From Faecalibacter bovis (lineage in GTDB: Bacteria > Bacteroidota > Bacteroidia > Flavobacteriales > Weeksellaceae), in assembly GCF_017948305.1 (NCBI RefSeq), contig NZ_CP072842.1, positions 1,342,001-1,406,000 of the forward strand: a stretch of DNA of 64,000 bases, in the 5' to 3' direction. Shown here one piece after another: positions 1-64,000 of this stretch. The position numbers were made by a program, and so were the translations under genes. Position 1 is the first letter of the stretch. Each line of letters starts with the position of its first letter. Below the pieces are notes generated by a model. It saw only the letters and a list, made by a program, of their open reading frames with translations. It was not told the origin of the DNA and made no database searches.

Positions 1-67
1 CGATGTAATTTAACATCAAAGAAGAAAAATAATTCGAATCTTTTAAACTTATAGTTTTCGTATCCAT
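1..67 (-). CDS. N-terminal fragment of a gene running off the left edge, possibly bshC
   Basis: An ATG at 67 on the minus strand opens a frame of 22 codons that leaves the window (begins MDTKTISLKDSNYFSSLM). Its start overlaps the TAA stop of the upstream GDPD gene in a TAATG arrangement, so the two are probably translationally coupled. The pattern 'SLKDSNYFSSL' followed by a hydrophobic turn and Tyr resembles the start of BshC, the putative cysteine-adding enzyme of bacillithiol synthesis, which many Flavobacteriia carry. This is recognition from a very short stretch only; the frame itself is better supported than the name. Confidence 0.4.
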   Translation of the reverse strand, partial: MDTKTISLKDSNYFSSLMLNYI

Positions 68-963
68 TAGTTTTTATTTATAGTTTGATAAACCTCAATA
101 GCTCTATCTGTTGCAAAGATATCAACTCCTTGCGATTCTAATTCTTGATATATGTTATTTCCTCTTGCTTCAGCACTTTTATCAATATTTCCTAAGGTTC
201 CGAAAATTACCATAATATTTTGTTCATGGATTTTATCGTGTAATGATTTCGGGGAACGACGAGTACCTGTAAAAGCAATCATTTTATCAGTTGGTATTCC
301 ACTGTTCATCATTTCTTCAAACTCACGATCATTTCGCATAGAAACTGAAAGTAACATTTCTGGAGCTAAACGATTTAATTTTTTTGCTTGTCCTACTGAA
401 TAAGAAACTAAAACAACTTGATTTTGCATAGAATTAGATCTAATTTCATCAATTAACATTTTATAATCAACATCTTTTTTAATATCAACCATAAAATAGA
501 TAGGTTTATCTTTTCCCCAGCTTAATGCTTCTGAAAAAGTTGGAATTTTAAATGTTGTTTTGTTCTTGAAATCATCAACCAAAAAGTATTCCTTAATTTG
601 AGCTAAAGTTACTTGATTTACATCTTGTCTTCCTGTAGAAGTGCGCTGTAAACTATTGTCGTGCATCAATATTAGTTGATTATCCTTCGTTTTAGCTACA
701 TCAATCTCGAAAATTTGAATTCCTTTTTCATATAGAAATTGCATTGTTTCAATCGCATTTTCAGGATAATTTTCAATACCGCTACCTCCACGATGTGCAC
801 TAACTAAATTTTTTTGCTTTTGATTATAACGAAAATTTAATTCAGTTTGGTTTGATACTTGCTTTATATTTTTTGCTTCATTATTTGGATTACAGTTCCA
901 AAAAAGCAATAAAATGAAAGATAAAGTGTAGAAATGTTTAAATTTTAACTTATTTAAAAACAT
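67..963 (-). CDS. Glycerophosphodiester phosphodiesterase family protein, exported
   Basis: A 298-residue GDPD-family hydrolase, a TIM barrel that cleaves glycerophosphodiesters to an alcohol and glycerol-3-phosphate. The family signature is clear: HRGG at residues 57-60, PENA at 67-70, FEIDV at 85-89 and the MHD triad at 100-102. The N-terminus has a hydrophobic segment (about residues 12-22) ending in FWNC. That is a poor lipobox (Asn before Cys), so the protein is exported, but lipidation is uncertain. About 25 residues of polar linker follow, as is usual for Bacteroidota lipoproteins. The stop overlaps the next gene's start (TAATG). Substrate cannot be told from sequence. Confidence 0.88.
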   Translation of the reverse strand: MFLNKLKFKHFYTLSFILLLFWNCNPNNEAKNIKQVSNQTELNFRYNQKQKNLVSAHRGGSGIENYPENAIETMQFLYEKGIQIFEIDVAKTKDNQLILMHDNSLQRTSTGRQDVNQVTLAQIKEYFLVDDFKNKTTFKIPTFSEALSWGKDKPIYFMVDIKKDVDYKMLIDEIRSNSMQNQVVLVSYSVGQAKKLNRLAPEMLLSVSMRNDREFEEMMNSGIPTDKMIAFTGTRRSPKSLHDKIHEQNIMVIFGTLGNIDKSAEARGNNIYQELESQGVDIFATDRAIEVYQTINKN

Positions 964-1045
964 ATTTTTGAAGATGTTATTTTTAGTTATACCTTTATTA
1001 AAGTGTAAATTTAAAGTGAAATTATCAACTTAAGCAAAAAGTAAA

Positions 1046-1456
1046 ATGGGATTAAGAAGTTTAATAAAGAAAATTTTAAGAAGAGCAGAAGTAGTTACTG
1101 ATAGAGAAGCAGATCGTTTTGAATTAGTATCAGAAAAATTATCTGCTACTGGTTCTGTTATAGCAGAAGATACTAAAGAATTTGCAAAGAAAACATTTGA
1201 TAATTTAAAAGTAGCTGCAAATGATATTAAAGAAGTTTCGAACGAAGCAACGAAAGACATCAGAGCTAAAGTGAAAGAAGATTATAATGATGTAAAAGAA
1301 ATTGCAGAAAAAAGAATGCATGAAACAAGAGACATTGTACAAGAAAAATTAAATACCACTAAGGATAAAATTGAACAAACTGTTGACAACGTAGAAGAAA
1401 AAATTGAAGAGGTAAAACAGGATGTAAAAACTGAAGTGAATAAAAATAATCCGTAA
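1046..1456 (+). CDS. Amphipathic helical, LEA/YtxH-like protein of unknown function
   Basis: A 136-residue, highly charged protein without signal peptide or membrane segment. From about residue 35 to the end it is almost only A, K, E, D, V, T and I in a loosely 11-residue periodicity (for example KTFDNLKVAAN, KDIRAKVKEDY, KIEQTVDNVEE). This suggests one long amphipathic helix like those in LEA, apolipoprotein-like or YtxH-type stress proteins. A strong terminator follows directly. The composition is real coding signal: the opposite-strand frames in the same place are Ser/Phe-rich shadows. A role in membrane or desiccation stress is inference from composition alone. Confidence 0.75.
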   Translation: MGLRSLIKKILRRAEVVTDREADRFELVSEKLSATGSVIAEDTKEFAKKTFDNLKVAANDIKEVSNEATKDIRAKVKEDYNDVKEIAEKRMHETRDIVQEKLNTTKDKIEQTVDNVEEKIEEVKQDVKTEVNKNNP

Positions 1457-1474
1457 TTTTTAACAAATAAAAGT

Positions 1475-1513
1475 AAAAACTGTTCATTTTTATTAAAAAA
1501 TGAACAGTTTTTA
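1475..1513 (+). terminator. Rho-independent terminator
   Basis: Inverted repeat with arms reading AAAAACTGTTCATTTTT and its complement around a short loop, followed by T-rich sequence. It closes the 1046 gene before the gene at 1575. Confidence 0.85.
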
Positions 1514-1574
1514 TTTTTATGGATTAATTTTTGCTTGTTATTTTGCAGATTTTGATTGAAGTTTATATGCATGT

Positions 1575-2537
1575 ATGAAGACTAAAGAATATACTAATTT
1601 AGAAACCAAACCTACCTTCTCTAAAAATATAATAATTCTTTTGCTTTCTATTGCTCTATTAGGTACTATTGGATACATTTTGTATGAAAAAAAGAGACAT
1701 GATAGAGAATTAGGATCAGGCGCTGATACGATTGATGATTTGGAACGTTCGCGAGAAGTTTTGAAACAAGAATTACGTATCGCAAGAGCAGAATATGATA
1801 CTGCAAAAGTTGCTATTGTAAATAAAGATGCAGACATGCAGGAAAAAGATCGTCAGATTTTTGAAAAACAAAAGCAAATTCAGAACATTTTAAACAACGA
1901 AGAAATTTCAAAAGAAGATATTCGTAAAGCAAAACGTTTAATAGCTTCACTAAAAACTGAACTTGGTGAATATAGAAAACAAATTGAAGTTCTTACACAA
2001 CAAAATAAACGTTTACAATCTAAAAACGAAGAGCTTACAAATCAAAACGAATTAGTTGTTGAAAAAAATAAAGCCATCGAAGAAGACTTATCAACTGTAA
2101 CTAAAGAAAAAGAAGCTCAACGTGCGAATGTAAATTCAACATTAGCAATTTCTAATTACACATTAACTGGTCTTCGAGTTAAAAGTTCTGGTAAAGAAAT
2201 TGAAACTGAAAAAGCGAGTCGTATTAACAAATTGCGTGTAACTTTTGAAGTGGATCCTAACCAAAACGCAGTACAAGAAAATAAAGAATTGTTTATTGCT
2301 ATTTATAAACCAGACGGTGAATTAGGACGTTTTGAAGGTGCAAATTCAGGAAATATTCCTTTACGCTCAGGTAAAACGGTAGACTATTCTGATAGGGTTG
2401 TTTTTAAGTTTGATCCAAAGAATGGAAATAAAATTAATTTTGATTGGAAAGATTATAATTTCCCAAAAGGTGAATATAAAATCGATATTTATCAAAATGG
2501 TTTTAAAATCGCACAGAATAAAATTTCATTAAAATAA
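1575..2537 (+). CDS. Membrane-anchored coiled-coil protein with a C-terminal beta domain
   Basis: 320 residues. A short cytoplasmic N-terminus is followed by one membrane helix (about 18-40), a long coiled coil (about 55-185, rich in E, K, Q, N and L) and a globular C-terminal domain (about 190-320) ending in YKIDIYQNGFKIAQNKISLK. The coiled coil contains 'NKDADMQEKDRQIFEKQ' and 'KRLIASLKTELGEYRKQI'-type heptads. A second gene on the minus strand ending at 51025 has the same order and nearly the same C-terminus, so the pair are paralogues. I do not recognise a named family. The topology suggests an inner-membrane anchor with a periplasmic rod and a beta-sandwich head. The start is ATG at 1575; another ATG 4 nt upstream is out of frame. 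Confidence 0.85.
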   Translation: MKTKEYTNLETKPTFSKNIIILLLSIALLGTIGYILYEKKRHDRELGSGADTIDDLERSREVLKQELRIARAEYDTAKVAIVNKDADMQEKDRQIFEKQKQIQNILNNEEISKEDIRKAKRLIASLKTELGEYRKQIEVLTQQNKRLQSKNEELTNQNELVVEKNKAIEEDLSTVTKEKEAQRANVNSTLAISNYTLTGLRVKSSGKEIETEKASRINKLRVTFEVDPNQNAVQENKELFIAIYKPDGELGRFEGANSGNIPLRSGKTVDYSDRVVFKFDPKNGNKINFDWKDYNFPKGEYKIDIYQNGFKIAQNKISLK

Positions 2538-2551
2538 TTTAAAGTATAAAT

Positions 2552-2585
2552 AAAAAAGGGTTCTCGTTTTCGAGAACCCTTTTTT
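2552..2585. terminator. Bidirectional terminator between convergent genes
   Basis: Perfect hairpin AAAAAAGGGTTCTCG, loop TTTT, and the complementary arm, with A-tract and T-tract on opposite sides. It serves both the plus gene ending at 2537 and the minus gene ending at 2587. Confidence 0.92.
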
Positions 2586-2586
2586 A

Positions 2587-3654
2587 TTAACAATATTTTT
2601 CGCCTTTGTTCAGTCGAACATCGCTTACATAGCTTCTTATTTCTTTAACGTTTGATTTTGGACAAATTATTAATCCATTTTTAGAATCAATCACTACAAA
2701 ATCTTTTAAACCGTCTACAACAATTGCTTTATCTTGAGTTGAATAAATAAATGTATTTTCAGTATTATAGGTGATGAAATTTTTATTTTGAATCGTATTT
2801 TCAAATTCATCAACTGGCGTATGATCACTAATTGATTTCCAAGTTCCCATATCATTCCAACCGATATTCGTAGGAATTACATAAACATTTTTAGCCTTCT
2901 CTAAAATTGATTTATTAATAGAAATCATATCTAATGTTCCGTAAATAGTTTTCAATAATTTCACACTTCTTTCTGGTTGATTGAAATAAGTGGTTAAAGT
3001 TTCAACCATTCCTGGACGGAAAGTTTGGAATGCTTCAATAATAGCTTTTGTTGACCAAATTAAAATTCCAGTATTCCATAAAAAGTCACCACTTTCTATA
3101 AAAGATTTCGCAAATTCCTCATCTGGTTTGTCTACAAATGTTTTTACTTTTTTTATAGGTAATCCTTCTTCCAGAATTTGTATGTAACTTAAATTAACAT
3201 CAGGTCTATTAGGCTCTACACCTAAAGTGATTAAATGATCTGTATCCGCATATTCAAATGCAAGTTCTACGCTTTTAACAAAATCATCCGCATCATAAAT
3301 TAAATGATCAGACGGAGCAACAATTATTTTAGCATTAGAATTTATTTCATGAATATGCATAGCTGCTAATAAATTACAAGCAGAAGTATTCATGACACGA
3401 GGTTCATAAATGATATTTTGATCAGAAATATTAGGGATTTGTTCTTTGACTAATGAAGTGTAATTTTCTGTCGTAATAACAAAAATATTTTCTTCAGGTA
3501 CAACTTTTTTTAAACGATTGAAAGTAAGTTGGATCATTGTTTTACCAATTCCTAACAAATCTAAAAACTGTTTAGGTTTTTTTACAGTGCTCATTGGCCA
3601 TAATCTTACACCAGTTCCGCTGGCTAAGATTACTGCATAATGATTTGATTGCAT
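2587..3654 (-). CDS. manC: Mannose-1-phosphate guanylyltransferase
   Basis: 355 residues, the usual length for a stand-alone GDP-mannose pyrophosphorylase, which makes GDP-mannose from GTP and mannose-1-phosphate for polysaccharide or glycoprotein sugars. Visible features are the nucleotidyltransferase start (SGTGVRLWPMST, residues 12-23, then KKPKQF), VAPSDH (metal- and sugar-binding Asp), FVDKP, and FLWNTGI with the downstream GWNDMGTW motif. The first glycine motif is slightly unusual: family members normally have GGxG(T/S)R, whereas here Ser-Gly-Thr-Gly-Val-Arg is read. The start is ATG; five bases separate it from the stop of the SprT-like gene, so the two are an operon. Confidence 0.92.
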   Translation of the reverse strand: MQSNHYAVILASGTGVRLWPMSTVKKPKQFLDLLGIGKTMIQLTFNRLKKVVPEENIFVITTENYTSLVKEQIPNISDQNIIYEPRVMNTSACNLLAAMHIHEINSNAKIIVAPSDHLIYDADDFVKSVELAFEYADTDHLITLGVEPNRPDVNLSYIQILEEGLPIKKVKTFVDKPDEEFAKSFIESGDFLWNTGILIWSTKAIIEAFQTFRPGMVETLTTYFNQPERSVKLLKTIYGTLDMISINKSILEKAKNVYVIPTNIGWNDMGTWKSISDHTPVDEFENTIQNKNFITYNTENTFIYSTQDKAIVVDGLKDFVVIDSKNGLIICPKSNVKEIRSYVSDVRLNKGEKYC

Positions 3655-3659
3655 AATGG

Positions 3660-4259
3660 TTACATTTTTTCTACTAAGGCAGTAGCGTTTATTAAATAAT
3701 TTTTGTTAGTCTTGATATCACAACAAATATACCTTAATTTTCTTTTTTCACCTTTCCTGAAAATTTTTTGACCTAATTTAAAATGTGTACCTATTTCTAA
3801 ATCTTCTAAATAGTCTTGATGTTCTTCAGAATCATTAATTAAAAATTTAGCAATATTTGAATCGGCTCCGACTGAAGCTTTAGGCGAACGTGCATGTTTT
3901 AAAATATAAATACGTAATTGTTCAGGGTAAATTTCAATTGATTCAACTAAAAGATTACCAAATATGGTTTTCCATTCTCTTCCGTGTGGTGCAACTTGGC
4001 CATGCTTATATTGGGCATAAACCATCATGTGAGCAATTTCGTGAGTGAAAACAAAAAAGAATGCATCAGGGTTCAAATCACCATTTATAGTAATTTGATG
4101 CCTTTGCTGAGGTTGTAATTTTCTATAATCTCCTAATTTTGTTTGTCTACTTCTTGTTATTTTTAATGTTAAAGGATATGGTTTGATCCAATTTTCAATA
4201 AAAACTAAAGCATTTTTAGGAAGATAGGGTTGTAATTGTTCTAAATTCACATTGTGCAA
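3660..4259 (-). CDS. SprT-like zinc metallopeptidase-domain protein
   Basis: 199 residues with the SprT-like core: HEIAHM (HExxH, around residue 73) followed about 20 residues later by PHGREWK. This is the expected third zinc-ligand region (H-G-x-x-W). The C-terminal part has RKLRYICCDIKTNKNYL, but the usual four-cysteine zinc ribbon is reduced to a CC pair. There is no in-frame ATG near the N-terminus. The longest frame starts with TTG at 4259, with GTG at 4250 as alternative. The length before the conserved PxNAL..IENW segment fits either. It lies just upstream of manC in one operon. The family is related to Spartan/SprT; the substrate here is unknown. Confidence 0.85.
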   Translation of the reverse strand: MHNVNLEQLQPYLPKNALVFIENWIKPYPLTLKITRSRQTKLGDYRKLQPQQRHQITINGDLNPDAFFFVFTHEIAHMMVYAQYKHGQVAPHGREWKTIFGNLLVESIEIYPEQLRIYILKHARSPKASVGADSNIAKFLINDSEEHQDYLEDLEIGTHFKLGQKIFRKGEKRKLRYICCDIKTNKNYLINATALVEKM

Positions 4260-4290
4260 GATAAATAAAAAGCTATTTCAATAAAAATCT

Positions 4291-4298
4291 TAATTTTG
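4291..4298 (+). promoter_or_regulatory. Candidate -7 box for the mlaE-mlaF operon
   Basis: TAATTTTG fits the Bacteroidota -7 consensus TAnnTTTG and ends only 5 bases before the ATG at 4304. If used, the transcript would have almost no 5' leader. No clear -33 TTG was found at 17-23 bp. Confidence 0.45.
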
Positions 4299-4303
4299 TC
4301 GTA

Positions 4304-5050
4304 ATGAAAATATTTGAACAAATAGGAGCTTACTTCCTACTTTTATCTAAAGTGTTTAGTAAGCCCCAAAAAATAAAAGTTTTTTGGAAATTAACTGTTC
4401 GTGAAATTTGGGATTTAGGGATGAACTCTATCGGGATCATGACCTTTATTTCTACCTTCATGGGAGCAGTAGTTGCTTTACAGATGGCTCAAAATTTCCA
4501 AGGAGCTGATATTCCTGTGCCAGACTCATACATTGGTTATGCAACAAAAGTTGTATTGGTACTAGAATTTGCACCTACAATTATGTCTTTAATTTTAGTA
4601 GGAAAAGTAGGATCATACATTGCTTCAAGTATTGGAACAATGCGTGTGACAGAACAAATTGATGCCCTGGATGTAATGGGAATTAATTCGCCTAACTTAC
4701 TTATTTTACCAAAAGTTATTGCCTGTGTATTTTTTAATCCAATTCTGGTAATGATTAGTATTGGATTTGGTTTATTAGGAGGTCATTTGATTGGGATAAG
4801 TACTAAAATGTGGTCTGAGGCTGATTTTATAACAGGTCTTCAAATGCAAATGGCAACCAAACTTTATGTTTATACATTTATAAAAACAATGGTTTTTGGT
4901 TTTGTTATTGCTACAATTCCTGCCTATTATGGTTATAATGTAAAAGGTGGTTCGCTAGAAGTTGGTCGTTCATCAACAACTGCAGTTGTTTGGACTTCTG
5001 TAACAATTATCGTGATCAACTTAATATTAACACAAACAATTTTAAGCTAA
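4304..5050 (+). CDS. mlaE: MlaE-family ABC transporter permease
   Basis: 248 residues, the normal size of MlaE/YrbE/TGD1 permeases that move phospholipids between membranes. It has an interfacial N-terminal helix (VFWKLTVREIWDLGMNSIG) and about five hydrophobic segments. The MlaE signature is in the middle: GSYIASSIGTMRVTEQIDALDVMG around residues 105-130 (written here in two parts, GSYIASSIGTMRV and TEQIDALDVMG). The stop TAA shares its last base with the ATG of the ATPase gene. No MlaD or MlaC gene is adjacent; in Bacteroidota the substrate-binding MCE protein is often elsewhere. Confidence 0.92.
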   Translation: MKIFEQIGAYFLLLSKVFSKPQKIKVFWKLTVREIWDLGMNSIGIMTFISTFMGAVVALQMAQNFQGADIPVPDSYIGYATKVVLVLEFAPTIMSLILVGKVGSYIASSIGTMRVTEQIDALDVMGINSPNLLILPKVIACVFFNPILVMISIGFGLLGGHLIGISTKMWSEADFITGLQMQMATKLYVYTFIKTMVFGFVIATIPAYYGYNVKGGSLEVGRSSTTAVVWTSVTIIVINLILTQTILS

Positions 5051-5817
5051 TGATCGAGGTAAAAGAAATACGTAAGTCATTTGATGCGATTGAAGTTTTA
5101 AAAGGATTTTCTTTAACATTCGAAAAAGGAAATGTAAACTTAATAATCGGGCAATCAGGTTCTGGTAAGACCGTTTTCTTAAAAAACTTAATCGGATTAT
5201 TAACACCAACATCGGGACAAATCCTTTATGAAGGTGAAAATATGGTTGAGTATGATTATAAAGAAAAACAACGTTTACGTAGCGAAATTGGAGTTGTTTT
5301 CCAAGGTAGTGCTTTGTATGATACAATGAATATTTTGGAGAATGTGAAATTTCCTTTGGAAATGTTTTCCGATATGTCAGTTTCAGAAATTGACAAACGT
5401 GCACGTGAAGTTTTGGATCGTGTTGAAATTGCTCGAACTGCACTTAAAAAGTTTCCGTCTGAAATTTCTGGTGGTATGCAAAAACGTGTAGCAATTGCTC
5501 GTGCTATTGTTAATAATCCAAAATATTTATTTGCTGATGAACCCAATTCAGGTTTAGATCCTAAAACAGCTTTGGTTATCGATCAGTTAATCTACGATAT
5601 TACGAAAGAATTAAACACAACAACTATTATTAATACACACGATATGAACTCGGTTATGGAAATCGGAGATCATATTGTTTTCCTAAAGAATGGATATTTA
5701 GAATGGGAAGGAAATAAAGACGAGATTTTAGTTGCAGATAATCCTGCTGTAATTGATTTTGTCTACTCATCTAACTTATTCAAAAAATTAAGAGAAGCAT
5801 TACTTAAAGAGAAATAA
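5050..5817 (+). CDS. mlaF: MlaF-type ABC transporter ATP-binding protein
   Basis: 255 residues from the ATG at 5050, which overlaps the permease stop by one base (TAATG). An earlier in-frame start at 4990 would lie inside the permease gene and adds a non-family extension, so it was not chosen. The ATPase has Walker A GQSGSGKT, Q-loop VFQGSALYD, signature ISGGMQKR, Walker B YLFADEPNSGLDP and H-loop NTHD. 'SGGMxKR' with 'PNSGLDP' is typical of MlaF/Ttg2A ATPases. Together with MlaE it would power intermembrane lipid transport. Confidence 0.93.
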   Translation: MIEVKEIRKSFDAIEVLKGFSLTFEKGNVNLIIGQSGSGKTVFLKNLIGLLTPTSGQILYEGENMVEYDYKEKQRLRSEIGVVFQGSALYDTMNILENVKFPLEMFSDMSVSEIDKRAREVLDRVEIARTALKKFPSEISGGMQKRVAIARAIVNNPKYLFADEPNSGLDPKTALVIDQLIYDITKELNTTTIINTHDMNSVMEIGDHIVFLKNGYLEWEGNKDEILVADNPAVIDFVYSSNLFKKLREALLKEK

Positions 5818-5830
5818 AAATATCACACAC

Positions 5831-6403
5831 ATGAAAAAAATATTATTTACAGCTTTAGTTGTAGTTTCATCATTCGTTTCAGCACAAGGGATAGACTTTG
5901 GAGCAAAAGCAGGTGTTGTTTTCAATGCAAATGATGGATTTTGGGAAGGTATGGATGGCGTATCTAAGGCAGAAGGATCAACAGGTTTTCAAGTTGGTGC
6001 TGTATTAAGAGCTCGTTTTGCAGGTTTTTACGTTCAACCAGAATTGCTTTATACGCAAACATCTAATGAGTACAACAAAGGAAAAGTTAAAAAGAAAAGT
6101 ATGGATATTCCAGTTGGAGTTGGTAAAAGATTTTTAGGTATCGCGCATGCTCAAATTGGACCAACTTTTTCGTACTATTTCGAAGATAAATTAGATGTAG
6201 GTAATTTCGTTAACGCAAGTCAAGATCAATTTGGATTAGGTTTTCACATTGGTGGAGGAGTACAAATTAAAAATTTGATGTTTGATTTAAGATACCAAAA
6301 AGGTTTTGGAAAATTAACTTCTGAGTTTGTACAAGGTTCAACTAAATATCAAACAGAAAATACACCACAAAATATTAATTTATCTGTAACATATTTATTC
6401 TAA
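5831..6403 (+). CDS. Outer-membrane beta-barrel protein (PorT/OMP_b-brl family)
   Basis: 190 residues with a Sec signal peptide (MKKILFTALVVVSSFVSAQG, cut after SAQ or SA). An alternating-hydrophobicity barrel follows: FGAKAGVVFN, GFQVGAVLRAR, FYVQPELLYTQ, FGLGFHIGGG, and a terminal strand NLSVTYLF ending in Phe. That pattern is typical of small eight-stranded Bacteroidota barrels of the PorT/porin-family type. It sits 13 bases after mlaF and could belong to the same transcript. A role as partner of the lipid transporter is only suggested by position. Confidence 0.85.
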   Translation: MKKILFTALVVVSSFVSAQGIDFGAKAGVVFNANDGFWEGMDGVSKAEGSTGFQVGAVLRARFAGFYVQPELLYTQTSNEYNKGKVKKKSMDIPVGVGKRFLGIAHAQIGPTFSYYFEDKLDVGNFVNASQDQFGLGFHIGGGVQIKNLMFDLRYQKGFGKLTSEFVQGSTKYQTENTPQNINLSVTYLF

Positions 6404-6426
6404 CAAATAGTTTCAGAATAAATTAA

Positions 6427-6457
6427 TTGGATATATTTGTGTCAAAATGTATTTTTG
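6427..6457 (+). promoter_or_regulatory. Candidate promoter of the TPR gene
   Basis: TTG at 6427-6429, a 20-bp spacer and TATTTTTG at 6450-6457 fit the Bacteroidota -33/-7 pattern. A second -7-like box (TATATTTG, 6432-6439) lies inside the spacer. The ATG is 20 bases downstream. Confidence 0.55.
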
Positions 6458-6477
6458 CAACCTCGTAATAAAACAAA

Positions 6478-7179
6478 ATGGCAAAAAATAATAAGAAAGA
6501 AGAATTTGCAACTGAGCAATTTGTAGAAAAATTAGATAAAACAGCTTTCGACGTAGAAACTTTTGTTGAAGATAACGCTAAAATTATCGTTGGTATTTTA
6601 GTAGCATTAGTTGTTGCGGCTTTAGGATATTTCGCTTATACAAAATTTATTGTAGAGCCTAAGAGTGAAGAAGCTTTAAATAATATGGTTCAGGCTGAAC
6701 GTTTATTTGACCAAGATTCTGTAGCACAAGCTTTAAAAGGAAGTGCTGGAGCATACCAAGGATTACAACAAGTTGTTGACGAATTTGGTAATACAGAAGC
6801 AGGAAACTTGGCGCGCTTTAAAGCAGCAAGTTCTTACTATAAATTAGGTGATCATGCTACTGCTGTCAAATTATTAGAAGAATTTGATACAGATGATGAA
6901 GTAATGATGGCTCAAAAATACGGAATGATCGGAAATGCTTTAACTCAATCAAACAAAGTTGAAGAGGCTTTACCATATTTCGTAAAAGCAGCTGAAGCAG
7001 TTGAAGTAGAAGCTTTGCAAATTATGTACTACACAAAAGCAGGAGAAATTGCAATGAGTGTTGGGAAAAACGAAGAAGCTTTAAAATATTTCCAAACAAT
7101 TGCGGATAAATATCCAGGTGCAAATAATGGAAATGCAGAGAAATTTGCAGAAAGATTAAAATATGTTGTAGGAAACTAA
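6478..7179 (+). CDS. Membrane-anchored tetratricopeptide-repeat protein (YfgM-like)
   Basis: 233 residues. A charged cytoplasmic N-terminus (about 40) leads into one membrane helix (IIVGILVALVVAALGYFAY, about 38-56). The periplasmic part has TPR-like helix pairs, for example AGNLARFKAASSYYKLGDHA and YYTKAGEIAMSVGKNEEALK. The order (short N-in tail, one helix, TPR domain with 'TEAGNLARF') matches YfgM/CcmG-type TPR_21 proteins that act with periplasmic chaperones. The exact role in this organism is unknown. Confidence 0.85.
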   Translation: MAKNNKKEEFATEQFVEKLDKTAFDVETFVEDNAKIIVGILVALVVAALGYFAYTKFIVEPKSEEALNNMVQAERLFDQDSVAQALKGSAGAYQGLQQVVDEFGNTEAGNLARFKAASSYYKLGDHATAVKLLEEFDTDDEVMMAQKYGMIGNALTQSNKVEEALPYFVKAAEAVEVEALQIMYYTKAGEIAMSVGKNEEALKYFQTIADKYPGANNGNAEKFAERLKYVVGN

Positions 7180-7208
7180 TCGTTTCTAAAACTTTATTTA
7201 TAAAATAG

Positions 7209-7237
7209 AATCGAATCCTTCGGGGTTCGATTTTTTT
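7209..7237 (+). terminator. Rho-independent terminator
   Basis: Stem AATCGAATCC with tetraloop TTCG, the complementary arm GGGTTCGATT, then a T7 tract, after the TPR gene. Confidence 0.9.
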
Positions 7238-7283
7238 ATTTCCTTTAGGATTTCGTAATTTTACGACAAGCAAAAAGCAAAAA

Positions 7284-7778
7284 ATGGCAACAGAAAATAA
7301 AAATTTATCTCAATACAACAAAGCCGAATTACCAAGCGTAGCAGGAAAGAAATTCGCGATTATCACATCAGAATGGAACAATCATATCACTTTTAATATG
7401 CGTGATGGAGCAAAGGAAACTTTAATTGATTTAGGTGCAAATCCTAATGATGTTGAATTATACCAAGTTCCAGGAAGTTTCGAATTGATTTACGGTGCTG
7501 ATAAAGTGGCAAAAGCAAAACCTGATTTAGATGGTATTATTGTTATTGGTTGTGTAATTAGAGGAGAAACAGCTCATTTTGATTATGTTTGCGAAGGCGT
7601 TACACAAGGAATTAAAGATTTAAACATTCAACATGAAATGCCGATTATTTTCTGTGTATTAACTGATGAAAATGAGCAACAATCAATCGATCGTTCTGGT
7701 GGTAAACACGGAAACAAAGGAATTGAAGCTGGAGTTGCTGCTGTAATGATGGCTGATTTCAAATCAAAACTAGCATAA
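7284..7778 (+). CDS. ribH: 6,7-dimethyl-8-ribityllumazine synthase
   Basis: 164 residues. Lumazine synthase joins 5-amino-6-ribitylaminouracil with 3,4-dihydroxybutanone phosphate in riboflavin synthesis. Family features visible are SEWNNHIT (substrate loop, residue 30 on), VPGSFELIYGA, GCVIRGETAHFDYVCEGV with the catalytic His, and VLTDENEQQSIDRSGG with the phosphate-binding Arg. The protein is full length. Terminators on both sides make it a single-gene unit; no FMN riboswitch-like leader is visible in the short upstream gap. Confidence 0.96.
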   Translation: MATENKNLSQYNKAELPSVAGKKFAIITSEWNNHITFNMRDGAKETLIDLGANPNDVELYQVPGSFELIYGADKVAKAKPDLDGIIVIGCVIRGETAHFDYVCEGVTQGIKDLNIQHEMPIIFCVLTDENEQQSIDRSGGKHGNKGIEAGVAAVMMADFKSKLA

Positions 7779-7797
7779 TATTAAATGATATAATATT

Positions 7798-7830
7798 AAA
7801 TCGGGTAGAAGAATCTATCCGATTTTTTTT
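7798..7830 (+). terminator. Rho-independent terminator
   Basis: Stem ATCGGGTAG / CTATCCGAT with a 6-base loop, followed by T8, after ribH. Confidence 0.85.
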
Positions 7831-7909
7831 GACAAATATTTAAAACTTATTATGCTATTTATTTCATTTGGCCTTTTTACATTTGTCAATCAATTGTAAA
7901 AATTTACTT

Positions 7910-8650
7910 ATGCCAATTTCACCAAATTTCAAATCAAAGCATTATAAAGAGTGGGATGTTTATTTCCCTATGTGTTATCCTAATACTTTTTTAAAGCTGA
8001 ATGAGATGGCTAATCTATTTCAAATTACGGCTTCAGAACATGCTAATTTAGGTGGTGTAGGATTTAAAGATTTACAAGAATATAATCATTCTTGGGTGCT
8101 AAGTCGTATGCGCATAGAAATTGATGAATTACCAAGTTGGTTAAATAAAATTGAGGTAAACACTTGGGTTGAAGAATTAAAAGGAGCAAAATCAATACGA
8201 AATTTTACAATCGAAAGAGAAGGTAAAAAATTGGTTGGAGTTTCTACTTTGTGGGCAATTTTTAATACAGAAACTCGTCGTCCTGATTTATTAAAAATAG
8301 ATACTTCCCATATTGAACGTTTTAAAGATTTACACGCAACAGAATTGTCGCATCAATTAATAGATTTATCGCCAGTATCTACAGAAAAGCACGAATATGT
8401 TGTACAGTTTTCTGATATTGATATTCTTTATCATGTAAATAATACGAGATATTTAGAATGGTGTTTAAATTATATTGATCCGGAAATTGTTTTATCAAAC
8501 CAAATTAAAGCTCTTAATTTAAACTTCATTAAAGAAGTTAGTTTGGGTGATAAAGTAATGGTAGAAAAAGCTGTTTTAGATAAAAAAATACTTTTTAAAG
8601 TTTTAAATGAAGATAAAGTTTGCTTTGCATGCGAACTGGAATTGAAATAA
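7910..8650 (+). CDS. Acyl-ACP thioesterase (FatA/FatB-like, double hotdog)
   Basis: 246 residues from the ATG at 7910. A longer frame starting at TTG 7868 would add 14 hydrophobic residues that do not look like the family, so the ATG was preferred. The N-terminal hotdog shows the Asn-x-His-like region around HANLGGVGFKDLQEYNHSWVLSRM. The C-terminal hotdog has FSDIDILYHVNNTRYLEWC, the DxNxHVNN catalytic pattern of acyl-ACP thioesterases. The enzyme releases fatty acids from acyl carrier protein. It is a single gene between two terminators. Confidence 0.88.
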   Translation: MPISPNFKSKHYKEWDVYFPMCYPNTFLKLNEMANLFQITASEHANLGGVGFKDLQEYNHSWVLSRMRIEIDELPSWLNKIEVNTWVEELKGAKSIRNFTIEREGKKLVGVSTLWAIFNTETRRPDLLKIDTSHIERFKDLHATELSHQLIDLSPVSTEKHEYVVQFSDIDILYHVNNTRYLEWCLNYIDPEIVLSNQIKALNLNFIKEVSLGDKVMVEKAVLDKKILFKVLNEDKVCFACELELK

Positions 8651-8655
8651 AAATT

Positions 8656-8690
8656 AAAAAGCCTTCTGATGTTCTCAGAAGGCTTTTTTT
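8656..8690. terminator. Bidirectional terminator
   Basis: Stem AAAAGCCTTCTGA / TCAGAAGGCTTTT around a 5-base loop with a flanking T7 tract. It lies between the convergent thioesterase and NlpE-like genes. Confidence 0.92.
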
Positions 8691-8699
8691 AGAGCATTA

Positions 8700-9161
8700 T
8701 TATTTCTTTAATAAAATATATTTTTCGGCATCAGTGCCTTCAATTTTCTTTTGATTTTTATCTAATTGATAAATTTTTCCTTCAGATACAAAAAATGAAT
8801 TAGGAACATTAGCTATTTGTTCCAAGACAATTGTATTTCCATCTTCTTCGAAATGATATGTTCCTGTAGTCATCAATTCTTCATTATCAATTCCTACACG
8901 TTTTGTGCTATAAACAAACATATTATCTGGCATTAATTTCAAAGACAATTCTATTTCTTTACAATCAGAATTTATACATGGTAAAATTCCTTCATATGTT
9001 CCTTCGTAGTCCAAAGAATTTTTAGCGTTATGATGATCCGCAATTGTATCAACAATAATAGAATCGTTTATTGTTGTAGATTGTACAGATTCTTTATCGT
9101 TTCCACAAGCAATAAAAATAAATGCTCCGGTAAGTAAAAAGGAAATAGATATTTTTTTCAT
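8700..9161 (-). CDS. NlpE-like copper-resistance/stress lipoprotein
   Basis: 153 residues from the ATG at 9161; a longer frame upstream adds six residues (MIKYRI) before a normal lipoprotein signal, so the shorter start was taken. The signal MKKISISFLLTGAFIFIAC ends in a good lipobox. The domain then shows YEGTYEGILPCINSDCKEIEL, the NlpE N-terminal pattern: GxLPC followed by a second Cys. The cysteines are spaced C-x4-C here, not the CxxC of E. coli NlpE. Later strands (TTGTYHFEEDGNTIVL, KYILLKK) complete the small lipocalin-like barrel. Role in envelope stress sensing is by family only. Confidence 0.82.
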   Translation of the reverse strand: MKKISISFLLTGAFIFIACGNDKESVQSTTINDSIIVDTIADHHNAKNSLDYEGTYEGILPCINSDCKEIELSLKLMPDNMFVYSTKRVGIDNEELMTTGTYHFEEDGNTIVLEQIANVPNSFFVSEGKIYQLDKNQKKIEGTDAEKYILLKK

Positions 9162-9204
9162 GATTCTATATTTTATCAACTAAAGGTACAAAAATACAGA
9201 GTAT

Positions 9205-9240
9205 AAAAAAATCCTTTCAGCTTAGTTGAAAGGATTTAAT
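9205..9240 (-). terminator. Terminator of ndk
   Basis: AATCCTTTCA / TGAAAGGATT hairpin with a 7-base loop; read on the minus strand a T-rich stretch follows. It separates ndk from the NlpE-like gene. Confidence 0.8.
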
Positions 9241-9263
9241 ATATAGAAATTAATTTCTTTTAA

Positions 9264-9680
9264 TTAGAAAATTTCTTTTGCAGCGAAGTGGAATGCAGCT
9301 TCGATTGCAGCGTTTTCGTCAGAATCAGAACCGTGAACAGCGTTAGCATCGATAGATTCAGCGTATTTAGCACGGATAGTACCTTCAGCAGCCTCAGCTG
9401 GGTTAGTAGCACCGATTAAAGTACGGAAATCAGCAACAGCGTTATCTTTTTCTAAAACTGCAGCAACGATTGGTCCAGAAGTCATGAACTCAACTAAATC
9501 CTTGAAGAAAGGACGCTCAGCGTGGATAGCGTAAAATGCTTCAGCATCTTGTTTCGCTAATTGAGTCATTTTAGCAGCTTTAATTTTGAAACCTGCGTCT
9601 GTAATATCTTTTAAGATATCTCCGATGTGTCCTTTTGCAACAGCATCAGGCTTGATCATTGTGAATGTAATGTTTGCCAT
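9264..9680 (-). CDS. ndk: Nucleoside diphosphate kinase
   Basis: 138 residues, the standard length. Ndk moves the terminal phosphate of ATP to other NDPs through a phospho-histidine. Signature parts are [14 protein letters not shown] at the N-terminus, [11 protein letters not shown], and NAVHGSDS holding the catalytic His (about residue 115). It is flanked by its own promoter and terminator. Codon use is strongly biased (many GCA/GCT and few rare codons), as expected of a highly expressed gene. Confidence 0.97.
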
Positions 9681-9717
9681 TTTATTGATGTATTATTTTA
9701 TACTTATTATGAGAGTG

Positions 9718-9745
9718 CAAAATTACAAAAAATCATATGAATCAA
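9718..9745 (-). promoter_or_regulatory. Candidate ndk promoter
   Basis: On the minus strand TTG (9745-9743), a 17-bp spacer and TAATTTTG (9725-9718) fit the Bacteroidota -33/-7 consensus, giving a leader of about 30 bases before the ndk ATG. Confidence 0.6.
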
Positions 9746-9863
9746 TCTATAAAGATTTAAAAATTTCTAATTCAAATAAAATACTATTAAATTATCTAAA
9801 CAAGTCAATATTTAAACTCGTTCAAATAGAAATAAAAAAATATATTATTTAAATCTAAAAGCT

Positions 9864-10763
9864 TTATTTACTTTTCTTGAACATTTCAGGTTTATAATTG
9901 GTTATAAAAACGCCAATAATTATTAAAAACGCTGCAATTATAAATTTCAATGAAATTTCTTCATCTAAAATTAACCAACCCAAAAGAATTGCAATAATTG
10001 TATTGATGTAAGAAAGTATAGAAATTTGTATCGGTGAAATTTTTGTTAGTGCATAATGGAATGAATAAAATGCAATAACAGATCCGAAAATTGCTAAATA
10101 AATCATAGAAGAAATGCTTCTCAAACTCCAGTTCGAAAAATTATGATTTTCACTAAAAATAAATGCTAATCCAATTTGAACAATTCCGGCAAATAGAAAT
10201 TGATAAAATAGGTTTAAGGAAATATTACTTGTTTTAAGATTTAATTTTTTTGTAAACAAAGTTCCTAACGCCCAACCTGTAATAGCACAAAAAAGTAGAA
10301 TAATACCATTACTAAATGCTGGGTTTGAAAATTCATGTAACCCGTCCCAGAAAATAAATAATATTCCACTAAAACACATTAATACTCCAAGTAAACCTTT
10401 AATATTAAATTTTTCTAGCCCGATAAGCAAACTTCCGATAAATACTAAAATAGGTGTTGTGGCCGAAATTAAAGAAGCCAAACTGCTTGAGATTGACTCT
10501 TCTGCAACGGTAGTTAATCCATTTGCACCAATTAACATTAAAGTAGAAAAAATGATTTGGTAAGAAAGATTTTTCCATCCAAACCACTTTAATTCTTTTT
10601 TGTACAGTAATATAGATAACATGATTAATGCTGCAATGGATTGTCTAATACCAGCTACAAACCAACCAGGTATTGTTTCAACTGCAATTCTGATTCCCAA
10701 AAATGTAGTTCCCCAGACTATTGCAACTACTAGTATAGCAAGAAGCAGTTTAATGTCTTTCAA
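9864..10763 (-). CDS. EamA/DMT-family transporter
   Basis: 299 residues with about ten membrane helices arranged as two EamA repeats: the first from about residue 6 (VVAIVWGTTFLGIRIAVE), the second from about 155 (FCAITGWALGTLFTKKLN). The C-terminus is short and basic. The family exports metabolites or amino acids; substrate unknown. No in-frame ATG is near the expected N-terminus: the frame starts with TTG at 10763, directly before the first helix, and that is taken as the start. The gap to ndk (9681-9863) holds only the ndk promoter. Confidence 0.85.
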   Translation of the reverse strand: MKDIKLLLAILVVAIVWGTTFLGIRIAVETIPGWFVAGIRQSIAALIMLSILLYKKELKWFGWKNLSYQIIFSTLMLIGANGLTTVAEESISSSLASLISATTPILVFIGSLLIGLEKFNIKGLLGVLMCFSGILFIFWDGLHEFSNPAFSNGIILLFCAITGWALGTLFTKKLNLKTSNISLNLFYQFLFAGIVQIGLAFIFSENHNFSNWSLRSISSMIYLAIFGSVIAFYSFHYALTKISPIQISILSYINTIIAILLGWLILDEEISLKFIIAAFLIIIGVFITNYKPEMFKKSK

Positions 10764-10795
10764 AATATATTGTTTTAATGCTATAAATGTAACAT

Positions 10796-10828
10796 AAAAA
10801 AGCGACTCGGTAACGAGTCGCTTTTTTT
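10796..10828 (-). terminator. Terminator of alaS
   Basis: Stem AAAAAGCGACTCG / CGAGTCGCTTTTT with loop GTAA. Its T-tract on the plus side is A-rich on the minus side, so it can act in both directions. It lies just downstream of the alaS stop and upstream of the EamA gene. Confidence 0.85.
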
Positions 10829-10846
10829 AATATAATGAAGTATAAT

Positions 10847-13456
10847 TTACTTTACAAAATCTTCCGCTTGTACTAAAGCTGCATCTAATCCAGCAACTTC
10901 TTTACCACCTGCAGTAGCTAAGAAAGGTTGTCCACCTCCTCCACCGTTGATGTGCTTCGCAATTTCTTTTACGATGTTACCAGCGTGTAATCCTTTATCT
11001 GCAACTAAGTTTTTAGCAATAGAAATAGTGATCGATGGTTTTACTGCATCATTTGTACCAACAACGATGAATGCATTTTCAATTTCGTTTGTTAAATCAA
11101 TAGCATTTTGTTTTGCTGCATTGGTATCTAAATTCGTTTTAATCGCTAAGAAATTAATTCCGTTAATTTCTTTTACGGCTGCTTTCCAAGTTGCTTTTTC
11201 AGCAGCAGCTTGTTGCGCAACGAATTTTTCTACTTGTTTCTTTAATGCTGCGTTTTCATCTAATAAAGATTGAACTGCTTTAACTGCATCGTTTTTCGTT
11301 TTTAAGGCAACTAAAACGTCGTTGTAGTTTTGTTCTGCATCTTTTAAAGCGTTGATTGCAGTATCAGCAGTAATTGCTTCGATACGACGAATTCCAGCAG
11401 CAGTAGAAGATTCAGATAAAATTTTGAATAAACGAATATCAGCCGTATTGTTTACATGTGTACCACCACATAATTCAACTGAAGAACCAAAACGAATCAC
11501 ACGAACTTTATCTCCATATTTCTCACCGAATAAAGCCATTGCACCTTCAGCTAAAGCTTCGTCCATAGAAGCTTCTCTTTTCTCGATTAATGGTAAAGCT
11601 TCAACGATTTTTTCGTTTACTTTTTGCTCAACGATTGCGATTTCTTCTTCCGTCATTTTTGCAAAGTGAGAGAAGTCGAAACGTAAGTAATCATCACCAA
11701 CGTAAGAACCTTTTTGTTCCACATGCGTTCCTAAAACTTCACGTAAAGCTTCGTGCATTAAATGCGTAGCTGTGTGATTTTTAGTAGTTGCATTACGTTT
11801 TGTAACATTTACTTTGGCTTGGAAAGTTCCTTCAATGTTTTCTGGTAAAGTTTCAACGAAGTGAATAATTAAGTTATTCTCTTTTTTAGTGTCAACTACT
11901 TCAATTGTTTCGTTTGGAGAAACAATCACACCTTGGTCACCAATTTGTCCTCCCGACTCAGCGTAGAAAGGTGTTTGGTTGAAAACTAATTGATAGAATT
12001 CTCCTTTTTTATTTTTTACTTTACGGTAACGCGTCACTTTTACTTCAGCTTCTGTGTTATCGTAAGCAATAGATGTTTCATTTCCAGATCCGTCTAAAAC
12101 AACCCAGTCATCAGTCACTAAAGCTGTTGCTTTTTTAGATCGTTCTTTTTGCTTTGCCATTTCAGATTCGAATCCAGCTTCATCAATTGTGAATCCGTGG
12201 TCTTCTGCAACGATACGAGATAAATCGGCTGGGAAACCGTAAGTATCATATAATTCGAAAACTACATCACCAGGAACAACTTTAGAATCTCCTAATTGCT
12301 CGATGATTTGGTTTAAACGATTTAATCCTTGCTCTATTGTTCTTAAGAATGAAGCTTCTTCTTCGCGAATTACACCTGTAACAATTGTTTCTTGTTTCAC
12401 TAATTCTGGGAAGAAATCTCCCATTTCAGCTTTTAAGATTGGGTATAATTGGAAAATGAATGGCTCGTTTAATCCTAAGAAACGGTAACCATAAGAAATA
12501 GCACGACGTAAAATACGACGAATTACATATCCTGCACCTGTGTTAGAAGGTAACTGTCCGTCAGCAATAGCAAAAGCTACAGCACGTAAGTGGTCAACTA
12601 CAACACGAATTGCAATATCTGTTTTTTCTGCAGCTCCGTAAGTTACTCCAGAAATTTCTTCTAATTTTTTGATTGTTGGTTGGAAAACATCTGTATCGTA
12701 GTTAGATGATTTTCCTTGTAAAACCATTGCTAAACGCTCAAATCCCATTCCGGTATCGATGTGTTTTGCAGGTAATTGTTCTAATGAACCATCAGCTTTA
12801 CGTTGGAATTGCATAAATACTAAATTCCAAATTTCGATCACTTGTGGGTGATCCATATTTACTAATGTTTTACCATCAACAGCTAAACGATCAGCTTCTG
12901 GACGAATATCAACGTGAATTTCAGAACATGGTCCACATGGTCCGATATCACCCATCTCCCAGAAATTATCTTTCTTATTTCCGTATAAGATACGATCCTC
13001 TGCAATATGTTTTTTCCAAAGTTCTAAAGCTTCTGTATCTAATTCAGTACCGTCTTCTTTGTCTCCTTCGAAAACCGTAACATAGATCTGATCTTTAGAA
13101 ATCCCATACACTCCTGTTAAAAGTTCCCAAGCCCAGGCGATTGCTTCTTCTTTAAAGTAATCTCCGAATGACCAGTTCCCTAACATCTCAAACATCGTGT
13201 GGTGGTAAGTGTCTTTTCCTACATCATCTAAATCGTTATGCTTACCAGAAACACGAAGACATTTTTGAGTATCGGCAATACGATTATTCTTAGGAATTCC
13301 ATTACCTAAAAAGAATTCTTTAAATTGGGCCATTCCTGAATTATTGAACATTAAAGTTGGGTCATCTTTAAGTACAATCGGAGCAGAATCAACGATTAAA
13401 TGCCCGTTTTTTTCAAAAAAACCAAGAAATTCTTTTCTTATATCTTTGGATTTCAT
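10847..13456 (-). CDS. alaS: Alanine--tRNA ligase
   Basis: 869 residues, full length. Domains in order: class II catalytic core (motif 1 near [37 protein letters not shown]), tRNA-binding region, editing domain with [11 protein letters not shown] and the distal CGGTH motif (zinc/editing site), then the C-terminal oligomerisation and C-Ala domain ending with the glycine-rich [14 protein letters not shown]. The start ATG at 13456 precedes the typical [13 protein letters not shown]. It is divergent from the M23 peptidase gene. Confidence 0.97.
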
Positions 13457-13527
13457 TTATTTATATTATTTTTATATTTTGATTAACACGTTTGCTTGTA
13501 CAATATTCTTTACTTTGCAAACGTTTA

Positions 13528-13535
13528 CAAAGATA
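13528..13535 (-). promoter_or_regulatory. Candidate -7 box of alaS
   Basis: Minus-strand TATCTTTG matches TAnnTTTG about 70 bases upstream of the alaS ATG. Next to it is the palindrome AAACGTTT (about 13519-13526), which also lies in front of the divergent peptidase gene. Confidence 0.4.
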
Positions 13536-13553
13536 TAAAAAGGTTTGGTTAGA

Positions 13554-14504
13554 ATGGAAAATAATAACTATAAGTATAAATCATCTAGTGTTTTAAAGGA
13601 TTGGTCACTGAAAAGATTGAAAAATATCCCTAAAACATTTTATTATGGTTTTGCTTTTTTATGTATTGCAACTGTAAGTGCTGGAATGATTGGTTACAAT
13701 TTTAATGATTCTGAATTTGCTCTTACAGCGAATAAATTTAAAAATAATGAAAGCAAATTGCTTGCCGAACTTCAAAAAGCGCAGAAAGAAAATAGCGAAT
13801 TGAACGAAAAGTTTAAAGAAGTTGAGGTTGCATTGACAGAATTAGAAGAAAAAGACAGAAATATATATCGTACCATTTATGATTTAAAGGTTGATGAAGA
13901 TATTGACTCAATTAATAAAATTATAAACGAATATTCTGCAGAGGATATTGATAATTTACTTTCTAAAATTGAAGAAGAAAAAAAATCTTTAGATGAGGTT
14001 TTGCGTAAAGCAGGCGGAAAAGATAAGCATTTAACTTCTTTACCAGTGATTAAGCCAGTTGCTGATAAATATTTAAACAGAGTTGCTTCTGGTTATGGAT
14101 CTCGTTTTCACCCGATTCTTAAAGTAAAAAAAATGCACAATGGATTAGATTTTGCTGCATCAACAGGAACTCCAATTTATGCAACAGGTGACGGTACGGT
14201 TAAAATGGCTGGATTTAATTCAGGTTACGGTAACGTAGTTGTTATTCGACACGGAAATGGTTTCGAGACTTTATATGCTCACATGAGTCGTATTAAAACA
14301 AGAAATGGAAAATCAATTAAGCGTGGAGATGTAATAGGATATGTAGGTTCAACAGGTTTATCAACAGGTCCACATTTACATTACGAAATTCATAAAGATG
14401 GAAAACCAGTAGATCCAATCATGTATTTTTATGATGATGTAGATCCAGATGATTTCATCAAGATATATCAAAATGCGAAAAAAAGTACACTTTCTTTAGA
14501 TTAA
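13554..14504 (+). CDS. M23-family (LytM-type) peptidoglycan endopeptidase
   Basis: 316 residues from the ATG at 13554 (an in-frame TTG nine bases upstream is less likely). Residues about 30-50 form one membrane helix, about 65-150 a coiled coil, and the C-terminal third an M23 domain. The zinc ligands are visible: H-N-G-L-D (HxxxD, in MHNGLDFAAS) and H-L-H (GPHLHYEIH), with the upstream SGYGSRFHPI. It is therefore predicted to be an active cell-wall hydrolase. The order alaS - M23 peptidase - MerR regulator is one I recognise from other Flavobacteriia. Confidence 0.93.
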   Translation: MENNNYKYKSSSVLKDWSLKRLKNIPKTFYYGFAFLCIATVSAGMIGYNFNDSEFALTANKFKNNESKLLAELQKAQKENSELNEKFKEVEVALTELEEKDRNIYRTIYDLKVDEDIDSINKIINEYSAEDIDNLLSKIEEEKKSLDEVLRKAGGKDKHLTSLPVIKPVADKYLNRVASGYGSRFHPILKVKKMHNGLDFAASTGTPIYATGDGTVKMAGFNSGYGNVVVIRHGNGFETLYAHMSRIKTRNGKSIKRGDVIGYVGSTGLSTGPHLHYEIHKDGKPVDPIMYFYDDVDPDDFIKIYQNAKKSTLSLD

Positions 14505-14522
14505 AGAAGTTTAAATAAGTTA

Positions 14523-14557
14523 GAAATGCGAATAACAGTGTTATTTGCATTTTTTTA
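14523..14557 (+). terminator. Rho-independent terminator
   Basis: AAATGC-G-AATAAC / GTTATT-T-GCATTT hairpin with loop AGT followed by T7, after the peptidase gene. Confidence 0.85.
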
Positions 14558-14576
14558 TTATAAGTACTTGGTATTG

Positions 14577-14607
14577 TTTGGTCTGAAATTATTTTTTGCT
14601 ATTTTTG
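14577..14607 (+). promoter_or_regulatory. Consensus Bacteroidota promoter of the merR gene
   Basis: TTTG (14577-14580), exactly 19 bp, then TATTTTTG (14600-14607): a perfect match to the -33/-7 consensus. The predicted start of transcription (about 14611-14612) is only 2-3 bases before the ATG at 14614, so the mRNA would be nearly leaderless. Confidence 0.7.
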
Positions 14608-14613
14608 ATTAAC

Positions 14614-14970
14614 ATGAATATCGAATTACCAGACAAACTTTATTACTCTATAGGAGAGGTTGCAAAAGCGTTTAACGTAAATGCATCCTTAATTCGTTTT
14701 TGGGAAAAAGAATTTGAAATAATTCAACCTAAAAAGAATAAAAAAGGAAATCGATTATTCACACCAAAAGACATCGAATCTTTTAAAACGATTTATTATT
14801 TAGTTAAAATAAAGGGTCACACCTTAGAAGGCGCCAAACAATCTTTAACTAAGAAACCATCAAAATTAGAAGAAATTGATGTTGTTACTCGATTAGAAAA
14901 TATCAAACAAGAACTCATAAATTTAAAAATGAGTTTTGATGAAATAACAGAAAAGGACGAACAACAATAG
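14614..14970 (+). CDS. MerR-family transcriptional regulator
   Basis: 118 residues from ATG 14614; a TTG 18 bases upstream falls inside the promoter. The N-terminal winged helix reads YYSIGEVAKAFNVNASLIRFWEKEF, the MerR DNA-binding motif, followed by the wing KGNRLFTPKDIESF and a short coiled coil. The protein lacks an effector domain with conserved cysteines, so no metal sensing is suggested. The terminator hairpin starts inside its last codons. Confidence 0.9.
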   Translation: MNIELPDKLYYSIGEVAKAFNVNASLIRFWEKEFEIIQPKKNKKGNRLFTPKDIESFKTIYYLVKIKGHTLEGAKQSLTKKPSKLEEIDVVTRLENIKQELINLKMSFDEITEKDEQQ

Positions 14971-14983
14971 TTTGTCCTTTTTT
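14950..14983 (+). terminator. Terminator overlapping the end of the merR gene
   Basis: Stem AAAAGGAC-G-AAC / GTT-T-GTCCTTTT followed by T's. Its upstream arm encodes the last amino acids of the MerR protein and the loop holds the region just before the stop TAG. Confidence 0.75.
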
Positions 14984-15040
14984 GATATCTAAAATTTTTC
15001 TTCTTAACTTTTGATAACAAAATCTTGTTTTTAGAATTCG

Positions 15041-15048
15041 TAACTTTG
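15041..15048 (+). promoter_or_regulatory. Candidate -7 box of dnaE
   Basis: TAACTTTG matches the -7 consensus 32 bases before the dnaE ATG. The only nearby TTG (15025-15027) is 13 bp upstream, shorter than usual. Confidence 0.4.
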
Positions 15049-15080
15049 AAAATTATTTTATTTAGAAGCTAAAATCGTCC

Positions 15081-18000
15081 ATGTATTTAATATTCGATAC
15101 CGAAACAACAGGTTTACCTAAAGATTGGAATGCTCCAATTACCGATGTAGATAATTGGCCACGCTGTATACAAATAGCTTGGCAATTACACGATGAAATG
15201 GGAAATTTAGTAGAACATCAGGATTATTTAGTAAAACCTGATGGTTTTGACATTCCTTATGATTCGGAACGTATCCACGGAATTTCTACCGATTTAGCAA
15301 CTGAAAAAGGTGTTCCCTTAAAACAAGTCTTAGATTTATTTTATGAAGCTTTAGGAAAAGCTAAATTTATTGTAGGACAAAATCTTGGATTTGATATCAA
15401 GATTATGGGGGCCGAATTTTATCGTATGAATTATGCGAATAATTTAGCTGAAATGCCTGTTTTAGATACCTGTACCGAAGTTACTGCCGAATTATTAAAA
15501 TTACCAGGTGGTCGTGGAGGTCGTTATAAATTACCAACTTTAACAGAATTACATCAATATTTATTCGGAGTTCCGTTTGGTGAAGCCCATAATGCCACTG
15601 CCGATGTAGAAGCAACTACGCGTTGTTTTTTTGAATTAATTCGTAAAGAAATCTTTACAAAAAAAGAGTTACAAGTAGAGGACGACTATTTTGTACGTTT
15701 TGCGGAAGCCAATCCAACGAATATTCAACCGGTTGGTCTTAATCACACCAATCTGAAGAAGGCTTCGGAAGAAATTGCGAAGCTAAAAGCTAAAAATGAT
15801 CCGAAAGTAGAAGAACCTATAATTTCGGATGAGGTTAAAACTAAATTTGCTCAAGCAAAATTTTCGCATTTACATAATCATTCGCAATTTTCAATTCTTC
15901 AATCTACAATTTCTGTTGGTGCATTGGTTGCTGCTGCTGCAAAAGATAAAATGCCTGCGGTTGCTATAACGGATCATGGAAATATGATGGCTGCTTTTCA
16001 TTTCAATGCGGCAGTACAAAATCATAACAAAGAAGCGAAAGCTAAAAATGAAGAATTAATTGCCGAAGGTAAAGAAGCAACTGAACAGATAATTAAACCA
16101 ATTATTGGATCTGAATTTTTTGTGTGTGAAGATCATACCAACAAATCTCAGAAAGATAATGGTTATCAAATAGTACTTTTAGCAAAAAATAAAAATGGAT
16201 ATCAAAATTTAGTAAAACTTGCTTCTATTGCTTATACAGAAGGGTTTTACTATGTTCCACGTATCGATAAAAAGTTAATTGAAAAATATAAAGAAGATAT
16301 AATTGTTTTATCTGGAAATTTACAAGGTGAAGTTCCAAATAAAATTTTAAATCTTGGTGAGCGTCAAGCAGAAGATGCTTTGATTTGGTGGAAGGATCAG
16401 TTTGGTGATGATTTTTACATCGAAATGATGCGTCATAACCAAGAGGATGAAAATCGTGTCAATCAAACTTTAATTTCCCTTGCTCGTAAGCACGAGATTA
16501 AATTAATAGCGACAAATAATACCTATTACATTAGTCAAGACGACTCAAATGCGCACGATATTTTATTATGTGTTCGTGATGCCGAAAAACAGGCAACGCC
16601 AATTGGTCGTGGTCGTGGATTCCGTTTTGGTTTACCAAATCAAGAATACTATTTCAAGTCTCAAGAGCAAATGAAACAACTGTTTCAAGATGTTCCAGAT
16701 TCGATTATAAATATTCAGGAAGTAGTTGATAAGATAGAAGAGTACACACTTTATCGTGATGTATTACTTCCAAAATTCGACATTCCTGAAGAATTTCAAT
16801 CTCCAGAAGATGAAATTGATGGAGGTAAAAGAGGTGAAAATGCTTATTTACGTCATTTAACTTACGAAGGTGCTAAAAAGCGTTATCCAGAAATTACAGA
16901 TGATATTCGAGAGCGATTAGATTTCGAGTTAGCAACAATCGAGAAAACAGGTTATCCGGGTTATTTCTTAATTGTACAAGATTTTATCGCAGCAGCAAGA
17001 AGAATGGGCGTTTCAGTTGGGCCAGGTCGTGGTTCTGCTGCAGGTTCTGCTGTTGCTTATTGTTTATGGATTACCAATTTAGATCCAATCGAATATGATT
17101 TACTTTTTGAGCGTTTCTTAAATCCAGATCGTGTATCCATGCCGGATATTGATATAGACTTTGATGATGAAGGTCGATCTTTAGTAATGGATTATGTGAT
17201 TGATAAATACGGAGCTAGCCAAGTTGCGCAGATTATTACTTATGGTACAATGGCAGCTAAATCTTCTATTAAAGATACGGCTCGTGTATTGGATTTACCA
17301 TTGTATGAATCGGAACGTGTTGCGAAATTAATTCCGAATATGAAGTTGGCAAAAATCTTCAAGTTAGATGACAATGCTTTAAAAGATTCATTGCGTTCAG
17401 AAGAGCTGGAAGCGGTTAACGAACTAAAAAGACTTTCGGATGGTTCAGATTTAATTGCTGAAACTATTCAACAAGCAAAAATTTTAGAAGGTTCGGTTCG
17501 TAACACGGGTATTCACGCCTGTGGAGTGATTATCACGCCAGATGATATTACGAATTATGTACCTGTAACAACAGCAAAAGATTCAGATTTATACGTTACC
17601 CAATTTGATAACTCGGTTGCAGAAAGTGCCGGATTATTAAAAATGGACTTCTTAGGACTTAAGACTTTAACATTAATCAAGGATACTGTCAAATTAGTTA
17701 AAATGCGTCATGGAATTGAAATCGATCCTGATACAATTCCGATTGATGATGTTAAAACGTACGAACTTTTCCAACGTGGAGAAACCATTGGGGTTTTCCA
17801 GTACGAATCGCCTGGGATGCAAAAGTACATGCGCGATCTTAAACCGACAGTCTTTGCCGATTTAATTGCCATGAATGCACTTTATCGTCCAGGTCCGTTA
17901 GAATATATTCCGTCATTCGTTCGTCGTAAAAATGGGGAAGAACCTATTACATATGATTTAGACGCTTGTGAAGAATATTTAGCAGAAACTTATGGAATTA

Positions 18001-19481
18001 CAGTTTATCAGGAGCAAGTAATGTTACTTTCTCAGAAATTAGCTGATTTCTCGAAAGGTGATGCCGATGTCCTTCGTAAAGCGATGGGTAAAAAACAAAA
18101 AGCAGTTCTTGATAAAATGAAACCTAAATTCATTAATCAAGCAGCTGAAAAAGGACACGATCCAAAAGTTTTAGAAAAAATTTGGACCGATTGGGAAGCC
18201 TTTGCATCCTATGCCTTCAATAAATCGCATTCTACTTGTTATGCTTGGATTGCTTACCAAACAGCTTATTTAAAAGCTCATTATCCTGCCGAATATATGG
18301 CTGCGGTGCTTTCAAATAACATGAATGATATTAAACAAGTTACATTCTTTATGGAAGAGTGTAAGCGTATGGGATTATCAGTTTTAGGTCCAGATATTAA
18401 TGAATCGATTACAAAATTCAATGTAAATGAGCAAGGAGAAGTTCGTTTCGGAATGGGAGGTGTAAAAGGTGTTGGACAAGCAGCTGTACAAGCAATCATT
18501 AAGGAAAGGACTGAAAATGGACGTTTTAAAGATATTTATGATTTTGTAAAACGCGTTGAGTTACGAACAGTAAACAAAAAAACAATAGAAAACTTAGTTT
18601 TAGCAGGTGGATTTGACTCGTTCGAATTTCATCGAGGACGTTATTTCTTTATCGATAATGGTACAACTAATTTAGAAAAGTTAATTAAATACGGAGGAAA
18701 TTACCAAGAACAGAAAAATTCTGCGCAAACTTCATTATTTGGAGCTTTTGGTGGTGATGATGGCGAAGTTGAAGATGTAATACCAATGTTACAAGATTGT
18801 GAAAAATGGAACATGATTCAGACACTTGCCAAAGAGAAAGAAGTGGTCGGAATTTATATTTCAGCGCATCCATTAGACGATTTTAAACATGAAATGCGTT
18901 TAGTTTCCAATATGACTATTGCCGATTTAAAAGGAAATGAAGACAATTTAGTAGGTCGAGATATTTCTATGGTTGGTATGATGAGTAATATTGCACATCG
19001 AATTGCTAAAAATGGAAATGAATTTGGTAGTTTTACATTTAGTGATTATTCTGACTCTTATGATATTGTACTTTTTGGTGAAGATTATTTGATGTATAAA
19101 CATTTTATGCAAGAAAATATGTTCTTAAATCTTAGAATGAGTATTACTAAACGCGAATACAAAGACAAAGAAGGAAATGTAACAGGCAGTAGAATTTTTA
19201 CTAAGATCAATAAAATGCAGTTATTAACTAATATTATCGAAACACAAGTGGACCGAATTACATTAAATATTGATGTTGAAATATTTAATGATTCTACATT
19301 AGAAAAATTATCAGAAATATTCTATAAATACCAAGGAGAGAAATCATTAAGAATAAAAATTATTGATAGTAAAGAACAACAACAGATAGATTTACCAGCT
19401 CAGAAAATACGAGTTAATATCTGCCGAGAATTATTAAATGAATTAGAGATAAATACAGATATCAAGTTTAAATTGAACTAA
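15081..19481 (+). CDS. dnaE: DNA polymerase III alpha subunit with fused N-terminal exonuclease
   Basis: 1466 residues, about 300 longer than E. coli DnaE. The extra N-terminus (1 to about 205) is a DEDDh 3'-5' exonuclease like DnaQ: FDTETTG (Asp-x-Glu), NLGFDIKI (Asp) and HNATADVEAT (His...Asp). Then come the PHP domain (HLHNHSQFSILQS at about 264), the C-family polymerase core with GPGRGSAAGS (about 647) and the metal-binding PDIDIDFDD (about 688), a helix-hairpin-helix region (VKGVGQAAVQAI), and a C-terminal OB fold (about 1290-1350). PHP histidines (HLHNH) are kept, so PHP may also be active. The polymerase and proofreading activities are probably in one chain. Confidence 0.96.
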   Translation: MYLIFDTETTGLPKDWNAPITDVDNWPRCIQIAWQLHDEMGNLVEHQDYLVKPDGFDIPYDSERIHGISTDLATEKGVPLKQVLDLFYEALGKAKFIVGQNLGFDIKIMGAEFYRMNYANNLAEMPVLDTCTEVTAELLKLPGGRGGRYKLPTLTELHQYLFGVPFGEAHNATADVEATTRCFFELIRKEIFTKKELQVEDDYFVRFAEANPTNIQPVGLNHTNLKKASEEIAKLKAKNDPKVEEPIISDEVKTKFAQAKFSHLHNHSQFSILQSTISVGALVAAAAKDKMPAVAITDHGNMMAAFHFNAAVQNHNKEAKAKNEELIAEGKEATEQIIKPIIGSEFFVCEDHTNKSQKDNGYQIVLLAKNKNGYQNLVKLASIAYTEGFYYVPRIDKKLIEKYKEDIIVLSGNLQGEVPNKILNLGERQAEDALIWWKDQFGDDFYIEMMRHNQEDENRVNQTLISLARKHEIKLIATNNTYYISQDDSNAHDILLCVRDAEKQATPIGRGRGFRFGLPNQEYYFKSQEQMKQLFQDVPDSIINIQEVVDKIEEYTLYRDVLLPKFDIPEEFQSPEDEIDGGKRGENAYLRHLTYEGAKKRYPEITDDIRERLDFELATIEKTGYPGYFLIVQDFIAAARRMGVSVGPGRGSAAGSAVAYCLWITNLDPIEYDLLFERFLNPDRVSMPDIDIDFDDEGRSLVMDYVIDKYGASQVAQIITYGTMAAKSSIKDTARVLDLPLYESERVAKLIPNMKLAKIFKLDDNALKDSLRSEELEAVNELKRLSDGSDLIAETIQQAKILEGSVRNTGIHACGVIITPDDITNYVPVTTAKDSDLYVTQFDNSVAESAGLLKMDFLGLKTLTLIKDTVKLVKMRHGIEIDPDTIPIDDVKTYELFQRGETIGVFQYESPGMQKYMRDLKPTVFADLIAMNALYRPGPLEYIPSFVRRKNGEEPITYDLDACEEYLAETYGITVYQEQVMLLSQKLADFSKGDADVLRKAMGKKQKAVLDKMKPKFINQAAEKGHDPKVLEKIWTDWEAFASYAFNKSHSTCYAWIAYQTAYLKAHYPAEYMAAVLSNNMNDIKQVTFFMEECKRMGLSVLGPDINESITKFNVNEQGEVRFGMGGVKGVGQAAVQAIIKERTENGRFKDIYDFVKRVELRTVNKKTIENLVLAGGFDSFEFHRGRYFFIDNGTTNLEKLIKYGGNYQEQKNSAQTSLFGAFGGDDGEVEDVIPMLQDCEKWNMIQTLAKEKEVVGIYISAHPLDDFKHEMRLVSNMTIADLKGNEDNLVGRDISMVGMMSNIAHRIAKNGNEFGSFTFSDYSDSYDIVLFGEDYLMYKHFMQENMFLNLRMSITKREYKDKEGNVTGSRIFTKINKMQLLTNIIETQVDRITLNIDVEIFNDSTLEKLSEIFYKYQGEKSLRIKIIDSKEQQQIDLPAQKIRVNICRELLNELEINTDIKFKLN

Positions 19482-19550
19482 TTATGTTAATATTCTATCT
19501 CAAAATTGATAGAAAGTATAAAAGGAATTTTATAGCATAATTATTTTGTT

Positions 19551-19558
19551 TAATTTTG
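19551..19558 (+). promoter_or_regulatory. Candidate -7 box of trxA
   Basis: TAATTTTG matches the -7 consensus, 32 bases upstream of the trxA ATG. No good -33 element is seen. Confidence 0.35.
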
Positions 19559-19590
19559 CTTAAATAATGAATTATTAAAAAATAGAAATT

Positions 19591-19908
19591 ATGGCATTAG
19601 AAATAACAGACTCTTCATTTGCATCAGATATTATCGAGTCGGGGAAACCAGCAATGGTAGATTTTTGGGCAGTTTGGTGTGGACCTTGTCGTATGGTAGG
19701 ACCAATTGTTGAAGAAATCGCAGCAGAATTCCAAGGTAAAGCTGTTGTAGGAAAAGTTGACGTAGATACAAATCAAGAGATAGCTGCTGAATATGGAATT
19801 CGTAATATCCCTACAATTTTATTCTTCAAAGATGGAAAACAAGTGGATAAAGTTGTTGGAGTTGTACCAAAAGAACAATTAATTGAAAAATTAAATGCAA
19901 TTTTATAA
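19591..19908 (+). CDS. trxA: Thioredoxin
   Basis: 105 residues, a classic single-domain thioredoxin. The redox motif WCGPC is at residues 29-33 and the cis-proline loop is in GIRNIPTILFF. It reduces protein disulfides in the cytoplasm; no signal peptide is present. It is a single gene followed by a terminator and the tRNA cluster. Confidence 0.96.
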   Translation: MALEITDSSFASDIIESGKPAMVDFWAVWCGPCRMVGPIVEEIAAEFQGKAVVGKVDVDTNQEIAAEYGIRNIPTILFFKDGKQVDKVVGVVPKEQLIEKLNAIL

Positions 19909-19935
19909 TTTATTAAATTGCTGATAATAAAATAG

Positions 19936-19971
19936 TAAAATCTCGGTTTGTAAAAAACTGAGATTTTTTTT
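19936..19971 (+). terminator. Rho-independent terminator of trxA
   Basis: AAAATCTCGGTTT / AAACTGAGATTTT hairpin (one G-T pair) with a long T-tract. Confidence 0.85.
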
Positions 19972-20034
19972 GCAAAAACATTTGGAAACTTCAAAAAAGC
20001 GCCTAACTTTGCAATCCGAAAACAATACAACACT

Positions 20035-20108
20035 GATCCGGTAGTTCAGTTGGTTAGAATACTTGCCTGTCACGCAAGTGGTCGCGGGTTCGAGTCCCGT
20101 CCGGATCG
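20035..20108 (+). tRNA. tRNA-Asp (GTC), copy 1
   Basis: 74 bases with a 7-bp acceptor stem (GATCCGG / CCGGATC), D-loop AGTTCAGTTGGTTAGA, anticodon loop CTGTCAC with GTC at 20069-20071, T-loop GGTTCGAGTCC and discriminator G. The next three bases are CCA (20109-20111), so the 3' end is encoded. Confidence 0.97.
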
Positions 20109-20160
20109 CCAACAAAGAGTGTAGTTCTTTAACAAAAAATAATATATTTTAAATAATACT

Positions 20161-20234
20161 GATCCGGTAGTTCAGTTGGTTAGAATACTTGCCTGTCACG
20201 CAAGTGGTCGCGGGTTCGAGTCCCGTCCGGATCG
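20161..20234 (+). tRNA. tRNA-Asp (GTC), copy 2
   Basis: Identical over all 74 bases to copy 1. CCA follows at 20235-20237. The 49-base spacer from copy 1 (after its CCA) contains a small AAAGA/TCTTT hairpin and is otherwise AT-rich. Confidence 0.97.
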
Positions 20235-20283
20235 CCAATTTTTTTATTGCCTTAAAATATATTATAATTAATTTATAATTTTA

Positions 20284-20357
20284 GATCCGGTAGTTCAGTT
20301 GGTTAGAATACTTGCCTGTCACGCAAGTGGTCGCGGGTTCGAGTCCCGTCCGGATCG
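20284..20357 (+). tRNA. tRNA-Asp (GTC), copy 3
   Basis: Identical in the 74-base body to the other copies, but it is followed by CAT, so CCA is not encoded and must be added by CCA-transferase. The upstream bases (TTTA) also differ from the ACT that precedes the other three copies. Confidence 0.97.
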
Positions 20358-20414
20358 CATCTATTTCTTTTTCTATTTTAGAACGATCAAGAATTATAAA
20401 TAAAATTAAAGACT

Positions 20415-20488
20415 GATCCGGTAGTTCAGTTGGTTAGAATACTTGCCTGTCACGCAAGTGGTCGCGGGTTCGAGTCCCGTCCGGATCG
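20415..20488 (+). tRNA. tRNA-Asp (GTC), copy 4
   Basis: Identical in the 74-base body to copies 1-3; CCA follows at 20489-20491. A terminator lies 14 bases downstream, so the four genes are probably one transcript. Confidence 0.97.
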
Positions 20489-20505
20489 CCAACTATAATA
20501 TCTTT

Positions 20506-20537
20506 TTAAAGCTTCACATTTGTGAAGCTTTTTTTTT
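20506..20537 (+). terminator. Terminator of the tRNA-Asp cluster
   Basis: AAAGCTTCACA / TGTGAAGCTTT hairpin with a 2-base loop, followed by T9. Confidence 0.92.
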
Positions 20538-20559
20538 GTCCTCATTTTAAATTTCTAGT

Positions 20560-20967
20560 ATGAATCATATTTATTTAGCCAATGCATTAGTTACGGATTC
20601 TGAAGGTAGAATGTTAGCCGTTCGTAAGAAAAATTCGAAATACTTTCAAATGGTCGGAGGTAAAATTGATGAAGGTGAGGAGCCTTTAGAAACTTTGCGT
20701 CGGGAATTTTTAGAAGAAATTAATATTGACATCGATTTGCATCACGTTACATTATTAGGAAAACATACTACAACGGCTGTAAATGAAGAAAAGACCCAAG
20801 TTCATGCGAATGTCTTTCATGTGCATTTAAATTCGTTAGAAACGCTTAAAATAGCTTCAGAAATTGAGGAAATGGCTTGGATAACGAAAGAAGATTACCA
20901 AAATTATCAATTAGCACATTTGTTAGAAGAATTTAGTTTGCCAATTTGGATAAAATTAGAATTTTAA
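20560..20967 (+). CDS. Nudix hydrolase
   Basis: 135 residues. The Nudix box runs from the Gly of VGGKIDEGEEP to REFLEEIN and fits G-x5-E-x7-R-E-U-x-E-E, except that the final G-U is Asn-Ile. The catalytic REFLEE is intact, so hydrolase activity on a nucleoside-diphosphate-linked substrate is expected. The N-terminus (IYLANALVTDSEGRMLAVRKK) resembles MutT-like proteins. Substrate unknown. It starts 22 bases after the tRNA-cluster terminator. Confidence 0.9.
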   Translation: MNHIYLANALVTDSEGRMLAVRKKNSKYFQMVGGKIDEGEEPLETLRREFLEEINIDIDLHHVTLLGKHTTTAVNEEKTQVHANVFHVHLNSLETLKIASEIEEMAWITKEDYQNYQLAHLLEEFSLPIWIKLEF

Positions 20968-20999
20968 AATAGAATGATTAATTTTAAATCATTGATATA

Positions 21000-21032
21000 A
21001 AAGATTTCAGATACATTCTGAAATCTTTTTTT
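21000..21032 (+). terminator. Rho-independent terminator
   Basis: AAAGATTTCAG / CTGAAATCTTT hairpin with a 7-base loop and T7, after the Nudix gene. A further palindrome (AATGATT...AATCATT, 20973-20993) lies just before it. Confidence 0.88.
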
Positions 21033-21105
21033 ATGTTTTTTTGTAACGTATTGAATTTATAAATACTTACTATTTAAATTAACATTTGTAACTGAATTTT
21101 ATTAA

Positions 21106-21606
21106 TTGAAAACTCAACAAGAATTTTTAAAGCTAATTGATAAACATAAAGGGATTTTGTACAAAGTCTCCAGAATGTATATGGACAATTCGGAAGACCA
21201 AAATGATTTGGTTCAAGAAATTGTGATGCAGCTTTGGAAATCCTATGAACGTTTTGAAGGAAATAGTCAATTTTCGACTTGGATGTATCGTGTTTCTTTA
21301 AATACTGCCTTGACTTACTTTAAAAAGGAAAAGAAAAAATCAGAAAGATTTACTTTTTTAGAAAATGTAGATAAAGTTGATGAAGTTGATTCGAACGAAA
21401 AAGAGCAGCAGTTAGAATTATTTTACAAAGCTGTACACGAACTGAATAAAGTAGAAAAAGCGTTAATATTTCTTTTTTTAGAAGGCCAAAGCCACAAAGA
21501 AATTGGACAAAATTTGGGTATTACAGAAGGTAATGCGCGTGTTAAATTAAACAGAACTAAAGATAAATTGCAAAACATCATAAAAACCTATGGCTATGAA
21601 TTTTGA
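21106..21606 (+). CDS. ECF-type RNA polymerase sigma factor
   Basis: 166 residues. Sigma region 2 is seen in DNSEDQNDLVQEIVMQLWKSY and FSTWMYRVSLNTALTYF. Region 4 is seen in IFLFLEGQSHKEIGQNLGI and TEGNARVKLNRTKDKL, with a helix-turn-helix. No ATG is available at the N-terminus: the frame begins with TTG at 21106 immediately before KTQQEFLKLIDKHKG, which is where sigma-70 ECF proteins normally start. The next gene overlaps its 3' end by 17 bases and is a likely regulator of it. Confidence 0.92.
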   Translation: MKTQQEFLKLIDKHKGILYKVSRMYMDNSEDQNDLVQEIVMQLWKSYERFEGNSQFSTWMYRVSLNTALTYFKKEKKKSERFTFLENVDKVDEVDSNEKEQQLELFYKAVHELNKVEKALIFLFLEGQSHKEIGQNLGITEGNARVKLNRTKDKLQNIIKTYGYEF

Positions 21607-22186
21607 TGAATTAAAAAAACAATGGGATAATCAATCTTCAGAAGAAGTTCAGATTAATCCAGATATAGAAATTAAAAAGGAAGCGAATACTACAATTGAT
21701 AAGGTGCGAAAAGTAATGAAAAAAGATTTCTTTTTTCAGTTAACATCTTTTCCTTTATTATTATTATATCCGTTTTATTTTGAAATACATTCAACAATCA
21801 TTTGGTGGATGATAGCGTGTATTTTCGCTATAATGACTGTTCCTTTATATTATTTAATAAAATTTTATAAATCATCTTATCGCTTAGAATATAATTCTTT
21901 AAGGAATATAAATTGGTTTTACTATAATTTCAAATCTTCCGTTAATATTTTTACTTTATATACTTATACGGTGTGTATTTTATGCATCTTATTTATGGGA
22001 AGTATATTTATAGAAAGAGAAATGTTTTTAAATGTAGAAGACCCTATAGTGTTATTTACAATTATCATAATATCATTAATATTATATATTATATTTTGTA
22101 TTTGGGTGATGAAATGGTGGATTAAAAAATTATATAAAAAACCTTTAGAAGATTTAAAAGAAATCTTAAATCAATTAGAAGAATAA
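21590..22186 (+). CDS. Membrane protein coupled to the ECF sigma factor, possible anti-sigma factor
   Basis: 198 residues (or 196 if the second ATG at 21596 is used, giving MNFDELKKQW). A soluble N-terminus of about 50 residues (FDELKKQWDNQ ... KVRKVMKKDF) is followed by four hydrophobic segments (about 52-65, 70-90, 122-138, 152-172) and a basic C-terminus. The gene overlaps the sigma gene by 17 bases, the usual arrangement for sigma/anti-sigma pairs. It lacks a recognisable zinc-anti-sigma (HxxxCxxC) motif, so the anti-sigma role is inference from position and topology. Confidence 0.78.
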   Translation: MAMNFDELKKQWDNQSSEEVQINPDIEIKKEANTTIDKVRKVMKKDFFFQLTSFPLLLLYPFYFEIHSTIIWWMIACIFAIMTVPLYYLIKFYKSSYRLEYNSLRNINWFYYNFKSSVNIFTLYTYTVCILCILFMGSIFIEREMFLNVEDPIVLFTIIIISLILYIIFCIWVMKWWIKKLYKKPLEDLKEILNQLEE

Positions 22187-22192
22187 ATATTA

Positions 22193-22221
22193 GAAGCGTG
22201 TCGTAAGATGCGCTTTTTTTT
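22193..22221 (+). terminator. Weak terminator after the sigma operon
   Basis: Imperfect stem AGCG-T-GTC / GAT-G-CGCT followed by T8. Weaker than the others in the window. Confidence 0.5.
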
Positions 22222-22222
22222 G

Positions 22223-22258
22223 TAAAAAAAATGCCCACGCTTGTTCAGGGCGTGGGCT
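22223..22258 (-). terminator. Terminator of ahcY
   Basis: Read on the minus strand, GCCCACGC ... GCGTGGGC around an 8-base loop is followed by a run of T. It lies 50 bases past the ahcY stop and back-to-back with the sigma-operon terminator. Confidence 0.85.
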
Positions 22259-22310
22259 ATAGTTAAGTGTATGATTTTTTTAATTCAAATAAAATCTAAT
22301 TTAAAAATTA

Positions 22311-23624
22311 TTAATATCTATAATACTCAGGTTTGAAAGGACCATCTACTTGCACACCGATGTAAGCAGCTTGCTCAGCAGATAACTTTTCTAATTCAAC
22401 TCCTAATTTAGCTAAATGTAATTCTGCAACTTTTTCATCTAAATGCTTAGGTAAAGTATAAACTTTATTTTCGTAAGCATCAGAATTAGTCCATAATTCA
22501 ATTTGAGCTAAAGTTTGATTAGAGAAAGAGTTCGACATTACGAAAGAAGGGTGACCAGTTGCAATTCCTAAGTTTACTAAACGACCTTCAGCTAAGATAA
22601 TAATATCTTTACCGTTGATGTTGTACTTATCAACTTGTGGTTTAATTTCTTCTTTAGTATTACCGTAAGCTTTGTTTAACCAAGCCATATCGATTTCATT
22701 ATCGAAGTGACCAATGTTACAAACTACAGTTTTGTCTTTCATTCTCATGAAATGTTCTTCACGTACAATTCCAAAGTTTCCTGTAGTAGTAATAACGATA
22801 TCTGCAGTTTCAATAACTGTATCTAAACGTTTTACTTCGAAACCTTCCATTGCAGCTTGTAAAGCACAAATTGGATCAATTTCAGTTACAGTAACGATCG
22901 CTCCAGCTCCACGGAAAGATTCCGCAGTTCCTTTACCAACATCACCAAAACCACAAACTACTACACGCTTACCAGCAATCATTAAATCTGTTCCACGACG
23001 AATCGCATCAACAGCAGACTCACGACATCCGTACTTGTTATCGAATTTCGATTTAGTAACTGAATCGTTTACGTTAATTGCAGGCATTGGTAAAGTACCT
23101 TTCTCCATTCTTTCATAAAGACGGTGAACTCCAGTTGTTGTTTCTTCTGATAATCCTTTGATCTCAGCAACTAACTCTGGGTAACGGTCAATCACCATAT
23201 TCGTTAAATCTCCACCATCATCCAATATCATGTTTAATGGTTGGCGATCTTCTCCGAAAAATAATGTTTGTTCGATACACCAGTCGAATTCCTCTTCGTT
23301 CATCCCTTTCCAAGCATACACAGGAATCCCAGCAGCAGCAATTGCAGCAGCAGCATGATCTTGTGTAGAGAAAATATTACATGAAGACCATGTAACATCA
23401 GCTCCTAAGGCAACCAACGTCTCGATTAATACTGCAGTTTGGATTGTCATGTGTAAACAACCCGCAATGCGAGCACCTTTCAATGGTTGAGCCGCTTTGT
23501 ACTCTTCACGGATAGCCATTAACCCAGGCATCTCAGCCTCGGCCAACGTAATTTCCTTTCTTCCCCATTCAGCTAAAGAAATATCTTTAACTTTGTAAGG
23601 AATGTATTGCGTATTTGTATCCAT
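22311..23624 (-). CDS. ahcY: Adenosylhomocysteinase
   Basis: 437 residues from ATG 23624 (a TTG one codon upstream is also in frame). SAH hydrolase splits S-adenosylhomocysteine into adenosine and homocysteine in the methyl cycle. Visible features are [32 protein letters not shown], the NAD-binding [10 protein letters not shown], the conserved [11 protein letters not shown], and the C-terminal [10 protein letters not shown] that reaches the neighbouring active site. It is full length. Confidence 0.97.
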
Positions 23625-23656
23625 CAAATGATATATTTATCATAAATTAAAGTAAG

Positions 23657-23664
23657 CAAAGTTA
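23657..23664 (-). promoter_or_regulatory. Candidate -7 box of ahcY
   Basis: Minus-strand TAACTTTG matches TAnnTTTG 33 bases upstream of the ahcY ATG, in the short divergent gap shared with the phosphopantetheinyl transferase gene. Confidence 0.45.
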
Positions 23665-23687
23665 CAAACTAAATTACGATTTTAAAA

Positions 23688-24317
23688 ATGCCAATTATCG
23701 ATTATATCAATAAACCAAACCTTGTTAAAATCATTACTTGGGAAGTGAATGAAACCAATGAAGAACTGTTGGCGTATTTACAGCTAAACGAGTATAGATC
23801 GGAGAAGTACAAAACGCTTCGCCCAAAACAAGCGAGAGAGTATCTTGGTTTGCGAGCTTGCCTGAAAGAATTAGGTGTTGATTATGATGTGAATTATGAT
23901 GAAAAAGGTAAACCATATTTACCTACTGATGCAGAAATTTCTATCACACATTCTTACGGAAAAGTTTCTGTTGGGGTAAGCGAATTTCCTATAGGAATTG
24001 ATATCGAGTTATCACGACCACATAAAATTTCTAATATCAAAAATAAATTTGTTAGAATTGATGAACAAGAATGGTTGCCTAAAATTGATGAAAACGAGTA
24101 TTTGCACATTATTTGGGGAATTAAAGAAGGTTTGTATAAACTGAATGGTGGTAACTTATGGAATTTCTTACATCATTATCGTGTTGAAAACTTCGAATTA
24201 AAAGAAAATAGTCCGATAGTTTGTTGGATTTCGGATGATAAGAAAAGTCAAAAATTTACTGCTTTTTATAAGATGATCGAGGATCATTACTTAATCTGGG
24301 TATTGGATTATGAATGA
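23688..24317 (+). CDS. 4'-phosphopantetheinyl transferase superfamily protein
   Basis: 209 residues. The Sfp/AcpT-type motifs are clear: ISITHSYGKVSVGVS, then GIDIEL (metal-binding Asp/Glu) and WGIKEGLYKL (WxxKE, the catalytic segment). It would move the phosphopantetheine arm of CoA to an acyl carrier protein. It is divergent from ahcY and overlaps pnuC by 8 bases (ATGAATGA), so it is translationally coupled to that gene. Confidence 0.92.
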   Translation: MPIIDYINKPNLVKIITWEVNETNEELLAYLQLNEYRSEKYKTLRPKQAREYLGLRACLKELGVDYDVNYDEKGKPYLPTDAEISITHSYGKVSVGVSEFPIGIDIELSRPHKISNIKNKFVRIDEQEWLPKIDENEYLHIIWGIKEGLYKLNGGNLWNFLHHYRVENFELKENSPIVCWISDDKKSQKFTAFYKMIEDHYLIWVLDYE

Positions 24318-24981
24318 TTTTATTAATCCTTACGAAAGCTACACAGCTACGCAAATTGCGTTAGAAATAATTGCTACTTTGTTCGGAATTATTTCTGTTA
24401 TATTTTCCAAGAACAGAAATATTTTGGTTTATCCCACAGGTATTATTTCTACTTTTTTATATATCTATTTATTTTTTACATGGGGTTTGTATGGCGAAAC
24501 TTTAATCAATCTTTACTATACATCTATGTCAATTTATGGGTGGATTCTTTGGAATAAAAAAACTGAAGATGATAATTTACATGTTGAGGTTGAATGGGCG
24601 ACCAGAAAAGAATATTTAAAATCAATCGGATTATTTTTCGGAACATTTATTTTTATATTAATCCTTTACCACTTCAGACCAATAATTGATGGATTAAAAA
24701 GTTTTAGCGAGATAAATTCATTAACCTGGAATTACACTGCTATAGATTTTATAGATGCTTCGTTAACAGGTATATTTTTAATCGGAATGTGGTTTATGGC
24801 AAAACGTAAAGTTGATAGCTGGATTTTTTGGATAATTGGTGATTTAGTTATGATTCCGTTGCTTCTATATAAAGGATATGCAATATCATCATTTCAGTAT
24901 TTGTTCCTAACTATTTTAGCTATTTTAGGATTGATAGAATGGAAAAAAAACGCGAAAAAAATAAATGTATTATCTTCGTAA
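24310..24981 (+). CDS. pnuC: PnuC-type nicotinamide riboside transporter
   Basis: 223 residues, about seven or eight membrane helices. PnuC signatures are PTGIISTFLYIYLFFTWGLYGE near the start of the core, and NLYYTSMSIYGWILW (the conserved W..W segment). The C-terminal half has the related repeat FIDASLTGIFLIGMWFMAKRK. It takes up nicotinamide riboside for NAD synthesis by facilitated diffusion. It overlaps the phosphopantetheinyl transferase gene by 8 bases. Confidence 0.93.
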   Translation: MNDFINPYESYTATQIALEIIATLFGIISVIFSKNRNILVYPTGIISTFLYIYLFFTWGLYGETLINLYYTSMSIYGWILWNKKTEDDNLHVEVEWATRKEYLKSIGLFFGTFIFILILYHFRPIIDGLKSFSEINSLTWNYTAIDFIDASLTGIFLIGMWFMAKRKVDSWIFWIIGDLVMIPLLLYKGYAISSFQYLFLTILAILGLIEWKKNAKKINVLSS

Positions 24982-25001
24982 GATTCAGTTATTAAAATAT
25001 T

Positions 25002-25697
25002 ATGATATCACAAGAATATAAAGAAGTTGTAGCAATGTCTACATCTGAGGAAAAAGCTACATTTTATAAGCATACTTATGGACACGTAGCTGGTGGAGTT
25101 TTAGTTTTTATGATTTTAGAAACTATTTTTTTACAAGTACCTTTTATTGTTAATACGTTGCTAAGTTTTACACAAGGTTATCTTTGGCTTGTATTAATTG
25201 GAGGATTTATGGGAATTTCTTGGGTTGCACAAAAAATGGCAATGGATGAGGTTTCTAGACCGAAACAATATTTAGGTTACTTTTTATACATCGTAGGTCA
25301 GGCATTGTTATTTGTACCAATGTTGTACATCGTAATTAATTATACAGGTACAATAGTTTTAAAACAAGCAGCTGCAGTTACCGGAGCTTTATTTATAGCA
25401 TTAACAGCTATTGCTTTTATGTCTAAAGTTGATTTTTCTTTCATGAAGAAAATTTTAACAATAGGATTTATTCTTGCTTTAGGAACAATAGTTGCAGGTA
25501 TGATTTTCGGATTTTCATTAGGTTTATGGTTTTCAATTGCAATGTGTTTATTAGCAGCTGGCTCTATTTTATACGAAACACAACAAATCCAATATCAATA
25601 TTCAACAAACCAATATGTTCCAGCAGCGTTAGGATTATTTTCTTCGTTAATGTTATTATTTTGGTATGTACTACGAATTTTTATGAGCAGAGATTAA
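25002..25697 (+). CDS. Bax inhibitor-1/YccA-family membrane protein
   Basis: 231 residues with seven membrane helices. The N-terminal FYKHTYGHVAGGVLVFM and the C-terminal LWFSIAMCLLAAGSILYETQQIQYQY match the BI-1 (TMBIM) family, where the ETxxI segment is highly conserved. The last helix ends in a short basic tail. It is 20 bases after pnuC and may be in the same operon. The biochemical role is unknown; the family includes calcium-leak channels. Confidence 0.9.
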   Translation: MISQEYKEVVAMSTSEEKATFYKHTYGHVAGGVLVFMILETIFLQVPFIVNTLLSFTQGYLWLVLIGGFMGISWVAQKMAMDEVSRPKQYLGYFLYIVGQALLFVPMLYIVINYTGTIVLKQAAAVTGALFIALTAIAFMSKVDFSFMKKILTIGFILALGTIVAGMIFGFSLGLWFSIAMCLLAAGSILYETQQIQYQYSTNQYVPAALGLFSSLMLLFWYVLRIFMSRD

Positions 25698-25720
25698 TAA
25701 GAAATTAATAATTATAACTT

Positions 25721-25751
25721 TAAAAACCGTGGCTTTTGTTACGGTTTTTTA
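25721..25751 (+). terminator. Rho-independent terminator
   Basis: AAAAACCGT / ACGGTTTTTT hairpin with a loop of about 9 bases, ending just before the ATG of the LOG-family gene. Confidence 0.8.
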
Positions 25752-25762
25752 ATTTTGAAATT

Positions 25763-26482
25763 ATGACAGATAAAGAGAAAAAAGAACAAGATAGAATACA
25801 ATCGCCTTTCCGTCCAAAGGATTGGAATGAGATTAGAACTAATGATTCTTGGGCATTGTTCAAGATTATGAATGAGTTTGTTACAGGTTATGAAACAATG
25901 TCTAGAATTGGACCTTGCGTATCTATTTTCGGATCGGCACGCACATCACCAGATCATCCACATTATAAAATAGCTGAAGAAGTTGCTTTTGAATTAACTA
26001 AAATTGGTTTTGGTGTAATTACAGGAGGTGGACCAGCAATTATGGAAGCGGCTAATAAAGGAGCTCAAAGAGGAGGAGGTACTTCTGTTGGATTAGGAAT
26101 TCGTCTACCTTTCGAAACAAAATTGAATGATTACATAGATCGTGATTACGAAATTAATTTTGATTATTTCTTTGCACGAAAAGTAATGTTTGTAAAATAT
26201 TCTCAAGGTTTTATCGTCATGCCTGGAGGTTTTGGAACTTTAGACGAATTGTTTGAAGCTTTAACTTTAGTACAAACAAAGAAAACAGGTCGTTTTCCAA
26301 TTGTTTTAGTTGGAAAAGAATATTGGGCAGGTTTATTTGATTGGATCAAAAATAGAATGTTTGAAGAAGGATATATTTCGGAAGAAGATTTTGAATTATA
26401 TCGTTTGGTTGATACTGCAGAAGAAGCTGTGGGGCATATCAAAGCATTTTATGATAAGCATAACATCAAATTAAATTTCTAA
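25763..26482 (+). CDS. LOG-family (TIGR00730) Rossmann protein, probable nucleotide phosphoribohydrolase
   Basis: 239 residues from ATG 25763. A TTG-start extension to 25736 would lie inside the terminator and is rejected. The LOG motifs are present: SIFGSART, GFGVITGGGPAIMEAANKGA, and PGGFGTLDELFEALTLVQT (PGGxGTxxE, catalytic). These proteins release the base or ribose-phosphate from nucleoside monophosphates (cytokinin activation in plants). The bacterial role is mostly unknown. Confidence 0.9.
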   Translation: MTDKEKKEQDRIQSPFRPKDWNEIRTNDSWALFKIMNEFVTGYETMSRIGPCVSIFGSARTSPDHPHYKIAEEVAFELTKIGFGVITGGGPAIMEAANKGAQRGGGTSVGLGIRLPFETKLNDYIDRDYEINFDYFFARKVMFVKYSQGFIVMPGGFGTLDELFEALTLVQTKKTGRFPIVLVGKEYWAGLFDWIKNRMFEEGYISEEDFELYRLVDTAEEAVGHIKAFYDKHNIKLNF

Positions 26483-26484
26483 AT

Positions 26485-26519
26485 AAAAAAAACTCCGAGT
26501 AATTAGCTCGAAGTTTTAA
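26485..26519 (+). terminator. Terminator after the LOG-family gene
   Basis: AAAACTCCGAG / CTCGAAGTTTT imperfect hairpin directly after the stop codon. Confidence 0.7.
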
Positions 26520-26743
26520 ACATTAGTTTATAAAAGTTTTAGTGTTAAATGGAGAAATCCTTGGCAGTAACTTCTCTGAGGTAAAAATATAAATAAAAAT
26601 TATATAGAGTTTTCTTTTTTAATAAAAAACTTCAAATTAATTGTAAAAATTAACAATAAATACGTGTTATTCAACTTTATATATTGCTAATTGTAAAATT
26701 TTAATAAAATCCAATTTGGTAATTAAAAGGATTAATAAGTGAT

Positions 26744-26790
26744 TAAAAAAGCCATTAAAATTCTTAAATGAATTTTAATGGCTTTAATTT
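26744..26790 (-). terminator. Terminator of the susC-susD-susE operon
   Basis: Perfect long stem AAGCCATTAAAATT / AATTTTAATGGCTT with an 8-base loop; on the minus strand it is followed by TTTTTTAATC. Confidence 0.9.
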
Positions 26791-26816
26791 TATCTAAATT
26801 TTATTTAGAGTATTAT

Positions 26817-27872
26817 TTATTGTGCTGGAGTAATAGAGTAAGTTAAATTATTAAAATCAACTACAATATTATATGTACCAGCTGCAACTGTGATGTTGTC
26901 TCCTCCGGCAACTAAATTTCCATTAGCTCCTCCGAAGTTCTCATCCCAAGCATTGTTTTTACGGATTTTAAGTTCTCCTGCGTTTAAAACAATTCCGTTT
27001 GCATACCAAACTTCGTTGATTCCGTCAAATGATAAAACTTGAGCATCTGGACCATCCCAACCATTAGGAGTAGCGCTACCAACTAATCCCCATTGAAATT
27101 TTTCAGCAACAAAAGTATTGTTGTTTAAGTCCATTGTAATTTTGAAGTTTCCAGCAGTAGGAACTACAATATTAGAACCACCTGAAGCTAAACTACCACC
27201 AAATCCGTTTGCATTTGTTGTAACATTTTCACTACCGAAGTTTTCAGCCCAATCAGAATCCTTACGGAATTTGATTTCGTCACCAACAGCTAAACTTGTA
27301 TAAGCAACTAAAGCGTTTGGAGTTGTCGTTTTCCAAAATGGAACATCTGCAGAACTTCCCCAACCAGTGATAGAACCAACCACACCCCAAGGTGTAGATA
27401 AGTCTGTAGTGAAAGGAGTTGCAGTGAAAGTTTTAGTTTCTGAATATAATTTTTCAGTACCAAAAGTTCCTAATGAAGATACAATACGGTATTGAATTGT
27501 AGCTTCTGTTCCTGCACTTAATCCTAACTGATCAACTAAGAAAACATTTAAATCTGTTCCATTAATAGCGTATGAAGTTTCTGTTGTAGATGTTAAAACC
27601 TTAGCTTGATCAAAAGTATCTTCAGCTTTAGCAAGTTCAATTTCATACTTAGGAATAGTAGAAATACCATAGCTTGCAGCTGCCCACTCGAAAGTAATAG
27701 CAGTTTCAGTTTGTGTTTCTTCTGATAATTCTACTGCATTTGTAGTGGTATTAATTGTTGGAGCAACAAAATCACCATCATTTAAGATCACGTTTTCGTC
27801 ATCTTCAGAACAGCTAGTTAGAGATACAATCCCTAAACAAGCTGCTGCCATATATTTGATAAATTTATTCAT
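26817..27872 (-). CDS. susE: SusE/SusF-like starch-binding outer-membrane lipoprotein
   Basis: 351 residues. The signal ends with VSLTSC, and the residues after the Cys are SEDDEN, an acidic lipoprotein-export signal that points to the cell surface. An N-terminal SusE Ig-like domain (about 30-155, TINTTTNAVELSEETQT ... ITFEWAAASYG) is followed by two tandem carbohydrate-binding repeats. The first is about 160-258 (WGVVGSITGWG ... KFRKDSDWAENFGS), the second about 259-351 (WGLVGSATPNGWDG ... KIRKNNAWDENFGG). The repeats are clearly homologous. It is the last gene of the susCDE operon, one base after susD. Confidence 0.92.
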   Translation of the reverse strand: MNKFIKYMAAACLGIVSLTSCSEDDENVILNDGDFVAPTINTTTNAVELSEETQTETAITFEWAAASYGISTIPKYEIELAKAEDTFDQAKVLTSTTETSYAINGTDLNVFLVDQLGLSAGTEATIQYRIVSSLGTFGTEKLYSETKTFTATPFTTDLSTPWGVVGSITGWGSSADVPFWKTTTPNALVAYTSLAVGDEIKFRKDSDWAENFGSENVTTNANGFGGSLASGGSNIVVPTAGNFKITMDLNNNTFVAEKFQWGLVGSATPNGWDGPDAQVLSFDGINEVWYANGIVLNAGELKIRKNNAWDENFGGANGNLVAGGDNITVAAGTYNIVVDFNNLTYSITPAQ

Positions 27873-27873
27873 T

Positions 27874-29493
27874 TTAGTAACCAGGATTTTGAGTTAAATT
27901 TGGATTAATCGCAATAATGTTTACAGGAATTGGGAATATTTTTCTGATGTCTGAAACAGATGTTCCGTTTTGGACATCACCTTTAAATGGCCAATCATAT
28001 CCAGATACAAATTTGTTAAAACGAATTAAATCCGTTCTACGTGTACCTTCCCAGTATAATTCTCTTGAACGTTCGTCTAAGATAAAATCTAATGTTAAAT
28101 CAGCATTAGAGATATTACCTGTTGTGTTTCCGTATCCACGAGTTCTTAAAGCATTGATGTAAGATAAAGCAGTTGCTCTATCACCACCAGTTCCACCACG
28201 TAAAACAGCTTCAGCATAGTTTAAATATACTTCAGCTAAACGAATCATAGGTACATCAGTATCTACGAATTCACCTGTAGCGTCGTTACCGTTAGTCCCG
28301 TTCGATTTTTTGTTAGAGAATTTATTTACAGCATAACCTTCGTTAAATGTACTTACGTTAGCAATTTCATAAGTTTGACCATCTGTATAGAACATTGCAC
28401 GTTTATCAGACCACGCGATTGGATTTCCGTCCGCGTCATTTTGTGATGCTTGGAATTTCTCTACTAAAGATTTAGTTGAACGAGGACCTCCCCAACCACC
28501 ATTAACACCTGAGTTTGCTGGTTGCATAGTACCACCGATAGCTGCTTTTACTAAGAATGTAGAACCACCGTATGTTTTAGAATTATTTCCATCGAAGTTT
28601 AACGCGAAAATAAATTCGTTTTGTGCTCCGTTCGAATCATTATCAGCTAAGAATAATTCGTCATAAGCTGTACCGTTACCATTAACATCAGTAGTGTGTA
28701 ATGAATATCCTGATTGAATAGCTAAGTTTGAATAAGCGATAGATTCTGAGTATTTCGCCTCATTAATCCACGTTTCTGCATTTAAATATAAACGAGATAA
28801 TAAAGCATAAGAAGCAACTTTATCAACACGTCCGTATTCATTTGCTCTTGCTTCAGCTAATTCATTTTGAATTTCTAATAATTCAGATTCAACAAAGTTG
28901 AAAATCTCTTGACGATTACTTTGCATTGGAGTTGTACTAGAAATTTCTTTAACTAATGGAACATTTGCATATAAATCCATTAAGTTGTAATAAGCGTATG
29001 CACGAATAAAACGAGCTTCAGCAATGTATTTTTTTACTTCTGGGTTAGCTTCAGCTAAACCTTCTGCATTTTTAATGAATGAGTTTGCGAAAGAAACTGT
29101 AGTTGCTAAACGATAGTACATTCCTTCAATAAAACTATTGTTAGATCCCCAAGTCATAGCATGCATGTTTGGTAAACCTGGATCTCCCCAACCTATAATA
29201 GCTTCGTCTGTTGTAACAACATTTAGTGTAAATAATGAACGTGAAAATTGTGAAGCACCTTCATCAACTCCTTGAATATCTGGGTTACCAGCTGCTCCGG
29301 TTTGTCCTGTGATTGCTAATGAAGCATAAACTTTAGCTAAAGCGAATTTAGCCTGAGTAGCATCTGCAAATACGTCATTTTCTGTGAACATATCTGGATC
29401 ATTAGGCATTAAATCTAAATCATCATGACAAGATGAAATTGAGAATGCTAATGCAGCTGCTAATAAGTATTTTGTTAATTTAATTTTTTTCAT
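27874..29493 (-). CDS. susD: SusD/RagB-family glycan-binding outer-membrane lipoprotein
   Basis: 539 residues. The signal peptide ends with ISSC and is followed by HDDLDLMPNDP, an acidic surface-export signal and a typical SusD start. The SusD fold is seen in FIRAYAYYNLMDLYANVPLV, and the C-terminal RagB part in MIRLAEVYLNYAEAVLRGG and FILDERSRELYWEGTRRTDLIRF. It ends with INPNLTQNPGY. SusD captures oligosaccharide and closes the lid on SusC. It starts 11 bases after susC. Confidence 0.96.
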   Translation of the reverse strand: MKKIKLTKYLLAAALAFSISSCHDDLDLMPNDPDMFTENDVFADATQAKFALAKVYASLAITGQTGAAGNPDIQGVDEGASQFSRSLFTLNVVTTDEAIIGWGDPGLPNMHAMTWGSNNSFIEGMYYRLATTVSFANSFIKNAEGLAEANPEVKKYIAEARFIRAYAYYNLMDLYANVPLVKEISSTTPMQSNRQEIFNFVESELLEIQNELAEARANEYGRVDKVASYALLSRLYLNAETWINEAKYSESIAYSNLAIQSGYSLHTTDVNGNGTAYDELFLADNDSNGAQNEFIFALNFDGNNSKTYGGSTFLVKAAIGGTMQPANSGVNGGWGGPRSTKSLVEKFQASQNDADGNPIAWSDKRAMFYTDGQTYEIANVSTFNEGYAVNKFSNKKSNGTNGNDATGEFVDTDVPMIRLAEVYLNYAEAVLRGGTGGDRATALSYINALRTRGYGNTTGNISNADLTLDFILDERSRELYWEGTRRTDLIRFNKFVSGYDWPFKGDVQNGTSVSDIRKIFPIPVNIIAINPNLTQNPGY

Positions 29494-29504
29494 GACTTGT
29501 TTGA

Positions 29505-32423
29505 TTAGAATTTAACATTTAAACCAAATACAAATGTTCTAGGTCTTGGATAAACATTGTTATCAATTCCTCCAAAGATTTCAGGATCAATACCACTGTA
29601 ATCTGTAAATACTGCAACGTTTTGTACCGCTCCGTATAAACGTACATTCATTCCTTTGATAGGCTCGTTTAAGTTGTAACCTAATGTAATATTATCAATA
29701 CGTAAGAATGATGCATCTTCGATATAGTGATCGCTTAATAAATTAGATTCTGTAATGTTTACGAAACCAGTATTGTAAAAATCTCTATGAACGTTAGATA
29801 AATAATTTTGTCCGTTACCAGTTGCTTTACGGCTATATCCTTTTGCAGAAGCTGTATTGTTATAAACGTAGTTACCGATATTAGCACGAGCTGATGCAGC
29901 TAAATCCCAGTTTTTGTAACGGAAATAAGTATTGAATCCCATTGTGATATCAGCATAAGGATCTTTATGAATGTAACGGTCTTTATCGTTGATAATTCCA
30001 TCTTCGTTAATATCTACATAAGCTCCTTCGATTGGGCGACCATTTGCGTCGTAAACTTGTTTGTAAACGTAGAAACTGTAAGGTGCATTACCTTCACGGT
30101 GAATTTGAATGTTGTTACCAGTAGCACCATCAATTCCTCCAACGTAGTTATCTGTAGATAAATTAGTGATTTCGTTGTCGTTTAATGCGATATTATAACC
30201 AACTTTAAAATCTACATCTCTACTTTTTACGATATCAGCATTAATGCTAAATTCGATCCCTTTATTTTCCATATCACCGATATTTTTATCGATCATATTT
30301 CCAAAGTTTGTAAATGGATCTATGTAAACATTAGCAATTAAATCTTTTGTTTTCTTTTGGTAAACATCGATAGAACCGTAAATTCTATTTTTGAATAAAG
30401 AGTAATCAAGACCAATATTTAATGTTTGTGCAACTTCCCATTTTAAACCTTCGCTTCGTGGAGAAGGGCGGTAAGTTTGGTAAAATTGATTTCCGAATTG
30501 GTAATAAGCTGTTGATTGAGAGATGTCGTAACGTGTCATGTACTTGAAAGTACCTAAACCATTAGAGTTACCAACTTGACCAAAACCAGCTCTTAATTTT
30601 AAATCGCTTACTACAGAAGATCCTTTTAAGAATTCTTCATTTGTCATATTCCATGCAACTGCAACAGATGGGAAGTAACCCCATTTTTCTCCTATGTCAA
30701 ATTTTGAAGAAGCATCTGCACGTAATGTTCCGGTAACGATATATTTGTTATCGAAGTTGTAGTTGAAACGTCCGAAGTAAGATAATAGACTGTAGTGATC
30801 TCTATCTACGAATTCGTATTGAGGATTTCCTTGTTCGCGTAATTCACTATTATAGCTATCGTTATAGAAGTTAAAATATTGGTATCCATATCCAGCTACA
30901 ACGTTTAAATTATGTAAACCAAAATCTTTATTGAAAGTTAAATATGCGTCAAGTAACTTGTTATAATTTTGGTTGTTGTATTTGTAATAAGAACCATCCC
31001 ATGATAAAGATGGATTTGGCATGTTTGCAGAAACAATATTTCTACCGTTAGAATTAGCGATGTCGTAACCTACATTAACAGTTGCAGTTACAGAAGGTAA
31101 AAAATGTAATTTATAATCCATTTTTGCATTACCCACAAAACGTCTAACCTCTGCCGTATCATTTTGTTCGTTTAATAAAGCAACTGGGTTTGTAGGCGCT
31201 AAATTGTGTTTTACAGGACCATCCATCCATGTGTGGTAACCACCGTAAATATCAGCACCAGAATAAATTGGTTGTGTTGGGTCGTATTCTACTGCCGCAC
31301 CAATTGCACCTCTGTTAGCGAAAATATTTTCGATATAAGAACCTCGAGCGTTTAACTCAAATTTTAAATGGTCATCAAAGAAAGATGGAGTTAACGACAT
31401 AGAAGCTGTTGTTCTATTCAAATTATCTCCTTTTAAAATACCATTTTGATCAGTGTTAGATAATGAGAATCTTGAAGGCATTTTACCACCAATATTACCC
31501 ATTGCACTGAAACTATGATCAAAACCAGCAGCTATTTTATAAATTTCTTTCTGCCAATTTGTATTTGCATTTCCTAAACGAGAAATTTCAGCAGGAGTTC
31601 CTACTTGTTGTACTAACGTGCGGAATTCATTTCCGTCCATTACATCTACAAAATCAGTTGGTTGATAAATAGATGTTGTTGCGTTATAGTTATATGTAAA
31701 TTTCTTTCCCTTACCCTTTTTAGTAGTAACTAAAACTACTCCATTTGCAGCACGAGATCCATAGATAGCTGTAGCTGATGCATCTTTTAAGATAGTCATC
31801 GTTTCAATATCATTTGGATTAATGAAATCTAAAGCATTACGAGATCCAGCAACACCACCTTCAATAGGAACACCATCAATTACATATAATGGTTGAGAAG
31901 TTAAAGATAAAGAGCTATTTCCACGGATAATAATGTTTTGTCCGTCTCCAGGAGCACCACCAGCAGATGTAACTACAACACCAGCTATTTTACCTGTAAC
32001 TAATTCTTGTGCAGATGTGATAGAACCTTTGTTGAAGTCCTTTTCAGAAATCTGATTTACAGCACCAGTAACATCTTCTTTTTTCGCAGTACCATATCCA
32101 ATTACAACAACTTCTTCCAGATTAGTTTCAGAAGATTTTATTAATGAAAATTGAATTTGGTCTTGCCCTGTATAAGTATATTCTTGATCATCGTAACCAA
32201 AATAGCTGATTACAATTATATCACCGTCGTTTGCCTCTATTGTAAAGCTTCCTTTTTCGTCAGCAACTACAGAATTTCCAGAAGTAATATTTGTAACTTC
32301 CGCACCACTTAATGTAGTATTTGTAGTTTGATCTGTAACAGATCCTTTAACAATATTTTGTGCCATTAAAATGGCTGGGCATGAAAAAACTAAAGCGATA
32401 AGAGATTGCTTTAAAACTCTCAT
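29505..32423 (-). CDS. susC: SusC/RagA-family TonB-linked outer-membrane transporter
   Basis: 972 residues. After a signal peptide (to MAQ, about residue 22) comes a carboxypeptidase-regulatory-like domain (about 24-100). A Ton box-like segment EEVVVIGYGT and the plug follow (GAPGDGQNIIIRGNSSL, YVIDGVPIEGG). The rest is the 22-stranded barrel ending in TFVFGLNVKF. It pairs with SusD to import maltodextrins using TonB energy. Compared with other SusC proteins no part is missing. The gene is first in its operon and divergent from lacI; the gap holds a LacI-type operator. Confidence 0.96.
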   Translation of the reverse strand: MRVLKQSLIALVFSCPAILMAQNIVKGSVTDQTTNTTLSGAEVTNITSGNSVVADEKGSFTIEANDGDIIVISYFGYDDQEYTYTGQDQIQFSLIKSSETNLEEVVVIGYGTAKKEDVTGAVNQISEKDFNKGSITSAQELVTGKIAGVVVTSAGGAPGDGQNIIIRGNSSLSLTSQPLYVIDGVPIEGGVAGSRNALDFINPNDIETMTILKDASATAIYGSRAANGVVLVTTKKGKGKKFTYNYNATTSIYQPTDFVDVMDGNEFRTLVQQVGTPAEISRLGNANTNWQKEIYKIAAGFDHSFSAMGNIGGKMPSRFSLSNTDQNGILKGDNLNRTTASMSLTPSFFDDHLKFELNARGSYIENIFANRGAIGAAVEYDPTQPIYSGADIYGGYHTWMDGPVKHNLAPTNPVALLNEQNDTAEVRRFVGNAKMDYKLHFLPSVTATVNVGYDIANSNGRNIVSANMPNPSLSWDGSYYKYNNQNYNKLLDAYLTFNKDFGLHNLNVVAGYGYQYFNFYNDSYNSELREQGNPQYEFVDRDHYSLLSYFGRFNYNFDNKYIVTGTLRADASSKFDIGEKWGYFPSVAVAWNMTNEEFLKGSSVVSDLKLRAGFGQVGNSNGLGTFKYMTRYDISQSTAYYQFGNQFYQTYRPSPRSEGLKWEVAQTLNIGLDYSLFKNRIYGSIDVYQKKTKDLIANVYIDPFTNFGNMIDKNIGDMENKGIEFSINADIVKSRDVDFKVGYNIALNDNEITNLSTDNYVGGIDGATGNNIQIHREGNAPYSFYVYKQVYDANGRPIEGAYVDINEDGIINDKDRYIHKDPYADITMGFNTYFRYKNWDLAASARANIGNYVYNNTASAKGYSRKATGNGQNYLSNVHRDFYNTGFVNITESNLLSDHYIEDASFLRIDNITLGYNLNEPIKGMNVRLYGAVQNVAVFTDYSGIDPEIFGGIDNNVYPRPRTFVFGLNVKF

Positions 32424-32646
32424 ATGTTATTTGTTTTTGTTTGTGTTATTTTTAAATTATATTTTTACTTCTCATTACGAAATTAGTTATTTAAATCGTT
32501 AGTTGTGTAGAAGTTACACTAATTACTATAACGAAATCGTTTTCGTGTTAATAAAAAATTAAAATATTAGTTAAGGAAACTTAGATTACTTAAATTTTCG
32601 AGTGATTTTAGTTGATGTAGATTGAATTAAATGTAATTGTAATAAA
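32424..32646. promoter_or_regulatory. Divergent control region between susC and lacI
   Basis: 223 bases holding the operator palindrome (32531-32546) and a 16-base motif (32459-32474) that recurs before the MFS gene. The best -7 candidate for susC is TAATTTCG on the minus strand (32478-32485), one mismatch from consensus. No full promoter could be assigned for either gene. Confidence 0.6.
32531..32546. promoter_or_regulatory. Candidate LacI-family operator
   Basis: ACGAAATCGTTTTCGT is palindromic at 14 of 16 positions about a central CG, as LacI/PurR-type operators are. It lies 107 bases upstream of the susC ATG and 100 bases upstream of the lacI ATG, so one site could control both genes. 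Confidence 0.7.
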
Positions 32647-33666
32647 ATGAAAAAAAACTTAACGTTAAAACAAATTGCAAAGGAGTTAGAAGTTTCTGTT
32701 TCAACAGTTTCTAAAGCTTTAAAAAATAGTGAAGAAATTAGTGAAGCAACTCGTCAAAAAATTCAAGCATTTGCAAAATTATACAATTACAAACCTAATA
32801 ATATTGCACTAAGTTTAAAGAATAGAAAAACGAAAACGATTGCGGTGATTATTCCAGAAGTTGTTCATCACTTTTTTGCAATGGTTATTAGTGGAATAGA
32901 GCATGTAGCCAATCTTAAAGGATATAATGTAATTATTTGTATATCGAACGAGTCGTACGAACGAGAAGTAATCAATATGGAAATGTTAGCTTCAGGTAGT
33001 ATCGATGGGTTTATTATTTCCTTAGCAAAAGAGTCGCAAGAAAAAAAGGATTATCACCATATTAAAGAGGTAATTAATCAAGGCATGCCAGTGGTGATGT
33101 TTGACCGTGTAACAAGAGAAGTGTATACAGATAAAGTAATTATTGATGATGTACTTGCTACACAAGAGGCTATCCAATTCTTTTTGAGCAAGGAACGTAA
33201 AAAAATTGCCATGATTTCTACACCTGATTATATTTCCGTTGGTCGCTTACGCACTGAAGGTTATATGCGAACTTTAGAACAAAATGACATTCCAGTAAAC
33301 GAAGATTTAATCTTAAGAATCGAAGATGAAACGAAGTTAACTGAACAACTAGAGCATTTATTCGATACGCAACAATTTGATGCATTAATGGCTGTAAATG
33401 AAATATATGCTGTTGCAGCATTAAAAGTTGCTTTAAAACGAGGAATCAAAGTACCTGAAGGTTTGAATATCATAGGTTTTACAGACGGAATTATTTCTCA
33501 ACATTCAACTCCTTCAATTTCTACCGTTAAACAAAATGCTTTTAAAATGGGCGAAATTTCTGCTAAATTATTAATCAATAAATTAGAAGAACAAAGCGAA
33601 CACGAACATTATATAACGGAGGTTATCGGTACCGAATTACTACACCGAGAAACTACATCGTTATAG
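32647..33666 (+). CDS. LacI-family transcriptional regulator of the alpha-glucan locus
   Basis: 339 residues. The N-terminal helix-turn-helix reads LKQIAKELEVSVSTVSKAL, followed by the hinge (NNIALSLKNRKTKTIAV) with the helix that usually inserts a Leu into the central CG step. The rest is a periplasmic-binding-protein-like effector domain (VIIPEVVHHFFAMVISGIE to FTDGIISQHSTPSISTV). Maltose or a related sugar is the likely effector from context. In this kind of locus LacI regulators replace the SusR type of Bacteroides. Repressor or activator status cannot be told. Confidence 0.93.
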   Translation: MKKNLTLKQIAKELEVSVSTVSKALKNSEEISEATRQKIQAFAKLYNYKPNNIALSLKNRKTKTIAVIIPEVVHHFFAMVISGIEHVANLKGYNVIICISNESYEREVINMEMLASGSIDGFIISLAKESQEKKDYHHIKEVINQGMPVVMFDRVTREVYTDKVIIDDVLATQEAIQFFLSKERKKIAMISTPDYISVGRLRTEGYMRTLEQNDIPVNEDLILRIEDETKLTEQLEHLFDTQQFDALMAVNEIYAVAALKVALKRGIKVPEGLNIIGFTDGIISQHSTPSISTVKQNAFKMGEISAKLLINKLEEQSEHEHYITEVIGTELLHRETTSL

Positions 33667-33778
33667 TTAATTTTTTGAGTTAAATAATTGATTAACTTAT
33701 TATAATCCCAAAAAAAAGTCTTAAAATTGTAGTCTAATCAAAACATATTTTTACTTCTCAAACCAAAAATATAGTTTT

Positions 33779-33798
33779 GATAAGCTGCAACGCTTATC
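33779..33798. promoter_or_regulatory. Inverted repeat upstream of the MFS gene
   Basis: GATAAGC, 6 bases, GCTTATC, 27 bases before the MFS ATG. It could be a leader hairpin or a binding site. The arms do not match the susC-lacI operator. Confidence 0.45.
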
Positions 33799-33824
33799 GT
33801 AAATAATTAATTCTAATTACGATA

Positions 33825-35171
33825 ATGGAAAAGCGTAGACTAGGATTCTGGGAAATCTGGAATTTAAGTTTCGGATACTTTGGTATCCAAATGGGATTTG
33901 CGTTACAAAATGCAAATGCAAGTAGAATCCTTCAAACTTTTGGTGCAGATGTGCATCATTTGTCTTGGTTTTGGATTGTAGCTCCTTTAATGGGTTTAAT
34001 TGTACAACCTATCATTGGACATTATTCTGATAAAACATGGGGACGTTTCGGTCGCCGTAAACCATACTTTTTAATTGGTGCTGTATTAGCAAGTTTAGGA
34101 TTAATCCTAATGCCTCAAGCTGGTGCATTTACCGCATTACTTCCAGCATTATGGATGGGAGCAGGTTTCTTAATGATTATGGATGCATCGTTCAATATTG
34201 CGATGGAACCATTTCGTGCATTAGTTGCTGATGTTTTACCTTCGGATCAACGTACATTAGGATTTTCTATCCAAACTTCATTAATCGGTTTCGGAGCTGT
34301 TTTAGGTTCTTGGTTACCTTACATTTTAAGTAATTGGGTTGGAGTTGAAAGTGTTGCTGCTGAAGGAGAAGTTCCTTTTCACTTAATCTTTTCATTCTTA
34401 ATTGGGGCTTTAATTTTAATTCTATCTGTAATTATTACAGTTTCTACTACGAAAGAATATTCGCCAGAAGAATTAGATGCCTTCGATAGAGCAGAAGGGA
34501 AAGAACCTGTTGTTGAAGAACAAGCCACTTTTTCTCAAATTTTCAAAGACTTTGGTAATATGCCAACGACCATGAAACAATTGGGATGGGTTCAGTTTTT
34601 TACATGGTTCGGATTATTTGGAATGTGGGTTTTTGCGACTCCAGCAATTGCGCATCACGTGTACAAATTACCCTTAACTGATACCTCTTCTGCAACATAT
34701 AACGAAGCAGGGGATTGGGTCGGAATTATATTCGGAGTTTATAATGCAGTTTCAGCAGTATTCGCCTTTTTCTTACCTGCATTAGCATTAAAAATTGGTC
34801 GTAAAACAACACACACTATTTCTTTAATTGCTGGAGGACTTGGTTTAATTTCAATTTATTTTATTGATAATCCTTATTTACTAATAGTATCAATGTTAGG
34901 AGTCGGAATCGCTTGGGCAAGTATTTTAGCAATGCCTTATGCCATGTTAGCAGGTTCAATTCCCGCAAAGAAAATGGGAGTTTATATGGGAATTTTCAAT
35001 TTCTTTATCTGTATTCCTCAAATTATCAACTCGATTTTAGGAGGTCCAATTGTTAAATACATCTATGGTGGAAATCCAATTTACGCAATCATGATGAGTG
35101 GTGTTGCATTCATTTTAGCAGCTTTACTAGTTCAACGCGTTCAGGACGATGAAAAACCAATCAAAGCATAA
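33825..35171 (+). CDS. MFS sugar transporter (SLC45-like, probable maltose/maltodextrin carrier)
   Basis: 448 residues, about twelve membrane helices. The start FWEIWNLSFGYFGIQMGFALQNANASRI and the loop SDKTWGRFGRRKPY are typical of the sucrose/maltose-transporting GPH/SLC45-like MFS proteins found in flavobacterial alpha-glucan loci. A second loop (KIGRKTTHTIS) marks the C-terminal half. It would bring maltose across the inner membrane for the GH65 phosphorylase. The gene is separated from lacI by 158 bases and followed 5 bases later by pgmB. Confidence 0.9.
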   Translation: MEKRRLGFWEIWNLSFGYFGIQMGFALQNANASRILQTFGADVHHLSWFWIVAPLMGLIVQPIIGHYSDKTWGRFGRRKPYFLIGAVLASLGLILMPQAGAFTALLPALWMGAGFLMIMDASFNIAMEPFRALVADVLPSDQRTLGFSIQTSLIGFGAVLGSWLPYILSNWVGVESVAAEGEVPFHLIFSFLIGALILILSVIITVSTTKEYSPEELDAFDRAEGKEPVVEEQATFSQIFKDFGNMPTTMKQLGWVQFFTWFGLFGMWVFATPAIAHHVYKLPLTDTSSATYNEAGDWVGIIFGVYNAVSAVFAFFLPALALKIGRKTTHTISLIAGGLGLISIYFIDNPYLLIVSMLGVGIAWASILAMPYAMLAGSIPAKKMGVYMGIFNFFICIPQIINSILGGPIVKYIYGGNPIYAIMMSGVAFILAALLVQRVQDDEKPIKA

Positions 35172-35176
35172 TTATT

Positions 35177-35833
35177 TTGAAAACGAAAGCATTTATTTTC
35201 GACTTAGATGGTGTTATTGTAGATACTGCAAAATACCACTTCTTGGCTTGGCAAAAATTAGCGGAGTCTTTAGGAATCAATTTCACACACGAACACAACG
35301 AAGAATTAAAAGGAGTTTCTCGTGTGCGATCATTAGAAATTATTCTTGGATTGGGTAATGTAGAAGCAACTCAAGAACAAAAAGACGAATGGTTAGTTCA
35401 GAAAAACGAAGATTATTTACAGTACATCGACAAAATGGATGATTCTGAAATTTTACCAGGTGTAATGAAAGTGTTAGAATTTTTAAAATCGAATCAACAA
35501 CCGATCATCTTAGGTTCTGCTTCTAAAAATGCACGTCCAATATTAGAGAAAGTAAACATTTTACACTACTTCGATGATATTGTAGATGGAAATGATGTTT
35601 CGAATGCAAAACCAGATCCAGAAGTATTTTTAGTTGGAGCAAATAAAGCGAATCAACCGAATGAAAACGCGATTGTTTTCGAAGATTCAGTGGCTGGAAT
35701 TCAAGCAGCAAATATCGCTGGAATGATGAGTGTCGGTATAGGTGAGGCTTCAGTTTTAAATGAGGCAGATGTTGTATTCAACAACTTCACGGAGATTACA
35801 GAAGAATTCTTAAGAGAATTGATTAATAAATAG
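35177..35833 (+). CDS. pgmB: Beta-phosphoglucomutase
   Basis: 218 residues, HAD superfamily. It converts beta-glucose-1-phosphate to glucose-6-phosphate. Motifs seen are FDLDGVIVDTA (nucleophile and acid/base Asp, residues 8-18), the cap segment KGVSRVRSLEIIL, GSASKNA, and KPDPEVFLVGA ... VFEDSVAGIQAA. The only suitable start is TTG at 35177, seven residues before the FDLDG motif. The start is 5 bases after the MFS stop, so coupling is likely. GH65 follows after 29 bases and makes its substrate. Confidence 0.94.
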   Translation: MKTKAFIFDLDGVIVDTAKYHFLAWQKLAESLGINFTHEHNEELKGVSRVRSLEIILGLGNVEATQEQKDEWLVQKNEDYLQYIDKMDDSEILPGVMKVLEFLKSNQQPIILGSASKNARPILEKVNILHYFDDIVDGNDVSNAKPDPEVFLVGANKANQPNENAIVFEDSVAGIQAANIAGMMSVGIGEASVLNEADVVFNNFTEITEEFLRELINK

Positions 35834-35862
35834 TACACAAACAAACATACAATACAACAAAA

Positions 35863-38157
35863 ATGAATCAAGATTATATCATCCCGAATGCGTGGTCAAT
35901 TATAGAAGAAGGGTTTGAAAAAGATCGAGTAAAATCGTCTGAAAGTTTATTCTCTATCGGAAACGGAGCCATGGGGCAACGTGCCAATTTCGAAGAGTTT
36001 TATTCAGGCGATACGTTCCAAGGAAGTTACATTGCCGGAGTTTACTATCCAGACAAAACAAAAGTGGGTTGGTGGAAAAACGGTTATCCAGAATATTTCG
36101 CGAAAGTTTTAAATGCACCTGTTTGGATCGGAATCAACATTGAAATCAATGGAGAACAATTCGATTTAAATACGTGTAAAGAAGTGAAAAACTTCCGTCG
36201 CGAATTAAATATGAAAGAAGGAATTTTAGATCGTTCATTTGTAGCGACTTTACCTTCTGGTTTAGAAATTGAAGTTTTTGTGCGTCGTTTCTTAGCTGCT
36301 GATTTAGATGAATTAGGTGCAATTAAATATGACATCAAACCTTTAAACGGAGATGCTAAAATTGTTTTTAAACCTTACGTTGATGCTCACGTAAAGAACG
36401 AAGATGCAAACTGGGAAGAAATTTTCTGGGAGTCGATCGGATCTGAAATCAAAGGAGAACAAGGTTTCGTACAAGCGCGTACATTCAAAACACATTACAA
36501 TGTGGTAACGTATATGGAGAATGCAATTTTCATTAACGATGAAAAACAAGCGATCACTCCAACAGCTACAAAAACAGAATGGAAAGTTGAATTCACTTAC
36601 GAAGTAGAAGTTAAAGCAAATGAAATAGCAACGATCCAAAAATTTGGTGGATATGTAGTTTCGACAAATCATAAAGAAAACGAATTAGTTGCTGCTGCAG
36701 AAAATGTATTAGCACAAGCCAATGCTTTAGGTTATGAACAATTGTTAATAAACCAAAAAGAAGCGTGGGCAAATACTTGGGAAATGGCGGATATTACTAT
36801 CGAAGGTGATGTGAGAGCACAACAAGGAATTCGTTTCAATATCTTCCAATTAAACCAAACTTATTCAGGGAAAGATGCTCGTTTAAACATCGGACCAAAA
36901 GGATTTACAGGGGAAAAATACGGTGGATCGACATATTGGGATACAGAAGCATATTGTTTACCATTCTATATGGCGACGAAGAACCAAGAAGTGGCGCGTA
37001 ACTTATTAACATATCGTTACAACCAATTGGGCAAAGCGATTGAAAATGCTGAGAAATTAGGATTTACAAAAGGTGCGGCATTATACCCAATGGTAACAAT
37101 GAACGGAGAAGAATGTCACAACGAATGGGAAATTACATTCGAGGAAATTCACCGAAATGCAGCTATCGCTTTTGCTATTTTCAACTATACACGTTTCACA
37201 GGAGATCAATCGTATATTCCTGAAGCTGGTTTAGAAGTTTTATTAGGAATCGCTCGTTTCTGGAAACAACGTGTCAATTGGTCTGCTGATAAAAAACAAT
37301 ACGTCATGTTAGGAGTTACTGGTCCTAATGAATACGAAAACAACGTCAATAATAACTTCCACTCAAATTATTGTGCACAATGGTGTATGAATTATTTGAT
37401 TGAACAAGTGGAAAATGTAAAAGCGAATTATCCAGAAGATTTCGCTCGTATCACTGCTAAAACAAACATCACAGATGCTGAATTAGCAGAAATGAAAGAA
37501 GTAGCGGCTAACATCTATTTCCCATACAGCGAAGAATTAGGAATTTACTTACAACAAGACGGATTCTTAGATAAAGATTTAACTCCTGTTTCTGAATTAG
37601 CAAAAGAAGAACGTCCAATCAACCAAAAATGGTCTTGGGATAGAATCTTACGCTCGGCTTACATCAAACAAGCGGATACGTTACAAGCATTCTATTACTT
37701 CGAGGATCAGTTCTCAAAAGAACAATTAGAAAAACACTTTGATTTCTATGAACCATTAACAGTTCACGAATCGTCTTTATCACCTTGTGTGCATTCGATT
37801 CAAGCTGCTACTTTAGGTCGTATGGAACAAGCTTATACATTTTACTTAAGAACTTCTCGTTTAGATTTAGACGATTACAACAAAGAGGTTCACGAAGGAT
37901 TACACATCACATCAATGGCTGGAACGTGGATGTCGATTGTAGAAGGATTTGGTGGAATGCGTGTGAAAAATGATACGCTATATTTTGAACCTCGTTTACC
38001 AGAACAATGGGAAGGATTTTCGTTCAAAATTAATTTCCGTAATCAAATCCTAAAAGTCAATGTAAATAAAGGTGAAACAACTTTCGAATTGGAAGGTACT
38101 GAACCATTAGAGGTTTATGTATTCGACCAAAAAGTAGTGGTGCAGCCTTCTATTTAA
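35863..38157 (+). CDS. Glycoside hydrolase family 65 phosphorylase, probable maltose phosphorylase
   Basis: 764 residues, full GH65 length. Cytoplasmic (no signal peptide). N-terminal beta-sandwich, then the (alpha/alpha)6 barrel. Catalytic acid Glu about 490 lies in GPNEYENNV, the phosphate site in HESSLSPCVHS (about 634 on). Alternatives in the family are kojibiose, trehalose or nigerose phosphorylase; the neighbouring MFS, pgmB and amylases make maltose the best guess. Products would be glucose and beta-glucose-1-phosphate, the latter used by the PgmB encoded just upstream. Confidence 0.93.
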   Translation: MNQDYIIPNAWSIIEEGFEKDRVKSSESLFSIGNGAMGQRANFEEFYSGDTFQGSYIAGVYYPDKTKVGWWKNGYPEYFAKVLNAPVWIGINIEINGEQFDLNTCKEVKNFRRELNMKEGILDRSFVATLPSGLEIEVFVRRFLAADLDELGAIKYDIKPLNGDAKIVFKPYVDAHVKNEDANWEEIFWESIGSEIKGEQGFVQARTFKTHYNVVTYMENAIFINDEKQAITPTATKTEWKVEFTYEVEVKANEIATIQKFGGYVVSTNHKENELVAAAENVLAQANALGYEQLLINQKEAWANTWEMADITIEGDVRAQQGIRFNIFQLNQTYSGKDARLNIGPKGFTGEKYGGSTYWDTEAYCLPFYMATKNQEVARNLLTYRYNQLGKAIENAEKLGFTKGAALYPMVTMNGEECHNEWEITFEEIHRNAAIAFAIFNYTRFTGDQSYIPEAGLEVLLGIARFWKQRVNWSADKKQYVMLGVTGPNEYENNVNNNFHSNYCAQWCMNYLIEQVENVKANYPEDFARITAKTNITDAELAEMKEVAANIYFPYSEELGIYLQQDGFLDKDLTPVSELAKEERPINQKWSWDRILRSAYIKQADTLQAFYYFEDQFSKEQLEKHFDFYEPLTVHESSLSPCVHSIQAATLGRMEQAYTFYLRTSRLDLDDYNKEVHEGLHITSMAGTWMSIVEGFGGMRVKNDTLYFEPRLPEQWEGFSFKINFRNQILKVNVNKGETTFELEGTEPLEVYVFDQKVVVQPSI

Positions 38158-38544
38158 TAAAGGGAAAAATAGAATACCTTGAAGGCTTCGGCTTTTGAGG
38201 TATTTTTTTATCAATTTATAGATTAAACTTCCTTTTTTCTGAACTCGTTTTAGGATTTCAATAAATTAGGAAGTGAAGCTGAACGAGATTCAGCTTGGAT
38301 ATTAAAATAAATAAAATGGCCTCTAAATCTATGACGTTAATAAAATAAATAGAGTGAAGGATTAGAATGAATTAGTGACCGTAGGGAATCATTTAATTCA
38401 TTGCCGAAATGAAATTTATTTTTAGTCAAATAGATTTAAAGCCTTGATTTTTTGAATACTTTTTTATCAAGAAAAAAGTATTGAAGAAATGTATCGTTTC
38501 TGTGTCAAGACAAAAATGAAAATCAATAAACACAAATTACGAGA
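38158..38544. repeat. Repeat-filled gap A between GH65 and GH13
   Basis: 387 bases without a gene. It contains a degenerate copy of repeat R1 (38233-38298, with an AAGCTGAA...TTCAGCTT hairpin) and the best copy of repeat R2 (38430-38523). The 5' part (38158-38230) has AGGCTTCGGCTTTTGAGG-type sequence followed by T7, which could act as a terminator. No coding frame is supported. Confidence 0.8.
38430..38523 (+). repeat. Repeat R2, copy A
   Basis: Shares about 94 bases with 40535-40627, differing at only a few positions. It includes a perfect 11-bp hairpin, AATACTTTTTT-ATCAAG-AAAAAAGTATT. It ends 21 bases before the GH13 ATG. Confidence 0.9.
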
Positions 38545-40401
38545 ATGAAAAAACTATTCATACTAACTTCTTTATTATCATCCTTCGCCTTTGCTCAAAT
38601 TCAAAGGGTCGAACCAATGTTTTGGTGGAAAGGAATGAAAAATCCGGAACTACAAATTTTAGTGTACGGAAAAGACATTAGTAAATATAACATCGAGTTA
38701 TCGGACAAAATCCAAATCAAGGACATCACCAAAACAGAGAATCCAAATTATGTTTTTGTAACGTTAAACACGAATGAAATCAATACCTCATCTTTCAAGA
38801 TTAACATCAAGAATAAAAACAAGATTGTTGATTCTTATACGTACGAGTTAAAAAATCGTCAACCAAATTCAGCGAATCGTTCGTCGTTTTCATCAAAAGA
38901 TGTGGTGTATTTAATTATGCCGGATCGTTTTGCAAACGGAGATGAAAGCAATGATTCAAAAAAAGAATTGCGTGAGAAAATGAATCGTCAATTGCCAGGT
39001 GGTCGTCACGGAGGAGATTTGCGAGGAATTATCAACAACTTAGATTATATCCAAATTTTGGGAGCCACTGCGGTTTGGCTAACTCCAGTTAATGAAGACA
39101 ACGAAAAAGAATATTCGTACCACGGCTACGCCCAAACGGATTTATATAAAATAGATGGACGATACGGATCGAATGAAGATTACCGTGAATTGTCTCAGAA
39201 ATTGAATCAACGAGGAATGTACTTGATTCAAGATTATGTCACGAACCACTGGGGAATCTCACATTGGATGATTCAGGATTTACCGACAAAAGATTGGATT
39301 CATACATTTCCTGAAGGCGAAAATGGTTTCCGTCGTTCAAATTACAGAACAACAACACAATTTGATTCAAACGCTTCAGAGATTGATAAAATCGGAGCGT
39401 TAAATGGTTGGTTTGATACCACAATGCCAGACATCAATCAAGCGAATCCTTTGGTTTTGAAATATATCACTCAAAATGCAATTTGGTGGATAGAATATGC
39501 CGAATTAGGTGGATTGCGTGTGGATACATATCCTTACAATAATAAAGAGGGGATGGCAACTTGGGTAAAAGCGATTACCAATGAATATCCAAACCTGAAT
39601 GTCGTGGGAGAGGCGTGGATGTATTCTCCGGCTCATATTTCTTATTGGCAAAAAGATTCTAAAATTGGTGAAATGGCTGGTTACAATTCAAATCTTCCAG
39701 CAATTATGGATTTTACTTTATACAGTAAAATGACTGAAGCATTTCAGGAAGAAGAATCTTGGGACAAAGGAATGGTTAAAATTTACGAAACTTTTACAAG
39801 TGATTTTTTATATCCAGATGTGAACAACATGTTTGTTTTCTTCGAAAATCACGATACGGAACGTTGGAACGAAATGTTTAAAGGTGATATTAACGCCTAT
39901 AAATTAGCTACAACTTTAATCGGAACGGTTCGCGGTATACCACAGATTTATTACGGAACTGAAATAGGTATGGCTGGGGATAAAAAGAAAGGTGGAGATG
40001 CAGCAATTCGTCAAGATTTTCCTGGTGGTTGGAAGTCGGATGCTCAAAATGCTTTTGAATCAAAGTCACGAACAGCAACACAAAAAGCTTATTATGATTT
40101 TACCGCTAAAGTTTTTAATTGGCGTAAAAGCAAAGAAGTAATTCATTCTGGTAAAACAAAACATTTTGCTCCTCAAAATGATATTTATGTTTATTTCAGA
40201 TATAATGAAAATGAATCTGTCATGGTTATTTTAAATAATAAGTCAGAAAAACAAATTTTAAAATTAGATCGTTTCGCAGAAGCAATTAAAGGATACAATT
40301 CAGGAAAAGATATTATTTCAGAACAAATTTTCCCGATTAATATAAATGGAGAAATTACAATCGATGAAAAATCTTCAATGATTATTGAGTTGAAAAAATA
40401 G
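38545..40401 (+). CDS. GH13 alpha-amylase family enzyme, periplasmic neopullulanase/cyclomaltodextrinase-like
   Basis: 618 residues. A type I signal peptide (to FAFA/Q) is followed by an N-terminal domain (about 20-115, VEPMFWWKGMKNPELQILVYG) of the kind seen in neopullulanases and cyclomaltodextrinases. Then the TIM barrel with VYLIMPDRFANGD, YHGYAQTDLYKID, catalytic Asp327 (LRVDTYPY), Glu356 (VGEAW) and Asp437 (ENHDTER). A small C-terminal beta domain ends the chain. There is no lipobox, so it should be soluble in the periplasm, like SusA. Repeat-filled gaps flank it on both sides. Confidence 0.93.
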   Translation: MKKLFILTSLLSSFAFAQIQRVEPMFWWKGMKNPELQILVYGKDISKYNIELSDKIQIKDITKTENPNYVFVTLNTNEINTSSFKINIKNKNKIVDSYTYELKNRQPNSANRSSFSSKDVVYLIMPDRFANGDESNDSKKELREKMNRQLPGGRHGGDLRGIINNLDYIQILGATAVWLTPVNEDNEKEYSYHGYAQTDLYKIDGRYGSNEDYRELSQKLNQRGMYLIQDYVTNHWGISHWMIQDLPTKDWIHTFPEGENGFRRSNYRTTTQFDSNASEIDKIGALNGWFDTTMPDINQANPLVLKYITQNAIWWIEYAELGGLRVDTYPYNNKEGMATWVKAITNEYPNLNVVGEAWMYSPAHISYWQKDSKIGEMAGYNSNLPAIMDFTLYSKMTEAFQEEESWDKGMVKIYETFTSDFLYPDVNNMFVFFENHDTERWNEMFKGDINAYKLATTLIGTVRGIPQIYYGTEIGMAGDKKKGGDAAIRQDFPGGWKSDAQNAFESKSRTATQKAYYDFTAKVFNWRKSKEVIHSGKTKHFAPQNDIYVYFRYNENESVMVILNNKSEKQILKLDRFAEAIKGYNSGKDIISEQIFPININGEITIDEKSSMIIELKK

Positions 40402-40445
40402 TTTGAGGTGTAAGTCTTAAGTTATAAGACTTAAGGTAGCCTTCC

Positions 40446-40498
40446 GTCACTTCGAGTGAATTTTCGAAATGCAATACAGAAAATTTGCATCGAGAAGT
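40446..40498 (+). repeat. Repeat R3
   Basis: Begins GTCACTTCGAGTGAATTTTC and ends GCATCGAGAAGT. ACTTCGAGTG and ATCGAGAAGT are imperfect inverted arms around a central spacer, so the unit can fold. I recognise this type of element as common in intergenic DNA of Bacteroidota. Confidence 0.65.
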
Positions 40499-40534
40499 AA
40501 AACGAAACTAAATGAGATTTATTTTCTTAACGTC

Positions 40535-40627
40535 ATAGATTTAAAGACTTGATTTTTTGAATACTTTTTTATCAAGAAAAAAGTATTGAAGAAATGAATC
40601 ATTTTGTGTCAAGACAAAAATGAAAAT
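40535..40627 (+). repeat. Repeat R2, copy B
   Basis: Nearly identical to 38430-38523, with the same perfect 11-bp hairpin (AATACTTTTTT, loop ATCAAG) and the same tail TGTCAAGACAAAAATG. Confidence 0.9.
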
Positions 40628-40646
40628 ATAATTATAATTTGAGCTA

Positions 40647-40720
40647 ATGAATTCAGTCACACTGAGCTTGTCGAAGTGTTATTAATAATTCTTAAAAAGT
40701 TCAGAATAAAAAAATCGTAC
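40647..40720 (+). repeat. Repeat R4, copy B
   Basis: AATGAATTC-A-GTCACACTGAG then CTTGTCGAAG match copy C at 43071-43100 with one difference. The second arm (about 40690-40720) is a decayed form of the arm in copy C. Confidence 0.8.
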
Positions 40721-40757
40721 AACGAAAAACATCAAACGTAACACGTAAAAAAACAAA

Positions 40758-42863
40758 ATGAAAAAAATAACAACAACAATATTTACTTTACTAGCCATTG
40801 GAGTATTAAATGCACAAACCATTGAATCGCCATCGAAGCATTTAAAAGTTAATTTCGAATTAACGGCTAATGGTCAACCATCGTATACGGTAACGTATAA
40901 AGGTAAAGAAATTGTAAAACCTTCAACATTAGGTTTCGTTTTAAAAGATGCAAAAGCTTTAGAAAATGGATTTACAGTTACAAATTATACGACTAAATCG
41001 GTAAATGACGCATGGCAACCTGTTTTAGGAGAATATAAAGAAATTAAAGATATTCATAACGAAGGTACGTTTCAATTAACGCAAATTTCTACCAACAGAA
41101 ATGTAAATGTTACGTTTCGAGTTTTTGATGAAGGTGTAGCTTTTCGCTATGAATTTCCGAAGCAACAAAACTTAAATTATTTTGTCGTAAAAGAAGAAAA
41201 AACACAATTTAATTTAACAGGAGATCACCAAACGTTTTGGCTACCTGGTGACTTCGATACACAAGAATATACCTACATCGAATCTAAAATTTCAGGAATC
41301 GATCACAGCAAAATTGATATGAATAATGGAATTGGAGTGAAATCAATTGGGAAACCAAATTCAGTTCAAACACCATTACAAATGAAAACTGACGATAATA
41401 TTTACCTAAATATTTTTGAAGCAGCAGTGGTTAATTATCCCGTAATGCATTTAGAATTTGATAAAAATACGTTTCAATTTCAATCGCATTTAGCGCCTAA
41501 TGCAATCGGAGATTTAGCTTATTTACAAGCGCCTTTCAACACACCTTGGCGCACGATTATGGTGTCGGATGATGCCCGTGATATCGTAGGGAAAGGTCCA
41601 CAAATGATTTTGAATCTAAATGAACCTTCTAAAATTGAAGATACATCTTGGATAAAACCAATGAAATATGTCGGAATTTGGTGGGAAATGCACGTTGGGA
41701 AATCAACTTGGGATCGTCAAGGAACTCAGAACGCACAAAACCAAGTCGGGCAGGAGGCGATTAAATTTCCTCATGGTGCGACAACTGAAAATACAAAACG
41801 TTACATCGACTTTGCTGCAAAACACGGATTTGATGGGGTTTTAGTAGAAGGTTGGAACGAAGGATGGGAAGATTGGTACGGAAACTGGAAAGAAGATGTT
41901 TTTGACTTTACAACTCCTTATGCTGATTTTGATATCAAAGAAATCTCAGCTTATGCAAAAGCTAAAGGCGTAAAAATGATTATGCATCACGAAACTTCTG
42001 GTTCAGTAGCTAATTACGAACGTCGTTTTGATCGTGCAATGGATGTAATGAAACAATATGAATATCCAGCTGTAAAAACAGGGTATGTGGGTCGAATCAT
42101 TCCAAGAGGAGAATTTCACGATGGGCAAACGATGGTCAATCACTTTAATTGGACGGTAGAGCGTTTTGCAGAAAATAAAATTTTAGTCAACACACACGAA
42201 AGTTCTCGCCCTTCAGGTTATCACCGTACCTATCCTAACTACATCGCAGCAGAAGCAACACGTGGAAATGAGTTTAATGCATGGAGTTATGGAAATCCTC
42301 CAGCGCACGAAACGATTTTACCTTTCACTCGTTCATTAGGTGGACCAATTGATTACACACCTGGAATTTTCGAAACTGATATGAAAGTGTACAATGTTGG
42401 TCGTGATACTAAAGTACACACGACTTTAGCGAAACAATTGGCTTTATATGTCACGTTATATTCTCCGTTACAAATGGCAGCTGATTTACCAGAAAACTAC
42501 GAGAAGTATGCAGATGCTTTCCAATTTATTAAAGATGTAGCTTTAGATTGGGACGATACAAAATATTTAGAAGCTGAACCAGGTGATTATTTAACAGTAG
42601 CGCGTAAAGCAAATGGATCTGAAAATTGGTTTATAGGAGCAATTACAGATGAAAATCCTCGTCAGACAGAAATTAAATTAGATTTCTTAACGCCAGGAGT
42701 AACGTACGAAGCAACAATTTACCAAGATGCGAAAAATGCACATTGGGATAAAAATCCAAAAGCGTACGACATCAAAAAATTGAAAGTCAATTCAAAATCA
42801 AAGCTGAAATTGAATTTAGCGGCGAGTGGAGGAACAGCAATTTCTATTTTTCCAGTGAAATAG
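40758..42863 (+). CDS. susB: GH97 alpha-glucosidase, SusB-like
   Basis: 701 residues with a type I signal peptide (to LNAQ). GH97 has an N-terminal beta-super-sandwich (about 20-280), a TIM barrel and a C-terminal beta domain. In my recollection SusB of B. thetaiotaomicron uses Glu439, Glu508, Glu526 and Glu532. Here Glu412 (HHETSG), Glu481 (NTHESSRPSG), Glu499 and Glu505 (AAEATRGNEF) sit exactly 27 residues earlier, with identical spacing. That supports an inverting, calcium-dependent alpha-glucosidase. It works on maltodextrins in the periplasm. Confidence 0.94.
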   Translation: MKKITTTIFTLLAIGVLNAQTIESPSKHLKVNFELTANGQPSYTVTYKGKEIVKPSTLGFVLKDAKALENGFTVTNYTTKSVNDAWQPVLGEYKEIKDIHNEGTFQLTQISTNRNVNVTFRVFDEGVAFRYEFPKQQNLNYFVVKEEKTQFNLTGDHQTFWLPGDFDTQEYTYIESKISGIDHSKIDMNNGIGVKSIGKPNSVQTPLQMKTDDNIYLNIFEAAVVNYPVMHLEFDKNTFQFQSHLAPNAIGDLAYLQAPFNTPWRTIMVSDDARDIVGKGPQMILNLNEPSKIEDTSWIKPMKYVGIWWEMHVGKSTWDRQGTQNAQNQVGQEAIKFPHGATTENTKRYIDFAAKHGFDGVLVEGWNEGWEDWYGNWKEDVFDFTTPYADFDIKEISAYAKAKGVKMIMHHETSGSVANYERRFDRAMDVMKQYEYPAVKTGYVGRIIPRGEFHDGQTMVNHFNWTVERFAENKILVNTHESSRPSGYHRTYPNYIAAEATRGNEFNAWSYGNPPAHETILPFTRSLGGPIDYTPGIFETDMKVYNVGRDTKVHTTLAKQLALYVTLYSPLQMAADLPENYEKYADAFQFIKDVALDWDDTKYLEAEPGDYLTVARKANGSENWFIGAITDENPRQTEIKLDFLTPGVTYEATIYQDAKNAHWDKNPKAYDIKKLKVNSKSKLKLNLAASGGTAISIFPVK

Positions 42864-42928
42864 ATGAAGTTGTAAAGTACAAGACTTAAGTAATAAGGAT
42901 TCTTTGAAAAACTTTGAATTGATAGTTA

Positions 42929-42996
42929 ACGTCATCCTGAACTTGTTTCAGGATCTCATCAAATTAGGATGCGAAGCTGAAATTAATTCAGCTTGA
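42929..42996 (+). repeat. Repeat R1, copy C
   Basis: CGTCATCCTGAACTTGTTTC and the following bases contain two hairpins: TCCTGAA/TTCAGGA and AAGCTGAA/TTCAGCTT. A degenerate copy is at 38233-38298, which keeps the second hairpin (AAGCTGAA-CGAGA-TTCAGCTT). Confidence 0.8.
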
Positions 42997-43010
42997 CAAA
43001 CAAATCGAAG

Positions 43011-43051
43011 TCTTGATTTTTTGAATACTTTTTTATCAAGAAAAAAGCATT
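43011..43051 (+). repeat. Repeat R2, copy C (short)
   Basis: Keeps TCTTGATTTTTTGAATAC and the hairpin, with one change (AAGCATT for AAGTATT). The 3' half of the unit found in copies A and B is missing. Confidence 0.85.
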
Positions 43052-43070
43052 TAGAAAACAAATAGAAATA

Positions 43071-43135
43071 ATGAATTCTGTCACACTGAGCTTGTCGAAG
43101 AGTAATGTAAAATTCTTTGACAGGCTCAGAATGAC
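43071..43135 (+). repeat. Repeat R4, copy C
   Basis: GTCACACTGAGCTTGTCGAA-G at 43080-43100 pairs with CTTTGACAGGCTCAGAATGA-C at 43115-43135 (17 of 21 positions), forming a long imperfect hairpin. Confidence 0.8.
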
Positions 43136-43156
43136 AAAATCGTAAAACGTAAAAAA

Positions 43157-45526
43157 ATGAAAAAACTAACACTTTCAATCATATTACTTTCTACTATAGC
43201 TTGGGCACAAAACCCAAATCGTAGTTTCCAATCGTACAAAAAAGTACAGAATGGAGTAGAGGTAAAGACGAATGATGGAACTTATTATATACAACCTTAT
43301 TCAGAGAAAATTGTCGAAACCTCTTTTGTACCAAATGGTCAACAAGCAAAAGATGGTTCTCACGCCGTGATTATGAAACCACAATCTGTTTCGTCTAAAA
43401 TTAAAGATTCGAAAAAAGAATTAGTGATTGAAACGAAAGGGTTAAAAACGGTGATAAATAAGGCGCCGTTTCAAGTGAAATATTATTACAAAGATAAATT
43501 AGTCACTTCTGAAAAGTTAGGGTATCAACAAGTGAACGATTCGACTGAAACGATTCAATTCAACTTAACAAAATACGAAGCGCTTTACGGTGCTGGAGCT
43601 CGTGTCTTAGGAATGAATCGTCGTGGAAATCGATTAGAATTATACAATCGTGCGCACTATGGTTACGAGACAGAATCGAAGTTGATGAACTTTACAATGC
43701 CGATTGCTATTTCATCGAATCAATATATGATTCATTTTGACAATGCACCGATTGGATTCTTAGATTTTGATTCGAAAAAAGCAAACGAATTAACGTACGA
43801 AACGATTTCAGGGAATAAAAAATACCAAGTGGTCGTAGGAGATTCGTGGACAGATATGGTTAGCAATTATACCAATCTTACGGGGAAACAAGAAATGTTA
43901 CCGCGTTGGGCAATGGGAAATATTGCGTCAAGAATGGGTTATCACGATCAAGCCGAAGTAAAGTTTGTGGTGGATAAATTCCGTCGAGATTCAATTCCGT
44001 TGGATGGAATCATTTTAGATTTGTATTGGTTCGGAAAAACGGTGCAAGGAACAATGGGGAATTTAGATTGGGATATAGATAATTTCAATCGCCCAGATGA
44101 AATGATTGCTTATAACAAAAAGCATGGGGTTAAAACGGTTTTAATAACGGAACCTTTTATTTTAACGACTTCATCGAAATGGAATGAAGCGGTTCAAAAA
44201 GATATTTTAGCCAAAACAAAAGAGGGGAAACCATTTACCTACGATTTCTATTTCGGAAATACAGGATTAATCGACATTTTCAAACCAGAAGCAAAAACGT
44301 GGTTTTGGAATGTGTACAAAAAATTCATTAATCAAGGAATTGATGGTTGGTGGGGAGATTTAGGTGAACCAGAAGTTCATCCAAAAGCATTACAACACAT
44401 CAATGGTTCTGCCGATGAGGTGCATAATATTTATGGATCTGAATGGGCAAAATTGGTGTATGATGGCTACAAGAAAGATTTTCCAGAACAACGTCCTTTT
44501 ATATTAATGCGTTCGGCTTATTCTGGAGCACAACGTTACGGAATGATTCCTTGGTCAGGTGATGTAAACCGTACGTGGGGTGGACTTCATGGTCAAACCG
44601 AAATCAGTTTACAAATGGGAATGCAAGGAATTCCTTATATGCATTCGGATTTAGGAGGATTTGCCGGAAACTACGAAGACGATGAATTGTACACGCGTTG
44701 GTTACAATACGGCGTGTTTCAACCAATTTACCGTCCACACGCACAAGAAGATGTTCCTTCAGAACCAATTTTCAAAAATTTAGCGACAAAAGAATTAGCG
44801 AAACAAGCGATTGAGTTACGTTATCAGTTAATGCCTTACAATTATACATTGGTTTATGAGAATAGTATTTCTGGACAACCTTTAATGCGTCCTTTATTTT
44901 TTGAAGATGATTCGAATAAAGAATTATTAAATGTTTCGACGACTTATTTTTGGGGCAAAAACTTTTTAGTGTCTCCAATTGTTGAAAAAGGTTTAAAAAC
45001 ACAGCAAGTACATTTCCCAAAAGGTGCAAATTGGTTTGATTTTTATACGGATGAAAAAGTAGAAGGTGAACAAGTTAAAGCAATTAAAACTGTCGAAAAT
45101 TCTATCCCAACTTATGTGCGTGGAGGAAGTTTTATTCCGATGGCGAAATTGGTTCAGACGACAGAAGATTATAATTTAGATGAATTCGAAGTGCATTATT
45201 TCTTTGATGTAGAAGTGAAACAATCATCAGATTATATCTATAACGACGATGGAAAAACACCAAATGCATTTGAAAAAGGATTGTTTGAGAAAATTAATTT
45301 TTCATCAAAATTAGATAAATCAAAAGCATCAATAGAGATTGAAACCATAAAAGGTAAAAACTATCAAGGTTCGGATAAGAAAGTGAAAGTGATTATTCAT
45401 AATGCTCCATCAAACTTAAAATTAAATCAAGGTTTAAATGGAAATTATGATGCGGCTAAAAAACATTTTATCGTAGAAGTAGCTTTACAAGCTGAAGGAA
45501 AATCACAAATTAATTTCAGTTTTTAA
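43157..45526 (+). CDS. GH31 alpha-glucosidase
   Basis: 789 residues with a type I signal peptide (to AWAQ). GH31 retaining alpha-glucosidase: N-terminal beta-sandwich, TIM barrel with the nucleophile Asp401 in GWWGDLGEPE, acid/base Asp469 in PWSGDVNRTW, and GGFAGN in the active-site loop. Two C-terminal beta domains follow. It removes terminal alpha-linked glucose, possibly including alpha-1,6 branches. Spacing to the next gene is only 22 bases, in contrast to the large gap upstream. Confidence 0.95.
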   Translation: MKKLTLSIILLSTIAWAQNPNRSFQSYKKVQNGVEVKTNDGTYYIQPYSEKIVETSFVPNGQQAKDGSHAVIMKPQSVSSKIKDSKKELVIETKGLKTVINKAPFQVKYYYKDKLVTSEKLGYQQVNDSTETIQFNLTKYEALYGAGARVLGMNRRGNRLELYNRAHYGYETESKLMNFTMPIAISSNQYMIHFDNAPIGFLDFDSKKANELTYETISGNKKYQVVVGDSWTDMVSNYTNLTGKQEMLPRWAMGNIASRMGYHDQAEVKFVVDKFRRDSIPLDGIILDLYWFGKTVQGTMGNLDWDIDNFNRPDEMIAYNKKHGVKTVLITEPFILTTSSKWNEAVQKDILAKTKEGKPFTYDFYFGNTGLIDIFKPEAKTWFWNVYKKFINQGIDGWWGDLGEPEVHPKALQHINGSADEVHNIYGSEWAKLVYDGYKKDFPEQRPFILMRSAYSGAQRYGMIPWSGDVNRTWGGLHGQTEISLQMGMQGIPYMHSDLGGFAGNYEDDELYTRWLQYGVFQPIYRPHAQEDVPSEPIFKNLATKELAKQAIELRYQLMPYNYTLVYENSISGQPLMRPLFFEDDSNKELLNVSTTYFWGKNFLVSPIVEKGLKTQQVHFPKGANWFDFYTDEKVEGEQVKAIKTVENSIPTYVRGGSFIPMAKLVQTTEDYNLDEFEVHYFFDVEVKQSSDYIYNDDGKTPNAFEKGLFEKINFSSKLDKSKASIEIETIKGKNYQGSDKKVKVIIHNAPSNLKLNQGLNGNYDAAKKHFIVEVALQAEGKSQINFSF

Positions 45527-45548
45527 GCTTCAATAAAAAACAAATACA

Positions 45549-47204
45549 ATGAAAAAATTAATATTCAGTATAGCTTTAGGAAGTTTGTTTTTAACATCTT
45601 GTTCAAAAACGATTTTACAAAGCACGCAACAAATTACAAAAAGTGACCAACCATTTGTTTGGAATGGAGCCAACGTTTATTTCTTATTAACCGATCGTTT
45701 TAATAATGGCGATTCTACGAACGATGTCAATTACGGTCGTACACAAGAAACTGCGAAATTAAGAGGTTTTGAAGGAGGAGATATTCGAGGAATTATTCAA
45801 AAAATAGAGGAAGGATATTTCACAAATTTAGGTGTTAATGCAATTTGGATGACACCTTTGGTGGAGCAAATTCACGGTGCGGTTGATGAAGGTCAAGGAC
45901 CAACTTACGGTTTCCACGGTTATTGGACAAAAGACTGGACAGCTTTAGATCGTAATTTTGGAACAGAAAAAGATTTACAAGAATTAGTTGATAAAGCTCA
46001 CACGAAAGGAATTCGTATCATGTTGGATGCGGTAATTAATCATACAGGTCCAGTAACGGAATTGGATGCGGTTTTTCCAGCAGATTGGGTTCGAGTTTCG
46101 CCACATTGTACCTACGATAATTATGTGAATACAACAGCTTGTACTTTGGTTAAAAATCTTCCTGATATTTTAACAGAGTCAGAATCTGATGTTACTTTAC
46201 CGCCACAATTGTTGGAAAAATGGCAAAAAGAAGGTCGATTAAGACAAGAAATTGAAGAATTAAATACATTTTTTGCGAAATATAATCTTCCAAAAGCGCC
46301 GAAATATTACATCATGAAATGGTTGTCGGATTATATTCGTGATTATGGTATTGATGCCTATCGTGTCGATACAGTAAAGCATACAGAAGAAGGAGTTTGG
46401 AAGGTATTTGCAGAGATTTGTAAAGATGCATTTAATGAATACAAAGCTAAAAATCCACACAAAGCTTTAGATAATAATGAGTTTTTCTTATTAGGAGAAG
46501 TTTATAATTATACGATTAATGAAGGGCAAAATTTCTCATTTCCTGATAAGAAAGTAAACTATTTCGAACACGGATTTGATGCGTTAATCAATTTTGATTT
46601 ACGTTCAACACATAATGAAACGTTTCAAAAATTATTCAATCGTTACGATGACATCATCCACAACGAAATGAAAGGGAAGACGGTGATGAATTACATTTCT
46701 TCTCACGATGATGGTTCGCCATACGATAAGAAACGTAAGGTTGCTTGGGATGCTGGAACAAAGTTATTATTAACGCCTGGAATGGCTCAAATTTATTACG
46801 GGGATGAAATTGCTCGACCATTAGAAGTTGATGGTGCAGATGGTGATGCGAATCTTCGTTCGTTCATGAATTGGGAAGATATTCAATCAAATTCTGAAAC
46901 AAAAGAATTGTTAAGCCATTTTCAAAAATTAGGTCAATTCCGTCATAATCATCCAGCGGTAGGAGCAGGAAAACAAACGGTTTTACAAGCTGATCCTTAT
47001 ATTTTTCATCGTAAATACAACGAGGATGAGGTAATTATAGCAATGGATTATTTCAGAGAAGAAAAAGTTATTGATGTAGCTGGACTTTGGACAGATGGAA
47101 CTAAAGTTAGAGATGCATATTCAGGCGAAGTTTCAGTAGTAAAAAACGGAAGAATTGTTTTAGCTTCCACTTCGGATATTGTCTTATTGGAAAAAGTAAA
47201 ATAA
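45549..47204 (+). CDS. GH13 alpha-amylase lipoprotein, probably facing the periplasm
   Basis: 551 residues. The lipobox is FLTSC, followed by SKTILQS, which has no acidic run. By the usual Bacteroidota surface-export rule it should stay on the periplasmic side. Catalytic residues are Asp274 (YRVDTVKH), Glu317 (LLGEVYNY) and Asp387 (SSHDDGS). VYFLLTDRFNNGD starts the barrel. A longer-than-usual B domain region (about 165-260) contains two cysteines (HCTYDN, TACTLV) that could form a disulfide. The next gene starts 17 bases later. Confidence 0.92.
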   Translation: MKKLIFSIALGSLFLTSCSKTILQSTQQITKSDQPFVWNGANVYFLLTDRFNNGDSTNDVNYGRTQETAKLRGFEGGDIRGIIQKIEEGYFTNLGVNAIWMTPLVEQIHGAVDEGQGPTYGFHGYWTKDWTALDRNFGTEKDLQELVDKAHTKGIRIMLDAVINHTGPVTELDAVFPADWVRVSPHCTYDNYVNTTACTLVKNLPDILTESESDVTLPPQLLEKWQKEGRLRQEIEELNTFFAKYNLPKAPKYYIMKWLSDYIRDYGIDAYRVDTVKHTEEGVWKVFAEICKDAFNEYKAKNPHKALDNNEFFLLGEVYNYTINEGQNFSFPDKKVNYFEHGFDALINFDLRSTHNETFQKLFNRYDDIIHNEMKGKTVMNYISSHDDGSPYDKKRKVAWDAGTKLLLTPGMAQIYYGDEIARPLEVDGADGDANLRSFMNWEDIQSNSETKELLSHFQKLGQFRHNHPAVGAGKQTVLQADPYIFHRKYNEDEVIIAMDYFREEKVIDVAGLWTDGTKVRDAYSGEVSVVKNGRIVLASTSDIVLLEKVK

Positions 47205-47221
47205 AAGGAAAAAATACAAAC

Positions 47222-48604
47222 ATGGTTAAACAATTTTTAGCTTTAGGTTTAGTCGCTGGGCTTTTTATTACAAGTTGTGGTAAAAAGGATGAAACTAATA
47301 CCGAAGCAGTACAAACAGAACAATCGGGAGAAAATATTGCTCCCTTTACTGCAGATATGGCGGAAACAGCTGTAATTTATGAAGTAAACGTGCGACAATT
47401 CTCACCAGAAGGAACTTTTGCCGCAGTAACGAAAGAAATTCCTAATATCAAGAAATTAGGTGTTAAGGTTCTTTGGTTAATGCCAATTCATCCAATTGGT
47501 GTTGAAAAACGTAAAGAAGGTTTGGGTTCATATTATTCAATTAGTGATTATCGTGGAGTTAATCCTGAATTTGGAACAGCAGAAGATTTTAGAGCTTTGG
47601 TTAAAGAGGCGCACAAAAATGGAATTTACGTTATTTTAGATTGGGTTGCGAACCACACAGCTTGGGATCATCCATGGATGAAATCTAATCCTGATTTCTA
47701 TGAAAAAGATGAAAAAGGAAACTTTATTTCTCCTTACGATTGGACAGATGTTGTTTCGTTAGAATACAAAAATCCAGCATTACGTAAAGCCATGATTGCC
47801 GATATGAAATATTGGTTGGATGAATTTAACATTGATGGATTCCGTTGCGATATGGCACACATGGTACCAACAGATTTCTGGGCAGAAGCGAAGAAAGAAT
47901 TGGCAAATGGTCGCGAGATTTTTATGTTAGGCGAAACAGAAGAACCAGAATTATTAAAAAATGGCGTTTTTGATGCGGCTTATGGATGGGAATTACATCA
48001 TATCATGAATGATATTGCCAAAGGAAAGAAAAATGTTTCTGCGGTTGATGTTTACATGGATAGCATCCAACACAAATGGGAGAAAGATGATTATAAAATG
48101 TTATTCACTTCAAACCATGATGAAAATTCTTGGGCTGGTACTGAGTTTGAAAGAATGGGAGATGCAGTTGAAACTTTCGCAGCTTTAACGTATGCTTTAC
48201 CATCTGTTCCTTTGATTTATAATGGACAAGAAGAAGATTTCAATCGTCGTTTAAAATTCTTTGTTAAAGATTCTATCGATCGTAATCCAAATGCGAAAAT
48301 GCGTGGTGTTTATGAAAAATTAGGTGAGTTAAAAATCACGAACGAAGCGTTTAATGGAGGTAAAAATGCTGGTTCTTACGAGCGTTTAAAAACGTCTGAT
48401 GATCAAGCTATATTAGCTTTTAAACGTAAGAAGAATTCTACTGAAGCTTATTTTGTTGGAAACTTTACGAAAGTTGCACAAGAAGTTATCGTTCCGATTT
48501 CAGGAACATTTAAAAATTTTATGACGGGTGAAGAAATTAATTTAGATGGAAATTCTAAAGTTAAATTCCAGCCATGGCAATATTATATATTAGTACAGAA
48601 ATAA
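47222..48604 (+). CDS. GH13 alpha-amylase lipoprotein, probable surface amylase
   Basis: 460 residues. The lipobox FITSC is followed by GKKDETNTE, which resembles the Lys-acid-acid surface-export signal known from flavobacterial lipoproteins, so this is the best SusG-like candidate for starch attack at the cell surface. Catalytic residues are Asp210 (FRCDMAHM), Glu238 (MLGETEEPE) and Asp300 (TSNHDENSW). It lacks the inserted carbohydrate-binding domain of SusG. It is the last gene of the locus and is followed by a terminator. Confidence 0.92.
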   Translation: MVKQFLALGLVAGLFITSCGKKDETNTEAVQTEQSGENIAPFTADMAETAVIYEVNVRQFSPEGTFAAVTKEIPNIKKLGVKVLWLMPIHPIGVEKRKEGLGSYYSISDYRGVNPEFGTAEDFRALVKEAHKNGIYVILDWVANHTAWDHPWMKSNPDFYEKDEKGNFISPYDWTDVVSLEYKNPALRKAMIADMKYWLDEFNIDGFRCDMAHMVPTDFWAEAKKELANGREIFMLGETEEPELLKNGVFDAAYGWELHHIMNDIAKGKKNVSAVDVYMDSIQHKWEKDDYKMLFTSNHDENSWAGTEFERMGDAVETFAALTYALPSVPLIYNGQEEDFNRRLKFFVKDSIDRNPNAKMRGVYEKLGELKITNEAFNGGKNAGSYERLKTSDDQAILAFKRKKNSTEAYFVGNFTKVAQEVIVPISGTFKNFMTGEEINLDGNSKVKFQPWQYYILVQK

Positions 48605-48622
48605 TTTATTAAATATTGATAC

Positions 48623-48656
48623 TTAAGTCGAATAGGAAACTATTCGACTTTTTTTA
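48623..48656 (+). terminator. Terminator ending the glucan operon
   Basis: AAGTCGAATA / TATTCGACTT perfect stem with loop GGAAAC, followed by T7. Confidence 0.92.
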
Positions 48657-48696
48657 TGGTATAATGATTGTGATAAACATAATAAACCATATTATC

Positions 48697-49218
48697 ATGA
48701 AAAAAATAGTAATATCAATAATTGTACTTTCCTCATTAGCAATTTTTTCTTGTAATTCAACCCAAGAAAATAAAACAAACGATTCTTATACGGTTGTTAA
48801 AGAAGATGGTCAGCAAAAAGCTGTCACAACAGATAACGATGAAGTTGTAGTGCAGCAAACAGATTTGCCTCAATCAGCTCAAAACTTTATTAAACAGAAT
48901 TTTGGAAGTGAAACAATTCAAAATGTAATTAAAGAATCAGATGTTTCTGGAGATGAGTATAATATTCAATTATCTAATGGAATCAAAATTAATTTTGATG
49001 CGAATGGAGAATGGAAAGAGGTGAAAGCTGGTGTAGCCAATCAATCTGTTGATGCTTCATTTTTACCTCAAGCTTCTCGCGAATATTTGAAAAAGAATTA
49101 TCCAGAAATCGGAATCAAATCAATTGATCGTGATGCAACGGGAATTGATGTAGAATTATTGAATAATGTTGATCTAAAACTCGATTCAAACGGGAATTTT
49201 TTAAGAATAGATAAATAA
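48697..49218 (+). CDS. PepSY-like (DUF2874-type) lipoprotein
   Basis: 173 residues from the ATG at 48697. A longer frame from 48616 would overlap the terminator and is not used. The signal MKKIVISIIVLSSLAIFSC ends in a lipobox. Two repeats of the PepSY-like fold follow: LPQSAQNFIKQNFGSETIQ ... GIKINFDANGEWKEV, and FLPQASREYLKKNYPEIGI ... VDLKLDSNGNFLRID. The two halves are clearly homologous. Function is unknown. It is a single gene between terminators. Confidence 0.85.
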   Translation: MKKIVISIIVLSSLAIFSCNSTQENKTNDSYTVVKEDGQQKAVTTDNDEVVVQQTDLPQSAQNFIKQNFGSETIQNVIKESDVSGDEYNIQLSNGIKINFDANGEWKEVKAGVANQSVDASFLPQASREYLKKNYPEIGIKSIDRDATGIDVELLNNVDLKLDSNGNFLRIDK

Positions 49219-49225
49219 TTATGAA

Positions 49226-49252
49226 CCTCTTTTTACAAAGAGGTTTTTTTAT
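49226..49252 (+). terminator. Rho-independent terminator
   Basis: AACCTCTTT / AAAGAGGTT stem with a short loop and T7, after the PepSY-like gene. Confidence 0.85.
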
Positions 49253-49369
49253 ATGTTTAGAAATAAATACATTAGATAAAGATTAAATTATTTTATCTAA
49301 AATACTATACTAATCCAATAGAGTTTTAGGTATTATTAAATATCTTTACATGGTTAATTTCATCGTTAT

Positions 49370-50965
49370 ATGGATAAAAAATTTTTAAGATCGTTAATTT
49401 TTAGACATCTTGATGGTATTGTGACTGCTCCAGTTTTAGCAGCTTTAGCACACAAAGGTGTTTTGCACTATATCGTAGAAAATAAAAAAGTAACAATTTC
49501 TCAGTTATCAAATCAATTTCAAACCAACGAAGGTTATCTTAATGTAGCATTACGTGTGTTGGCCTCTCAAAATATGTTGAGTTATCAATTAATGCCAGAA
49601 AATAATCAAGTATTAATTGAAGTTAATAAATATTCAGAACGTGCATTTACGAATCTTGATATTTATGAAGATTTAGCAACATTTTTAAAATCTGATGAAG
49701 TAATTAATCGTAAAGATTTTTCAGATGATTTTTGTAAAAAATGGACTCATTTATTTGAAAAATATGAATCTTATTTAACATCAAGTAACGAACCTGAATT
49801 TATAGATAAACATTTACATTTTCAGATTTGTAAACATATCGAAGGTGCGTTAGTCGGTCCGTTAATCGTTCGTTTAGGAATGAGTGGATTATTTCATAAA
49901 TATTTTATGGAAGCATCTTTCAGTGCAGATGAGTTTCATAAAAATCCACAATATTTTGAGAAAATTTTAGATTGTTTAGTAAAACTTGAGTGGTTTACAA
50001 AGCAAGGCAAAAATTACCAATTTACGGAAACAGGATTATTTTTTGCTCGTCGTGCTTCGGCTTACGGAGTTACGGTTTCTTATTTACCAACGTTCTCTAA
50101 AATAGATGATTTGTTATATGGTTCTCCATCAAAAATTAGAGAAATTAAAGATGGTGAAGATGAAATTCATGTAGATCGAGAGATGAATGTGTGGGGTAGT
50201 GGAGGAGCGCATGCTACTTATTTTAAAGTGATTGATGAATTTATCATGGATATTTTTAATCGTCCTTTAGAAGAACAACCAAAAGGAATTTTGGATATGG
50301 GTTGTGGGAATGGTGCTTTGTTGCAACATCTTTACGAAGTGGTGGAACGTTACACGTTACGTGGTCGTCATTTAGATGATTATCCTTTGTTTTTAGTTGG
50401 AGCAGATTATAACCAAGCAGCTTTAAAAGTTACTCGAGCAAATTTGATTAAAAATGATATTTGGGCAAAAGTAATTTGGGGAGATATTGGTGATCCTGAA
50501 CGATTATCAAATGATTTACAAAACGATTATAACATCTCATTAAGTGAGCTTTTAAATATCAGAACTTTCTTAGATCATAATCGTATTTGGACAGATATAG
50601 ATGCTACAAATCGAGTATCAACTTCAACTGGAGCATACGCTTTTAGAGGAAAAAGATTATTAAATGGCGATGTTGAAGAAAGTTTAAAACAGCATTTACA
50701 AAAATGGGCGCCTTATGTACAACGATACGGTTTATTGCTGATAGAATTGCATACGTTAGCTCCAGATTTAGTGGCTAAAAATATAGGAAATACAGCTGCA
50801 ACAGCTTATGATGCGACACATGGTTTCTCGGATCAATATATTCTAGAAGTTGATGTTTTTCACAGAATTTGCCAGGAAGCAGGATTAAATCCGGATAATA
50901 AATTATTCAAGAAATTTCCTGATAATGAATTAGCAACGGTAAGTATTAATTACTTGAAAGCATAA
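49370..50965 (+). CDS. SAM-dependent methyltransferase with tandem winged-helix-like N-terminal segments
   Basis: 531 residues, no signal peptide. The C-terminal domain has a class I SAM-binding motif, ILDMGCGNGALLQHL (about 307-321), followed by DYPLFLVGADYNQAAL and VIWGDIGDP. Two similar N-terminal segments precede it. The first (about 14-80) is LDGIVTAPVLAALAHKGVLH plus a winged-helix-like turn; the second (about 157-240) is IEGALVGPLIVRLGMSGLFH with a similar layout. The segments look like a duplicated dimerisation domain of small-molecule methyltransferases. The region WGSGGAHATYFKVIDEFI plus FLDHNRIW resembles AprA-type methyltransferase domains attached to polyketide synthases (recalled, not searched), but no PKS gene is near. 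Confidence 0.8.
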   Translation: MDKKFLRSLIFRHLDGIVTAPVLAALAHKGVLHYIVENKKVTISQLSNQFQTNEGYLNVALRVLASQNMLSYQLMPENNQVLIEVNKYSERAFTNLDIYEDLATFLKSDEVINRKDFSDDFCKKWTHLFEKYESYLTSSNEPEFIDKHLHFQICKHIEGALVGPLIVRLGMSGLFHKYFMEASFSADEFHKNPQYFEKILDCLVKLEWFTKQGKNYQFTETGLFFARRASAYGVTVSYLPTFSKIDDLLYGSPSKIREIKDGEDEIHVDREMNVWGSGGAHATYFKVIDEFIMDIFNRPLEEQPKGILDMGCGNGALLQHLYEVVERYTLRGRHLDDYPLFLVGADYNQAALKVTRANLIKNDIWAKVIWGDIGDPERLSNDLQNDYNISLSELLNIRTFLDHNRIWTDIDATNRVSTSTGAYAFRGKRLLNGDVEESLKQHLQKWAPYVQRYGLLLIELHTLAPDLVAKNIGNTAATAYDATHGFSDQYILEVDVFHRICQEAGLNPDNKLFKKFPDNELATVSINYLKA

Positions 50966-50998
50966 AAAAAAGCGAGGTGAAATCCACCTCGCTTTTTT
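50963..50998. terminator. Bidirectional terminator
   Basis: AAAAAAGCGAGGTG / CACCTCGCTTTTTT stem with a 5-base loop, between the convergent methyltransferase and coiled-coil genes. Confidence 0.93.
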
Positions 50999-51024
50999 AA
51001 AATCTATACTATTTAATTTTCGGA

Positions 51025-51975
51025 TTATCTTAAAACTACGTCAGCTTGACTAATTTTAAATCCATTTTGGTAAATGTCAATTTTATAAGTTCCAGGCTCA
51101 AAAGAAGCATCTTCCCAATCAAAAGTTACTGTTTGTCCAGCTCCGTTTTGGTAGTTAATATTTACTTTATCAGAGTAAGTAACTTCGTCACCAGAATGTA
51201 ATTTTAATGTTCCAGATTCAGCTCCACCAAATTTTCCGATCTGACCGTTTGGTTTACGAATCGCAACATAAATTTCTTTATTTCCACTAACTGCACGAGA
51301 ATTTCTATCAATATCAAAAGAAACTCTAATTTTATCTACTTTGTTAGCTTTATTTTTAGTTACTTCTTTTCCGTTATTACGCACTTTTAATGGAGCGATT
51401 TTATGGTTAGAAACAGATAAAGTTGTACTTAATTCTTCTTCTTTTTGTTGAGCAACTTGTTTTTCAACGATACGTTCAGTTCTCTCATTTGCCAATGTTG
51501 TAGTAATACTATCACGCTCTGTTGTTAATAAAGCATTATTTTTTACTAAGATTGCATTTTCTTTCTCTAAACGAATAATTTCAGATTTATAGGTAGAAAT
51601 TTCAGCTTTTAAATTTTTAATCATCGATTCAGCTTTTGCTAAATCTTGTTTTGATGCATTCGCATCATTTAAAATCTTGTTAATCTCTTCTTGTTGAATT
51701 TTAATATCGTGCTCTTTATTTGCTAATAAACCATCGTTATCAACAATAGAACTCTTTAAAGTCTCGAATTCGTCTTGTAAATTTTTATAATCAAATTCTA
51801 ATTGAGATTTTTCAGAAGAAATTGCTGATAATTCTTTTACAGATTTATTTAAAGTTTCTTGATCGTTTTTGTTGTCAATAAATTGATAAGCATTAAAACC
51901 TAAACTCAGTAATAATCCAACTCCTAATGCAATAGGAAGGGTCGAGTTATTTGATTTTTTTTGATCTTGTTCCAT
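51025..51975 (-). CDS. Membrane-anchored coiled-coil protein, paralogue of the gene at 1575
   Basis: 316 residues. A polar N-terminus (MEQDQKKSNNSTLP) leads into one membrane helix (about 15-32), then a coiled coil (about 35-180) and a globular end. The end contains AIRKPNGQIGKFGGAESGTL and YKIDIYQNGFKISQADVVLR. The 1575 protein has AIYKPDGELGRFEGANSGNI and YKIDIYQNGFKIAQNKISLK at the same places, so the two are paralogues. Neither resembles a family I can name. The conserved part is the C-terminal head; the coiled coils have diverged. Confidence 0.85.
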   Translation of the reverse strand: MEQDQKKSNNSTLPIALGVGLLLSLGFNAYQFIDNKNDQETLNKSVKELSAISSEKSQLEFDYKNLQDEFETLKSSIVDNDGLLANKEHDIKIQQEEINKILNDANASKQDLAKAESMIKNLKAEISTYKSEIIRLEKENAILVKNNALLTTERDSITTTLANERTERIVEKQVAQQKEEELSTTLSVSNHKIAPLKVRNNGKEVTKNKANKVDKIRVSFDIDRNSRAVSGNKEIYVAIRKPNGQIGKFGGAESGTLKLHSGDEVTYSDKVNINYQNGAGQTVTFDWEDASFEPGTYKIDIYQNGFKISQADVVLR

Positions 51976-52045
51976 TGTAATGATTTTTAGTTATTGTGTT
52001 TTTTATATTTTTCAATGTGTGTTCATGCAAAATTAGTTCCAAAAA

Positions 52046-52075
52046 TGAAGGCAGCCCTTAAAGACTGCCTTAAAT
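52046..52075 (-). terminator. Terminator of the M16 peptidase gene
   Basis: AAGGCAG / CTGCCTT hairpin with a 10-base loop; on the minus strand it is followed by CATTTTT. Confidence 0.7.
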
Positions 52076-52091
52076 ATTGATATCTAAAGTA

Positions 52092-54833
52092 TTATTTTTT
52101 AAATGTACCTGTGTAAACTGAAATGATTTTTTCTAAATCAATGTATTTTTTCATTGCTTCATTTACTTGGCTTAAAGTTAATTTGTCAATTTTCTTTTCT
52201 AATGCAGTAAATTCATCAAAAGAAATATTATTTAATAAATAATTTGTTGATAAAGCCAATAAAGTACCATCATTTCCTAAAGCTGTTTCACGGCTTGTTT
52301 TCCAGCTAGAAATATTTGATTTTAATTCTTCTGCAGTGAAACCTGATTTTGCTGCTTTAATAATTTCATCTTTAACAGCATTTTCTACAGCATCACGTTT
52401 TGTTGGATTAAGAAATGCATAATAACCCCAAGAAGCAGATTCGTTTTTAGGATCCGAAGGCACGTCTAAATAGGATCCAGCACCATAACTAATTCCTTCT
52501 TTTTCTCTCAGTCGCATTGGGATACGAGCTGCTAAGAAACCTCCACTACCTAAAATTTCATTTGCAATAACCAAAGCTGGATAATCAGAATGGTTTTGAT
52601 TCATTTTCAGATTTAAACCACCAACTGCAGCTGCATTTTCTTTATCTGCAATGTTAATGATTTTATCATTTTTAACTGTTGCATGATATGTTGGATATGC
52701 TTTTTCGTATTTTGATTTAGAATTCCATTTACCAAAAGTATCATCTATTAATTGTTGAATTTTTTCTTTTTCATTCATACCAATTACTGAAGCAGCACCA
52801 TTATTTGCGCCAAAATAATTTTGATAGAAATTAACTAAATCTGTACGTTTTACTTTCTTGATATCATCAATCATCTCTTGAAATGTAGAGGTATAAAATA
52901 AAGATGATTTAGGATAATTATTAGTTAAACGCTGAATTTCTGTAAAAGCAACAGATTGTGGATCGTTCATGTTTCCTTCTAAATAAGTAACATTTTCGAT
53001 TTTTAATTTTTCTAATTCAGCTTCTGGGAACGTAGGTTCAGTAATCATTTGCTTTACAATTTTCATTGTTTCTGCAAGTGATTTTTTGTAGGTGTTGATA
53101 TTAACAGTTAAATTCTGACCAGAAAAACCAAAATAAACAGAAGATTTTAATTCATCTAATTTATCTTTAATCTGTTCTTTCGTCATCGATTTTGTTCCCG
53201 CCAATAATAACTGAGCAGCCATACTTCCAATTTCTTGTTTTCCTGCTAAATCCTTTTCATTAGAGATAGGTAAATTTAAAGAAATGATTACTTTTTCACC
53301 TTTAATCTCTTTATTGATAATTCCGTATTTCAGTCCATTATTTAACTTTCCTTCAGCGTAATTAGCTTTTAAATTAGCTATTGAAGCTTCAAAAGCTTTT
53401 GCTTCTTTTTCAACTTCTCTACCTTTATAATTAGTAACTAAATTTTTGATTTCTTTAGAAGAAACTTCGTTTGGTAATACACGGATTTCATCTTTAGTCG
53501 GAATAAAAATTCCAACCGTTCTGTTATTCTCTCTAAAGTATTTTTCTGCTACACGTTTTACATCTGCTAATGTTACTTTTTCAACATTATCACGGTAAAT
53601 AAAGTTTAAGCGATAATCTCCAGAACCGATAATTTCTGTTAAGTTAACCGCTTGCCCGATTGTATTATTTTTTAGATTTTCTAATTGTTTAGCAATAGAA
53701 GATTGGGCACGTTTTACATCAGCCTCTGTATAATTGTTTGATGCAATTTTATCTAATTCTGTACGAACTTCATCGCGTATTTGTTTGATGTTTTTTTCTT
53801 TGCTTACTTCTGCACCAATAAACATAAATCCTGCATCTCTTAATTGGGGAGAAAAGGACCAAATTGAAGAAACTTTATGTGTATCTACTAAAGATTTGTA
53901 TAAATATCCAGAAGGATCAGAAGTTAATATTTCCTCTAAAACAGATAATGCTGCGTAGTCTTTGTCGGCAAATGGAGCTGTGTGATACATGATTCCAACC
54001 GCTTGACTATCTCCAGCACGTTTTACTTCTACAAACTTTTCTCCATCTTGTGCAGGTTCCTTAGTTTGTATCTCATCTAAAGCTCTGGCTGGTTTTGCAA
54101 TCGCACCAAAATATTTGTTTACATATTCTAAAGCTTTTTTCTCGTCAAATTTACCTGCAACGACTAACACTGCATTATCAGGTTGATAATATTTTTCGTA
54201 GAATTTTCTTAATTGTGGCGCTTTAACACGTTCGATATCTTCACGAGAACCAATTGTTGAATTTCCGTAATTATGCCAAACATATCCTGCATTAATCACT
54301 CGTTCCATTAAAACACCCATTGGGTTATTTTCGCCAATTTCAAATTCATTTCTTACAACAGAAAATTCTTTATCTAAATCTTCTTGAAGAATGGTAGCAT
54401 TAATCATTCGATCAGCTTCCATCTCAATACTCCAACGTAAATTTTCTTCAGAATAAGGGAATATTTCATAGTAATTTGTACGGTCGTACCAAGTTGTTCC
54501 GTTGGCATTACCACCTTTATCAGATAACATTTTTTTGATGTCACCTAAATTTTTGGTGCTTTTAAAAAGCATATGCTCTAATAAATGCGCCATTCCTTTT
54601 TCACCATATCCTTCGTGTTTAGAACCTACATGATAGGTAATATTTACAACAACATTACTTTGTGATGCGTCCGGAATAAATAAAACCTGCAAACCGTTGT
54701 TTAATTTATATTCTTTTATTCCTTCTACTTGAGTAACGAATTGCGCCGTATTGGTTGTTGATTTTTGCGCAATTGCGTATGGTGCAGTTCCTAGTATAAA
54801 GGCGAATACAAGGCTATATAGAGTTTTTTTCAT
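52092..54833 (-). CDS. M16-family zinc metallopeptidase, two-domain
   Basis: 913 residues with a signal peptide (to AIAQ), so it is exported. The N-terminal M16 unit has HLLEHMLFKST (the inverted HxxEH zinc motif, about residue 85) and a downstream Glu in the FEIGENNPMG segment. The second unit starts near residue 490 (KLNNGLKYGIINKEI) and lacks HxxEH, as expected of the inactive C-terminal half. The double-unit design matches pitrilysin/PqqL-like periplasmic peptidases, which degrade peptides. Confidence 0.93.
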   Translation of the reverse strand: MKKTLYSLVFAFILGTAPYAIAQKSTTNTAQFVTQVEGIKEYKLNNGLQVLFIPDASQSNVVVNITYHVGSKHEGYGEKGMAHLLEHMLFKSTKNLGDIKKMLSDKGGNANGTTWYDRTNYYEIFPYSEENLRWSIEMEADRMINATILQEDLDKEFSVVRNEFEIGENNPMGVLMERVINAGYVWHNYGNSTIGSREDIERVKAPQLRKFYEKYYQPDNAVLVVAGKFDEKKALEYVNKYFGAIAKPARALDEIQTKEPAQDGEKFVEVKRAGDSQAVGIMYHTAPFADKDYAALSVLEEILTSDPSGYLYKSLVDTHKVSSIWSFSPQLRDAGFMFIGAEVSKEKNIKQIRDEVRTELDKIASNNYTEADVKRAQSSIAKQLENLKNNTIGQAVNLTEIIGSGDYRLNFIYRDNVEKVTLADVKRVAEKYFRENNRTVGIFIPTKDEIRVLPNEVSSKEIKNLVTNYKGREVEKEAKAFEASIANLKANYAEGKLNNGLKYGIINKEIKGEKVIISLNLPISNEKDLAGKQEIGSMAAQLLLAGTKSMTKEQIKDKLDELKSSVYFGFSGQNLTVNINTYKKSLAETMKIVKQMITEPTFPEAELEKLKIENVTYLEGNMNDPQSVAFTEIQRLTNNYPKSSLFYTSTFQEMIDDIKKVKRTDLVNFYQNYFGANNGAASVIGMNEKEKIQQLIDDTFGKWNSKSKYEKAYPTYHATVKNDKIINIADKENAAAVGGLNLKMNQNHSDYPALVIANEILGSGGFLAARIPMRLREKEGISYGAGSYLDVPSDPKNESASWGYYAFLNPTKRDAVENAVKDEIIKAAKSGFTAEELKSNISSWKTSRETALGNDGTLLALSTNYLLNNISFDEFTALEKKIDKLTLSQVNEAMKKYIDLEKIISVYTGTFKK

Positions 54834-54922
54834 AGAATAAATATTAATGTTTAGATTATAAATTTATTAAATTTAGTGTCTAATAAGTTGTAAATAGTAT
54901 GGTTATGTTACAAATCTTTTGT

Positions 54923-54930
54923 TAAATTTG
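54923..54930 (+). promoter_or_regulatory. Candidate -7 box of the E1 gene
   Basis: TAAATTTG matches TAnnTTTG, 20 bases upstream of the ATG. The nearest TTG is 32 bp further upstream, too far for a normal -33 box. Confidence 0.35.
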
Positions 54931-54950
54931 TTTTGCAACAAACAAATGAA

Positions 54951-57368
54951 ATGGAAACACAAGAGGTAAATAAAATTACTTTCGAGGAATTCAAAAATCA
55001 AATCGTAAACGATTATCGTTTAGCTTTTTTGTCACGTGAAGTGAGTCTACTTGGTCGTAGAGAAGTACTAACTGGAAAAGCTAAATTTGGGATTTTTGGA
55101 GATGGAAAAGAGTTACCACAAATCGCTATGGCTCGCGTTTTTAAAAACGGAGACTTTAGATCAGGATACTATCGTGATCAAACTTTTATGTTTGCGATTA
55201 ATGAATTAACTGTAGAAAACTTTTTCGCACAATTATACGCTTTAACTGATTTAGAGCACGAACCAGCTTCAGGAGGTCGTCAAATGACATCTCATTTTGC
55301 TACTCGATCTTTAAATGAAGATGGAAGTTGGAAGAACTTAGTAGATCAAAAAAACTCAAGTTCTGATATTTCCCCAACTGCTGGGCAAATGCCTCGTTTA
55401 TTAGGATTGGCTCAAGCTTCAAAAGTTTATCGTCAAGTAAAGGATGCTGATGTGAAAGAACAATTTTCTAGAAATGGAAATGAAATCGCATTCGGTACAA
55501 TTGGTGATGCGAGTACTTCTGAAGGACATTTTTGGGAAACTGTAAACGCAGGTGGAGTCTTACAAGTTCCGATGATTATCTCAATTTGGGATGATGGATA
55601 CGGAATTTCTGTTCCAGCACAATTTCAAAGAACAAAATCAAATTTATCAGAATTATTATCTGGATTCCAACGTACAGAACAAGAACGTGGTTACGAAATC
55701 ATCTCTGTAAAAGCATGGGATTATCCAGGTTTAATTGATGCATATACTAAAGCTGAAGAATACGCAAGAATACATCACATACCTTGTATTGTTCACGTTT
55801 CTGAGTGTACACAACCACAAGGACATTCAACGTCTGGATCTCACGAACGTTACAAATCTGAAGAGCGTTTAGCTTGGGAAAAAGAGTACGATGGAATTGC
55901 AAAATTCCGCGAATGGATGATTAAATTTGGAGAAACTGGACCTGAGCCAATTATCTCTGAAGAAGAGTTAGTAGCTTTAGAAAACCAAGTAAAAAAAGAA
56001 GTGCGTGATGCACAAAAGAAAACTTGGGATTTATATTTGAATCCAATAATTGAATTGAAAAACGCTGCAATTTCTTTATTAGAAAAAGTTGCTGAAGAAA
56101 GTTCAAATGGTGCATTTGTAACTATTGAAATCAATCAATTAAAAGCAAAATCAACTCCATTTAAACGTGATATTTTCTCAGCTGTTCGTAAAGTCTTACG
56201 AATTGTTCGTGAAGAAAATTTAACTGCAAAATCTGAATTAATTAATTGGTTGAATAATCAATTAGAAATTCAAGAAGATATATATTCGTCTCACTTAGTT
56301 TCTGGAACAGCAATTCAAGTTCCACAAGTTGAAATTAAGTATGAAGGAGAAGAAGTTGTTGAAGATGGTCGTGTTATTGTTCGTGATAACTTTGATAAAA
56401 TTTTCGAAAAATATCCTAATACTTTAATTTTTGGTGAAGATGCCGGGAATATTGGAGATGTAAACCAAGGTTTAGAAGGTTTACAAGAAAAATATGGTAT
56501 CGAAAGAATTATGGATACAGGAATCCGTGAAGCTACAATTCTTGGTCAAGGTATAGGAATGGCAATGCGTGGATTACGTCCAATTGCTGAAATTCAATAT
56601 TTAGACTACGTTTTATATTGCTTACAAGGAATTTCGGATGATTTAGCTTCGGTACTTTATCGTACAAAAGGAGGGCAAAAAGCGCCATTAATTATTCGTA
56701 CTCGTGGTCACCGTTTAGAAGGTGTTTGGCACTCTGGTTCTCCAATGGGAGGAATTTTAAACTTAGTTCGTGGAGTAAATGTTTTAACACCTCGTAACTT
56801 AACAAAAGCTGCTGGTTTTTATAATACATTATTACAATGTGATGAACCTGCAATTGTGGTAGAAAGTTTAAATGGTTACCGATTAAAAGAGCAAAAACCA
56901 TCTAATATTGGTGAATTTACAACTCCAATTGGTGAGGTTGAAATTACGAAAGAAGGTTCTGATGTAACACTTTTAACTTACGGTTCGACATGGAGAATTG
57001 TAATGGAAGCTGCTAAAGAATTAGAACAATTAGGTATTTCAGCTGAAGTTATTGATGCGCAATCATTATTACCTTTTGATATTAAGCATGATGTGGCGAA
57101 ATCATTAGCTAAAACAAATCGTTTAGCTATTATTGATGAAGACGTTCCTGGTGGTGCAACAGCTTTCTTGTTACAAGAAATTATCGAAAAACAATCGGCT
57201 TACTTCAGTTTAGACAGTAAACCAATGACAATTACGGCTAAAGCACACCGACCTCCTTATGCAACAGACGGAGATTATTTCTCTAAACCTTCTGTTGATG
57301 ATATTGTAGAGCGTGTTTATGCGATGATGAATGAGTCAAATCCGACAAAATATCCTTCAATTTTTTAA
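54951..57368 (+). CDS. 2-oxoacid dehydrogenase E1, fused alpha and beta subunits
   Basis: 805 residues from ATG 54951; a longer frame starting with TTG adds only six residues (MQQTNE). The first half is E1 alpha: YYRDQTFMFAIN, the thiamine-diphosphate motif GDASTSEGHFWETVN, and WDDGYGISVP. The second half (from about residue 470) is E1 beta: FGEDAGNIGDVNQGL, GIREATILGQGIGMAMRGLRP, EIQYLDYVLY, and VIDAQSLLPFD. Branched-chain or generic ketoacid substrates are most likely. The E2 and E3 genes are not in this window. Confidence 0.93.
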   Translation: METQEVNKITFEEFKNQIVNDYRLAFLSREVSLLGRREVLTGKAKFGIFGDGKELPQIAMARVFKNGDFRSGYYRDQTFMFAINELTVENFFAQLYALTDLEHEPASGGRQMTSHFATRSLNEDGSWKNLVDQKNSSSDISPTAGQMPRLLGLAQASKVYRQVKDADVKEQFSRNGNEIAFGTIGDASTSEGHFWETVNAGGVLQVPMIISIWDDGYGISVPAQFQRTKSNLSELLSGFQRTEQERGYEIISVKAWDYPGLIDAYTKAEEYARIHHIPCIVHVSECTQPQGHSTSGSHERYKSEERLAWEKEYDGIAKFREWMIKFGETGPEPIISEEELVALENQVKKEVRDAQKKTWDLYLNPIIELKNAAISLLEKVAEESSNGAFVTIEINQLKAKSTPFKRDIFSAVRKVLRIVREENLTAKSELINWLNNQLEIQEDIYSSHLVSGTAIQVPQVEIKYEGEEVVEDGRVIVRDNFDKIFEKYPNTLIFGEDAGNIGDVNQGLEGLQEKYGIERIMDTGIREATILGQGIGMAMRGLRPIAEIQYLDYVLYCLQGISDDLASVLYRTKGGQKAPLIIRTRGHRLEGVWHSGSPMGGILNLVRGVNVLTPRNLTKAAGFYNTLLQCDEPAIVVESLNGYRLKEQKPSNIGEFTTPIGEVEITKEGSDVTLLTYGSTWRIVMEAAKELEQLGISAEVIDAQSLLPFDIKHDVAKSLAKTNRLAIIDEDVPGGATAFLLQEIIEKQSAYFSLDSKPMTITAKAHRPPYATDGDYFSKPSVDDIVERVYAMMNESNPTKYPSIF

Positions 57369-57392
57369 ATAAATTATTGATACTATAAATAA

Positions 57393-57428
57393 TAAAGTGT
57401 TCAACTGAAAAGTTGGACACTTTTTTTA
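57393..57428 (+). terminator. Rho-independent terminator
   Basis: AAAGTGTTCAACT / AGTTGGACACTTT stem with loop GAAA, followed by T's, after the E1 gene. Confidence 0.88.
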
Positions 57429-57456
57429 TTGTTGTATTTTAGTAAAAAATATAGAA

Positions 57457-58722
57457 ATGAAGTTTTTTAAAATATTATTTTTTGTAGCAATTTTAGTTTT
57501 TTCTAATACAATTTTTGCACAAGAGATTGAAGTGAAACCTCCAAGAAATATAGGAACAGTTCAAGTTTTTAATCCATCAAAGAATGATAATACTCCAATT
57601 ATTCGTTTAAATTCAAATGAAACTTTACTTTTTTTATTTGATGATTTAGATGCTGGATATAAACGATACAATTATAAAATTGAGCATAGAAATGCGGATT
57701 GGTCTGAATCAGGGATTTTTCAATCAGAATTTTTAGTTGGTATTAATAACGACTATGTTCGTACCTACAAAAATTCATTCAATACATATAAAAGATATAC
57801 CAATTATCAAATTCAGTTTCCGAACAGAGATATGAATGTGAAATTGGGTGGAAATTATTTATTGAAAGTTTATTTTAACGACGAAAATAATCCTGTATTC
57901 ACCAAACGTTTTGCTGTTTACGAAGGAAATGTAGATGTTGGGATGAGTTTTTCTCGTTTTATCAATCCAAGTGTGAAAGATATTAACCAAAAGATACAAA
58001 CTGTTGTTTCAAGTGGATCTCAAAATTTTACTGAATCCCCTGATGGTGGAAAATTGTTTATCATGAAAAATAACAATTGGAACGATCATATAACAGATTT
58101 ATCTCCAGATTTTACTCGCACAAATCAATTAACTTATAATAATGTAAAATGGACTTTTGAAGGTGGAGCCGAATACAACTGGTTTGATACTAAAAATTTA
58201 GATGTTCCCGGTTTAACTACCGAACGTAATTTTAGAAAAGATTCTGTTTATCATACCGTTTTACGAGTTGATTTCCCTAAATATAATCTTCCTTATGATG
58301 ATTTTGGAGATGTAAATGGTAACTTTTATATCCGTAGTAATCGCTACGGAAATGAATATTTAGCAGCTTCAGAAGCTGATTATACTTGGATTTATTTTGC
58401 TTTAGACGCTTTTGAAGATCAAAATGGATTGTACCAACCTTATGTTGTTGGAGCATTTAATAATTGGGAAATTTCTGATAATTCAAAACTAAAATTTAAT
58501 AAAGATTCTCAACTTTGGGAAAATGAATATTTTCTAAAACAAGGATATTATAATTATCAATACGTTGTTGTAAATACAAAGACAAAGCGCGTTGAACCTA
58601 GTTATGTAAGTGGTAGTTTTTGGCAAACAGAAAATATGTATCAAGGTTTATTTTATTATCGACCTTGGGGTGGCCGTTACGATATCTTAATGGGATATGG
58701 AGAAGTAAACACAAGAAATTAA
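57457..58722 (+). CDS. Type IX secretion system plug protein (DUF5103)
   Basis: 421 residues with a signal peptide (to FAQ). The DUF5103 pattern is clear: IRLNSNETLLFLFDDLDAGYKRYNY near the start of the mature protein, then YKIEHRNADW, and the C-terminal part with YQPYVVGAFNNWE and GYYNYQYVV. In Flavobacterium johnsoniae such a protein is the Plug that closes the SprA channel of the type IX secretion system. It is a single gene between two terminators. Confidence 0.9.
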   Translation: MKFFKILFFVAILVFSNTIFAQEIEVKPPRNIGTVQVFNPSKNDNTPIIRLNSNETLLFLFDDLDAGYKRYNYKIEHRNADWSESGIFQSEFLVGINNDYVRTYKNSFNTYKRYTNYQIQFPNRDMNVKLGGNYLLKVYFNDENNPVFTKRFAVYEGNVDVGMSFSRFINPSVKDINQKIQTVVSSGSQNFTESPDGGKLFIMKNNNWNDHITDLSPDFTRTNQLTYNNVKWTFEGGAEYNWFDTKNLDVPGLTTERNFRKDSVYHTVLRVDFPKYNLPYDDFGDVNGNFYIRSNRYGNEYLAASEADYTWIYFALDAFEDQNGLYQPYVVGAFNNWEISDNSKLKFNKDSQLWENEYFLKQGYYNYQYVVVNTKTKRVEPSYVSGSFWQTENMYQGLFYYRPWGGRYDILMGYGEVNTRN

Positions 58723-58728
58723 ATAGTT

Positions 58729-58757
58729 AACCTGATCAACTTGATCAGGTTTTTTAT
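58729..58757 (+). terminator. Rho-independent terminator
   Basis: AACCTGATCAA-C-TTGATCAGGTT nearly perfect stem followed by T6. Confidence 0.88.
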
Positions 58758-58771
58758 TTTAAATTTATATC

Positions 58772-59758
58772 ATGAAAAATCCAATCTATACCTTTTTACT
58801 ATCATTATTTCTTTTTAGTTGTTCTAAAGATAGAAATCATCCGATTGATTTTTATTACTGGCGATCAAATTTTAGCGTTAATGAAACGGAAAAAAATCTT
58901 GTTCAAAATTTAGAAGTCGAGAACATTTATATCCGATTTTTTGATGTGGATAAGAAAGAAAATAATCCAAATCCGATCGGAACAATAAAGAATTTCAAAT
59001 CTTCAGAATTAGCTGTTAATTATATTCCTACTGTTTTTATCACAAATCGAACTTTCCAAGGATTATCATCTGATGAAGTTAAAAAATTAGCATCTAATGT
59101 AAATAAGTTGATTAATGAAATTGCTTTATCAAGTGAATTAAAATCTTTTTCAGAAATTCAAATTGATTGCGATTGGACAAAATCAACCAAAGCCAATTAT
59201 TTTTTATTTTTAGAAGAATTAAAGAAGATTTCCAATAAAAAACTTTCAGCAACTTTACGATTACATCAAGTAAAATTTAAAGAAAGAGAAGGAGTTCCGC
59301 CTTTAGATAAAATGGTTTTAATGTGTTACGCAACAGAAAATCCAAGTGAAGTGCAGGATAAAAATTCGATTTTAGATTTAGATTTAGCTAAAGATTATTT
59401 GCAAAATTTAAATGATTATCCAATCCAACTAGATGTTGCTTTACCCATTTATTCGTGGGCGATTGTAACTAATCATCTGGGGAAAATAAAATTGATTAAT
59501 TCTTTTTCGGAAGATGATTTAATTGGTAAACCTGTTATCAACAAAGGAAACGGAATATATGAGGTAACAGATGATTTCTTTCTGGAAAAATTTTATTTAA
59601 GTAAAGGTTTCAAAATTAAAGTAGAAACCATTTCAGAAGATGTTTTAATAGAAACAAAGTCATTTTTGGATTCAAAATTGAAAGATGATTACCGCATAAT
59701 TTTTTATCATTTAGACGAAAAATTTACTCAAAACTATAACCTTAATAACCTAAAGTAA
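58772..59758 (+). CDS. Uncharacterised lipoprotein, TIM-barrel-like
   Basis: 328 residues. The signal MKNPIYTFLLSLFLFSC ends in a lipobox. The rest shows alternating strands and helices with IQIDCDWTKSTKANYFLFLEE, KLSATLRLHQVKF, PPLDKMVLMCYATENPS and QLDVALPIYSWAIV, which resembles a glycosidase-like or DUF3142-type barrel. Only the general fold is suggested; I recognise no catalytic pair. It shares its stop with the next gene's start (TAATG), so the two proteins are made together. Confidence 0.75.
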   Translation: MKNPIYTFLLSLFLFSCSKDRNHPIDFYYWRSNFSVNETEKNLVQNLEVENIYIRFFDVDKKENNPNPIGTIKNFKSSELAVNYIPTVFITNRTFQGLSSDEVKKLASNVNKLINEIALSSELKSFSEIQIDCDWTKSTKANYFLFLEELKKISNKKLSATLRLHQVKFKEREGVPPLDKMVLMCYATENPSEVQDKNSILDLDLAKDYLQNLNDYPIQLDVALPIYSWAIVTNHLGKIKLINSFSEDDLIGKPVINKGNGIYEVTDDFFLEKFYLSKGFKIKVETISEDVLIETKSFLDSKLKDDYRIIFYHLDEKFTQNYNLNNLK

Positions 59759-62292
59759 TGAAAAAAGTATTGATAACTCTAGCAGCAGTTTTTGGATTTA
59801 ATCTTCAAGGATTTGCATGCGCAGATTATAGTGAAGATTATACTTATTATAATTTATTTAACCAGTCCATTGTTCACTCACCAGAATATCAGCCATTTTT
59901 AATGATAATGGATAGTCCTTTTTACGACACATCAGATGTTAATATTAAGGATGAAAAAATTGAAGATTGGTCAAAATATTTAGGAATCGATTATGATGAC
60001 GCTTATTATTTAGTTTATAAAACAACTAAATCTTCGATTGATCAATTAGTGAAATCAGGTAAAACTTCTGATTCTAAATTAAAGTTTGCGAATGCAGATT
60101 TTATCAAAAAACACAAACAATCACTTTTATATTTATCGTACGCGAAATATTTAGAACCTTACATGAATCACAATTATATTGATACTGGTGATTCGTGGAG
60201 TTACGTTGATCGTAGTGGAAAAAATGCATCGCAATTAGACAATTTAAAAGTGATGAATGTTTTGGAACGTAGTTATAAAGCGGAATCAGATCCTGCTTTA
60301 AAAATGCGTTATGCGTATCAAATGGTTCGATTTGCGCATTATTCTAATCAATACATCGAGGCTATTAATTTGTTTAATAAATACGTTGTGCCGTTAAATC
60401 AGAAATCGGTGATGTATTATTATGCTTTGGATCAGAAAGCTGGAGCCGAACGAGCGGTTGGTAATTTTATACAAGCAAATTATGATTTTTTCGAAGTTTT
60501 TTCTCATACTAAAAACCGAAAAGAAAGTGCTTTCAATTCGATGAAAGTGACTCAAGATTTGGATTATGAACAATTGTTGAATAATGCGAAAACCAATCAA
60601 GAAAAGCTCGATTTATATTTACTAATTGGTTATAAAGATTTTAATAATCCGTTGGCTGCCATGCGTCAAATTTTAAAGTTAGATGCTAATGCTGAACAAG
60701 CGAAGGTTTTATATGCGCGTGCAATTAATTTGGTAGAAAGACATTATTTAAATCAATATGCAAACGGTAGTAATTGGAACGAATCTAATATCAAACCAAT
60801 GAAATTACCCGCTTTATCACAATATGATTATGGATCTGATTTACCTGCGAATTTTATTTTGGAAGCCATTTCTTTAGGAAAAGAACAAGCGAATAAAACA
60901 AACGAAAAAGATTTTTGGAATCTTTCGGTGGCTTATTTATCAACTTTTAATAAAAATTTTAAAGAAGCAAATTCGTATTTATCAAAAGTTAATAGTAAAC
61001 AATCTGATTTTGTTTTACACAAAAAAATGATTGAAATGTTGATTGATTTGAATCAGCAAGATAAAATTACACCCGCTTTTGAACGTACAATTATGACAAA
61101 ATATGGTGATATATTAATGTCAGAATTGATTTATCCAGCCGAATATGAATACGGTGAAAAAATTTTTACAGACGAACAAATATTAAAAGATAGATTTAAA
61201 GACGTTGCGAAAGATATTTTAGCCAATCGTTATTTTTTACAAGGCGATAAAGCAAAAGCATTCTTGTTGCATAACACAATTTATGATCTTGCATCGAATG
61301 TTAATTGGGATTTATTAAATTCTATTGATGAATTTGATAAAAAATCAAACAAAAATAGTTTTGAACAATATTTAGTTTCTAATATTAATTTCTTTCAATA
61401 TAATTCAACAACGTATCAATCAACTTATCAGAAATCTAAATTTAAATTGGCTGATTTTATTGCGAATTATAAAGGAACATTATATCTAAAAGAAAGAAAA
61501 TTTGATTTAGCGAAAGCTGAATTCAAGAAGTTGCCACAAGATTTTAACTTTGAAGAAGTAGGATATTATTCGGATGAAGATACAAATCCATATAACTGGT
61601 ACAGTCATATTTCGAACGGAGTTTTTGGCTACAATAGAATAGAATGTTTTACTTGTTCAGAAATTCAAGTGATTGCCAAACCTTATGTGAACGAATTTAA
61701 TTTTATTCCGAAAGAAATGAATAAACTTCAGTTAACTGATATATTAATTCAGTTATCAGATTTGGCTAAAAAGAATGATGAAAAAGGAGTGAAGGCAAAT
61801 TATTTATTGGCGAATTTCTATTATAATACGACTTCTTTAGGATATTTTAGAGAATTACTTTCGTTTGATAGAAACAATTGGAATGGTCCAAAATTCCATA
61901 ATTTTATTGAAGCTAAAGACGAAAACAAAGCTGGGAATTTGATTTTTGTAAACTATTATAAAAATTATACGATGAATGCGCAGTACATTAATAATTTTGA
62001 TTTGAGTTTAGATTATGCCAAAGCAGCGTTAGCAAAAGTGAAAGATCCTGAATTGAAAGCACAGATTTTGTTTACTGCTGCAAAAGCTGATCAAGGAAAA
62101 TTTTATACTTATGCAAGCAATTATTTAACGGATGATAGTTGGTATGTTCCTTATGACGAACCAAAATTTATCGCTTATAAAGTTAAAAATCATCGAACGT
62201 ATTTTAATCAATTAAAGTCTTTGGTAAATACAAAAGTTTACAAAGAAGTAAAATCAAATTGTAAATATTTTGATACTTATGTTAATCTTTAA
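59758..62292 (+). CDS. Large uncharacterised exported protein, TPR-like solenoid
   Basis: 844 residues with a signal peptide (MKKVLITLAAVFGFNLQGFA). The mature protein starts CADYSEDYTYYNLF, so a Cys follows the signal, but the lipobox is not typical. Long helical repeats such as ALKMRYAYQMVRFAHYSNQY, AVGNFIQANYDFFEVFSHT and NFDLSLDYAKAALAKVKDPE suggest an alpha-solenoid. The protein also has a Cys-Phe-Thr-Cys pair (IECFTCSE). I cannot name it. It is translationally coupled to the lipoprotein at 58772. Confidence 0.8.
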   Translation: MKKVLITLAAVFGFNLQGFACADYSEDYTYYNLFNQSIVHSPEYQPFLMIMDSPFYDTSDVNIKDEKIEDWSKYLGIDYDDAYYLVYKTTKSSIDQLVKSGKTSDSKLKFANADFIKKHKQSLLYLSYAKYLEPYMNHNYIDTGDSWSYVDRSGKNASQLDNLKVMNVLERSYKAESDPALKMRYAYQMVRFAHYSNQYIEAINLFNKYVVPLNQKSVMYYYALDQKAGAERAVGNFIQANYDFFEVFSHTKNRKESAFNSMKVTQDLDYEQLLNNAKTNQEKLDLYLLIGYKDFNNPLAAMRQILKLDANAEQAKVLYARAINLVERHYLNQYANGSNWNESNIKPMKLPALSQYDYGSDLPANFILEAISLGKEQANKTNEKDFWNLSVAYLSTFNKNFKEANSYLSKVNSKQSDFVLHKKMIEMLIDLNQQDKITPAFERTIMTKYGDILMSELIYPAEYEYGEKIFTDEQILKDRFKDVAKDILANRYFLQGDKAKAFLLHNTIYDLASNVNWDLLNSIDEFDKKSNKNSFEQYLVSNINFFQYNSTTYQSTYQKSKFKLADFIANYKGTLYLKERKFDLAKAEFKKLPQDFNFEEVGYYSDEDTNPYNWYSHISNGVFGYNRIECFTCSEIQVIAKPYVNEFNFIPKEMNKLQLTDILIQLSDLAKKNDEKGVKANYLLANFYYNTTSLGYFRELLSFDRNNWNGPKFHNFIEAKDENKAGNLIFVNYYKNYTMNAQYINNFDLSLDYAKAALAKVKDPELKAQILFTAAKADQGKFYTYASNYLTDDSWYVPYDEPKFIAYKVKNHRTYFNQLKSLVNTKVYKEVKSNCKYFDTYVNL

Positions 62293-62304
62293 AATATGAT
62301 AAAA

Positions 62305-62336
62305 TAAAAAAGTCCTCGAACGAGGACTTTTTTTAT
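62305..62336. terminator. Bidirectional terminator
   Basis: AAAAAGTCCTCG / CGAGGACTTTTT stem with a 2-base loop, between convergent genes. Confidence 0.93.
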
Positions 62337-62788
62337 TTAGAAGCTTCAATAAATATTCTAGCTGGTAAATCAATATTTTTTGTGGGATATGTTCTCCCCA
62401 TATCATATGAAAGTTGTAAAAAACCAGAAATTGTATCTTTTTCTGTTAATTGATTGGTTAAATCAAGTTGTTCATCACGATTGGTAATCATTAAATCAAC
62501 CGTATAATAAAATCTTTTATCTATGATTTTTTGATTTTTAGTATCAAAATTTCCAACTATAATAATGCTTTTATCTTTAAAATCACGATTTTTTAATGAA
62601 CCAATAAATTCTTGATGATTAAATTGATGTTTATTTTTAATTTCATCTAAATTAACTTCAGTCGAAACAGTTAATTGATATTTGTTTTCTGTTTTCTGCA
62701 ACGATTCCATTCGTAGATGATAAGCTTTATTATCCATCGAACAACTAAAAATTAATAGTATAGGAATTAAATAAAAGATGTACTTCAT
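62333..62788 (-). CDS. Small uncharacterised lipoprotein
   Basis: 151 residues. The signal MKYIFYLIPILLIFSC ends in a lipobox. The rest is a mix of strands and charged turns (KYQLTVSTEVNLDEI, KSIIIVGNFDTKNQK). No family is recognised. Its stop lies inside the T-tract of the terminator it shares with the gene at 59758. A consensus -7 box lies 38 bases upstream. Confidence 0.72.
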   Translation of the reverse strand: MKYIFYLIPILLIFSCSMDNKAYHLRMESLQKTENKYQLTVSTEVNLDEIKNKHQFNHQEFIGSLKNRDFKDKSIIIVGNFDTKNQKIIDKRFYYTVDLMITNRDEQLDLTNQLTEKDTISGFLQLSYDMGRTYPTKNIDLPARIFIEASK

Positions 62789-62825
62789 CGCTTAAACGTA
62801 TAATTATACATTAACATTAAAGTAT

Positions 62826-62833
62826 CAAATGTA
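62826..62833 (-). promoter_or_regulatory. Candidate -7 box of the small lipoprotein gene
   Basis: Minus-strand TACATTTG matches TAnnTTTG in the divergent gap, 17 bp from the -7 candidate for pruA. Confidence 0.45.
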
Positions 62834-62849
62834 ATCCATTTATTTTTAC

Positions 62850-62857
62850 TAATTTTG
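62850..62857 (+). promoter_or_regulatory. Candidate -7 box of pruA
   Basis: TAATTTTG matches the -7 consensus, 45 bases upstream of the pruA ATG. No -33 TTG is seen at 17-23 bp. Confidence 0.4.
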
Positions 62858-62902
62858 ATACATCAAATAATAATACAAACAAACCCATAATTAGTATTAA
62901 AA

Positions 62903-64000
62903 ATGGCTAAATCATTTGCTCAAATTCCTTCTGTTGTTAATGAAGAGGTAAAATCGTATGCACCTGGAACACCAGAAAGAGCACAATTATTAGAAACATA
63001 CAAACAAATGTATAATGAGGTTATTGAAGTGCCTCAATACATCGGTTCTGAAGAGATTTATAGTGGAGTAAAGAAAGAAATTCGTCCACCACATGATCAC
63101 CAAAAAGTTGTAGGTTACTACCACGAAGGAACTCAGGCTGATGTACAAAAAGCTATTGATACAGCTTTAGCAGCTAGATCATCTTGGGCAAAGATGGCTT
63201 GGGAAGATCGTGCAGCAATTTTCTTAAAAGCGGCTGATTTAATTGCTGGTCCTTACCGTGCAAAATTAAATGCAGCAACAATGATTGGTCAATCAAAGAA
63301 TGCGATGCAAGCAGAGATTGATGCAGCATGTGAGTTAATTGACTTTTTACGTTTCAACGTGAAATTCATGACTGAAATTTATGCAGATCAACCAATTTCT
63401 TCTCCTGGAGTTTGGAATAAAGTAGAATACCGTCCATTAGAAGGTTTTACTTTCGCAATTACACCTTTCAATTTTACTGCAATCGCAGGAAATTTACCAT
63501 CTTGTATGGCTTTAATGGGGAATGTTGTGGTTTGGAAACCATCAGATAAACAAGTTTATTCTGCACAAGTAACAATGGAAATCTTCAAAAAAGCTGGTTT
63601 ACCAGACGGTGTAATTAATATGGTTTTAGCAGATCCAGCAGAAACTGCTAATACGTGTATTTCTCATCCAGATTTTGCAGGATTACACTTTACAGGATCA
63701 ACACATGTTTTCAAACATTTATGGAAACAAATCGGAAATAATGTAGATATTCACAAAACATATCCACGCGTAGTAGGTGAAACAGGAGGTAAAGATTTCG
63801 TGGTAGCTCACAAATCTGCTTGTCCAACTGAAGTAGCTGTAGGTTTAGTTCGTGGAGCATTCGAGTACCAAGGACAAAAATGTTCTGCTGCATCTCGTGC
63901 TTACATCCCTTCAAACATTTGGCCTGAAGTTGAGAAACAAATGAAAGAAATGTTAGCTACAATTAAAGTAGGAACTCCAGAAGATCCAACGAATTTTGTA
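62903..64000 (+). CDS. pruA: L-glutamate gamma-semialdehyde dehydrogenase, 5' part
   Basis: The first 366 codons are in the window; the frame is open at the right edge, which is exactly a codon boundary. The family start is MAKSFAQIPSVVNEEVKSYA. Next come IRPPHDHQKVVG, ITPFNFTAIAGNLP, VVWKPSDKQVYS, the NAD-binding HFTGSTHVFKHLW, catalytic Glu in GETGGKD and catalytic Cys in YQGQKCSAASR. It oxidises glutamate semialdehyde/P5C to glutamate in proline breakdown. It is not fused to PutA: no proline dehydrogenase domain precedes it. Confidence 0.95.
   Translation, partial: MAKSFAQIPSVVNEEVKSYAPGTPERAQLLETYKQMYNEVIEVPQYIGSEEIYSGVKKEIRPPHDHQKVVGYYHEGTQADVQKAIDTALAARSSWAKMAWEDRAAIFLKAADLIAGPYRAKLNAATMIGQSKNAMQAEIDAACELIDFLRFNVKFMTEIYADQPISSPGVWNKVEYRPLEGFTFAITPFNFTAIAGNLPSCMALMGNVVVWKPSDKQVYSAQVTMEIFKKAGLPDGVINMVLADPAETANTCISHPDFAGLHFTGSTHVFKHLWKQIGNNVDIHKTYPRVVGETGGKDFVVAHKSACPTEVAVGLVRGAFEYQGQKCSAASRAYIPSNIWPEVEKQMKEMLATIKVGTPEDPTNFV

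Follow-up and report, generated by a model that had tools for sequence, protein, structure and literature searches.

The window (the whole 64,000-nt stretch of Faecalibacter bovis DNA that was analysed) lies in a genome of 2.84 Mb, a single contig, and carries an alpha-glucan operon behind a gene for a LacI-type regulator (Table 1). By Pfam, no transposase is encoded among the operon genes; the operon's GH97 shares 96% identity with that of Empedobacter falsenii. Three intergenic gaps of the operon are long, namely gap A (GH65/GH13) with 387 nt, gap B (GH13/GH97) with 356 nt and gap C (GH97/GH31) with 293 nt, while the GH31/GH13 and GH13/GH13 gaps measure 22 and 17 nt; recomputation returned exactly the coordinates and lengths of the initial annotation. 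Gaps A, B and C fold with z-scores of -5.4, -3.5 and -6.4, respectively, each surpassing every dinucleotide shuffle.

Table 1. Features of the alpha-glucan operon and of its three long gaps, with positions counted within the window
Feature	Position	Strand	Basis
LacI-type regulator ahead of the alpha-glucan operon	32647-33666		Pfam
TAGTTTTG, -7-like promoter element upstream of the MFS gene	33772..33779 (start approximate to a few bases)	+	sequence conservation
Alpha-glucan operon: MFS, HAD (beta-PGM-like), GH65, GH13, GH97, GH31, GH13, GH13	33825..48604	+	Pfam
Gap A (GH65/GH13)	38158-38544		
Intrinsic-terminator-like hairpin (AATACCTTGAAGGC-TTCG-GCTTTTGAGGTATT + U-run), start of gap A	38173..38216 (hairpin 38173-38204)	+	MFE -16.1 kcal/mol, z -5.4
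R1 (degenerate), inverted pair of REP-like hairpins, gap A	38239..38297	+	sequence; better-preserved orthologue in G006
E3, complete, ~170 nt, subtype I, gap A	38317..38485	+	covariance model, 161 bits, E 1.3e-30
R2 tail hairpin of E3 (CTTGAT ... loop ATCAAG), gap A	38443..38490	+	fold z -4.8; covariation
Remnant of older alternative E3 tail (TATCGTTTCTGTGTCAAGACAAAAATGAAAA), gap A	38492..38523	+	sequence equals the 3' follower of E3 in G008 and the E3 tail in G005
Gap B (GH13/GH97)	40402-40757		
R3, half of a CGTC-tagged inverted element, gap B	40445..40504	+	tagged-hairpin scan; both halves in G008, G004
E3 remnant, gap B: 5' arm lost, 3' arm replaced, tail intact	40513..40595	+	model match, 62 bits
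R4, TGTC-type hairpin unit, gap B	40656..40709	+	sequence
Gap C (GH97/GH31)	42864-43156		
R1, inverted dimer of CGTC/TGTC-tagged hairpins (8-bp stem, 5-nt loop), gap C	42930..42998	+	fold z -4.8
E3, deletion derivative of a subtype-II copy, tail kept, gap C	42994..43059	+	55.7 bits; intact orthologues in G006, G008
R4, inverted dimer, TGTCA at both ends, 18-bp stem, gap C	43079..43136	+	MFE -34, z -8.5

The initial annotation had recognised four repeat units, R1 to R4, and the mixes it gave for each gap are right: R1 and R2 in gap A; R3, R2 and R4 in gap B; R1, R2 (as the tail of a deletion derivative) and R4 in gap C. As a unit, however, R2 did not stand: it forms the 3' end of E3, an element of ~170 nt that is complete in gap A. 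Besides, the inventory of that gap correctly listed R1 and R2 but overlooked both the degenerate state of the R1 copy and a conserved terminator-like hairpin with U-run. The further statement that no other gap of the window holds such elements was borne out twice: matches to a covariance model for E3 were restricted, within the window, to gaps A, B and C, and a definition-based scan of the window for CGTC/TGTC-tagged hairpins returned three, all in gaps B and C (~0.9 expected by chance).

Further, minor repeat types in gaps B and C are a palindrome of the TAAGTCTTAAG/CTTAAGACTTA type and short repeats of the CGTAAAA type; they occur at 40411-40434 and at the ends of gaps B and C and are also found in congeners. 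Elsewhere in the window, four direct repeats of ~122 nt (73-85% alike) lie at 20009-20510 inside a 651-nt gap.

Predicted terminator and promoter-like site

The orthologous operons of ten congeners were compared with the present one by sequence reading (11 species, one genome per species). The promoter-bearing gap between lacI and the MFS gene spans 158-162 nt in 11/11 species, each of which has TAGTTTTG 53-54 nt ahead of the start of the MFS gene. In the terminator-like hairpin with which gap A begins, the 13 pairs are intact in 9/9 distinct sequences from the 11 species (slid controls, 30-56%). Like intrinsic terminators and attenuators inside operons, this candidate site combines a stable hairpin with a subsequent U-run 3' of GH65, at a position conserved in the genus; a simple terminator-consensus scan did not list it.

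These observations bear on the earlier suggestion that the locus may be cut into sub-transcripts. Gap A is a plausible place for such a cut, although what speaks for it there is the conserved terminator rather than R1-R4; a TAnnTTTG-type promoter was found in none of the three gaps. The sole conserved promoter-like site is the putative one upstream of the operon, and the predicted gap A terminator lies downstream of it. Since the terminator hairpin and TAGTTTTG are conserved in all species compared, any expression split of the operon would likelier be due to these two predicted signals than to the repeats. Owing to the predicted terminator, MFS-HAD-GH65 is probably transcribed at a higher level than GH13-GH97-GH31-GH13-GH13.

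Architecture of E3 and the REP-like units

Full copies of E3 (n = 23) are 168-172 nt long and fall into three subtypes whose stems share little sequence, yet follow the same plan: a closing helix (GRC/GYC), a long bulged hairpin and a tail of the form CTTGAY - T-run - stem - RTCAAG - stem. The loop of the tail hairpin, RTCAAG, can pair with the CTTGAY just 5' of the hairpin. This pairing overlaps the tail hairpin in the manner of a pseudoknot, and the tail is predicted to form either the hairpin or an H-type pseudoknot. Covariation follows the plan closely. Across 22 sequences, 99.7% of the pair cells were standard, as compared with 41-58% in slid controls, and 36 cells showed double changes versus 0-2 in these controls; a change in helix 1 (GGC/GCC to GAC/GTC) and one in the tail (T-A to C-G) were mutually independent. 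Among wider matches, 62 of 91 had both motifs, and in these the free loop/upstream pair was T-A in 40, C-G in 15, A-T in four and another combination in three; the CTTGA and TCAAG letters themselves are uninformative there, because the search expression fixes both. The middle pair of helix 1 (P1) occurs as four Watson-Crick types in the wider matches. Moreover, the sense strand folded better than the antisense strand in 18/22 copies (Wilcoxon p 1.6e-4).

Two of the three operon copies are broken, yet none of the gaps has lost the tail hairpin; this hairpin is A-U rich, and no sense-strand U-run follows it. In gap B, the 3' arm is the reverse complement of a 5' arm, giving an inverted repeat (38321-38350 / 40517-40546, 93% over 30 nt), and such a flipped arm is what template switching in a quasi-palindrome would be expected to leave. 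The deletion in the gap C copy occurred at AAAT repeats.

The other units, R1, R3 and R4, appear by sequence to resemble CGTC/TGTC-tagged REP units, in agreement with the initial annotation, which had considered them common Bacteroidota-type elements. The CGTC REP superfamily lacks a dedicated transposase and has been reported in Bacteroidetes (Di Nocera et al. 2013, PMC3733652). Shared with it are the CGTC/TGTC tag, an 8-bp stem beginning A-T, the intergenic location, the 5-nt loop (in R1), inverted dimers and the lack of a linked transposase. R1 in gap C is the clearest instance, with tags directly 5' of its hairpins (CGTC/ATCCTGAA-CTTGT-TTCAGGAT and TGTC/AAGCTGAA-TTAAT-TTCAGCTT), stems of 8 bp starting AT and AA, and loops of 5 nt, all within the usual range (8-9 bp, 4-5 nt, A/T in the first two positions); both it and R4 in the same gap are inverted dimers without a linked transposase. 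On the other hand, R3 has a 6-nt loop and one mismatch, R4 has mismatches within the unit, and copies in the genome are few. Because the unpaired 3' CCA tail usual in CGTC REPs is absent and tails of CTC, CGC, CAC or GCA are found instead, we call these units REP-like and not strict members. The annotation had also described the elements as dispersed, which is true of E3 with its ~45 copies; R4 is not, since both of its good copies in the genome sit in the alpha-glucan operon.

Distribution of E3 and history of the gaps

At E <= 1e-3, the covariance model matched 45 sites in the genome and from 0 (G009, G013) to 62 (G006) per congener genome. E3 was found in 134/197 genomes and 21/33 genera of a family sample and, at E <= 1e-4, in 61/246 genomes and 31/82 genera of a sample of the order Flavobacteriales; as few candidates per genome were scored in these larger searches, their copy counts are minimum values, and the lowest scores should be read with caution. 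Matches to the tail extend to plasmids of Persicobacter, Aureibacter and Marivirga (Cytophagales). On the Aureibacter plasmid, an E3-like element (62.7 bits; L313, 1383-1549) lies in sense between cas7d and cas5d of a type I-D cas operon. Phage records gave no E3 match. Rfam covariance models found nothing near a gathering score in gaps A-C (best E 0.18) and had no match at E 0.05 in six E3 loci of other genera. The partial coverage of the literature likewise yielded no match, and the element might be described under another name.

Several settings of E3 deserve mention. At genome positions 967274-970700, tandem E3 arrays with periods of 257 bp (5.2 copies, 96% alike) and 137 bp flank a DegT-type aminotransferase gene on both sides at the edge of a polysaccharide cluster. 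A sense E3 lies upstream of the 16S gene in 6/6 rRNA loci examined, the nearest at ~480-570 nt, one 16S match being partial. In G011 (L295, 1318-4486 and 15208-16278), E3 copies flank a block of genes for ATPase-like and helix-turn-helix-like proteins, possibly an island, and include inverted pairs ~56 nt apart; similar pairs occur in G004.

Across the species compared, gaps A, B and C range from 3 to 676 nt and are varied mosaics of one set of elements. A tree of concatenated operon proteins places our genome in a clade (G005,(own,(G006,G008))), with the remaining species outside. Within this clade, each of the three gaps contains E3, whole or broken and always in sense, whereas bodies and tails vary between species, having been exchanged, deleted or template-switched. 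The gap A body is of subtype I in our genome, G006 and G005 (shortened there) and of subtype II in G008, which nevertheless shares one unusual 3' junction with our genome; the gap C copy is an internal deletion of a subtype-II E3 that is still whole in G006 and G008. Outside the clade, G001, G002 and G013 have the same operon with some short gaps and no E3 detected in them, other gaps, in G004, G010 and G011, are filled with REP-like units, and G003 retains a tail remnant.

Passengers, RNA modules or mobile elements

The presence/absence difference at an orthologous site that marks a mobile element was found for E3 at 646.6 kb, where the element is present in our genome and absent in G006 (flank 94% identical). 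The difference includes ~60 nt of other sequence and leaves no clean excision footprint. E3 thus appears to behave as a unit that is gained or lost. At the orthologous 854.9-kb site, contents differ by species and no clean empty site was seen. Another structured-looking repeat (GCGTTAGGGATTGAAGTGGAAATCCTTT...GGGAACGCCC) occupies the gap orthologous to 646.6 kb in G008, G005, G011, G010 and G001.

E3 has features in common with RAYT-associated REPs/REPINs of the GTAG type (PMC6006769, PMC3116915), i.e. dispersed intergenic hairpins, mosaic clusters and possibly single-strand recognition. Unlike these, E3 is ~170 nt long with a pseudoknot-capable tail, and neither it nor R1-R4 bears a GTAG tag: GT[AG]G is absent 5' of the E3 hairpin foot, and CTTGAY and a T-run precede the tail hairpin in aligned copies. 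With BIME-type mosaics and MITEs it shares the occurrence of short non-coding repeats in mixed clusters and inverted pairs (as in G011 and G004), but E3 is defined by a conserved internal structure plus 3' tail; neither terminal inverted repeats nor a recognised target duplication was seen for it. A genus-wide search covering Y1 transposases identified no mobilising enzyme: Y1_Tnp genes were not detected in 8/14 congeners, among them G003 and the E3-rich G004, G006, G008 and G012 (25-62 E3 matches each), and the only Y1 locus of our own genome is flanked by a palindrome unlike E3. A RAYT as the mobiliser of E3 was therefore left without support. Locus L047 (1195-2340) holds two tandem Y1-transposase-like genes, the second shortened, with GGGGCGAATTGCAATTCGCCC palindromes around them, and resembles a RAYT-like unit with its own repeat. 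Integron-like cassette arrays were considered because E3 clusters occur in several genomes, and seem less likely, as the surrounding genes did not look like a cassette array.

That the gaps are ordinary intergenic clutter, most long gaps of the genome being alike, might be supposed from the 45 E3 matches and from clusters elsewhere, such as the array at 967-971 kb. It is contradicted by a background sample of 400 kb (20 x 20 kb, evenly spaced along the genome). In this sample, E3 occurs in 2/47 gaps of at least 250 nt, as opposed to 3/6 in the window, or in 1/26 versus 3/4 when only same-strand gaps are counted; totals are approximate, because genes were called mechanically (ORFs of at least 80 aa). 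The three operon gaps are therefore enriched in E3, and the similar density in most long gaps that the initial annotation had named as refuting its view was not found, which makes clutter a very improbable explanation. Instead, we consider it fairly probable that gaps A-C are inherited accretion slots for non-autonomous structured repeats that are tolerated as passengers, and that the separate conserved terminator in gap A probably splits expression. The repeats are read in this way because two of the three operon E3 copies are broken and several species lack E3 there. Accordingly, of the two interpretations offered by the annotation, the one that has the repeats settle at sites tolerant of insertion is the better supported: the promoter gap is constant, the downstream gaps are variable mosaics, and broken copies persist. 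E3 would have entered gaps A-C in the common ancestor of the clade, at places where its arrival disrupted no promoter. Copies may still recombine with one another, and deletions and template switching at the hairpins may continue to reshape the gaps. In the transcript, the gaps would form stable hairpins that affect mRNA stability or read-through modestly at most. Sister species show the enrichment too, and this counts against a pure passenger model unless shared ancestry explains it.

Two other readings assign the repeats a more active part. It is unlikely, in our estimation, that they are functional intercistronic RNA, kept because their hairpins adjust the GH65/GH13/GH97/GH31 ratio by terminating transcription in part, by serving as RNase targets or by stabilising 3' ends. 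Stable folds of gaps and units, the better folding of the sense strand, the tail hairpin retained in all three gaps despite lost bodies and the sense placement of the E3-like element in the Aureibacter cas operon would agree with such a role, as would orientation, since E3 points the same way as the gene upstream of it in 23/25 gaps of our genome. Not all of these cases are independent, as the E3 copies ahead of the 16S genes in rRNA operons are related to each other, and the bias is weaker in congeners (10/15 gaps). E3 as a strict sense 3'-UTR element was rejected on these grounds; still, the bias hints at selection against antisense copies or at a role at the RNA level. A function in the operon is disfavoured by the broken copies, by the short gaps of G002, G013 and G001, by an A-U-rich tail hairpin lacking a U-run and by subtypes that vary between species within one slot. 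This last observation, together with presence/absence between species and a hairpin architecture reminiscent of single-strand-recognised repeats, could rather suggest that the gaps are hot spots into which E3 and REP units are inserted time and again by a specific mobilising system, e.g. an HUH/Y1 transposase that works on hairpins in single-stranded form. We deem this quite improbable given the distribution of Y1_Tnp genes and the different palindrome at the sole Y1 locus of our genome; besides, the junctions of the slots are better accounted for by shared ancestry and recombination than by a series of new insertions.

In summary, the predicted gap A terminator offers a simple basis for unequal expression within the operon, and the operon gaps have led us to a family of structured repeats which shows the covariation of a functional fold, is present across one order and in a second, and has no Rfam match. 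Tentatively, we propose that E3, with its closing GNC/GNC helix, an apical GAGCGA-AGCGA-like segment and the pseudoknot-capable 3' tail (CTTGAY...RTCAAG), could represent an undescribed family of structured elements of Flavobacteriales and at least some Cytophagales, whose members either spread in the form of single-stranded DNA or, once transcribed, work as intercistronic RNA modules. E3 now has a searchable model and located copies, from which its mobiliser, if it is mobile, or its role, if it acts as RNA, can be approached.
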